From NCBI RefSeq assembly GCF_028292705.1, contig NZ_JAQGLV010000364.1, positions 1 to 34,293 of the forward strand: a stretch of DNA of 34,293 nt, in the 5' to 3' direction. The position numbers and the translations under genes were made by a program. Positions 1 through 34,293 of this stretch are shown in pieces (the stretch's first letter is position 1; each line of letters begins with the position of its first letter). The notes under the pieces are model-generated. The model did no database searches. It had not been told where the DNA came from and worked only from the letters and a program-made list of their open reading frames with translations. Source of the DNA: Collimonas fungivorans. GTDB taxonomy: Bacteria > Pseudomonadota > Gammaproteobacteria > Burkholderiales > Burkholderiaceae_D.

Positions 1-122
1 AGTGCTGTCGATTCCGCTGCCTGCGGTTCGACTATTCAGTGTAAGTGCCTATGAACCGACGCCGGCGGCGCGCTGCGCCACCGGCAGCCACCCACCATCC
101 TCGTCATTGACTGGAGACCATC

Positions 123-485
123 ATGAATTATCTGTGCCTTGTCTACCTTGCCCAGGACAAACTGCATGCTTGTCCGGACAGCACTTGCTTTGCCTTCGTC
201 GAGGAACTGCGCGACAGCGGCCACTTTGTTGCCGGACAAGCGCTGCAACCGACCGACACCGCCACCACCATCCGGGTGCGCAACGGCCAGATGTCCCTGA
301 CCGATGGCCCGTTCGCCGAAACCAAGGAACAGCTGGCGGGTTTCTACATGATAGAAGCCAAGGACCTCAACGAGGCGATCCACTGGGCTTCGAAGATCCC
401 ACCTGCGCGTTACGGCAGCATCGAAGTGCGCCCGGTGCGCGAGCTCGATGTCAGCGATATCGCTGCAACGCAGGCAACCGTCTGA
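123..485 (+). CDS. YCII/DGPF-domain protein
   Basis: A 120-residue protein of the YCII-related (DGPF) family, a small ferredoxin-like alpha/beta fold of unclear biochemical role. The family signature DGPF is visible at residues 61-64, followed by the usual stretch ending in IHWASKIP and VRPV near the C terminus. The ATG at 123 is preceded by a CTGGAGACC ribosome-binding site. A VOC-fold gene follows 20 bases downstream on the same strand, so the two are probably co-transcribed. In many genomes DGPF genes sit beside ECF sigma factors of the SigG/ECF41 type; none is seen within the 122 bases available upstream, which show no recognisable gene end. The family assignment is firm, the function unknown. 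Confidence 0.85.
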   Translation: MNYLCLVYLAQDKLHACPDSTCFAFVEELRDSGHFVAGQALQPTDTATTIRVRNGQMSLTDGPFAETKEQLAGFYMIEAKDLNEAIHWASKIPPARYGSIEVRPVRELDVSDIAATQATV

Positions 486-505
486 ATTATCTGAAAGGAA
501 CGATC

Positions 506-907
506 ATGCACAAGCAAATCTTCGTCAACCTGCCGGTCAAGGACTTGCCGAAATCGAAGGATTTCTTCAAGAGCCTCGGTTATGACTTCAACCCAAAATT
601 CACCAACGACCAAGGGGCCTGCATGATCCTTGGCGAGAACCTGTACGCCATGCTGCTGGTCGAAGATTTTTTCCAGGGTTTTGCCAAACAGCCGGTGTGC
701 GACGCCACCAAGCAGACCGAGGTGCTGGTCTGTGTTTCATGCGACAGCCGCGCCCAGGTCGACCAGCTGGTTGCCGGCGGTCGCGCTGCCGGAGCGAGGA
801 CCACGGAAGAACCGCAAGACTACGGCTTCATGTACAGCCACGGTTTCCGCGACCTGGACGGCCACGCATGGGAATTCGCGTATATGGAGCCGGCAGCCAG
901 CGAGTAG
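506..907 (+). CDS. VOC family (glyoxalase/bleomycin-resistance fold) protein
   Basis: A 133-residue vicinal-oxygen-chelate protein. The start FVNLPVKDLPKSKDFFKSLGY is typical of the first beta-alpha-beta module of these proteins, and the end GFRDLDGHAWEFAYM carries the conserved D-x-DGHxWE motif of the last strand. The ATG at 506 has AAGGAACG just upstream. It follows the DGPF gene by 20 bases and probably forms a two-gene unit with it. VOC proteins include glyoxalases, dioxygenases and drug-binding proteins; the substrate cannot be read from the sequence. The stop lies 17 bases from the stop of the convergent MORN-protease gene. Confidence 0.85.
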   Translation: MHKQIFVNLPVKDLPKSKDFFKSLGYDFNPKFTNDQGACMILGENLYAMLLVEDFFQGFAKQPVCDATKQTEVLVCVSCDSRAQVDQLVAGGRAAGARTTEEPQDYGFMYSHGFRDLDGHAWEFAYMEPAASE

Positions 908-924
908 CTTGCGGACAGGGACCG

Positions 925-2697
925 CTATCTTTGAGCAGAAGTGGTTTTCAGCTGCGCCTGCCATGTCTTCAGGTACTGGTCGATCAGGGAGGTGTGATAT
1001 ATCTGCGGTTCCGAATGCAACACTTCACTATCTTTGCCGGCGGATTTGATATCGTCGTTCTCCCAGGTGGCGACCAGGGTTTTGGCCTTGTCGAAAGCGG
1101 CGCTGAAGGAAGCGCTGCCAGGCAGGGATTTCTGGAAAAAAGCCCGTCCGAAATAGGTGAAGTCGTTGTCGTCGGAACAGCCGAAGGAAGTGCGGTCAGG
1201 ACGCGCGGCGGCGATTACCATGGTGCGTTCGTCTTTTAACGGATTGATGAAACCGCCGGCGTAGCAGGCCGAAACCACCACAACCTTCCAGCGTATGCCG
1301 GACTCTGCCAGCATTTTCCCCAGTTCCGTGGCCTTGAGGTTGCGCAGCTCCATGCCGTTCTGGGCCAGCATCAGCTCGTGGTCGCGCGAACCATGGCTGG
1401 TCAGGTACAGGAACAGGATGTCCTTTTCCTTGTCCATCCGGCCGGCGATGGCGTTCAGGCTTTCGCGGATGCTGGTGACGGTCGCCATCGGCTGCTGCGA
1501 CACCGTGTTGCGGCTGTTGACCAGCACTATCGAGCGCCCCTGGGTGCCGAAATCGCGGTCGAACTGCTGCCGCACAAAATCCGTTTCGCGGTGAAATACT
1601 TCTTGCGAACCGTCGCCGGCGACAGCCAGCAGGTACAGGTTGATCTTGCCCGGTTCACGCGGCGCGACTGCCGCCAGGGCCTTGTCGAGCAGGGCGCGCT
1701 GCTGGTACAGCGCGGTTTCTATGTTCTGCTTGGCTTGCGCTTCGGCTGCAGCATTTTCCAGGACGCCTTCGCTCCAGTTGCCGCTATCCTTGGTGCGGCC
1801 GTCTTTTTGTGGCGCGGCGTAAACCAGGGTGCCTTCGCCTTCATAGAAACCGTACGCAAAATTTCCTGTGTACTGGTCGCCTTTGGCATTCCGGTAGATT
1901 CCTTGGCCGTGGTATTTCCAGTTCTTGAATCCACCCTGGTAACTGCTGCCGTCCTTGCCGGTGTAGCGTCCCTGGCCGACCAGGCGTCCGCCGGAAAAAA
2001 CGCCTTCGTAGACATTGCCCCCTGCATCGGTAAGCCGGCCGCCGCCGTCCGGCAGCCATTTCTTGAAAGCGCCGGTATAGCGGGAGCCGTTTTTCCTCTG
2101 GTAGAGGCCATGTCCGGCAAACTCTCCCTTGTCGAATTCTCCCACGTAGAATTCTTCACCCTTTACTTCGTACCGCCCTTTGCCCTGGTATTGGCCATCG
2201 GCGAATTCACCTTTATAAGTGCGTCCGTTCGGATACTTTATTTCACCTTTGCCGGCGTATGTCCCTTGCTTGAACTGGCCCGTGTATTCCTCGTTCCGGG
2301 ACGTCAGTTTTCCGAGGCCGTCGAATTCGTTATTGGCGAAATGCCCGACGTACACCGTGCCGCTGGGATCGACAGCGCGGCCCTGGCCGGACCTCATGCC
2401 ATCCTTGAACTCACCTTCGTACAGATAACCAAGATCTATCTGGTATTTTCCTTGGCCTGAAAACAACCCTTTTTCAAAGCCGCCCTCATAAGTCGCGCCG
2501 TTTTCCCATTCTATTTTCCCTTGGCCCTGCAGCTTGCCGTCTGCCAGCTGGCCGTAATATCGGCCGCCGTCGGGGGTAACTGCGTCCGGGACGGATGCAG
2601 CGGCGCAGACGGTCAGGAATCCCGAGAAAAACACACATATCGCAGTCGCCGCTAGTGCGCGGCCGCAGCTGCCTGTGCCGGCTTTGTTTTTATGCAT
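925..2697 (-). CDS. secreted MORN-repeat protein with C13 (legumain-like) peptidase domain
   Basis: A 590-residue predicted exported protein. Residues 1 to about 34 form a signal peptide (basic start, hydrophobic run, end near CAAAS). Eleven MORN repeats follow (about residues 47-293, pattern YxGxFxxGxxxGxGxxx). The C-terminal part (about 350-580) resembles peptidase family C13: a His in LTSHGS (about His435) and a Cys in SACYAGG (about Cys478) match the His-Cys dyad. The reading frame is open further upstream, but the ATG at 2697 is chosen because it is preceded by CAGGGAAATAC and gives a proper signal peptide. MORN repeats usually bind membranes or partners; a MORN-C13 fusion would be an envelope-associated cysteine protease. 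Domain calls are by motif only. Confidence 0.85.
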   Translation of the reverse strand: MHKNKAGTGSCGRALAATAICVFFSGFLTVCAAASVPDAVTPDGGRYYGQLADGKLQGQGKIEWENGATYEGGFEKGLFSGQGKYQIDLGYLYEGEFKDGMRSGQGRAVDPSGTVYVGHFANNEFDGLGKLTSRNEEYTGQFKQGTYAGKGEIKYPNGRTYKGEFADGQYQGKGRYEVKGEEFYVGEFDKGEFAGHGLYQRKNGSRYTGAFKKWLPDGGGRLTDAGGNVYEGVFSGGRLVGQGRYTGKDGSSYQGGFKNWKYHGQGIYRNAKGDQYTGNFAYGFYEGEGTLVYAAPQKDGRTKDSGNWSEGVLENAAAEAQAKQNIETALYQQRALLDKALAAVAPREPGKINLYLLAVAGDGSQEVFHRETDFVRQQFDRDFGTQGRSIVLVNSRNTVSQQPMATVTSIRESLNAIAGRMDKEKDILFLYLTSHGSRDHELMLAQNGMELRNLKATELGKMLAESGIRWKVVVVSACYAGGFINPLKDERTMVIAAARPDRTSFGCSDDNDFTYFGRAFFQKSLPGSASFSAAFDKAKTLVATWENDDIKSAGKDSEVLHSEPQIYHTSLIDQYLKTWQAQLKTTSAQR

Positions 2698-2970
2698 GTA
2701 TTTCCCTGTTTCCGAAGATTTTGAGCTGCCGCGAATTGCGGTACGGAAATTTAACATGAGAGCTTGTTTTTTGGATAAAAATCCAGCTTCCATCGCTATC
2801 GGTGTTGTTTCAGGCATGGAGGGCTGCCTCAATTCAATCTTCGTTATGTGCGCTAGCAGACGGTCAGCCGCAACTGCTTGCCGCACACTGCTGTTACTAC
2901 CCCGACATCGTATTCGCCAACAACGCGATCTTCATCTCGGCCCGTGCATCTGACGGACCGGCAATATACC

Positions 2971-2984
2971 GGAGAACCAGTTTG
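2971..2984 (+). promoter_or_regulatory. ribosome-binding site fixing a TTG start
   Basis: GGAG at 2971-2974 lies seven bases before TTG at 2982-2984. No in-frame ATG lies near the conserved start of the Crp/Fnr-like protein. The frame is open back to a GTG at 2802, but the extra 60 residues look nothing like the family, so TTG is the best start. Confidence 0.7.
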
Positions 2985-3674
2985 GGCACCGTCGAGAACC
3001 ATCTGATCGAGCTGCTTCCACGCAAGGATCGCCTGCACCTGCTGTCTGTCAGTGAGCAGGTAGAACTGGGGCTGGGTGAAGTGTTGTGCGAACCTGGCAA
3101 CTCTATCCGCCATGTGTATTTCCCTACCGAAGCGTCGATTTCACTGGTTGCCCGGATTGAGGGCAGCCCCGGAGTGGAAGTCGGCATGGTAGGACGGGAA
3201 GGCATGCTGGGGGTGCAGATGGCGCTGGGTGTGGCGACAGCGCCGGTGCATGCAGTGGTGCAAAGCCCCGGCGCCGCACGGCGTGTCGGCGTCAATGATT
3301 TTCGCAGCGAGCTGGCGCATAGCCCGGCTTTGCTGCGCGCCATGCACCATTATTTGTATGTGCGCATGGCGCAGATGGCGACTTCGGCCGCCTGCCTGCG
3401 TTTTCACCTGATCGGTCCGCGCCTGGCGCGCTGGCTGCTGATGAGCCAGGACCGGGCGCATTCCGACAGCTTCCGCGTCACCCACGAATTCCTGGCCGCC
3501 ATGCTCGGCGTGCGCCGCGAAGGCATCACCGCCGCCGCCAGCGCCTTGCAACGCAGCGGCTTGATAGAATACCGGCGCGGCAACCTCAAGGTACTCGACA
3601 GGCTTGGACTGGAAGCCGCGGCATGCGGCTGCTATGCCGTCGAACAGCAAGCTTATGCGGCGTTGTTATGCTGA
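2982..3674 (+). CDS. Crp/Fnr-family transcriptional regulator
   Basis: A 230-residue regulator. The N-terminal part (ENHLIELLPRKDRLHLL, then GEVLCEPG and VYFPTEASISL) is the cyclic-nucleotide-binding-like beta roll of a Crp/Fnr subgroup common in Burkholderiales. The C-terminal part (about residues 165-215, from FRVTHEFLAAMLGVRREGITAA) is a winged helix-turn-helix. No FNR-type N-terminal cysteine cluster is present, so it is probably not an oxygen sensor of that kind; its ligand is unknown. It starts with TTG and is divergent from the MORN-protease gene, the two sharing a 284-base region (2698-2981). Regulation of that neighbour is a possibility only. Confidence 0.85.
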   Translation: MGTVENHLIELLPRKDRLHLLSVSEQVELGLGEVLCEPGNSIRHVYFPTEASISLVARIEGSPGVEVGMVGREGMLGVQMALGVATAPVHAVVQSPGAARRVGVNDFRSELAHSPALLRAMHHYLYVRMAQMATSAACLRFHLIGPRLARWLLMSQDRAHSDSFRVTHEFLAAMLGVRREGITAAASALQRSGLIEYRRGNLKVLDRLGLEAAACGCYAVEQQAYAALLC

Positions 3675-3707
3675 AGGCCAGCAAGCTTGCCTGCCGGCGC
3701 CAATTCC

Positions 3708-3923
3708 TTATTTCCCGACTTCGTGGCCGATGACGCCGCCGACTGCGGCGCCGCCCACTGTGCCAAGCGCGCTGCCGTTGGTCAATACCGCACCGCCGAC
3801 TGCGCCTACACCTGCGCCGATCGCCGTGTTCTGTCCGCGACGCGACATGCCGTCGCATGCGCCGAGGCCAAGCAACATGACAACAGTGATTGCTGTGGCA
3901 GTAAGTTTTTGCATGGTTTTCAT
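3708..3923 (-). CDS. small glycine-zipper lipoprotein (OsmB-like)
   Basis: A 71-residue lipoprotein precursor. A charged start and hydrophobic segment end in a lipobox LGAC, with the lipidated cysteine at residue 23. The mature part is a glycine zipper (TAIGAGVGAVGGAVL and VGGAAVGGVIGHEVG), as in OsmB and other stress-related outer membrane lipoproteins. The ATG at 3923 is preceded by AGAGGTG with good spacing. It lies downstream of the OsmC-like gene on the same strand (110-base gap), so both may belong to an osmotic/oxidative stress response; this is inferred from family knowledge. Confidence 0.85.
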   Translation of the reverse strand: MKTMQKLTATAITVVMLLGLGACDGMSRRGQNTAIGAGVGAVGGAVLTNGSALGTVGGAAVGGVIGHEVGK

Positions 3924-4033
3924 AAGAACACCTCTTTATCAATACTCAGGCGTAGGGAAATGCCCTAGCCTTGGAGTCAACAGTAGCGGTAAAACCGGCC
4001 ATGGTCGGTACGGTGGCGCACCTAGACCTATAT

Positions 4034-4459
4034 TCAGGTTTCCAGTTTTGCATCCAGGGTAATCTTGGCATTGAGCAGCTTCGACACCGGGCAGCCTGTC
4101 TTGGCCTTGTCCGCCACCGCCTCGAAACTGGCCTGGGTTGCGCCGGGAATCCTGGCGACCAGGTCCAGGTGCACCGCGGTAATCGAGAAGCCGCCGTCAA
4201 TTTTCTCCAGCGTCACCGCAGCGCTGGTCTTGATGCTTTCCGCGGTCATGCCGGCTTCGCCCAGCTGGGCCGCCAGGGCCATGCTGAAACAGCCGGCATG
4301 CGCTGCTGCGATCAATTCTTCAGGATTGGTTCCGGGGCCGTCCTCAAAACGTGTATTGAAGCCATATTGGGCATTGGCCAGTAGTCCGCTTTGGGTCGAG
4401 ATATTGCCTTTGCCATCCTTGAGGCCGCCGCTCCAGGCTGCCGATGCTGTACGTTTCAT
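4034..4459 (-). CDS. osmC: OsmC family peroxiredoxin-like protein
   Basis: A 141-residue OsmC/Ohr-superfamily protein; these are thiol peroxidases that reduce organic hydroperoxides in the cytoplasm. The two redox cysteines are visible: one in AAAHAGCFSMAL and one in KTGCPVSKLL. The N terminus KRTASAAWSGGLKDGKGNIST and the segment TNPEELIAAAHAGC match the OsmC branch rather than Ohr. Two ATGs are possible. The one at 4459 lies eight bases after AGGAG, while the one at 4465 is only two bases after it, so 4459 is preferred. It is transcribed away from the aldolase gene. Confidence 0.9.
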   Translation of the reverse strand: MKRTASAAWSGGLKDGKGNISTQSGLLANAQYGFNTRFEDGPGTNPEELIAAAHAGCFSMALAAQLGEAGMTAESIKTSAAVTLEKIDGGFSITAVHLDLVARIPGATQASFEAVADKAKTGCPVSKLLNAKITLDAKLET

Positions 4460-4663
4460 AACCATGTCTCCTAGGTAAAAAAAGATTTGTCATGCGTTGA
4501 AGGTTGCAGGACACAATCCCACGCTGCACTGGCTGCTGTCAGTTCGATAGCCAACATAGGAGTCACGCACAGTGCGGCAAGCGGTTGCCTTGCCGATGCA
4601 TTCGTGGCAGCATGTTCCGCAGGGCTTTTTGCAGTCTGCAGTCATCACTGGGAGCAACCAGCA

Positions 4664-5689
4664 ATGAATATCGACGAGCTGAAGTCGGTGGCCAGCGCCA
4701 TCGTGGCAGGACAGAAGGGCATCTTGGCGGCGGATGAAAGCGGACCGACCATCAAGAAGCGGTTTGATGTCATCAAACTCGAGTGCAGCGAAGAAAACCG
4801 CCGCCGTTATCGTGAAATCCTGTTTTCCACCGAGGGTGTCGAGCCCTATCTCGGCGGCGTCATCCTGTACGACGAAACACTGCGCCAGAGCGCGACCGAC
4901 GGCACGCCTTTTGCCGAGCTGCTGGCGCGGCGCGGTATCATCCCCGGCATCAAGGTCGACAGCGGCGCCAAGCCGCTGGCCCTGCATGCGGGCGAGAAAA
5001 TCACCGAAGGGCTGGACGGCTTGCGCGAGCGCCTGCTGGAGTACCAGCAACTGGGAGCCAGGTTCGCCAAGTGGCGCGGCGTGATCGAGATCAGCGAGCA
5101 AGGCATTCCGACAAGTTCCGCGATCCAGGCAAACGCCCACGCCCTGGCGCGTTATGCCGCGCTGTGCCAGGAGGTCGGGATTGTGCCTATCGTCGAGCCG
5201 GAAGTGCTGATGGACGGCTCGCACGACATCGCGCGCTGCGAAGCGGTGACTTCAAAGGTGCTGGAAATCGTGTTTGCCGAGCTGGATAACCAGCGCGTTG
5301 TGTTCGAGGGCATGCTGCTCAAGCCGAACATGGTGATCGCCGGCATGAAGTGTCCGCAGCAAGCCGGTGTGCAGCAAGTGGCCGAAGCCACCATGCGTTG
5401 CCTGACGCGTTATGTGCCGGCAACGGTTCCTGGCATCGTGTTCCTGTCCGGCGGCCAAAGCGCGCAAGACGCGACCGCGCATCTGGATGCAATGAACAAG
5501 CTTGGCGCGCATCCGTGGCCGGTCAGTTTCTCCTACGGCCGGGCGTTGCAGGCGCCGGTGCTGACCACCTGGAAGGGCCAGGAACAGAACGTGGCTGAAG
5601 CGCAAAAAATCTTTTTCCATCGTTGCCGGTTGAACGGCCTGGCGCATGCCGGGCAGTACGACAGCGCGATGGAAAATGCCTCTGCATAA
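4664..5689 (+). CDS. class I fructose-bisphosphate aldolase
   Basis: A 341-residue aldolase that reversibly cleaves fructose 1,6-bisphosphate to dihydroxyacetone phosphate and glyceraldehyde 3-phosphate by a Schiff-base mechanism. Visible hallmarks are ILAADES near the start, KWRGVI (Lys136), VEPEVLMDG (Glu178), the Schiff-base lysine in LLKPNMV (Lys220), and FLSGGQSAQDAT. The ATG at 4664 is preceded by GGAG with nine-base spacing; the open frame reaches further upstream but without family similarity. It ends tail to tail with a phosphofructokinase gene, 36 bases apart. The two catalyse consecutive glycolytic steps, which suggests a shared role in sugar phosphate metabolism. Confidence 0.95.
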   Translation: MNIDELKSVASAIVAGQKGILAADESGPTIKKRFDVIKLECSEENRRRYREILFSTEGVEPYLGGVILYDETLRQSATDGTPFAELLARRGIIPGIKVDSGAKPLALHAGEKITEGLDGLRERLLEYQQLGARFAKWRGVIEISEQGIPTSSAIQANAHALARYAALCQEVGIVPIVEPEVLMDGSHDIARCEAVTSKVLEIVFAELDNQRVVFEGMLLKPNMVIAGMKCPQQAGVQQVAEATMRCLTRYVPATVPGIVFLSGGQSAQDATAHLDAMNKLGAHPWPVSFSYGRALQAPVLTTWKGQEQNVAEAQKIFFHRCRLNGLAHAGQYDSAMENASA

Positions 5690-5699
5690 GATGGTCGTA

Positions 5700-5721
5700 C
5701 ATCCCGCGTCATCGCGGGATG
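5700..5721. terminator. hairpin between convergent aldolase and phosphofructokinase genes
   Basis: A perfect 9-bp stem (CATCCCGCG at 5700-5708 pairing with 5713-5721) with a TCAT loop fills the short gap between two convergent genes. No clear U tract follows on either side, so it may be a weak bidirectional terminator or an RNA-stabilising hairpin. Confidence 0.5.
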
Positions 5722-5725
5722 CGGA

Positions 5726-6958
5726 TCAGCCGCCGGCGTTGCGTATTTTTGCAACCGCTGGCGAGCGCAGCCGGAAACCGTCCGGCATGCCCGCGCCCAG
5801 CAGCGGCTGCAGGTAAAGCCGGAAGGCATCGGTGACGTCGGTGCCGCTGGCGGCGATCAGCTCGTCTTCCATAACCCGGGTCTTGCCTGCCACCACATCC
5901 AGGTCCAGCAATTCATAGTTGACCGCGTAGTTGATCGAATAAGCGCCGCTGCGCTTGATGGCGACGGTGCCGTTGCGCTTGCCGTGGATGGCAAACTGCA
6001 GCGCTTTTTCACCGACTTCGCGCGCTTCGCGCTGGTCCACATCCGAGACGCAACCCATGAACGAGCGCTGCAGGTAACCGAAGGTATCGCCGCGCACGCG
6101 CTTGATGTTCAGTTTCGATTTGATCTCTTCGCACAGCAGGTCAGCCAGGGCGCCGTTGCCGGACAGCTGCACGTTGCCATGGTCGTCGCGCTCCACCGTC
6201 TTCGCCAGCAGGCTGGCGATAGGCGTGCCGGATGCATCGTGTATGCCTTCCGATACGGCGATCACGCAGCGGCCGAAACGCTGGTAGGCCTGCTTCACAT
6301 CGGCCAGGAAATTTTCCAGCACAAAGACCCGTTCCGGCAGGTAGATCAGGTGCGGACCGTCATCGGCAAATTTCCTGCCCAGTGCTGAGGCCGCCGTCAG
6401 GAAGCCGGCATGCCGGCCCATCACCACGCCGACATAGACGCCGGGCAGGGCGGCGTTGTCCAGGTTGGCGCCGGCAAACGCCTGCGCCACGAAGCGCGCG
6501 GCCGACGGGAAGCCCGGCGTGTGATCGTTGCTGACCAGATCGTTGTCGATGGTCTTCGGGATATGGATGCAGCGCAGGGGGAAGGCCAGCTTTTCCGCTT
6601 CCAGGCTGAGGATGCGCAGGGTGTCGGATGAGTCGTTGCCGCCTATGTAGAAGAAGTGGTTGATCTGGTGCGCCTGCAGCACCTGGATGATCTCCTGGCA
6701 ATACTTGAGGTCGGGTTTGTCGCGCGTCGATCCCAGCGCGGAAGACGGGGTGTTGGCCACCAGCTCCAGGTTGGCGCCGGTTTCCTGGCCGAGGTCGAGG
6801 AAGTCTTCGTTGACGATGCCGCGCACGCCGTTGCGGGCGCCGTACACCAGGTCGACATCGGACACGCCGCGCGCCGCCAGCACTACTCCCACCAGGGACT
6901 GATTGATGACGGCGGTCGGGCCGCCGCCTTGCGCGATAAGGATTCTTCGGGGGTGCAT
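5726..6958 (-). CDS. phosphofructokinase, probably pyrophosphate-dependent
   Basis: A 410-residue PfkA-superfamily enzyme that phosphorylates fructose 6-phosphate. GGGPTAVIN (11-19), GGND (106-109), PKTIDND (134-140) and MGRHAG (180-185) are visible. In ATP-dependent enzymes the first motif reads GGDG and the second PGTIDND; the Asp at position 109 and the Lys in PKTIDND are features of PPi-dependent enzymes, which act reversibly. The first Asp of GGDD is Asn here. The ATG at 6958 has a strong AGGAGG eight bases upstream; the frame is open farther upstream but this start fits the family. It lies 79 bases downstream of the sugar-binding-protein gene on the same strand. Confidence 0.85.
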   Translation of the reverse strand: MHPRRILIAQGGGPTAVINQSLVGVVLAARGVSDVDLVYGARNGVRGIVNEDFLDLGQETGANLELVANTPSSALGSTRDKPDLKYCQEIIQVLQAHQINHFFYIGGNDSSDTLRILSLEAEKLAFPLRCIHIPKTIDNDLVSNDHTPGFPSAARFVAQAFAGANLDNAALPGVYVGVVMGRHAGFLTAASALGRKFADDGPHLIYLPERVFVLENFLADVKQAYQRFGRCVIAVSEGIHDASGTPIASLLAKTVERDDHGNVQLSGNGALADLLCEEIKSKLNIKRVRGDTFGYLQRSFMGCVSDVDQREAREVGEKALQFAIHGKRNGTVAIKRSGAYSINYAVNYELLDLDVVAGKTRVMEDELIAASGTDVTDAFRLYLQPLLGAGMPDGFRLRSPAVAKIRNAGG

Positions 6959-7037
6959 GGGATTCCTCCTTGAGCCATCGTTGAATGGAGCTGTCTGCTC
7001 GATTCTACCTCCATCGCGCGGGCGCCGGCCAATCGCT

Positions 7038-8144
7038 TTATTTGCCCCAGATTTTCTTGTACTCGTTGCGGTAGCCGTTATTCGGTTCAAAGGTATTTTG
7101 CTGGCCGCCGTGGAACGCAATGTTCTGTTCAGTCACCAGGTAGACCGGGGTGGTATAGGCGCTGGCTTGTTCACCGGAAAATGAGCGGTTCAATTCATCG
7201 ACGATTTGCCACCCTTGCAGGCTGAACGGCTCCGGCACCGTGGCGAGCTGGACCGTTTTGCTGCGGATGCGCTGGTAGGCCGATTCGGAACCTTCGCCGG
7301 CAGACAGTGCTTCGATCTTGTTGCTGGCGATGATCGCGGCCGCGGCCGGCGTCGCCAGCAGGTCAAGGTAGTTGTCGTTGACGCCGATGATGTGCGTCCA
7401 TTTCTTGCCGAAGCGCTGCGCCAGCGCAGTCAGCAGCGCCGGCATCTTGTCGGCCGTGGTAGTGGCCGGCAATGCTTCTACGCTGAGCAGGGTGCAGCTG
7501 CGGCACTGCTTGACCACCGCCGCCACTTCATTCGATTTCGACTGGGCGTACAGGCTGTTGGGATCGGTGAAGACGACTACCCCGGCCTTGCCGTTGGAAT
7601 TGACTACGCCGAGCAAGGTCGCGATGGTCGCCTCTTCCTTGGGATCGGCGGTAACGTTGGTAAATAAACCGTCGCTCGGGCCTATCCTGGTGGAGGCGTG
7701 CCAGCCGACCACCGGCACGCTCTGGGCGTGGGAAGCATTCATTTCCTTGGGCTGTTCGTTGGCGTCGATCCCGGCCAGGACGATGCCGTTTGGCTTCAGC
7801 GCCAGCGCCCGGCTGAAAGCTTCCGCGTGTTTGCTGTTGACGCCCCAGCAATCGATCACGAACACGTCCCAGCCGGCCACCGCCGCCGCTTCCTTGACGC
7901 CGTTGGCGACGCGCAGCACGCTGTTGTTCTTCAGGTTCGAGGCGATCAGCACGATCGATTTTTTCTGCGCTGCGATTTTGGGGCCGCTGGTGGGGCCGTC
8001 CCAGCTGGTTTTGAAGGCCATCGCCTTGGCGATCTTGGCATTGGCGCGGTTCAGGAACAAGGTCGGATCTTCCTGTGCGAAGGCGGAACTGATAAGGCCG
8101 AAGACAAGTGCTACCGTTACGAAATTAAAATGTGTCAATTTCAT
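7038..8144 (-). CDS. periplasmic sugar-binding-type protein (type 1 PBP/LacI-like fold)
   Basis: A 368-residue exported protein with a signal peptide ending SSAFA before QED (about residue 23). The body (KKSIVLIASNLKNNSVLRVANGVKEAA, then DPNSLYAQSKSNEV and HIIGVNDNYLD) resembles the ribose/xylose-type substrate-binding domains of ABC importers or of periplasmic sensors. No permease or ATPase gene accompanies it, so it is an orphan here; it could feed a transporter encoded elsewhere or a sensor. The phosphofructokinase gene follows on the same strand after 79 bases. The ligand is unknown. The ATG at 8144 has only a weak ribosome-binding site. Confidence 0.8.
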   Translation of the reverse strand: MKLTHFNFVTVALVFGLISSAFAQEDPTLFLNRANAKIAKAMAFKTSWDGPTSGPKIAAQKKSIVLIASNLKNNSVLRVANGVKEAAAVAGWDVFVIDCWGVNSKHAEAFSRALALKPNGIVLAGIDANEQPKEMNASHAQSVPVVGWHASTRIGPSDGLFTNVTADPKEEATIATLLGVVNSNGKAGVVVFTDPNSLYAQSKSNEVAAVVKQCRSCTLLSVEALPATTTADKMPALLTALAQRFGKKWTHIIGVNDNYLDLLATPAAAAIIASNKIEALSAGEGSESAYQRIRSKTVQLATVPEPFSLQGWQIVDELNRSFSGEQASAYTTPVYLVTEQNIAFHGGQQNTFEPNNGYRNEYKKIWGK

Positions 8145-8538
8145 TATTTTTATCCGGATTTGACTGCGTATGGTCGGAGCGGATTTCCCGCCTGTCTTTT
8201 TTATTGCAAACTATTCGTTGCAGACTACTCCCTGTATTGCAAAATACACACATCTCCCTGAGCCAGTACTGACGCCGCTTTCAAGCAAAACAACGAACAA
8301 AAAAGCGGCGCCGGCGATAGCGTGCCTTAGCTTACGCAAAGGTTAAATAATTGTCTATTGGAAATCGGTGCCGGAATCGGCGACAGGCTTTATTTTTTTG
8401 AAGCGCCTGGAATTTCAAGCATTTCGGCGGCAAGGCAGGGGCAATTTGTCGCGAGGGATGATAAATAAACAAAAGGGCTGCCCGTCGCGATGACGGGCAG
8501 CCCTTTATCGATTGCAGCGATGCCGGCTGATTGCCGTG
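8145..8538. other. intergenic region, AT-richer, with one terminator
   Basis: About 390 bases between two minus-strand genes. The part next to 8145 should hold the promoter of the binding-protein gene; AT-rich stretches are present (around 8200-8245 and 8340-8360) but no convincing -35/-10 pair was found. The other end holds the strong hairpin at 8472-8506. No gene or RNA could be supported here. Confidence 0.5.
8472..8506 (-). terminator. strong intrinsic terminator of the GspE-type gene
   Basis: A perfect 15-bp stem (8472-8486 with 8492-8506) and a 5-base loop lies just past the stop of the GspE-type gene. Read on the minus strand, the stem is followed by TTTTGTTTATTT, a good U-rich tail. 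Confidence 0.9.
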
Positions 8539-10380
8539 TCAGGTCAGCGCCGAGGTCACTTTCAAGACTTCTTCCACCGTGGTCACGCCTTCCAGCACCT
8601 TCAGCGCGCCGGCCAGGCGCAGCGGTTTCATGCCGTCGCGGATGCTTTGCTGTTTCAGCGCATGGATGTCGGTTTCGGTCTGGATCAGTTTCGAGAACGG
8701 CTGGGTCACAGTCAGCAGCTCGTACAAGCCGGTACGGCCGCGGTAGCCGGTCTGGCGGCATTCCGGGCAGCCGACCGGATGGTAGACGTTGGCCGGCTTG
8801 GGCACGTTCCAGTTTTCCACCAGCGTGGCCCAGACGTCGTCGGCGACCTGGCCGTCGGCGCTCTTGCAGTGGGTGCACAGGGTGCGCACCAGGCGCTGCG
8901 CCATGATGCCGATCAAGGTGGTTTCCAGCAGGTAGTACGGCACGCCCAGTTCCAGCAGGCGCATCACCGCCGACGGCGCATCGTTGGTATGCAGGGTCGA
9001 CAGCACCAGGTGGCCGGTGAGGGCGGCCTGGATCGCCATTTCGGCGGTTTCCAGGTCGCGGATTTCACCCACCATGATGATGTCTGGATCCTGCCGCATC
9101 AGGGCCCGCACGCCGTCGGCGAAGGTGAGGTCGATGCCGTGGTTGACCTGCATCTGGTTGAACGAGGCTTCCACCATTTCGATCGGGTCTTCCACCGAGC
9201 AGACGTTGACTTCAGAGGTGGCCAGCGCCTTGAGCGTGGTGTACAGCGTGGTGGTCTTGCCGGAGCCGGTCGGTCCGGTCACCAGGATGATGCCGTGCGG
9301 GCGCTTGGTCAGTGCATCCCAGCGCAGGGCGTCGTCGGCTGGAAAGCCGAGTTCCGGCAAGGTCTTGACCACCACCTCCGGATCGAAAATCCGCATCACC
9401 AGCTTTTCGCCGAAGGCGGTCGGCAGCGTCGACAAACGCAGCTCGATTTCCTGGCCGCCGGCGGTGCGGGTCTTGATCCGGCCATCCTGTGGCCGGCGCT
9501 TTTCGATGACGTCCATCCGCCCCAGCAGCTTGATGCGCGCGGTCATGGCGATCATGACCACTGCCGGCACCTGGTACACCTGGTGCAGGACGCCGTCGAT
9601 GCGGAAACGGATGGCGCTGAAGTCGCGCTTGGGTTCCATGTGGATGTCGGAGGCGCGCTGTTCGAACGCGTACTGCCACAGCCAGTCGACGATGTTGACG
9701 ATGTGCTGGTCATTGGCGTCGACCTGCTTGTTCGACTTGCCCAGTTCGACCAGCTGCTCGAAGTTGTTGCGCAGCGCCAGTTCCTGGCCGCCCGATTTGT
9801 GGGCGCTCTTGATCGATTTCGCCAGCGTGAAGAACTGCGTGATGTATTGCGTGATGTCGAGCGGGTTGGCGATCACCAGGCGGATATTGCGGCGTGAAAT
9901 CTTGGCGATCTCGGCCTGCCATTCGGTGCGGAACGGTTCGGCGGTGGCGATCACCAGGTCGGTCAGGCTCAGCTCGACCGGCAGGATGTTGAAGCGGGTG
10001 GCGTAGCTGGCGGACATGACATCGGCCACCTTGGCGAAATCGATCTTCAGCGGATCGATGCGGTAGAACGGCATCTGCACCTGGCGCGCCAGCCATTCGG
10101 TCAGCCATTCGAGGGTGATGGCGCGATGCGGCGGCAGCGCCGACTGGCGCTTGCACTGGGCTACCGCATTGAGCGGATGGATCGCGATCGGGGCGTTGCG
10201 GAAAATTCCCTGCGCCTGGGTATAGAAGGCCTTCACCTCGTTCTTGTCAACCGTGCCGTCGTTCAGCAGCCAGGTGAAGATCTGCTGCAGGTCTAGTATT
10301 TTGGGCGATGCAGTGTTCATTGCGATAGGAGTATCGGTGGGTTGAACTGCGGGTTGAGCAGCGTTTGTCTGGTATGCCAT
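8539..10380 (-). CDS. GspE/PulE/PilB-family secretion ATPase (orphan)
   Basis: A 613-residue type II secretion/type IV pilus-type hexameric ATPase. Visible motifs are Walker A GPTGSGKTT (369-377), the Asp box SVEDPIE (395-401), Walker B DPDIIMVGEIRD (431-442), the His box STLHTND (461-467), and a C4 zinc-binding site (CTHC at 502-505 and CPEC at 536-539). The N-terminal 200 residues match the MshEN/T2SSE_N region in length. No gspF, gspG or pil genes lie nearby, so the partner system must be elsewhere. The start is uncertain: ATG at 10380 or ATG at 10320, neither with a good ribosome-binding site. It follows the spermidine-synthase-like gene by 18 bases. Confidence 0.9.
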   Translation of the reverse strand: MAYQTNAAQPAVQPTDTPIAMNTASPKILDLQQIFTWLLNDGTVDKNEVKAFYTQAQGIFRNAPIAIHPLNAVAQCKRQSALPPHRAITLEWLTEWLARQVQMPFYRIDPLKIDFAKVADVMSASYATRFNILPVELSLTDLVIATAEPFRTEWQAEIAKISRRNIRLVIANPLDITQYITQFFTLAKSIKSAHKSGGQELALRNNFEQLVELGKSNKQVDANDQHIVNIVDWLWQYAFEQRASDIHMEPKRDFSAIRFRIDGVLHQVYQVPAVVMIAMTARIKLLGRMDVIEKRRPQDGRIKTRTAGGQEIELRLSTLPTAFGEKLVMRIFDPEVVVKTLPELGFPADDALRWDALTKRPHGIILVTGPTGSGKTTTLYTTLKALATSEVNVCSVEDPIEMVEASFNQMQVNHGIDLTFADGVRALMRQDPDIIMVGEIRDLETAEMAIQAALTGHLVLSTLHTNDAPSAVMRLLELGVPYYLLETTLIGIMAQRLVRTLCTHCKSADGQVADDVWATLVENWNVPKPANVYHPVGCPECRQTGYRGRTGLYELLTVTQPFSKLIQTETDIHALKQQSIRDGMKPLRLAGALKVLEGVTTVEEVLKVTSALT

Positions 10381-10398
10381 GGCTTCAAGCCTAGTCTG

Positions 10399-11235
10399 TT
10401 ACTGCGGCGAATGCCAGGCCTTCAGGCCGTTGACCCAGGACTTGGCGGGCAGCTTGGTGGCGGCGGTGATTTCGGCGGCGCGCTCATAGAGGGCGCTGAA
10501 ATCGACCGGCGGCGCCTTCTTGAAAGCGATGGCGATCACATTGCCTTCGTGGACTTCCGGCAGGCACCAGACATCGTCGAAGGCAAACATCATGGCTTTC
10601 AGGTTTTTGGCATAGCTGGGGTGGTCGCCGAACAGGTTGACGGTCATGACGCCATAGTCCGTCAGGCAGGCGGCGCAAGCGCTGTAGAACTCGGGCGTGT
10701 CCAGCACCGGGCCGCGCGCGGTGGCGTCGTACAGGTCAACCTGGAGGGCGTCGATGCTGCCGTGGTTGAGCGGGTCCATGACAAAATCCATGGCGTCCAT
10801 CTCGAGCACCGACAGCCGCTCGTCGTCGGGCGGCAGCTTGAACATGGAGGAGCAAATCGCCAGCACCGAGGGGTTCAGTTCAATCGCGGTGACGCGCGCG
10901 GCGGGAAACTGGCGGTAGCTGAACTTGGTCAGCGCCGCGGTGCCCAGGCCCAGCTGCACGATGTGCTGCGGTTCCGGGTTGAACAGCATCCAGGCCATCA
11001 TCTGCTGCGCGTATTCGAGTTCCGGCCAGTCCGGCTTGCGCAGCCGCATGGCGCCTTGCACCCACTCGGTGCCGAAATGCAGGAAGCGCACGCCGTCCTG
11101 TTCGGACAGTGTGACCGGGGCAAACTTGGGTTTGCGCGGCGGTTTTGGTGTGTCTTTTTTTGCAACTTCGGAGCGTTTGCGCGGGCCGTCCATGCGGTTG
11201 GCGTCGGCTTCTATGGATTTGCGTTTGATCAGCAT
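10399..11235 (-). CDS. spermidine-synthase-fold protein (class I methyltransferase-like)
   Basis: A protein of about 278 residues of the spermine/spermidine synthase-like family. The nucleotide-binding region HIVQLGLGTAALTKF, the acidic strand end VTAIELNP, and a DLYDATARGP segment equivalent to the DxxDPxGP catalytic loop are visible. The first 45 residues are basic and low in complexity. Bona fide spermidine synthases bind putrescine and decarboxylated SAM; these betaproteobacterial homologues are shorter and diverged, so polyamine synthesis should not be assumed. The ATG at 11235 is chosen over a TTG at 11328, but no clear ribosome-binding site supports either. It is likely co-transcribed with the downstream GspE-type gene. 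Confidence 0.75.
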   Translation of the reverse strand: MLIKRKSIEADANRMDGPRKRSEVAKKDTPKPPRKPKFAPVTLSEQDGVRFLHFGTEWVQGAMRLRKPDWPELEYAQQMMAWMLFNPEPQHIVQLGLGTAALTKFSYRQFPAARVTAIELNPSVLAICSSMFKLPPDDERLSVLEMDAMDFVMDPLNHGSIDALQVDLYDATARGPVLDTPEFYSACAACLTDYGVMTVNLFGDHPSYAKNLKAMMFAFDDVWCLPEVHEGNVIAIAFKKAPPVDFSALYERAAEITAATKLPAKSWVNGLKAWHSPQ

Positions 11236-11367
11236 TAGCGGAATAAATAGCGTCAGGTAAAAATGTAGGGCAATGATACCGTCCCCAGCAGCAACTAGCG
11301 CTAAATATTGTCTGATTAGGACGGTCAACCATGCCGGTGGCCGCTACTGCCTGTTTTTTGTAAGCGC

Positions 11368-11862
11368 TCAGGCCAGGCAGTCCCGCAGCGCCAGCCAGGC
11401 TTCCAGCTTTTCCGCATACGGCCGGGTATAGGCCGGGCTGCTGGAGGGGAGCAGGATGATGCGGTAATCCGCGGCCTGCGGTCCCAGCGCCTTGAGTCCG
11501 AGCCTGGCGGCGGTGCCGCCGTTGAAGGCGATGGCGGCCAGCCGCGGCAGGCTGGCGGCGAGGCTGGGCAAGTCGTTGTGGACATGGTCGCGGATATTGC
11601 TGTCCAGGCTGCCGTCGCGCTGCGCTTCCGCCACCACATCCCACAAGCCTATGTGCCTGGCCAGCAGAGCTTGCAAGCGGTCGCCATAGGGCAGCGCCGG
11701 CAGGTCGACGCCGGCCACTTCCGCCAGCAGTTTCCAGAAGCGGTTTTGCGGATGGGCGTAATACTGGCTGTGCGCCAGCGACACGTTGCCCGGCAGGCTG
11801 CCCAGTATCAACAGGCGGACCTGCTCATCGACTACCGGCGGAAAGCTGCGCTTGCGGGTCAT
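11368..11862 (-). CDS. DNA glycosylase, UDG family 6 (hypoxanthine-DNA glycosylase type)
   Basis: A 164-residue base-excision repair enzyme. LILGSLPGNVSL followed by QYYAHPQNRFWKLL is the signature of family 6 uracil-DNA-glycosylase-like enzymes, which remove hypoxanthine (deaminated adenine) from DNA; LLPSSSPAY near the C terminus matches the second active-site motif. The frame is open far upstream, but that part overlaps the Crp/Fnr gene in another frame. The ATG at 11862 lies five bases after that gene's stop and is almost certainly translationally coupled to it. Family assignment is firm; base specificity is from family knowledge. Confidence 0.88.
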   Translation of the reverse strand: MTRKRSFPPVVDEQVRLLILGSLPGNVSLAHSQYYAHPQNRFWKLLAEVAGVDLPALPYGDRLQALLARHIGLWDVVAEAQRDGSLDSNIRDHVHNDLPSLAASLPRLAAIAFNGGTAARLGLKALGPQAADYRIILLPSSSPAYTRPYAEKLEAWLALRDCLA

Positions 11863-11867
11863 CAGGG

Positions 11868-12551
11868 TCAGGAATGGAACTGGCGCAGGCCGTCCAGGTC
11901 GAGGATGGTGATGCTGCCGTAATCGACTTTCAGCAGCCCGGCTTTTTCCAGCACCTGCAGCGCCTGGTTGGCGCGCTGGCGCGAGGCGCCGGAAAGATTG
12001 CCGACTTCTTCCTGGGAAATCTGCAGCTCGCGGCCGATGCCGGGATTCAGGTAGGGATTGAACAGCGCCGCCAGGCAACGCGCCACGCGCGCGTCCGGCT
12101 CCAGCATGCGGTCGTATTCCACCAGCGAGATGAACAGCGCCAGCCGCTCGTTGAGCTGCGTGACCAGGAAGCGGTTGAACTGGATGCTGTTGTCGAGCAG
12201 CCATAGGTAAGTGGTTTTCGGCATGTACAGCAGCTCGCTGTCGCGCAGCGCCACCACATCGTATTTGCGCGGTTCGCTCTTGAGCAAGGAACCTTCGCCC
12301 AGCCAGCCGCCGTTCGCCATGCCGGCAAAGGATACCGTTTTGCCTTCGGGGGAAACGCTGCTCATCTTCAGCAGCCCTTCATGCACGCCGATCCAGTGGG
12401 TGACCGGATCACCCTTGCGGCAGACAAAGGCGCCGCCGGCGATCTTGCGGCTGAACATCTCGGCTTCCACCCGCGCCAGCTGCGCATCGGTGAGTGCCCG
12501 CGCCCACATGGTCTTGGCCAGCATGTCTTGAATCGAAGTTTCTTTGATCAT
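11868..12551 (-). CDS. Crp/Fnr-family transcriptional regulator
   Basis: A 227-residue regulator with a cyclic-nucleotide-binding-like beta roll (about residues 20-140, including GAFVCRKGD and GWLGEGSLL) and a C-terminal winged helix with ISQEEVGNLSGASRQRANQA as helix-turn-helix. It is different in sequence from the Crp/Fnr gene at 2982. No cysteine cluster is seen. The DNA glycosylase gene follows after five bases. It is divergent from the acyl-CoA synthetase/ABC transporter cluster across a 242-base region holding repeats and an inverted repeat, and is therefore a candidate regulator of that cluster. The ATG at 12551 lacks a strong ribosome-binding site; a TTG lies 15 bases upstream. Confidence 0.88.
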   Translation of the reverse strand: MIKETSIQDMLAKTMWARALTDAQLARVEAEMFSRKIAGGAFVCRKGDPVTHWIGVHEGLLKMSSVSPEGKTVSFAGMANGGWLGEGSLLKSEPRKYDVVALRDSELLYMPKTTYLWLLDNSIQFNRFLVTQLNERLALFISLVEYDRMLEPDARVARCLAALFNPYLNPGIGRELQISQEEVGNLSGASRQRANQALQVLEKAGLLKVDYGSITILDLDGLRQFHS

Positions 12552-12572
12552 TATGATGCGCTGCAATATCGC

Positions 12573-12600
12573 GGGTCGTTCGCGGGTCGTTTGGGTCGTT
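12573..12600. repeat. three tandem copies of GGGTCGTT
   Basis: GGGTCGTT occurs at 12573-12580, 12584-12591 and 12593-12600, with periods of 11 and 9 bases. The repeats lie 22-49 bases upstream of the Crp/Fnr start at 12551, in its promoter or leader. They may be protein-binding half-sites or a simple slippage repeat. Confidence 0.8.
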
Positions 12601-12618
12601 TAATAAATATTTCGGCAA

Positions 12619-12636
12619 TTGTCTGCGAGATGACAA
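12619..12636. promoter_or_regulatory. candidate operator TTGTC-N8-GACAA
   Basis: A 5-bp inverted repeat (12619-12623 with 12632-12636) lies between the Crp/Fnr gene and the divergent acyl-CoA synthetase gene. The layout resembles dyad sites of Crp/Fnr proteins, though the spacing is wider than in E. coli FNR sites. Five-base arms can arise by chance. Confidence 0.3.
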
Positions 12637-12793
12637 CCCCATCTCCCGACTGACACTACTATCATCGCACAAAAGCAGCACATAACCGGCTAGAGTAAGT
12701 GCGACGTAAGCATGCCGGCCCAGACTGACTTGACACTGACAGGCACATGGCTTCGACCTCGATGCCGTGGGACCAGATAAAAAAGGTGGGACG

Positions 12794-14755
12794 ATGGTGG
12801 AGACAACACGACGTCCAGGAGTGCAGACATTTCCAGACCTGCTCCTGAAACATGCACAGGAACGCCCGCAGCAGCCGGCGTTCCGGGAAAAAGATCTCGG
12901 CATCTGGCAGGCCACCAGCTGGGCCCAGGTGGCCGGCGAAGTGCGGGCTTTTGCCTGCGGCCTGGCGGCGCTCGGTTTCCGGCGCGGCATGAGCCTGGCG
13001 ATTGTCGGCAATAACTGCCCGCGGCTGTATTGGGCGATGTCTGCTGCCCAGTGCCTGGGCGGGATGCCGGTGCCGCTCTACCAGGACGCCCCTGCGGCCG
13101 ACATGGCTTACGTGCTGGATGACGCTGAAATCGATTTTGTGGTGGTGGAAGACCAGGAGCAGGTCGACAAGGTGTTCGAGATCAAGCAGACGCTGTTGCG
13201 CATCAGCCGCATCATCGTCGATGACGAACGCGGCCTGCGCAATTACCATCAGCCCGAATTGTCTTCCTTTGCCAAGGTGGTGGAGATAGGGCGCGCCTAT
13301 GACCTGGCGCATCCCGGTTTTTTCATGAACGAAGTCGACGCCGGGCGCGCCGACGACATCGCCATCATCCTGTACACCTCCGGCACCACCGGCAAACCGA
13401 AAGGCGTGTGCCATTCGCATGCGGCGATGATCGCCACCGCGCGCACGCTGGTCGAGTTCGACCAGCTGGACCAGGACGACGACCTGCTGTGCTACCTGCC
13501 GCTGGCCTGGGTCGGCGATTTCCTGTATTCGTTTGCGCAGGCGCATGTCGCCGGCTTCTGCCTGAACTGCCCGGAATCGCCGAATACCGTGATGACCGAC
13601 TTGCGCGAGATCGGGCCGACCTATTATTTTGCACCGCCGCGCATCTACGAAAACATCCTGACCCAGGTCATGATCCGGATCGAAGACGCCGGCTGGATCA
13701 AGCGCAAGCTGTTCCACGCGTTCATGGGCATCGCCCGCCGCGTCGGCATACGCATACTCGACAAGAAGCCGGATGTGTCGCTGGCCGACCGCCTGCTGTA
13801 CGGACTCGGCAACCTGCTGATCTACGGCCCGCTGAAGAATGTGCTGGGCATGTCGCGGATCCGTGTCGCCTACACCGGCGGCGAAGCGATCGGCCCCGAC
13901 CTGTTCGACTTCTACCGTTCGCTGGGCATCAACCTGAAGCAGCTGTACGGCATGACCGAAACCTGCGTCACCGTCTGCATGCAGCCTTCCGGCGACGTCA
14001 AGCTGGACACGGTAGGGCGGCCGATGAAAGGCGTAGAAGTGCATATCGACGCCAAGGGCGAGGTGCTGGTGCGCTCGCCCGGCTTGATGAAATCCTATTT
14101 CAAGCGGCCTGAGGCCACCGCCGAGGCTATCGACGCCGACGGCTATTTCCACACCGGCGACGCCGGGTTTTTCGATGGCGACGGCCACTTGAAAATCATC
14201 GACCGCGCCAAGGATGTGGGCAAGATGGCCGGCGGCACCCTGTTTGCGCCGAAGTACATAGAAAACAAGCTGAAATTCTTTCCCTTCGTCAAAGAAGCGG
14301 TAGTGTTCGGCAACCAGCGCCAGCAATGCACCGCCTTCATCAACATCGACATGGATGCGGTCGGCAACTGGGCCGAACGGCGCAACCTGGCCTACAGCAG
14401 TTACGCCGACCTCGCCGCGCAGCAGGCGGTGTACGCGCTGATCGCCGGCTGCGTGGAAAAGGTCAATGCCGACCTGGTGCAAGATCCTTTGCTGGCGGCG
14501 TCGCAGATTCATCGCTTCCTGATCCTGCACAAGGAACTGGATGCCGACGACGATGAGCTGACGCGCACTCGCAAGGTGCGGCGCGATTTCATCGCAGGCA
14601 AGTACGCTGTGCTGATCGAGGCCCTGTATGGCGGCAAGCGATCGCAGTACATAGAAACCCAGGTCAAGTTCGAAGACGGCCGGCAGGGCATGATCGCTGC
14701 CGACCTGCAGATCGCCGACGCCAGGACTTTTAACTCTTTCGATAAAGCGGCTTGA
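12794..14755 (+). CDS. long-chain acyl-CoA synthetase-like AMP-binding protein
   Basis: A 653-residue adenylate-forming enzyme that would activate a carboxylic acid to its acyl-CoA with ATP. The P-loop YTSGTTGKPKG (194-204), LYGMTE, GYFHTGDAG and IDRAKDVGK are visible in the usual order. The length and the middle region (a long insertion around FHAFMGIARRVG) match long-chain/FadD15-like synthetases. The ATG at 12794 is preceded by AGGTGGG; a GTG 27 bases upstream is possible. It is the first gene of a co-directional cluster, five bases before the ABC ATPase gene, so transport and CoA activation are probably linked. The acid is unknown: fatty, aromatic or dicarboxylic acids are all possible. 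Confidence 0.9.
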   Translation: MVETTRRPGVQTFPDLLLKHAQERPQQPAFREKDLGIWQATSWAQVAGEVRAFACGLAALGFRRGMSLAIVGNNCPRLYWAMSAAQCLGGMPVPLYQDAPAADMAYVLDDAEIDFVVVEDQEQVDKVFEIKQTLLRISRIIVDDERGLRNYHQPELSSFAKVVEIGRAYDLAHPGFFMNEVDAGRADDIAIILYTSGTTGKPKGVCHSHAAMIATARTLVEFDQLDQDDDLLCYLPLAWVGDFLYSFAQAHVAGFCLNCPESPNTVMTDLREIGPTYYFAPPRIYENILTQVMIRIEDAGWIKRKLFHAFMGIARRVGIRILDKKPDVSLADRLLYGLGNLLIYGPLKNVLGMSRIRVAYTGGEAIGPDLFDFYRSLGINLKQLYGMTETCVTVCMQPSGDVKLDTVGRPMKGVEVHIDAKGEVLVRSPGLMKSYFKRPEATAEAIDADGYFHTGDAGFFDGDGHLKIIDRAKDVGKMAGGTLFAPKYIENKLKFFPFVKEAVVFGNQRQQCTAFINIDMDAVGNWAERRNLAYSSYADLAAQQAVYALIAGCVEKVNADLVQDPLLAASQIHRFLILHKELDADDDELTRTRKVRRDFIAGKYAVLIEALYGGKRSQYIETQVKFEDGRQGMIAADLQIADARTFNSFDKAA

Positions 14756-14760
14756 CTGAG

Positions 14761-15645
14761 ATGAGTGCGATCATGAAAAGACATGTCACGGCAGAAGTCC
14801 TGCCGGCAGAACCGGCGCCGCCGGCCGCGGCCTTGCACAAACCGGAGCAGCAGGTGATGGGCCGCGAGCGCAACATCGGCGAAGTGGTGCTCGACCTGCA
14901 GAATATTTCGCTGTCGTTCGGCGGCGTCAAGGCGCTTACCGATATCTCGTTCAATGTGAAAGAGCATGAGATCCGCGCCATCATCGGCCCCAACGGCGCC
15001 GGCAAGAGTTCGATGATCAACGTCATCAACGGCGTCTATCATCCGCAAAAAGGCAGCATCGTATTCCATGGCGTACCGCGGCACAGCATGCATCCCAGCA
15101 AAGTGGCGCGGCAGGGGATTGCGCGCACCTTTCAGAACATCGCCTTGTTCAAGGGCATGACGGTGCTGGACAACATCATGACCGGCCGCAATACCAAGAT
15201 GCACTCCGGCCTGCTGGCCAACGCCATCTGGTGGGGGCGGGCGCGCAACGAGGAAATGCAGCACAGGCGCAAGGTGGAGGAGGTGATCGATTTCCTGGAA
15301 ATCCAGCACATCCGCAAGACGCCGGTCGGGCGCTTGCCTTACGGCTTGCAAAAGCGGGTGGAGCTGGCGCGCGCACTGGCTGCCGAACCAAGCATGCTGC
15401 TGCTGGACGAACCGATGGCCGGCATGAACGTCGAGGAGAAGCAGGACATGTGCCGCTTCATCCTGGATGTCAACGACCAGTTCGGCAGCACCATCGTGCT
15501 GATCGAGCATGACATGGGAGTGGTGATGGATATCTCGGACCGGGTGGTGGTGCTTGATTACGGCAAGAAGATCGGCGACGGCACGCCGGACGAAGTCATG
15601 AACAATCCCGAAGTCATCAAAGCCTACCTCGGCAGCTCGCACTGA
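14761..15645 (+). CDS. livG: branched-chain amino acid-type ABC transporter ATPase (LivG-like)
   Basis: A 294-residue ATP-binding subunit. Walker A GPNGAGKSS, the signature LPYGLQKRVELARAL, Walker B MLLLDEP and the switch His in VLIEHDMGVVMDIS are visible. The domain begins at about residue 45; the N-terminal 40 residues are an alanine/proline-rich extension not usual for LivG. The ATG at 14761 lies five bases after the synthetase stop; an internal ATG at 14773 is an alternative. It forms, with the next genes, a complete HAAT-family importer whose substrate need not be an amino acid. Confidence 0.92.
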   Translation: MSAIMKRHVTAEVLPAEPAPPAAALHKPEQQVMGRERNIGEVVLDLQNISLSFGGVKALTDISFNVKEHEIRAIIGPNGAGKSSMINVINGVYHPQKGSIVFHGVPRHSMHPSKVARQGIARTFQNIALFKGMTVLDNIMTGRNTKMHSGLLANAIWWGRARNEEMQHRRKVEEVIDFLEIQHIRKTPVGRLPYGLQKRVELARALAAEPSMLLLDEPMAGMNVEEKQDMCRFILDVNDQFGSTIVLIEHDMGVVMDISDRVVVLDYGKKIGDGTPDEVMNNPEVIKAYLGSSH

Positions 15646-15657
15646 ACGGAGACGACA

Positions 15658-16572
15658 ATGCAATTTTTCCTTGAAGTGACACTGAGCGGCTTGCTCTCGG
15701 GCCTGATGTATTCGCTGGTGGCGCTAGGTTTCGTGCTGATCTACAAGGCTTCCGGCGTATTCAATTTCGCCCAGGGCGCCATGGTCTATTTTGCGGCGCT
15801 GGCGGTGGTCGGCCTGATGGACAAGGGCTGGCCGATGTGGGCGGCGATCATCGGCGCTTTTGCTGTAATGATCGTGGTGGCGGTGGCGACCGAGCGCCTG
15901 GTGCTGCGCAAGCTGGTCAACCAGCCGCCGATCACCTTGTTCATGGCCACCATCGGCCTGGCTTTTTTCCTGGAAGGACTGGGGCCGATGCTGTTCGGCA
16001 GCGAAGTGCGGGCAATCAACCTCGGTATCGTCGACGAGCCGATTGCCTCGGTCATGGACAGGTTCGGCATAGGCATCTCCAAATTCGACCTGTTTGCGTC
16101 CGGCATGGTGATCGGGCTGGTGCTGCTGCTGGCGCTGTTCTTCCAGAAAACCAAGGTCGGCCGGGCCTTGCGGGCGGTGGCGGACGACCACCAGGCGGCA
16201 CTGTCGCTGGGCATTCCCTTGCGCCATATCTGGGTCATCGTCTGGGGCGTGGCCGGTTTTGTGGCGCTGGTTGCGGGTTTGCTGTGGGGTTCGCGCAACG
16301 GCGTCCAGTTTGCGTTGACGATGACGGCCTTGAAGGCTTTACCGGTATTGATTCTCGGCGGCTTTACCTCGATCCCCGGGGCGATTGCCGGCGGCCTGAT
16401 TATCGGCGTATCCGAAAAGCTGGCGGAGATCTATATTCCGCCGGTCATGCAAGACATGTTCGGCGGTAATTTCGGCGGCATAGAAGGATGGTTCCCTTAT
16501 GTGTTCGCGCTGCTGTTCCTGCTGGTGCGGCCGGAGGGGCTGTTCGGCGAGCGGCATATCGATCGTGTGTGA
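15658..16572 (+). CDS. livH: ABC transporter permease, LivH type
   Basis: A 304-residue inner-membrane permease with about eight hydrophobic segments. The start FLEVTLSGLLSGLMYSLVALGFVLI with FNFAQG soon after is the LivH hallmark, and the end FALLFLLVRPEGLFG is the typical C terminus. The cytoplasmic coupling region appears as GRALRAVADDHQAALSLGI. GGAG lies nine bases upstream of the ATG. It is 12 bases downstream of the livG-like gene. Confidence 0.93.
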   Translation: MQFFLEVTLSGLLSGLMYSLVALGFVLIYKASGVFNFAQGAMVYFAALAVVGLMDKGWPMWAAIIGAFAVMIVVAVATERLVLRKLVNQPPITLFMATIGLAFFLEGLGPMLFGSEVRAINLGIVDEPIASVMDRFGIGISKFDLFASGMVIGLVLLLALFFQKTKVGRALRAVADDHQAALSLGIPLRHIWVIVWGVAGFVALVAGLLWGSRNGVQFALTMTALKALPVLILGGFTSIPGAIAGGLIIGVSEKLAEIYIPPVMQDMFGGNFGGIEGWFPYVFALLFLLVRPEGLFGERHIDRV

Positions 16573-16619
16573 CATTTTTGGCGCTGGCGGGACCTTGAGA
16601 ATTAGAATGGAGACATGCC

Positions 16620-17696
16620 ATGTTTTATCGTGAAGCCGGACAGTTTAAAACTTCGTACATCGCGGATAGCCAGATATTCCCGATCCGGCAGGACCGCATC
16701 GGCATGGCTATCGTGCTGGCGGTCGCCTTTGTCGGCATTCCTCTGATCGGCAGCGAATACTGGTTTTCCGCGATACTGATTCCCTTCCTGGTGTTTGCGC
16801 TGGCGGCGCTGGGCCTGAACATACTGACCGGCTACGCTGGCCAGCTGTCGTTGGGTTCGGCCGCGTTCATGGCGGTCGGCGCCTATGCTGCCTACAATTT
16901 CCAGCTGCGGGTGGAGGGCATTCCGATCCTGCTGTCCTTCATCCTGGCAGGCTGCTGCGCGGCTGCGGTCGGCGTCCTGTTCGGCCTGCCTTCATTGCGG
17001 ATCAAAGGTTTTTACCTGGCGGTGGCGACGCTGGCCGCGCAATTTTTCGTGATCTGGGTGCTGACCAAGTTTCCCTGGTTTTCCAACGACAGCTCTTCCG
17101 GCGTGATCAGCGCGCAAAAGATCAACCTGTTCGGCATCGCCATCAACAGCCCGGTCAGGAAATACCTGTTCGTGCTGGCGATTGTCTGCGTCATGGCGCT
17201 GCTGGCGAAAAACCTGGTGCGTTCTTCCACCGGCCGCGCATGGATGGCGGTGCGCGACATGGACGTGGCGGCGGAAGTGATCGGCATCCGCCTGATGCAG
17301 ACCAAGCTGCTGGCGTTTGCCGTCAGCTCGTTTTTCTGCGGCGTCGCCGGCGCCCTGTACGCCTTCTGCTACCTGGGGTCGGTGGAGCCGGACGGCTTTT
17401 CGCTGGACTTGTCGTTCCGCATCCTGTTCATGATCATCGTCGGCGGCGTCGGCAGCATCCTCGGCGCTTTCCTCGGTTCCGCCTTCATCCTGCTGCTGCC
17501 GATTTTCCTGGACAACGTCTTGCCGCCGCTGGCGACCTGGCTGCACCTGCCGTTCACCAACGCCACGGTGTCGCATATCCAGATGATGCTGTTCGGCGCC
17601 CTGATCATTTTCTTCCTGATTGCAGAACCGCACGGGCTGGCGCGCCTGTGGCAGATCACCAAGGAAAAACTGCGCCTGTGGCCGTTCCCGCATTAG
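16620..17696 (+). CDS. livM: ABC transporter permease, LivM type
   Basis: A 358-residue inner-membrane permease, partner of the LivH-type protein. About nine to ten hydrophobic segments are visible. GLNILTGYAGQLSLGSAAFMAVGAY is the LivM signature, and GRAWMAVRDMDVAAEVIGI is the coupling helix that contacts the ATPase. GGAG at 16609-16612 lies seven bases before the ATG. A hydrophilic N-terminal stretch of about 28 residues precedes the first membrane segment. Confidence 0.93.
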   Translation: MFYREAGQFKTSYIADSQIFPIRQDRIGMAIVLAVAFVGIPLIGSEYWFSAILIPFLVFALAALGLNILTGYAGQLSLGSAAFMAVGAYAAYNFQLRVEGIPILLSFILAGCCAAAVGVLFGLPSLRIKGFYLAVATLAAQFFVIWVLTKFPWFSNDSSSGVISAQKINLFGIAINSPVRKYLFVLAIVCVMALLAKNLVRSSTGRAWMAVRDMDVAAEVIGIRLMQTKLLAFAVSSFFCGVAGALYAFCYLGSVEPDGFSLDLSFRILFMIIVGGVGSILGAFLGSAFILLLPIFLDNVLPPLATWLHLPFTNATVSHIQMMLFGALIIFFLIAEPHGLARLWQITKEKLRLWPFPH

Positions 17697-17763
17697 ACCG
17701 ATGCGGCAGTTTTTTAGCAGTCCCCCAGTCCCAATAATTAGCACGACAAAAGGAGACAAGATA

Positions 17764-19086
17764 ATGAAAAACCTCAAACGGATCATGCTCGCCATGGCGG
17801 CTGCGGCCTGCCTGCTGGCGCCGGCCTTGCCCGCGATGGCGCAGGCAAGCGACCAATTCATTGCGATTCCCAGCTATCGGGTCGGCCCCTACGGCACCAA
17901 CGGCCAGTCGTATTACGGCGGTTATATCGACTACCTGAGCTACGTCAACCTGAAGGAAGGCGGCATCAACGGCGTCAAGCTGTCCTGGGAAGAATGCGAA
18001 ACCGAATACAACAACGCCAAGGGCGTCGAATGTTACGAGCGCCTGAAAGGCAAGAACCCGGTCACCAAGGGCACCGCCATCAACGCCATGGCGACCGGCA
18101 TCGCCTATGCGCTGATCGACAAGACGGCGGAAGACAAGGTGCCGCTGCTGATGGTCGGCTACGGCCGCACCGATGCGGTGGACGGTTCGGTGTTCCCGTA
18201 TGCCTTTCCGCTGGTGACGACCTACCAGATGCAGGTGTCGGCGATCGTGAAATACCTGGCAAGCAAGAACGGCGGTTCGCTGGCCGGCAAGAAGATCGTG
18301 TTCCTGTACCACGACTCGGCCTACGGCAAGGAACCGATAGTGGCGCTGGATGCCGAAGCGACGCTAGGTAAATTCAAGCTGGTGCAGATCCCGGTGGCCC
18401 ATCCCGGCAATGAGCAGGGCGCGCAGTGGCTGAAGATCCGCCAGGAAAATCCGGACTACGTCATTTTCTGGGGCTGGGGCGTGATGAACCAGACCGCCTT
18501 GAAGGCAGCGCAGAAAGTCGGATTCGCCCGCGACAAGATCATCGGCTCCTGGTGGGCCGGCTCTGAGGAAGACACGGTGCCGGCCGGCGATGCTGCCAAG
18601 GGTTACCTGAGCGCCACCTGGAACGTATCCGGCAAGAGCGTGCCGCTGATCGCCGATATCGAGAAGGTGGTGTACGGCGCCGGCAAGGGCAACATGCAGG
18701 ACAAGGCCAAGATCGGTTCGATCCTGTACAACCGCGGTGTATCGGCTGCGCTGGCTACAGTGGAAGCGATACGCACCGCCCAGGCCAAGTACGGCAAGGG
18801 CAAGGTAATGAGCGGCGAAGACGTGCGCTGGGGGCTGGAGAACCTGAACATCACCAACGCACGACTGCAGCAGCTGGGCGCTTCCGGCCTGCTACCTGAG
18901 ATCAAGACGTCCTGCGACAACCATGAGGGCTCGGGCAAGATCAAGATCCAGCAATGGGATGGCGGCAAGTGGGTCTTGGTGTCCGACTGGATCGAAGGCA
19001 ACAAGAACCTGATCCATCCGCTGTTCAAGGCTTCCGCTGCGAAGTATGCAAAAGAAAAAGGCATCACGCCCGCCTGCATGAAGTAG
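17764..19086 (+). CDS. ABC transporter substrate-binding protein (HAAT/Liv type)
   Basis: A 440-residue periplasmic binding protein with a signal peptide ending PAMA before QAS (about residue 27). The mature part follows the Leu/Ile/Val-binding fold, with YGGYIDYLSYVNLKEGGINGVKL near the start and KIVFLYHDSAYGKEP at the start of the second lobe. It is longer than LivJ/LivK, as are homologues found with acyl-CoA ligases. AGGAGA lies seven to eight bases upstream of the ATG. A hairpin with a U tract follows the stop before the second ATPase gene, a layout that would let the binding protein be made in excess. Confidence 0.9.
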   Translation: MKNLKRIMLAMAAAACLLAPALPAMAQASDQFIAIPSYRVGPYGTNGQSYYGGYIDYLSYVNLKEGGINGVKLSWEECETEYNNAKGVECYERLKGKNPVTKGTAINAMATGIAYALIDKTAEDKVPLLMVGYGRTDAVDGSVFPYAFPLVTTYQMQVSAIVKYLASKNGGSLAGKKIVFLYHDSAYGKEPIVALDAEATLGKFKLVQIPVAHPGNEQGAQWLKIRQENPDYVIFWGWGVMNQTALKAAQKVGFARDKIIGSWWAGSEEDTVPAGDAAKGYLSATWNVSGKSVPLIADIEKVVYGAGKGNMQDKAKIGSILYNRGVSAALATVEAIRTAQAKYGKGKVMSGEDVRWGLENLNITNARLQQLGASGLLPEIKTSCDNHEGSGKIKIQQWDGGKWVLVSDWIEGNKNLIHPLFKASAAKYAKEKGITPACMK

Positions 19087-19091
19087 TTCCG

Positions 19092-19125
19092 GCGCCGGTG
19101 CCCGCTTGGGCTGCCGGCGCTTTTT
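19092..19125 (+). terminator. intrinsic terminator/attenuator after the binding-protein gene
   Basis: GCGCCGG at 19092-19098 pairs with CCGGCGC at 19114-19120, extended by CCC/GGG around a GCTT loop, and is followed by TTTTT at 19121-19125. It sits inside the operon between the binding protein and LivF-type genes, so partial termination is likely. Confidence 0.75.
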
Positions 19126-19145
19126 ACTGCATAGCTGAGGAAAGC

Positions 19146-19949
19146 ATGGGTACAGCACTCAACATCAATAACATCGAAGTGATCTACGACCACGTCATCC
19201 TGGTGCTGAAAGGCGTATCGCTGGCGGTGCCGGAAGGGAAGATCGTCGCTTTGCTGGGCGCCAACGGCGCCGGCAAAAGCACGACGCTGAAAGCGATCTC
19301 CAACCTGCTGTCGGCGGAACGCGGCGATGTCACCAAAGGCAGCATCGAATACAAGGGCGAGCGGGTCGACCGCCTGACGCCGAACGACCTGGTCAGGCGC
19401 GGCGTGATCCAGGTGATGGAAGGACGCCATTGTTTCGGCCACCTGACAGTGGAGGAAAATCTCCTGACCGGCGCTTATACGCGCCAGGTCAGCAATATCC
19501 AGGTCAGGCGCGACCTGGAAAGGATCTACGACTATTTCCCGCGCCTGAAAGAACGGCGCAAATCGCAGTCCGGTTATACCTCCGGCGGCGAACAGCAGAT
19601 GACGGCGATCGGCCGCGCGATGATGGCCAAGCCGTCGATGATCTTGCTGGATGAGCCGTCGATGGGGCTGGCGCCGCAGGTGGTCGAGGAGATCTTCGAG
19701 ATCGTCAAGGATTTGAACCGGCGGGAAAACGTGTCTTTCCTGCTGGCAGAACAAAACACCATGGTGGCGCTGCGCTACGCCGATTTCGGCTACATCCTGG
19801 AAAACGGCCGGGTGGTGATGGAAGGCGCCGCCAGCGAGCTGGCCAGCAACGAGGATGTGAAAGAGTTCTACCTGGGGGTGTCGGGAGCGGGGCGCAAGAA
19901 TTTCCGCGACATGAAATTCTACCGGCGCCGCAAGCGCTGGCTGGCCTGA
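19146..19949 (+). CDS. livF: branched-chain amino acid-type ABC transporter ATPase (LivF-like)
   Basis: A 267-residue ATPase, the second nucleotide-binding subunit of the importer. Walker A GANGAGKST, the signature TSGGEQQMTAIGRAMM, Walker B MILLDEPSMGLAP and the LivF-typical LLAEQN are visible. It is about 30 residues longer than E. coli LivF, with a basic C-terminal tail (KNFRDMKFYRRRKRWLA). GAGGAAAG lies just upstream of the ATG. The terminator-like hairpin in front may lower its expression relative to the binding protein. Confidence 0.92.
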   Translation: MGTALNINNIEVIYDHVILVLKGVSLAVPEGKIVALLGANGAGKSTTLKAISNLLSAERGDVTKGSIEYKGERVDRLTPNDLVRRGVIQVMEGRHCFGHLTVEENLLTGAYTRQVSNIQVRRDLERIYDYFPRLKERRKSQSGYTSGGEQQMTAIGRAMMAKPSMILLDEPSMGLAPQVVEEIFEIVKDLNRRENVSFLLAEQNTMVALRYADFGYILENGRVVMEGAASELASNEDVKEFYLGVSGAGRKNFRDMKFYRRRKRWLA

Positions 19950-19993
19950 GGTTATCGCTACGCCGTTTTTCCGTCCACGCATACAGGTCCGCC

Positions 19994-21241
19994 ATGTCCG
20001 ATACTCTCGACTTTCTTGAACAACGCCATCCCTTGCAACGTGAGGCGGATCTGATGGGCGGCTTGCCGCAATTGATCGCGCGGGCGCAGGCTGCAACCGG
20101 CTGGGGCCGCATCCTGCACGGCGTAGCTGCCGGCGAGATCCGTGACCGCGCTGCGCTGGCGCAATTGCCGCTCACGCGCAAATCCGATTTACATGAACTG
20201 CAGGCGGAGCAACCGCCGTTCGGCGGCCTGAACACCACGCCGCACCGTCAGTTGCGGCGCTTATATGTATCGCCCGGACCGATTTTCGATCCTGAAGGCT
20301 ACGGCCAGGACTGGTGGCGTTTTTCCCGGCCGATGCGGGCCCTGGGGCTGCGCGCCGGCGACCTGATACAGAATTGTTTCGCCTACCATTTCACGCCGGC
20401 CGCCTTCATGGTCGAAGGCGCGGCCAGCAAGCTGGGCTGCGCCGTGATCCCGGCCGGCATCGGCCAGACTGAGCTGCAGGTGCAGGCGATGTCGGCCTTG
20501 CGGCCGGACGCTTATGTCGGTACGCCGTCCTTCCTCAAGATCATCATCGAAAAGGCGCGCGAGATGGGCGCCGATATCGGCACCGTGCAACGGGCGCTGC
20601 TCAGCGCCGAAGCCTTGCCGCCGTCGCTGCGCCAGTGGTTCCACGATAACGGCGTGCCGCATGTGCTGCAATTGTATGCCTCGGCCGACGTCGGCAATAT
20701 CGCTTACGAGTCGCTCAGCAACGGCCGCCTCAATCCGGGTATGATCCTGGATGAGGACCTGATCCTGGAAATCGTGCGGCCCGGCAGCGGCGACCCGGTT
20801 GCCGCCGGTGAAGTGGGCGAGGTGGTGCTGACTTCTTTCAACCCCGATTATCCTTTGATACGGTTCGCCACTGGGGATTTGTCCGCGGTGCTGGAAGGCG
20901 TCTCGCCCTGCGGCCGCACCAATACCCGCATCAAGGGCTGGATGGGACGCGCCGACCAGGTGACCAAGGTGCGCGGCATGTTCGTCCATCCGTCGCAGCT
21001 GGCGGAAGTGCTGAAGCGCCATCCTCAGGTCATGAAAGCGCGGCTGGTGGTCAGCGGCGCCATGGCCAACGATGTCATGACGCTGCATTGCGAGGCGCAG
21101 GACGCGCCGGCATCGGCCGCGGAACAGATTGCGGACAGCCTGCGCGAGATAACCAAACTGCGCGGCGAAGTTTTATTTGTCGCGCCGGGCAGCCTGCCGA
21201 ATGACGGCAAAGTCATCGAGGATGCCCGCAAATACGAATGA
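19994..21241 (+). CDS. PaaK-like adenylate-forming protein (phenylacetate-CoA ligase family)
   Basis: A 415-residue protein related to phenylacetate-CoA ligase. The middle and end match the family: SAEALPPSLRQWF, YASADVGNIAYE, RFATGDLS, GRADQVTKVRGMFVHPSQL, and a C-terminal lysine in LPNDGKVIEDARKYE. The P-loop expected near residue 90 (TSGTTG-like) is replaced by LYVSPGPIFDPEGYG, so ATP binding may differ or the protein may not be a standard ligase. It follows livF by 44 bases and precedes the SDR gene by seven. A ligase acting on the imported acid is the likely role, but it would be the second activating enzyme in one cluster. Confidence 0.85.
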   Translation: MSDTLDFLEQRHPLQREADLMGGLPQLIARAQAATGWGRILHGVAAGEIRDRAALAQLPLTRKSDLHELQAEQPPFGGLNTTPHRQLRRLYVSPGPIFDPEGYGQDWWRFSRPMRALGLRAGDLIQNCFAYHFTPAAFMVEGAASKLGCAVIPAGIGQTELQVQAMSALRPDAYVGTPSFLKIIIEKAREMGADIGTVQRALLSAEALPPSLRQWFHDNGVPHVLQLYASADVGNIAYESLSNGRLNPGMILDEDLILEIVRPGSGDPVAAGEVGEVVLTSFNPDYPLIRFATGDLSAVLEGVSPCGRTNTRIKGWMGRADQVTKVRGMFVHPSQLAEVLKRHPQVMKARLVVSGAMANDVMTLHCEAQDAPASAAEQIADSLREITKLRGEVLFVAPGSLPNDGKVIEDARKYE

Positions 21242-21248
21242 GGGCAGC

Positions 21249-21998
21249 ATGTCGAAACAAGTGATCGTGATTACCGGCGCCAGCCGCGGCATCGGCGCCG
21301 CCACCGCGCATCTGGCGGCCGCCCGCGGCTATGCCGTATGCGTCAATTATGTGCATAACCGCAGCGCCGCCGAGCAGGTGGTCGATGCCATCCGCCAGGC
21401 CGGTGGCGAAGCCTTGGCGGTAGCCGGGGATGTCGCGGTCGAGGCCGATGTCTTGAAGCTGTTCCAGACCGTCGATGCGCAACTCGGCAAGCTGGCCGCG
21501 CTAGTCAACAACGCCGGCATCCTGGAGCGGCAGATGCGGGTGGAGGAGATGGACGTGGCGCGTTTGCAGCGTGTGTTCACCACCAACATCGTCGGCAGTT
21601 TCCTGTGCGCCCGCGAAGCGGTGCGGCGCATGTCTACCAGCCTCGGCGGCCAGGGCGGCGCCATCGTCAACCTGTCGTCGATGGCGGCCAAGCTCGGCGG
21701 TCCGGGCGAATATGTCGATTACGCCGCCTCCAAGGGTGCGATCGACGCCATGACGGTCGGCCTGGCGAAGGAAGTCGCCGACCAAGGCATCCGCGTCAAC
21801 GCGGTGCGGCCGGGCGTGATCTATACCGACATCCACGCCAGCGGCGGCGAACCGGGCCGGGTCGACCGGGTCAAGGATACGGTGCCGATGCAACGCGGCG
21901 GCAGCGCCGAGGAAGTGGCGCGCGCGATCATGTGGCTGGTGTCGGACGAAGCATCGTATTCGACCGGCACATTCATCGATGTCGCCGGCGGCCGTTAA
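21249..21998 (+). CDS. short-chain dehydrogenase/reductase (SDR)
   Basis: A 249-residue classical SDR. The cofactor motif GASRGIG (about residues 10-16), NNAG, the catalytic Ser in NLSSMAAK, and YAASK with catalytic Tyr and Lys are all present; the C-terminal TGTFIDVAGGR is typical. It resembles FabG-type and glucose dehydrogenase-type reductases; NADP use is plausible from the Arg after the glycine motif but not certain. AGGGCAGC is the ribosome-binding region, seven bases after the PaaK-like stop. It is probably the last gene of the acid uptake cluster. The next gene converges on it. Confidence 0.92.
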   Translation: MSKQVIVITGASRGIGAATAHLAAARGYAVCVNYVHNRSAAEQVVDAIRQAGGEALAVAGDVAVEADVLKLFQTVDAQLGKLAALVNNAGILERQMRVEEMDVARLQRVFTTNIVGSFLCAREAVRRMSTSLGGQGGAIVNLSSMAAKLGGPGEYVDYAASKGAIDAMTVGLAKEVADQGIRVNAVRPGVIYTDIHASGGEPGRVDRVKDTVPMQRGGSAEEVARAIMWLVSDEASYSTGTFIDVAGGR

Positions 21999-22062
21999 TC
22001 AGAGGATGGATCAGACGGTAGAAGCGATGATTCGAGGTGAAGGCGTCCGACCTTGACCCTAG

Positions 22063-23526
22063 CTACAACAGTTTGATCGGGATACGGTTGGGATCATGTC
22101 TGGCGGTGGTTTGTCGCGCAATGCTTTTGCGGATGGCCGTAAGTCGTTTGTTATCGCGATAGAGCAGGTTGTAACTTTCAAATGGAATCATTTTTCCATC
22201 AGCTTGGGCAAAATGTATGCAGGATTTTTTCAGGGCGCGAACATCCAAAGAATATGCATCCATAAACTGCACAATCAATACCCGAAAAACATTGTCGTAT
22301 CGCAGCGTCTGCGGCGCAGAAATCAAAGGCAGGCAACACATTAATTCAGAAAGACAGTTGGCTTGTGATTCCGGGGAATGGTTAGTCGAAAACAGTTTAA
22401 ATACCTGGTCTTTCATATTCTTTTTGAACGCATCGTCGCGCTCAAAAACTATCGTGTTGCCGCTACCTTCCACTAGCGATTGCGGGTCAAGATATCGGGT
22501 AAGCGGGACGATTTTTTCGTCGGTTTTGAGGGCGTAAGCCATTGCCAGAGTATCGGGATTGCAAGGCACCGGGACGATATCTTGCAAGGTGAATACACTG
22601 GTTTGCTCTGCGATCTTGCGACGTATTTCAGAAACGGTCAGGCGATGCAGGCGAGGATCGTAATTTTCAACACGACCAGCATCTTGAATCGGCTGCAACG
22701 TGACGCCGCGAACACACGGTTGCGTCAAGGCGAAGTCGATAATGGTGCCAATCTCATCATCATTCAAACCTTTTTTCAGCGTTACCACCAAAGTGGTGGA
22801 TAAACCAGCTGCATTCAGATTTTTCAATGCTTGTAGCCGGATGCGGCTTAAATCAGCGCCGCGTAATACCTTATGTACTTCTGCACGCATGGAATCGAAT
22901 TGCAAATACACTTCTATTCCTGGCGCATAGCCTGCCAAGCGTTGCACAAACTCAGGATCTTGCGCCAATACGATGCCATTGGTGTTAACCATCACATGTT
23001 TGATCGGACGGGCTTTGGCAGCATCGAGAATTTCCCAGAATTGCGGATGTAAAGTGGGCTCGCCGCCGGACAATTGCATGACATCAGCCTCGCCTTCATT
23101 GGCCACAACAGCGTCAAGCATCTTGATGACGTCCGCCAAGGGTTTATGCTGTTCCCGATGCGTGCCGCTTTCTGCATAGCAAACGGGGCAATTTAAATTG
23201 CAGTTGTCGGTAATCTCGACAATGGATAAGCAAGAGTGCTGCATGTGGTCTGGACACAGGCCGCAATCATAGGGACAGCCGTATTCCATTTTAGTGTTAA
23301 ACATTTGCGGCATTTCCAGATGTTTGACGAACACTTCGCGGCACAAACGATAATATTCGACATCATCGCTAACCAGCACGCGTTCGCTGCCGTGCGCAGT
23401 ACACCACTTATCCATGTAGACATGATCATCTTTAAAGATGATCTTGGCTTCAACCGGATGCAGGCAGGTAGAGCAGACTGAAGTAGTCGTATCGTAAAAA
23501 AGGTAGGGGCGGATTTTACGCGTCAT
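22063..23526 (-). CDS. cysteine-rich radical SAM enzyme, tetraether-lipid-synthase (Tes/MJ0619)-like
   Basis: A 487-residue radical SAM protein. The SAM-cluster motif CNLNCPVC (Cys109, 113, 116) is preceded by a second cysteine set, CPYDCGLC (84, 88, 91) and Cys99, and by N-terminal CSTC (18, 21) and Cys42, which could form a rubredoxin-like site. LSGGEPTLHP follows. The C terminus has FMDAYSLD, SCIHFAQADGKMIPFESYN. This pattern matches, from memory, the archaeal Tes/MJ0619 family, which joins lipid tails through C-C bonds. The substrate here is unknown. Its ATG overlaps the stop of the Sel1-type gene (ATGA), so it is the last gene of a coupled four-gene operon. GC is lower than in neighbours. 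Confidence 0.85.
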   Translation of the reverse strand: MTRKIRPYLFYDTTTSVCSTCLHPVEAKIIFKDDHVYMDKWCTAHGSERVLVSDDVEYYRLCREVFVKHLEMPQMFNTKMEYGCPYDCGLCPDHMQHSCLSIVEITDNCNLNCPVCYAESGTHREQHKPLADVIKMLDAVVANEGEADVMQLSGGEPTLHPQFWEILDAAKARPIKHVMVNTNGIVLAQDPEFVQRLAGYAPGIEVYLQFDSMRAEVHKVLRGADLSRIRLQALKNLNAAGLSTTLVVTLKKGLNDDEIGTIIDFALTQPCVRGVTLQPIQDAGRVENYDPRLHRLTVSEIRRKIAEQTSVFTLQDIVPVPCNPDTLAMAYALKTDEKIVPLTRYLDPQSLVEGSGNTIVFERDDAFKKNMKDQVFKLFSTNHSPESQANCLSELMCCLPLISAPQTLRYDNVFRVLIVQFMDAYSLDVRALKKSCIHFAQADGKMIPFESYNLLYRDNKRLTAIRKSIARQTTARHDPNRIPIKLL

Positions 23527-24341
23527 CGTTGGCTCGAGTTAGGCGGTGCGGGATATTGTTGTCTTGATTCGATGGCAGCTTGGCGTAGCAATGCCATTCT
23601 TTCTTGTGCCGCTTGTATGTCTGCCTGAGACATGGATGCCTGCAGTTTGGTGAGTGTGTCACTGCCCGGTTGCATCAAGAGAAAAGATAAGGTTTTAATT
23701 TTAGCCGCTGTGTCAGTTTCTTTTGAAATTTGAAATTTGTATCTAATCGCGGTGTCGAATGGATATCTGCAGTCTAAAATGCTGCGCGCAAGCCAAAGGT
23801 CTGCTTGCTGTATGTCTTGCCCGATAATCCCGCCATTGCGATATATTTCACTAACGTCAAACGCAGAAAAGCGATTGAAAAACACAGGTGAAGGGCTGCA
23901 AGAACGTGTAGACGATCGTTTTAATAATTCAACTCCGCGCAGGGGATCCAGGGGCAATTGTTCTGCGTTGAGAGGCCTGGCGTAGGACCGTCGGTTGGAG
24001 CCGTTGAGTAAAAGCCAGCCCAAGACATATTCCGCAGGACCATATTGTTTGGCAGCGGCTTGTTCGAGTAAAGTGATACCTGTGGGGATGTCTCTTTCCA
24101 GGCTTGGAGAACCATTTATATATTCCATTCCAAGTTGTGTCATGGCCTCCAGATCACCGCGACTGGCTGCTACTTTATACCCTTCAATTCTTTTTTTCTG
24201 CATTTCTGCATTCGCACGCTCTGCATTTTTTTGTTGCACGCTGTTGACGATGGAGGCAGTGATACAACCCGTACCACCAATCAAACTCAAACTCACTATC
24301 AGTAATGCTGCACGTGATCGATCACGGGAAAAGAGGCGCAT
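23523..24341 (-). CDS. Sel1-like repeat (lipo)protein
   Basis: A 272-residue exported protein. Residues 1-26 form a basic start plus a hydrophobic segment ending GGTGC; the cysteine at 26 suggests a lipoprotein, but the lipobox is atypical (Gly at -3). A Sel1/TPR-like region follows: GDLEAMTQLGMEYINGSPS, then TGITLLEQAAAKQYGPAEYVLGWLLL and a degenerate third unit around ADLWLARSILDC. The C terminus is glutamine-rich and proline-rich. Such repeats usually mediate protein contacts in the envelope. It overlaps the Lgt-like gene by 20 bases and the radical SAM gene by four, so it is translationally coupled to both and may be their partner or substrate. Confidence 0.75.
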   Translation of the reverse strand: MRLFSRDRSRAALLIVSLSLIGGTGCITASIVNSVQQKNAERANAEMQKKRIEGYKVAASRGDLEAMTQLGMEYINGSPSLERDIPTGITLLEQAAAKQYGPAEYVLGWLLLNGSNRRSYARPLNAEQLPLDPLRGVELLKRSSTRSCSPSPVFFNRFSAFDVSEIYRNGGIIGQDIQQADLWLARSILDCRYPFDTAIRYKFQISKETDTAAKIKTLSFLLMQPGSDTLTKLQASMSQADIQAAQERMALLRQAAIESRQQYPAPPNSSQR

Positions 24342-25089
24342 TTTTTTTAAAATTCAAAAATTGTTTGATTACAAATGGGAGATAGCACAGTAAAGCCAAC
24401 AAACACATGATCTGTATGCCGCTAAGGCCACCGGCATATTCATAAGGAATCGGTTTGATGCCATCGACGAGTAAGCGCCACAGTAAATAGCCTGATAGAT
24501 AAAACTTGAAGAGAAGGCCCGGACTTTCGCGCCAGCGTTTTTGAAAAAATAGAATGGCGCCACCCCAAACTAATACAAAGAGGATGTCATACAGTTGCGT
24601 GGGGTGGCGAAAAATGCCATCGCCAAAGTCGACCCCCCAAGGCATGTGGGTGGCTACGCCATAAGTGCCGTCGTGTAGTCCTGCCAGAAAACAACCGATG
24701 CGCCCGACGGCGGTGCCCAGCATCAATGGCAAAACAAAGTGGTCGCCTGTGGAGCGTTGAGAGCGAATCAGTTTTTTTGCAATCTCTACGCCACACAACC
24801 CGCCGAGCAAACCACCGACGATAGATTGTCCCGACATCCAGAGATTGATATCTAACGAAGACGATGCCCATAACTGCGGAAACTCCATCCAGAACACCAA
24901 CTTGTTTCCGATCGCTGCGCCGAGTACGCAGCCGATGATGATGGCGTATTGTCCCGGTTCCAAGATGCCGGAGAGGCCTTGGCGGGCACGTTGCCAGCGA
25001 TATAGCTGGACGCCGGAGGCGATGGCTGCCCATTCAAAAAACAGATGGATGAGGTGTGCAGTCGTGCTGGAAAAGACAACTGCTTTCAT
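24322..25089 (-). CDS. Lgt-like (prolipoprotein diacylglyceryl transferase family) membrane protein
   Basis: A 255-residue polytopic membrane protein with about seven hydrophobic segments. GQSIVGGLLGG (87-97), GRIGCFLAGLHDGTYG (129-144) and RHPTQLYD (161-168) align by eye with the E. coli Lgt regions FHGGLIG, GRLGNFINGELWG and HPSQLYE. The essential His before GGL is Val here and the Asn of GRxGN is Cys, so it is unlikely to be the housekeeping Lgt. It belongs to the Lgt-like proteins of unknown function. The ATG overlaps the TAA of the upstream small gene. It may move a lipid moiety in a pathway with the downstream radical SAM enzyme; this is inference. Confidence 0.8.
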   Translation of the reverse strand: MKAVVFSSTTAHLIHLFFEWAAIASGVQLYRWQRARQGLSGILEPGQYAIIIGCVLGAAIGNKLVFWMEFPQLWASSSLDINLWMSGQSIVGGLLGGLCGVEIAKKLIRSQRSTGDHFVLPLMLGTAVGRIGCFLAGLHDGTYGVATHMPWGVDFGDGIFRHPTQLYDILFVLVWGGAILFFQKRWRESPGLLFKFYLSGYLLWRLLVDGIKPIPYEYAGGLSGIQIMCLLALLCYLPFVIKQFLNFKKNAPLFP

Positions 25090-25334
25090 TATTTGGATTC
25101 GTCTTGATCTGGCTGTATCGCAAAATCTGATTTTTTTGCAATGCGATATATAACGAAGCCGAGCGCGATACTAATTCCTACTCCTGCGCACCCAAGAAAA
25201 AAAATGGACGACAGGCCATCCCCATTGGTTTTGTAGCTACTGCCAGACACAATCCCTAGAAAGCCACAGAGCCCAAAGCCGACCATCAGTACTAAAAAAA
25301 ACATGATGCTTAGGGCTTTGAACAGTGTTTTCAT
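25089..25334 (-). CDS. small two-helix membrane protein, unrecognised
   Basis: An 81-residue protein with two hydrophobic segments (about residues 8-31 and 44-64), each glycine-rich, separated by a short polar loop (SSYKTNGDG) and followed by a charged tail ending PDQDESK. No family is recognised. Its stop overlaps the ATG of the Lgt-like gene by one base, making it the first gene of the four-gene operon. AAGG lies five bases upstream of the ATG. A perfect TATAAT box is found about 40 bases upstream. It could be an accessory or assembly factor for the Lgt-like protein. Confidence 0.7.
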   Translation of the reverse strand: MKTLFKALSIMFFLVLMVGFGLCGFLGIVSGSSYKTNGDGLSSIFFLGCAGVGISIALGFVIYRIAKKSDFAIQPDQDESK

Positions 25335-25673
25335 GGGAGCCTTGCTGGGATTGAATTTGGCAGCGAAGATTGATTATATAGTTTTTAGTTGCCATTAAGT
25401 AATTTGTTGCGCAGTTTCGTGGGAATGATTTTATTGCTGAACCTGAATTAATACGCTGATTTTCTCCATGCCAAGCGAGGCATTTTGGGCAAAATCCCAG
25501 TTGCTTCTAAAAAATTGATAAAATGAGCAGAGTTGGCGAAAACCTGATCCAGTGATTCACTGTCCAATGCTGCAAGCAACGGCGCCGTGCCCGGGCAACC
25601 CCTCTGTTGGTGCGCTTCGCGGGTCATGCGGCAATTTTTTGTACAAGAGCAATTTATGATGGAGTTATCAAGA
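25335..25673. other. divergent intergenic region before the four-gene operon and slyB-like gene
   Basis: About 340 bases. The left third is AT-rich and carries the candidate operon promoter. GC rises again from about 25560, marking the right edge of the low-GC segment. On the minus strand, 25448-25590 can be read as a peptide ending FANSAHFINFLEATGILPKM, which is protein-like but has no start of its own; it may be a gene remnant or chance. Confidence 0.4.
25373..25401 (-). promoter_or_regulatory. candidate sigma-70 promoter of the low-GC operon
   Basis: On the minus strand a perfect -10 box TATAAT (25373-25378) lies 17 bases from TACTTA (25396-25401), a weak -35. Transcription would start about 30 bases before the ATG at 25334. 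Confidence 0.5.
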
Positions 25674-26126
25674 ATGAAGAACCTGATCGTAGTCGCGGCC
25701 CTGGTGGCCTTGAGCGGTTGCGCTGTAACGCCGAATTCGGCAAACGTATATACCAGCCACCAAGCCCAGGGCGAGCAATCGGTACGGATGGCGGTAGTTG
25801 ATTCGGTGCGTCCGGTCACTATCGACAAGAACAGCGGTGGTAGCGCCGGCACCTTGGCTGGCGGCGCGCTGGGCGCGGTGGGCGCCGGTTCGCTGATCGG
25901 CAAAGGCAACGGATCGATTGCGGCCGGCGTAGTCGGCGCAGTGCTCGGCGGGATTGCCGGCAACCAGGTGGAAAACAACCTGAACCAGCGTCCGGGCCTG
26001 GAAATCACAGTACGCCTGAGCAACGGCGAATTGCGCGCCATTACCCAGGATGCGGACGAGCGTTTCAACGTCGGCGACCGTGTGCGTTTGCTGTCTTCCG
26101 GCGGCGTTACCCGGGTAACCCACTAA
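25674..26126 (+). CDS. slyB: SlyB-like outer membrane lipoprotein (glycine zipper)
   Basis: A 150-residue lipoprotein precursor. The signal ends in the lipobox LSGC, cysteine at about residue 16. A glycine zipper follows (GGSAGTLAGGALGAVGAGSLIG and AAGVVGAVLGGIAGNQVE), then a small C-terminal domain with EITVRLSNGELRAITQ and GDRVRLL, as in SlyB/Pcp proteins of the outer membrane. The frame is open upstream, but the ATG at 25674 has GGAG nine bases before it and gives a proper lipoprotein signal. A strong terminator follows. SlyB-type proteins are linked to envelope stress in enterobacteria; that role here is by analogy. Confidence 0.9.
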   Translation: MKNLIVVAALVALSGCAVTPNSANVYTSHQAQGEQSVRMAVVDSVRPVTIDKNSGGSAGTLAGGALGAVGAGSLIGKGNGSIAAGVVGAVLGGIAGNQVENNLNQRPGLEITVRLSNGELRAITQDADERFNVGDRVRLLSSGGVTRVTH

Positions 26127-26151
26127 GCGCGGATCAAGCGGCTGTAAAGTC

Positions 26152-26189
26152 AAAAAGGCTGGAAGACATGATTGTCTTCCAGCCTTTTT
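26152..26189. terminator. bidirectional intrinsic terminator
   Basis: A stem of up to 17 bp including the A/T flanks (26152-26168 with 26173-26189) and a TGAT loop, with A5 before and T6 after. It can serve the slyB-like gene (plus) and the XRE-cupin gene (minus), which converge here. Confidence 0.92.
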
Positions 26190-26216
26190 TATTGTGCGGG
26201 CAGCGCCGGTCGTTGG

Positions 26217-26837
26217 TTACTGGCCGCCATTATGGATCACCACCAGCAGGGCGGTGGCGGCATTCTTGCCGACATTCTTGATGTAGTGGGGGCGGTCCGC
26301 CGCATAACGCGCGGTTTCGCCGACCTTGATCTTGGTGACGTTGCTGCCGCTCTGGACTTCCAGCATGCCGGACAAGACCGTCAGGTGTTCGCGCGAAGCC
26401 GGTTCGTGCGCCTCCGAGTCGAGGCAGCCGCCGGGTTCCACCGACAGTTCATACCATTCGAACTGGCCGGCCAGCTCGATCGGTCCCAGGATGCGCAGCA
26501 CGCAATGGCCGTCGCGCGAACGCAGCGAAGGCGTGGCGTGGCTGGGCAAGGTTTCAATCGAGGCCGGCACCGGCTGGTTGCCGTCCACCAGCAGCGAGAT
26601 CGGCACGCCGAGGGCGTTGGCCAGGCGCCACACCACGGCAACCGTGGGATTGGCCTGGTTGCGCTCGATTTGCGATAGCATGGACTTGGAGACGCCGGCG
26701 CGTTTCGACAAGGCATCCAGCGAGAGCCCGTCGGCCTGGCGCAGCTTGACCAAGGTATCGCCGACCTTGGGCGGTGCATCCTCCAAATTTTTTCCTGAAT
26801 TGCTGCTCATCTGGTTGACAACCTCGTTTTTGTGCAT
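26217..26837 (-). CDS. XRE-family regulator with C-terminal cupin domain
   Basis: A 206-residue regulator. Residues about 24-82 form an XRE helix-turn-helix ([48 protein letters not shown] region), and about 120-203 form a cupin sensor domain ([38 protein letters not shown]). Such proteins often control amino acid or polyamine catabolism and sense a small metabolite. It is divergent from kbl-tdh with only 65 bases between the starts, containing a perfect palindrome, so it most likely regulates those genes and itself. An ATG at 26810 with GAGG upstream is an alternative start. Confidence 0.88.
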
Positions 26838-26853
26838 TATCGTGGAATTCTTG

Positions 26854-26867
26854 TTCGATATATCGAA
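26854..26867. promoter_or_regulatory. palindromic operator candidate TTCGATATATCGAA
   Basis: A perfect 14-bp palindrome at the centre of the 65-base gap between the XRE-cupin gene and kbl. It lies 17 bases upstream of the regulator's ATG and 35 bases upstream of the kbl ATG. An AT-rich stretch (26874-26888) follows. Position and symmetry fit a binding site of the adjacent regulator. Confidence 0.65.
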
Positions 26868-26902
26868 TTAAAGCAATATATTATATAAGATCGAGGCAGA
26901 CA

Positions 26903-28126
26903 ATGACACAAGACATCACTACCCAGGCTGGCGCTCCCGGCTTCTACGGCCACCTGCGCGACGAGCTGGCCGGGATCCAGGCCGCCGGCCTGCTGAAAAG
27001 CGAGCGCCTGATCCTTGGCCCGCAGGGCGGCAAGATCAATACCGCCAATGGCGAATTGATCAACCTGTGCGCCAACAACTACCTCGGATTGTCTTCGCAC
27101 CCGGCCTTGATCAAGGCCGCCCACGCCGCTCTGGACAGCCATGGTTTCGGCCTGAGTTCGGTGCGTTTCATCTGCGGCACGCAAGATATCCATCGCGAAC
27201 TGGAACAGCGCCTGGCGCAGTTCCTCGGCACCGAAGACTGCATCCTGTACGCTGCGGCGTTCGACGCCAACGGCGGCCTGTTCGAGCCCTTGCTGGGCGA
27301 GCAGGACGCAATCATCAGTGATGCGCTCAACCACGCTTCGATCATCGACGGCGTCCGCCTGTGCAAGGCGAAACGCTACCGTTACGCCCACAACGACATG
27401 GAAGACCTGGAGCGCTGCCTGAAGCAGGCCAAGGCCGACAACGCTCGTTTCTCGATGGTGTTTACCGACGGCGTGTTTTCGATGGACGGCACCGTGGCGC
27501 AGCTCGATGTGATCCGCCAGCTGTGCGACAAATACGGCGCCTTGCTTGGCGTCGACGACTGCCACGCCACCGGTTTCATGGGTGCGCGCGGACGCGGCAC
27601 GCATGAAGCGCGCGGCATCTTCGGCAAGGTCGATGTGATTACCGGCACCCTCGGCAAAGCCTTGGGCGGCGCCAGCGGTGGCTTCACCGCCGGCCGGCGC
27701 GAAGTGATCGACCTGCTGCGGCAACGCTCCAGGCCATACCTGTTTTCGAACACCCTGATGCCGGCGATCGTCGGCGCTTCGATCGAGGCGCTCAACCTGC
27801 TGGAAGCATCCACCGAACTGCGTGACCGCCTGGAACGCAACACCGTCTATTTCCGCAAAGCCATCACGGAAGCCGGTTTCGAGATCAAGCCGGGGACCCA
27901 CCCGATCGTGCCGCTGATGGTATACGACGCCGTGGTCGCGCAAAACCTGTCGCGCCGCCTGTATGAGCTGGGCGTCTACGCGGTCGGTTTCTTCTATCCG
28001 GTGGTGCCGCAAGGACAGGCGCGGATCCGGGTGCAGATGTCGGCGGTGCATGACGAAGCAACATTGCAGCGTGCCGTGGGCATTTTCCGGCAAGCCGGCG
28101 AAGAGCTGGGCCTGGTGAAGAACTGA
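26903..28126 (+). CDS. kbl: 2-amino-3-ketobutyrate CoA ligase (glycine C-acetyltransferase)
   Basis: A 407-residue PLP enzyme of the alpha-oxoamine synthase family. It cleaves 2-amino-3-ketobutyrate with CoA to glycine and acetyl-CoA, the second step of threonine breakdown. [26 protein letters not shown] (His145), [11 protein letters not shown] (Asp218) and the PLP lysine in [14 protein letters not shown] (Lys252) are visible. Length and sequence fit KBL rather than BioF or ALA synthase, and the tdh-type gene 24 bases downstream supports this. GAGG lies six bases upstream of the ATG. Probably controlled by the divergent XRE-cupin regulator. Confidence 0.95.
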
Positions 28127-28150
28127 AGAGCAGAATTGAAGAGACAAGCG

Positions 28151-29113
28151 ATGAAAAAAATATTGGTAATCGGCGCTAACGGCCAGATCGGCACCGAACT
28201 GACGACCGCACTGGTCAAGCTGCATGGCGCAAAACAGGTTGTCGCGAGCGATATACAAGCGCTGGGCCGGCACCAGGAACTGGCCTACGAAAAACTGGAC
28301 GTGACCGATGCCAAACACTTGGCCGAGGTAGTGCAGCAACACGATATCGGTGAAATCTATCACCTGGCGGCCGCCTTGTCGGCCAAAGGCGAAGAGCATC
28401 CGGAGTGGGCCTGGAACTTGAACATGACCGGCTTGCTGAATGTGCTGGAAGTGGCGCGCCAGGCCAAGCTGTCGAAAGTGTTCTGGCCCAGCTCGATCGC
28501 CGCTTTCGGCCCGTCGACTCCGCGCGACAATGCGCCGCAGGTCGGCGCCATGGATCCGAAGACCGTCTATGGCATTTCCAAGCTGGCGGGCGAGCACTGG
28601 TGCAGCTGGTATGCGGAAAAATACGGCATGGATATTCGCAGCCTGCGTTATCCTGGCCTGATCAGCTATTCCGCCGAACCCGGCGGCGGCACCACCGACT
28701 ATGCGATCCAGGCCTTGTTCGCTGCTGCGGCGGGCGACGATTACACCAGTTTCCTGGATGTCGACAGCACGCTGCCGATGATGTACATGCCGGACGCCGT
28801 GCGCGCTACCATCGAATTGATGAGCGCGCCGAAGGAACAGCTGAAAGTGGCCGGTTCCTACAACCTGGCGGCGTGGAGTTTTTCGCCGCGCGAGCTGGTG
28901 GCTATCATCAGGCAGCATTACCCATCGTTCAGCATCACGTACCAGCCGGATTTCCGCCAGGCGATCGCCGATGCATGGCCGCGCTCGATCGACGATTCCA
29001 AGGCGCGCGAAGAGTGGTCCTGGTCTCCCGCATACAGCCTGGCCGACATGGTCGACGACATGCTGGCGCACCTTGCCGCGCGCAAATCGGCAATTCAAGA
29101 ACAGGTGGCCTGA
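28151..29113 (+). CDS. tdh: NAD-dependent L-threonine dehydrogenase, epimerase (extended SDR) type
   Basis: A 320-residue extended short-chain dehydrogenase. The NAD motif GANGQIG (about residues 8-14), YHLAAALSAKGE, WPSSIAAFGP and the catalytic YGISK are visible, and RYPGLISYSAEPGGGTTDYA is characteristic of the UDP-galactose-epimerase-like threonine dehydrogenases, not the zinc-dependent E. coli Tdh. It oxidises threonine to 2-amino-3-ketobutyrate, the substrate of Kbl encoded just upstream. The ATG at 28151 is preferred; a TTG lies 15 bases upstream. The same symbol is used for an unrelated enzyme family. Confidence 0.92.
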   Translation: MKKILVIGANGQIGTELTTALVKLHGAKQVVASDIQALGRHQELAYEKLDVTDAKHLAEVVQQHDIGEIYHLAAALSAKGEEHPEWAWNLNMTGLLNVLEVARQAKLSKVFWPSSIAAFGPSTPRDNAPQVGAMDPKTVYGISKLAGEHWCSWYAEKYGMDIRSLRYPGLISYSAEPGGGTTDYAIQALFAAAAGDDYTSFLDVDSTLPMMYMPDAVRATIELMSAPKEQLKVAGSYNLAAWSFSPRELVAIIRQHYPSFSITYQPDFRQAIADAWPRSIDDSKAREEWSWSPAYSLADMVDDMLAHLAARKSAIQEQVA

Positions 29114-29158
29114 GGCCATCCTCCATTTGTTGCGGAGGGCAGGGGAGCGCCGTTTTCT

Positions 29159-29569
29159 TTATGAGAACGGATTCAGCAGGCGCACCCCTGTGCCGAGAAA
29201 ATCATTGGTGTTGCGGGTGACGATCGTGAGTCCGTGGATCAAGCCAATGGCGGCAATCTGCTTGTCGATCGGATGCTGATTGCTGGGTGACATCAGCTTG
29301 CCCCAAACCTGGGCGCAATCCTCATCGAAAGCCAGGATGCGGTCAGCATATCCGGCGACAAGAATATCCAGCCATCGCTCTAACGCCTTGGCTTGCACCG
29401 TATCTCCGCGGTTCTTGATGATCTCGACGCCGCGGCGGATTTCACCTATCGTCTGCACTGAGAGGTAGAGCGAATCCGGATCGACAGACTGCCAGAATTC
29501 CCTGGCTCCCCGGTTTGCTTTTTTTCCTTTACGTGCTTCGCTGATCACGTTCGTGTCGACCAGATACAT
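29159..29569 (-). CDS. PIN-domain toxin, FitB/VapC type
   Basis: A 136-residue PIN-domain ribonuclease-type toxin. The four acidic residues of the active site appear in order: Asp5 (YLVDTNV), Glu43 (QTIGEIRRG), Asp102 (PIDKQIAA) and Asp123 (TRNTNDF). The segment ISEARKGKKANRGAREFW is typical of the FitB branch. It starts three bases after the stop of the antitoxin gene, so the pair is translationally coupled. VapC-type toxins cleave tRNA or rRNA; FitB's RNA target is not established. Confidence 0.92.
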   Translation of the reverse strand: MYLVDTNVISEARKGKKANRGAREFWQSVDPDSLYLSVQTIGEIRRGVEIIKNRGDTVQAKALERWLDILVAGYADRILAFDEDCAQVWGKLMSPSNQHPIDKQIAAIGLIHGLTIVTRNTNDFLGTGVRLLNPFS

Positions 29570-29572
29570 GCT

Positions 29573-29791
29573 TTATTCCTGAATATCGCGCGAATTGAAA
29601 TCCGCATCTTCGCCGGCATTCGGCATGCTAGACAACACTTCCGCAAGCGATTGCCGCTTCGGACGCTGCAATGCGGCTCGCAGAATTTCCCTATGCTCGG
29701 CTTCAGCGCTGCGGCCGTGGGATGCCGCGAGCTGCTTGAGGGCCAAGGCTACATCTTCCTCTACATTTCTGACCACCAGATTTGTTGCCAT
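29573..29791 (-). CDS. ribbon-helix-helix antitoxin, FitA-like
   Basis: A 72-residue antitoxin. NLVVRNVEEDVALALKQLA forms the DNA-binding beta strand and first helix, and GRSAEAEHREILRAAL is the FitA-type second helix. The C-terminal tail (SMPNAGEDADFNSRDIQE) would bind and block the PIN toxin. AGGAAAC lies just upstream of the ATG. An 18-bp perfect inverted repeat begins 17 bases upstream of the start, the expected place for autoregulation by the antitoxin-toxin complex. Confidence 0.92.
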   Translation of the reverse strand: MATNLVVRNVEEDVALALKQLAASHGRSAEAEHREILRAALQRPKRQSLAEVLSSMPNAGEDADFNSRDIQE

Positions 29792-29807
29792 AATGTTTCC
29801 TGAAACG

Positions 29808-29857
29808 ATGATTGCATTGATAGCATTCTAGCGTAATACTGCTATCAATGCAATCAT
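29808..29857. promoter_or_regulatory. 18-bp inverted repeat, likely FitA-type operator
   Basis: 29808-29825 is perfectly complementary to 29840-29857, with a 14-base spacer. Each arm holds two related octamers, TGATTGCA and TGATAGCA. The octamer TGATAGCA resembles, from memory, the half-site bound by gonococcal FitA. The repeat overlaps the expected promoter of the toxin-antitoxin pair. Confidence 0.8.
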
Positions 29858-30024
29858 GCTGCGCAAAACAAGGAGCGGAGCACAAGATGGCTTTCCAGCC
29901 CTTCATTATTGCCGAGAGACGGTGACGATGCTATTTGCTTTGTCTTATTTGCCTGCTCAACATAACTTGATCGAGGCGCTTGAAGAAACTGGCCGGATCG
30001 TATTGCGCCGATCGGGGCGGCCTG

Positions 30025-30912
30025 CTATTTTTCCAGCGCCTTGATTTGAGTGCTCAGTTTTTCCGGCACCGGATAACCTGGGTAGGCTTGGTTGAATTTT
30101 TCCCATTCGTCCAGGGCATCCCGGCGCAATCCCGCCTTGATCATTTCCTCGATCACCGATAACCAGGCTTCGGCCTTGGTGCTTGCCTCGGGTTTGGCCG
30201 GAGCGACGACTGGCGCCGGCACAGAGGGCTCCGGCGCGGCGGCAACCTTCGGTACAGGGATGACTATCGCCCTGACGCGTGAATCGGGCGTTTCCTTGCG
30301 CGCAAGCTGCTCTGGCGCCGCCGCATAATTTTGACGGGTTGCAGTTTCAGCGGCGCCAAGTTGCGGATTTGAATCCGCAACGCCGGCTTCGGCTTTGGCT
30401 TGAGCAGGCGCGGATGCCGCAGGCGGTGGTTCCTGCCTGGCGGGTTTGGGCCGAGCCGGTTGCGGCGCCGTGCGCTGCTTGCCTGCTGCAGGAGGCGGTG
30501 GAGCGGCGGCAGGTGCAGCCGGCGGCGGGGCTTCTGCCTGCGGCGCTTGCGCAACTTGCTCCGGCTGTTCGATTTTTCTCGCTGGTTCAGCAGGCTCCAC
30601 TACCGGCTCGTTCTGCCAGCGCAACGTCACCAGGGTAGCCAGCACCACGCTGGCGGCCAGCGCCAGTTGCGTGTTCCAGCGCCAGCGCGGTTTCCCGGGT
30701 TTGCCTGTCTTGGGCGGCGGAGCGTCGTTGGCGGCCTCGCGCACTGGGACCGCAGCCGCGGTCAGGGCTTCTGCCTGCGCCAGTATTGCTGCATCCAAAT
30801 CCGCCGAGGGCGAGGGCTGCGGCAATCTTCGCAGTTTGCGCGCCAGGTCGCCTTGGCCTTGCAGGAATGCCTCGAATTCGGCGTCGTCGTGCTTGTTGTC
30901 TTCGGCAGTCAT
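30025..30912 (-). CDS. proline/alanine-rich single-pass membrane protein, putative anti-sigma factor
   Basis: A 295-residue protein. An acidic cytoplasmic N terminus of about 80 residues is followed by one membrane segment (about residues 80-98, LALAASVVLATLVTL) and a long periplasmic Pro/Ala/Gln-rich region (about 104-175). The C-terminal 50 residues (AWLSVIEEMIKAGLRRDALDEWEKFNQAYP) look like a TPR-type helical pair. Its ATG overlaps the sigma factor stop (ATGA), the classic layout of a sigma/anti-sigma pair. No zinc-type HxxxCxxC anti-sigma motif is seen, so the role rests on context. Confidence 0.7.
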   Translation of the reverse strand: MTAEDNKHDDAEFEAFLQGQGDLARKLRRLPQPSPSADLDAAILAQAEALTAAAVPVREAANDAPPPKTGKPGKPRWRWNTQLALAASVVLATLVTLRWQNEPVVEPAEPARKIEQPEQVAQAPQAEAPPPAAPAAAPPPPAAGKQRTAPQPARPKPARQEPPPAASAPAQAKAEAGVADSNPQLGAAETATRQNYAAAPEQLARKETPDSRVRAIVIPVPKVAAAPEPSVPAPVVAPAKPEASTKAEAWLSVIEEMIKAGLRRDALDEWEKFNQAYPGYPVPEKLSTQIKALEK

Positions 30913-31508
30913 ACCGCCTCCTCATTGGAAGTCAGGTCCGGCACCAGGTGCTGGCGCAGTTTGCGCATCGCATAGCGCAAGCGGCTCTTGACGGTTTCTA
31001 CCGGCACAGCGGCAATCTGCGCGATTTCTCCTAGGCTCATGTCGTTGAATTGCTGCAAAATCAGGGCCTCTTTCTGTTCGCCGGGCAAGCTGCGTATCGC
31101 CGCGTGCAGCTCGGCGATACGCTGCCTGTGTTCCAGCGCGGCTTCGGGCGACATTGCTTCCTGGGCGGCGTCGGCCAAATAGTCGAATTCCGCTCCGGCT
31201 TCATCTGCGGCGCCGATATCACTGCTCAGCAACACCTGGTGCTGGCGCAGCAGGTCGACCAAGCGGTTGCGCGCAATCTGGAACAGGTAAGTGCGGAAAC
31301 TCGATTCCGGCTGGTAGCGGGCGCGTGCGTGATGCACGCCGGCCCAGGCATCCTGCGCGATTTCATCGACCCAGTCGCGGCGCGGCGAGCGCCATGCAAT
31401 GAAACGATACAAGCCGCGGCTGTGGCGCCGGTACAGTTCCTTGAACGCGCCGAGGTCGCCGTCACGGTACTTGAGCATCAGCGTTTCATCGGAAAGTTCG
31501 GCGTACAT
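30909..31508 (-). CDS. ECF-type RNA polymerase sigma factor
   Basis: A 199-residue sigma-70 family protein. Region 2 covers FKELYRRHSRGLYRFI to SFRTYLFQIARNRLVDLLRQ, and region 4 covers LPGEQKEALILQQFNDMSLGEIAQIAAVPVETVKSRLRYAMRKLR with its helix-turn-helix. The ATG at 31508 (MYAELSDETLM) fits family length, though no good ribosome-binding site precedes it; a TTG at 31583 is a longer alternative. It is coupled to the downstream membrane protein gene and divergent from a VIT/vWA gene, which is a likely target. Confidence 0.9.
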   Translation of the reverse strand: MYAELSDETLMLKYRDGDLGAFKELYRRHSRGLYRFIAWRSPRRDWVDEIAQDAWAGVHHARARYQPESSFRTYLFQIARNRLVDLLRQHQVLLSSDIGAADEAGAEFDYLADAAQEAMSPEAALEHRQRIAELHAAIRSLPGEQKEALILQQFNDMSLGEIAQIAAVPVETVKSRLRYAMRKLRQHLVPDLTSNEEAV

Positions 31509-31645
31509 GGCGGCTTGTTGTTGTGATTCTTTGTACTGTCGGGTGATAGCGGCGATTGTGAGCGCAGCCGTGCAAGAATGCAACAGCCGGATGCAGCGGC
31601 ATTTTTTTTTACGCCGCCATCAATTTATTTAACCCCGTTTGTGAA

Positions 31646-31673
31646 CCTGGCTCGTTTCATATGACAAGCCAGG
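31646..31673. repeat. inverted repeat CCTGGCT-N14-AGCCAGG
   Basis: Seven-base perfect arms (31646-31652, 31667-31673) flank a 14-base spacer holding CATATG, 24 bases before the VIT/vWA start codon. It overlaps a possible ECF-type -35 element (GTGAAC at 31641-31646). It may be an operator or a leader hairpin. Confidence 0.4.
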
Positions 31674-31697
31674 GTATCGGCACTAACGGAGAATAAA

Positions 31698-34293
31698 ATG
31701 TTACGACGCTTGCTTGGCGCTTTATCCATGCTGGTCCTTCTGCTTCCCGCAGCGCAAGCGAAATCGATCGTGCGCCCGCCGCCGCTGATAGTGGCCGGCG
31801 GTGAACAGCCGATTGTGCTGCAAAGCCTGCACATCGACGGAGAAATCAGCGGCGGCCTGGCCCAGACCACGGTCCGGATGGTGTTTTTCAACCCCAACCA
31901 GCGGCCGCTCGAGGGACAGTTGCAGTTTCCCTTGCTGGACGGCCAGCAGATCACGGCGTTTGCCCTGGATATCGAAGGCAAACTGCGGCCTGCGGTGCCG
32001 GTGGAGAAAGCCAAGGGCCGCCAGGTATTCGAAGCGATCGAGCGGCGCCGGGTCGATCCCGGCTTGCTGGAAACCACGCAAGGCAACAATTTCCGCTTGC
32101 GCATCTTCCCGATTCCCGCCAACGGCAGCCGCACTGTAGAGATCAAGTACATGGAAGCGCTGTCGCGCCAGGGAAAACACTGGGTGTACAACTTGCCGCT
32201 GGCCTATGACGATCGGGTGCGCGACTTCGACCTGAACCTGGCGGTACATGGCGCCAGCGCCGCGCCGCAAGCCGGCGGCGCACTAGGTTCAGTCACGTTT
32301 ACACAGGCCGGCGAGCAGTACCAGGCGCATATAGTCAAAAGCCGGTTCGCCGCCAGCGGCGTGCTCAATATGCTGGTTCCTGCCAGCGACAAGCCGCAGA
32401 CCTATCTCCAGCTGCGCGACGACCAGACCTGGTTTGTCACCGAAATACCGGTGACCGAGACACGTACGGCGCGCAGCCTGCCGAAGGTGATCGGCTTGCT
32501 GTGGGACAGTTCGGGTTCCGGCGCGGCGCGCGATCACGATTCCGAATTTGCCGTGCTCGACCGCTACTTCAAAACTGCCGGCAACGCAGAGATACGTCTG
32601 ACACGGCTGCGCGACAGGCCGGAAGCCAGCGCCTGGTTCCGTGTCGTCAACGGCGACTGGAGCGCGCTGCGCCAGGCCTTGCAAAACATCGCGTACGATG
32701 GCGCCAGCGCTCTTGGCGATTGGCGGCCGCAGGCCGACGTCGGCGAATATCTGCTGGTCAGCGACGGCTTGAGCAATTACGGCAGCGCGCCTTTCCCCAA
32801 GCTGGGCGCCGGCCAGCGGCTGTATGTGCTGAACGCCGCGCTGACGGCGGACAGCGCCCAGCTCGCTGCCTGGGCTGAAAACACCGGCGGTCGCCTGCTG
32901 CAGGTGTCGCCGCAACTGGTGGCAGCGGCGGCGCAAGCCTTGCTGACCGAGTCGACCCATATAGATGCCCTGAACGCGGTTGGCGCTACCGACCTGCAAG
33001 TCGAATCGCATGAGGTGGCCAACGGCGTCATCCGCGTGGCGGGCCGCCTGCGCGGCGCCGATGCGCAACTGACGCTCAGCCTGCGACAAGGCGGCCGCCA
33101 GCAGATCAAGACCGTGCCGGTCTCCGCCACCGCGCCAGCTCATCCGCTGGCGGCTTATTTGTGGGCGGGATATCGCTTGCGCGAACTGGCGGCCGACCAG
33201 GACCTGCATCGCGCCGAAATCCGCCGCATCGGCCAGCAGTTCGGCCTGGCGACGCGCGAGACTTCGCTGATCGTGCTGGAGCGCCTGGACGACTATGTAC
33301 GCTATGACGTTGCTCCGCCGGAGGAATACCAGGTCGCATTCAAGCAATTGAAAGCACTGCGCGAGTCGGATATCAGGCAAGCGCGCGATAAGCATCTGGA
33401 AACCGTGATTGAACAATTCCAGCGCAAGGCCGCATGGTGGGAGAAAGATTTCCCTAAAGGCGCCGCGCCGCAATCCAAGCCGCAGGTGCCGGGCCGGCTC
33501 CGATACATAGAACGGCCGGACATCGATGCTGCCGCACCGGTGATGCAAGCACCGTCTGCTCCGGCTCCCGCTGTCAGCGCCCGGCAGAATTTTGAAGCGG
33601 GTTCGAATTATTCGGCAAAATCCAAGGCGGATTCGGATATCGTTTCGACTGCGCCCGAGATCAGGATGGCGCTGAAAAAATGGAGTGCGACAGCGCCATA
33701 TATCGATCGTCTCAAATCGGCCACGCCGGAAACCGTGTACGCCATCTACCTCGACGAAAAGCCCGGCTACGCGAACAGCAGCGCTTTCTTCCTCGACGCC
33801 GCCGATATCCTGCTGGAGAAAGGGCAGCGCGACCTGGCGTTGCGTGTGTTGTCCAACCTGGCCGAGATGGACCTGGAAAACCGCGCCGTACTGCGCATAC
33901 TGGGCTACCGCCTGCTGCAAGCCGGCGCGCCGGAATTGGCGATACCGGTGTTCGAGAAGGTCAGGCGGCTGGCCGAAGAAGAGCCGCAATCGTTCCGCGA
34001 TCTGGGGCTGGCGTATGCCGCCAACAAGCAGTACCAGCAAGCCATCGACCAGCTGTACGAAGTGGTGCTGCGCCCTTGGGACGCCCGTTTCCCGGAAATC
34101 GAGACCATCGTGCTGGCAGAATTGAACGCGATTGTCGCCACCTCCGGCGTGTCGCTCGACACCAGTCGTATCGATCCGCGCCTGCTGAAGAACATGCCGC
34201 TCGATTTGCGCGTGATCATGACCTGGGATGCGGACAATGCCGACATGGATTTGTGGGTCACTGATCCGAACGGTGAAAAATGCTACTACGGTC
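31698..34293 (+). CDS. secreted VIT/vWA/TPR/DUF2135 protein (3' end outside window)
   Basis: At least 865 residues, open to the window edge. A signal peptide ends PAAQA before KS (about residue 21). A VIT domain follows (about 30-155: VRMVFFNPNQRPLEGQLQFPL, KAKGRQVFEAIERRRVDPGLLE). Then comes a vWA-like region (about 262-430) whose first strand carries a MIDAS-type DxSxS motif (Asp270, Ser272, Ser274). TPR-like helices (about 690-800: LRVLSNLAEMDLENRAVLRILGYRLL) precede the start of a DUF2135-like domain (MTWDADNADMDLWVTDPNGE). GGAGAA lies just upstream of the ATG. Similar proteins are inter-alpha-trypsin-inhibitor-like envelope proteins of unknown role. It is divergent from the ECF sigma gene. 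Confidence 0.88.
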   Translation, partial: MLRRLLGALSMLVLLLPAAQAKSIVRPPPLIVAGGEQPIVLQSLHIDGEISGGLAQTTVRMVFFNPNQRPLEGQLQFPLLDGQQITAFALDIEGKLRPAVPVEKAKGRQVFEAIERRRVDPGLLETTQGNNFRLRIFPIPANGSRTVEIKYMEALSRQGKHWVYNLPLAYDDRVRDFDLNLAVHGASAAPQAGGALGSVTFTQAGEQYQAHIVKSRFAASGVLNMLVPASDKPQTYLQLRDDQTWFVTEIPVTETRTARSLPKVIGLLWDSSGSGAARDHDSEFAVLDRYFKTAGNAEIRLTRLRDRPEASAWFRVVNGDWSALRQALQNIAYDGASALGDWRPQADVGEYLLVSDGLSNYGSAPFPKLGAGQRLYVLNAALTADSAQLAAWAENTGGRLLQVSPQLVAAAAQALLTESTHIDALNAVGATDLQVESHEVANGVIRVAGRLRGADAQLTLSLRQGGRQQIKTVPVSATAPAHPLAAYLWAGYRLRELAADQDLHRAEIRRIGQQFGLATRETSLIVLERLDDYVRYDVAPPEEYQVAFKQLKALRESDIRQARDKHLETVIEQFQRKAAWWEKDFPKGAAPQSKPQVPGRLRYIERPDIDAAAPVMQAPSAPAPAVSARQNFEAGSNYSAKSKADSDIVSTAPEIRMALKKWSATAPYIDRLKSATPETVYAIYLDEKPGYANSSAFFLDAADILLEKGQRDLALRVLSNLAEMDLENRAVLRILGYRLLQAGAPELAIPVFEKVRRLAEEEPQSFRDLGLAYAANKQYQQAIDQLYEVVLRPWDARFPEIETIVLAELNAIVATSGVSLDTSRIDPRLLKNMPLDLRVIMTWDADNADMDLWVTDPNGEKCYYG

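Follow-up and report, generated by a model that had tools for sequence, protein, structure and literature searches.

We analyzed the window, a 34,293-nucleotide stretch of Collimonas fungivorans DNA, and found at one end of it the candidate parts of a regulatory switch, in which an ECF sigma factor paired with a putative membrane anti-sigma factor probably drives a gene for a VIT/vWA protein through the promoter TTTAACCCC-N16-CGTTT, with the VIT protein as output and with partners that have been swapped in evolution. The first-pass annotation had proposed this protein as either sensor or output. The most likely reading of the sequence data is that it acts as output rather than sensor of an ECF switch that has nearly a single target and whose output has been exchanged, because the conserved ECF-type promoter tracks the sigma factor, the sigma/membrane-protein pair persists with other, unrelated partners, and the TPR-like end of the membrane protein is common to the partner classes.

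The sigma factor (30909..31508, minus strand; 199 aa from ATG 31508) contains Pfam Sigma70_r2 (8e-14) and Sigma70_r4_2 (6e-12) with region 3 absent, which is the domain content of ECF sigma factors, and scores 109 bits against the sigma70-ECF superfamily model (cut-off 43). Its 191.5 bits for the NF009166 (PRK12513) sigma equivalog stay under the curated cut-off of 206, and an ECF42-type identity was rejected, as the protein stops after region 4 and the TPR extension is not matched. ATG 31508 is the likely start; the alternative TTG 31583 coincides with the -35 element of a possible, weak sigma70-type promoter from which the sigma operon may be transcribed (TTGCAT-N17-CACAAT, 31555..31583, minus strand; read by eye), and a similar stretch was seen by eye in the six same-genus intergenic regions. 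The ATGA stop/start overlap between this gene and that of the 295-aa membrane protein (30025..30912, minus strand), already reported in the first pass, was confirmed at 30909..30912 (minus strand), and of 98 related loci, 91 have this tetramer where the sigma gene ends. The pair had also been described as facing the VIT gene (31698..34292, plus strand, cut at the contig end); the genes are in fact divergent, and a tail-to-tail layout is ruled out in the window.

We searched 392 sampled Oxalobacteraceae genomes for co-occurrence. The VIT gene was detected in 58 of them, the sigma factor (E<=1e-40) in 97 and both in 50, and in 46 of these 50 the two genes lie within 12 kb of each other. Thus, the neighborhood search suggested in the first-pass annotation shows the trio to be conserved, and through several rearrangements: with respect to the sigma factor, the VIT gene is downstream and convergent in 37 linked genomes, divergent in six, upstream on the same strand in two and downstream on the same strand in one. 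Because linkage is kept in four layouts and unlinked VIT genes keep the promoter motif, inherited synteny as the sole cause was ruled out. Such unlinked genes were observed in G015, where the sigma factor is 4 Mb away on a single contig, and in G182 and G255, where it is on other draft contigs.

In the window, the motif occupies 31628..31657 (plus strand), with TTTAACCCC at 31628-31636 and CGTTT at 31653-31657, the two elements being exactly 16 bases apart and starting 67 bases before the VIT ATG. With its 16-base spacing, it precedes 48 of the 49 VIT genes from genomes that carry the sigma factor (the exception being G429), as compared to 2 of 8 in family genomes where no sigma factor was detected (Fisher p 5e-6, phylogeny ignored although relatives are not independent); these two belong to Rugamonas rubra, whose sigma factor is internally shortened, and to an 80%-complete genome. 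Where the VIT gene is absent, the sigma pair mostly adjoins other envelope proteins, namely a beta-propeller protein (32 loci), alpha-2-macroglobulin (6 loci) and a YfbK-type vWA protein (2 loci), and the same promoter was found at nearly all of these alternative partners whose upstream DNA is covered. The motif was first spotted in part of the VIT set, and the beta-propeller and alpha-2-macroglobulin genes were not used for its discovery. At the 16-base spacing, it precedes 31 of 32 beta-propeller genes (missing in G284), 5 of 5 genes preceding alpha-2-macroglobulin or VWA_4, and one of two YfbK genes (missing in G021b), as compared to 12 of 757 other genes of the same loci; other spacings from 8 to 26 gave at most four matches in any class. 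Two further neighbors, AcrB in G253 and an M13 peptidase in G050, were dropped as partners, as the motif is absent in those loci.

These observations bear on the possibility that the VIT/vWA protein is a sensor or co-regulator, setting the sigma factor free through contact with the membrane protein, its own gene being a feedback target. Tight linkage, TPR-like helices in both proteins and an intact vWA MIDAS are consistent with such a role, which nevertheless appears unlikely: the sigma pair is retained beside unrelated partners, the VIT gene of G015 keeps its motif at a distance of 4 Mb, and the membrane-protein C-terminus is similarly conserved over the partner classes. Its consensus, WL.kId.lLKAg....AleEW..FR.AYPdYPVp, recurs across these classes, a loose form of the pattern is found in 79 of 93 full-length membrane proteins (missed by 14), and mean identity is 0.37 between VIT-type and beta-propeller-type loci versus 0.41 within VIT-type loci.

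Based on its anatomy, the membrane protein is a probable membrane-bound inhibitor that would bind the sigma factor. AlphaFold modeling and the conserved N- and C-terminal consensus divide it into short N-terminal helices (residues 10-17, 22-28 and 37-61; low to medium confidence, no anti-sigma family match; a class I anti-sigma domain has a bundle of helices 1-3, with helix 4 on sigma region 2), a helix that reads as a single TM segment (residues 78-100; 30613..30681, minus strand; hydrophobic by eye), a long Ala/Pro-rich linker (low confidence at 102-239) and a confident three-helix, TPR-like C-terminal module (residues 242-294; 30031..30189, minus strand; pLDDT blocks 81-97). Of 93 full-length relatives, 76 contain a span that exceeds a simple hydrophobicity threshold and 17 do not. 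The earlier statement that the protein has no known anti-sigma motif stands: it has no match in Pfam or NCBIfam at E<=1, it contains no cysteines, and the Hx3Cx2C zinc motif of class I anti-sigma factors was not found. A PDB search with its alignment returned one weak match, to dihydrolipoyllysine succinyltransferase (E 0.004), which we attribute to common Ala/Pro-rich composition. As for the TPR-like helices previously assigned to both proteins, those of the VIT protein match Pfam TPR_16 (5e-8); for the C-terminal module of the membrane protein, the best structural matches are TPR domains at a non-significant E of 0.69. Compared to the ECF systems with membrane-bound class I anti-sigma factors in PMC7406223, this locus likewise has a two-domain sigma factor and an overlapping partner with one TM segment, whose N-terminal helices would be cytosolic and whose C-terminal domain would be extracytoplasmic. 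It differs in that the membrane protein lacks both Hx3Cx2C and a family match, that its long Ala/Pro linker ends in a TPR-like module, and that the motif is located at the output gene and is absent at the sigma gene in 95 of 97 loci.

The missing family match and zinc motif, together with the limited confidence of the N-terminal model, would also fit a second effector, with the sigma factor controlled otherwise, by transcription or proteolysis. We consider this improbable, since 91 of 98 loci show the stop/start overlap and the membrane proteins have a common N-terminal consensus; an overlapping partner also accompanies distant, unlinked pairs. In a class-wide search of 369 genomes (E<=1e-34), sigma matches were found in nine genomes besides G000, at 39-47% identity. 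Nine further beta-proteobacterial genomes have a motif-bearing VIT gene with no linked sigma factor; eight of them contain a sigma match elsewhere, only 37-43% identical, and seven of these eight sigma genes overlap a partner gene whose product has a C-terminus of the type described above. In the ninth (L023), the VIT motif is present and no sigma match was found.

It is also conceivable that a different ECF sigma factor encoded in these genomes uses the motif as its promoter, with the linked one hitchhiking. The initial search gave many sigma candidates per genome, and AAC/CGT elements are frequent in ECF promoters. Even so, this is still more improbable, as among VIT genomes the motif tracks the linked sigma factor (48/49 versus 2/8) and the linkage survives rearrangement. 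An ordinary activator site or other DNA element is very improbable: conservation is the sole property measured, but two elements with an exact 16-base gap near the start correspond to ECF promoter geometry.

Recognition of the motif by the linked sigma factor would make it the regulator of very few genes. The strict motif occurs once in the whole of G003 (one contig), at the VIT promoter, and once in G005; in eight sigma-lacking genomes of the genus it occurs 0-2 times each, near the backward control (0-3). With one mismatch allowed, there are 1-7 matches per genome, mostly no more than in the backward control, and a two-mismatch scan of 15 genomes likewise gave matches at or below this control in most. 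G253 and G050 have other motif genes outside the sigma loci, and therefore the regulon can exceed a single gene. A canonical autoregulated ECF arrangement, with the target promoter before the sigma operon, was rejected, since the motif lies upstream of the sigma factor in only 2 of 97 loci (G021 and G057). In the beta-propeller and alpha-2-macroglobulin loci, the sigma gene comes after the partner in the same orientation, and the two may be co-transcribed.

We propose that the ECF sigma factor would be held by the membrane anti-sigma factor at rest, and that an envelope signal would be received, probably by the TPR-like end that the long Ala/Pro-rich linker would carry in the periplasm. The freed sigma factor would then direct RNA polymerase to TTTAACCCC-N16-CGTTT, which in the genus of the window would drive essentially one gene, encoding an apparently exported VIT/vWA/TPR/DUF2135 protein whose architecture resembles that of an inter-alpha-inhibitor heavy chain. 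In evolution, the switch would also have been attached, with the same promoter, to a beta-propeller protein, an alpha-2-macroglobulin operon and a YfbK-type vWA protein. More tentatively, this may be an exchangeable-output ECF module, in which one envelope-responsive pair and a near-invariant promoter code are connected, lineage by lineage, to giant envelope proteins that are not homologous yet equivalent in function, so that the output is swapped rather than the sensor or the promoter code. These proteins would be of the inter-alpha-inhibitor-like VIT/vWA, alpha-2-macroglobulin, beta-propeller and YfbK-like vWA types.

Such a module would be a naturally occurring example of a sigma factor that keeps its promoter code when its target is replaced, and it ties VIT/vWA proteins to bacterial alpha-2-macroglobulins through a common switch; should the partners prove interchangeable as outputs, a signal found for one would reveal the purpose of all. 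Bacterial alpha-2-macroglobulin systems (available text of PMC5764988) likewise involve large envelope proteins, and alpha-2-macroglobulin adjoins the sigma pair in six loci. For the P. aeruginosa mag operon, the same text describes RsmA-linked control and does not mention an ECF sigma factor; the partner in the window is instead VIT/vWA. Our literature searches found neither a description of this module, with the main ECF classification paper outside their reach, so that the group may be published, nor an account of the function of bacterial VIT/vWA proteins, which now have a precise, testable candidate promoter and regulator.

The VIT protein itself begins with a signal peptide (by eye), followed by a VIT domain (residues 41-151; 31818..32150, plus strand; PF08487, 2e-24), a vWA domain (about residues 262-416; 32481..32945, plus strand) and TPR helices (residues 667-815; 33696..34142, plus strand; Pfam TPR_16, AlphaFold and PDB TPR matches). 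The vWA domain has no Pfam score and was recognized from the AlphaFold model, which Foldseek aligned to inter-alpha-inhibitor heavy chain 1 (PDB 6fpy; E 9e-23, 580 columns). Its MIDAS, DSSGS (32505-32519, plus strand), has D270, S272 and S274 invariant in 24 aligned sequences. A VIT domain followed by a vWA domain with a DxSxS MIDAS is the heavy-chain-like arrangement, shared with the inter-alpha-trypsin inhibitor heavy chains of animal blood (PDB 6fpy, 9c4f). The window protein differs from these in being bacterial, apparently exported and about 13% identical, and in having a C-terminal half made of TPR, plus DUF2135 in full-length homologues. DUF2135, which the first pass had assigned to the window gene, is absent there, as the contig ends before the gene does; it appears further on in both full-length homologues scanned (PF09906; residues 882-929 in L002 and 967-1014 in L017). 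TIGR03788 (marine proteobacterial sortase target protein) also has a VIT domain and was rejected as an identity (score 43, cut-off 552), as were MamA and other NCBIfam readings, which are far under their cut-offs. VIT relatives were also present in four records of the plasmid collection.

The window is one contig of an incomplete genome, G000, whose named relatives indicate the family Oxalobacteraceae. The ECF sigma factor gene (31508-30909, minus strand) encodes a two-domain protein, and the window sequence confirms that its stop overlaps the start of the adjacent membrane-protein gene (30912-30025, minus strand) as ATGA. The 295-residue membrane protein has no match in Pfam or NCBIfam. Its AlphaFold model begins with short helices, followed by one at residues 78-100 that looks like a membrane span and by an Ala/Pro-rich stretch of low confidence (102-239); the three helices at the end (242-294) are modelled with confidence. 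The VIT gene (31698-34292, plus strand) is divergent from this pair and cut by the contig end. Its product contains a VIT domain, TPRs and, by eye, an apparent N-terminal signal peptide; its structural model matches inter-alpha-inhibitor heavy chain 1, and the vWA metal site (D270/S272/S274) is invariant across 24 aligned sequences. The first-pass annotation had placed TPR-like helices in both proteins and DUF2135 in the VIT protein. The TPRs stand for the VIT protein; for the three-helix end of the membrane protein, TPR domains are the top structural matches, none of them significant (best E 0.69). DUF2135 is found only in full-length homologues, past the position at which the contig end cuts the window gene.

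The trio that the first-pass annotation had grouped as a module holds together across the family. The VIT gene was present in 6 of the 15 same-genus genomes searched (G000 included), and in all six the pair adjoins it divergently. Among 392 sampled Oxalobacteraceae genomes, 58 carry VIT (E<=1e-60), 97 the sigma factor (E<=1e-40) and 50 both (Fisher p 1e-27, phylogeny ignored). The two genes lie within 12 kb in 46 of these 50, with the pair downstream and convergent (37), divergent (6), upstream on the same strand (2) or downstream on the same strand (1); in the remaining four the distance is greater or the genes lie on different contigs. Of 29 VIT-found loci from the genome collection, for which flanking DNA covered at most 6 kb per side and often less, seven have a sigma match nearby and 22 do not. 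Two VIT matches lie side by side near the sigma pair at loci L207 and L212 (genomes G194 and G213), one being partial in G194.

Alignment of six same-genus intergenic regions revealed a conserved block 5' of the VIT gene. AACC-N18-CGT, in practice AACCC(C/T)-N16-CGTT, precedes VIT in 40 of 62 distinct upstream regions from all sources; among the other 22, close variants of the same spacing were seen by eye in four Duganella-type and two Rugamonas loci. A census with [AG]ACCC[CT]-N16-CG[TA] within 420 bases covered every sigma-carrying genome (97 genomes, 98 sigma loci) and, for three of them, also the VIT genes that lie apart from the pair; four regions under 150 bases (one sigma, two pre-A2M, one VIT) were dropped. 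The motif was present upstream of 48/49 VIT genes (including that of G285, which has in-frame stops), 31/32 beta-propeller genes, 5/5 genes before alpha-2-macroglobulin (A2M) or VWA_4 and 1/2 YfbK genes, compared with 2/97 regions upstream of the sigma gene itself and 12/757 other genes in the same loci; many of these rows are close relatives, and the discovery set overlaps the VIT part of the census, not its beta-propeller or A2M parts. Spacings of 8 to 26 other than 16 gave 0-4 matches in any class.

At VIT-less loci, the neighbour of the pair is a PF09826 beta-propeller protein (32 loci), an A2M operon (6), a YfbK-type vWA protein (2) or a VWA_4 protein (1), these classes resting on Pfam for one or two members per kind and on tblastn for the remainder. 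A recognised neighbour is absent at four sigma loci (G021, G030, G057 and G195); in G030, a VIT fragment with the motif lies at the end of a separate contig. In G223, the motif stands outside the sigma locus, before a gene for a YfbK-type lipoprotein. The nine partner labels, counting 'none' and the outgroup, require 13 changes on the sigma tree, compared with a minimum of 8 and a shuffled mean of 45; the A2M type forms one supported clade, and YfbK-type G383 nests with VIT-type G228 (support 100/96). Partner exchange therefore occurs, but not often.

In eight family genomes a VIT gene was found but no sigma factor; two of them have the motif: G023, which is 80% complete, and G199 (Rugamonas rubra, locus L030). 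In the latter (L030 5911-8181 and 10416-11090 for the two genes together), an internal stretch is missing from the sigma gene and VIT matches as two pieces with the middle absent, the motif being retained, an apparent joint decay. At nine further beta-proteobacterial loci outside the family sample (L006, L007, L008, L010-L013, L023 and L026), the VIT gene is preceded by the motif and has no sigma factor linked to it. Eight of the nine genomes have a sigma match elsewhere (E<=1e-20), seven of them with an overlapping partner bearing the same kind of C-terminus and one cut by the DNA end; at that threshold, the L023 genome has none. Of 12 genomes with a motif-less VIT gene (L021 having too little upstream DNA to judge, and L015, L018, L025 and L029 also belonging to the eight sigma-less family genomes), eight lack a sigma match and four have one, by eye without that membrane-protein C-terminus. 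The VIT genes of L007, L008, L010 and L011, metagenome bins titled Bordetella parapertussis, are 47-48% identical to the window gene, about as in bins titled only Betaproteobacteria, and the species label seems questionable.

Each of the same-genus genomes G003 and G005 has a single copy of the strict motif AACCCC-N16-CGTTT, located at the VIT promoter, and the other four sigma-carrying ones have 1-3; the lone match in G013 is not its VIT site, which reads AACCCT. Eight sigma-lacking same-genus genomes gave 0-2 matches, against 0-3 in the backward control. A search of 12 genomes from other genera for perfect TTTAACCCC-N16-CGTT gave 0-2 matches per genome and eight in total; the coordinates of seven place them at a partner promoter, and the eighth is in G203. 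Allowing one mismatch gave 1-7 per genome, mostly no more than the backward control, so that weaker sites are indistinguishable from chance. A near-identical string, (A/G)TTAACCCCTGC(A/G)ATACGTGCCATTCGTT, was observed in seven of the 12 (G282, G371, G404, G249, G203, G228 and G360) and also in G450, G455 and G459, which have no sigma match; it probably sits inside a conserved gene unrelated to the sigma factor. The motif also precedes DUF4349 lipoproteins (G253, G050, G122), DUF4139 proteins (G253, G050) and, in G253, two small proteins that resemble each other and have a Cys-containing motif (loci L188, L189, L190, L191 and L192), pointing to a wider regulon in some lineages.

Judging from sequence, these data are best fitted by an ECF sigma factor and a putative membrane anti-sigma factor controlling essentially one operon: the membrane protein would hold the sigma factor, which, once released, would transcribe that operon. 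The secreted VIT/vWA protein had been proposed as sensor or output. Mean identity of the membrane-protein C-terminus is 0.37 between VIT and beta-propeller loci and 0.41 among VIT loci, and the loose C-terminal pattern occurs in 79, and a hydrophobic span above the cut in 76, of 93 full-length membrane proteins, taken from automatic ORF calls and 158 to 774 in length, so that some ends may be misread. This consensus common to the partner classes argues against the membrane protein sensing its partner, and hence against the sensor role; a common envelope signal is likelier, with the VIT protein as the output of the switch. According to PMC5764988, a P. aeruginosa alpha-2-macroglobulin relative traps a protease and reportedly protects the periplasm. 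Because the VIT protein resembles inter-alpha-inhibitor heavy chains and alternates with alpha-2-macroglobulin, one might speculate that it protects the envelope. A literature search on an ECF/VIT link returned nothing relevant, and term searches of two ECF reviews found no von Willebrand, vWA, VIT or DUF2135 (PMC8103513) and no Willebrand, vWA, macroglobulin or propeller (PMC8999054); the sigma group may already be numbered in the ECF re-classification, a paper outside the coverage of that search.

Beyond the pair lie a PIN-domain protein (29159-29569, minus strand; Pfam PIN 1e-10, VapC-like by NCBIfam below cut-off) and a preceding 72-residue ORF (29573-29791, minus strand), likely a VapBC toxin-antitoxin pair. 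Two ORFs at 26903-29113 (plus strand) probably encode glycine C-acetyltransferase (kbl) and an NAD-dependent epimerase/threonine dehydrogenase. Relatives of the PIN-domain protein and the 72-residue ORF are found at the equivalent position in both G003 and G005.
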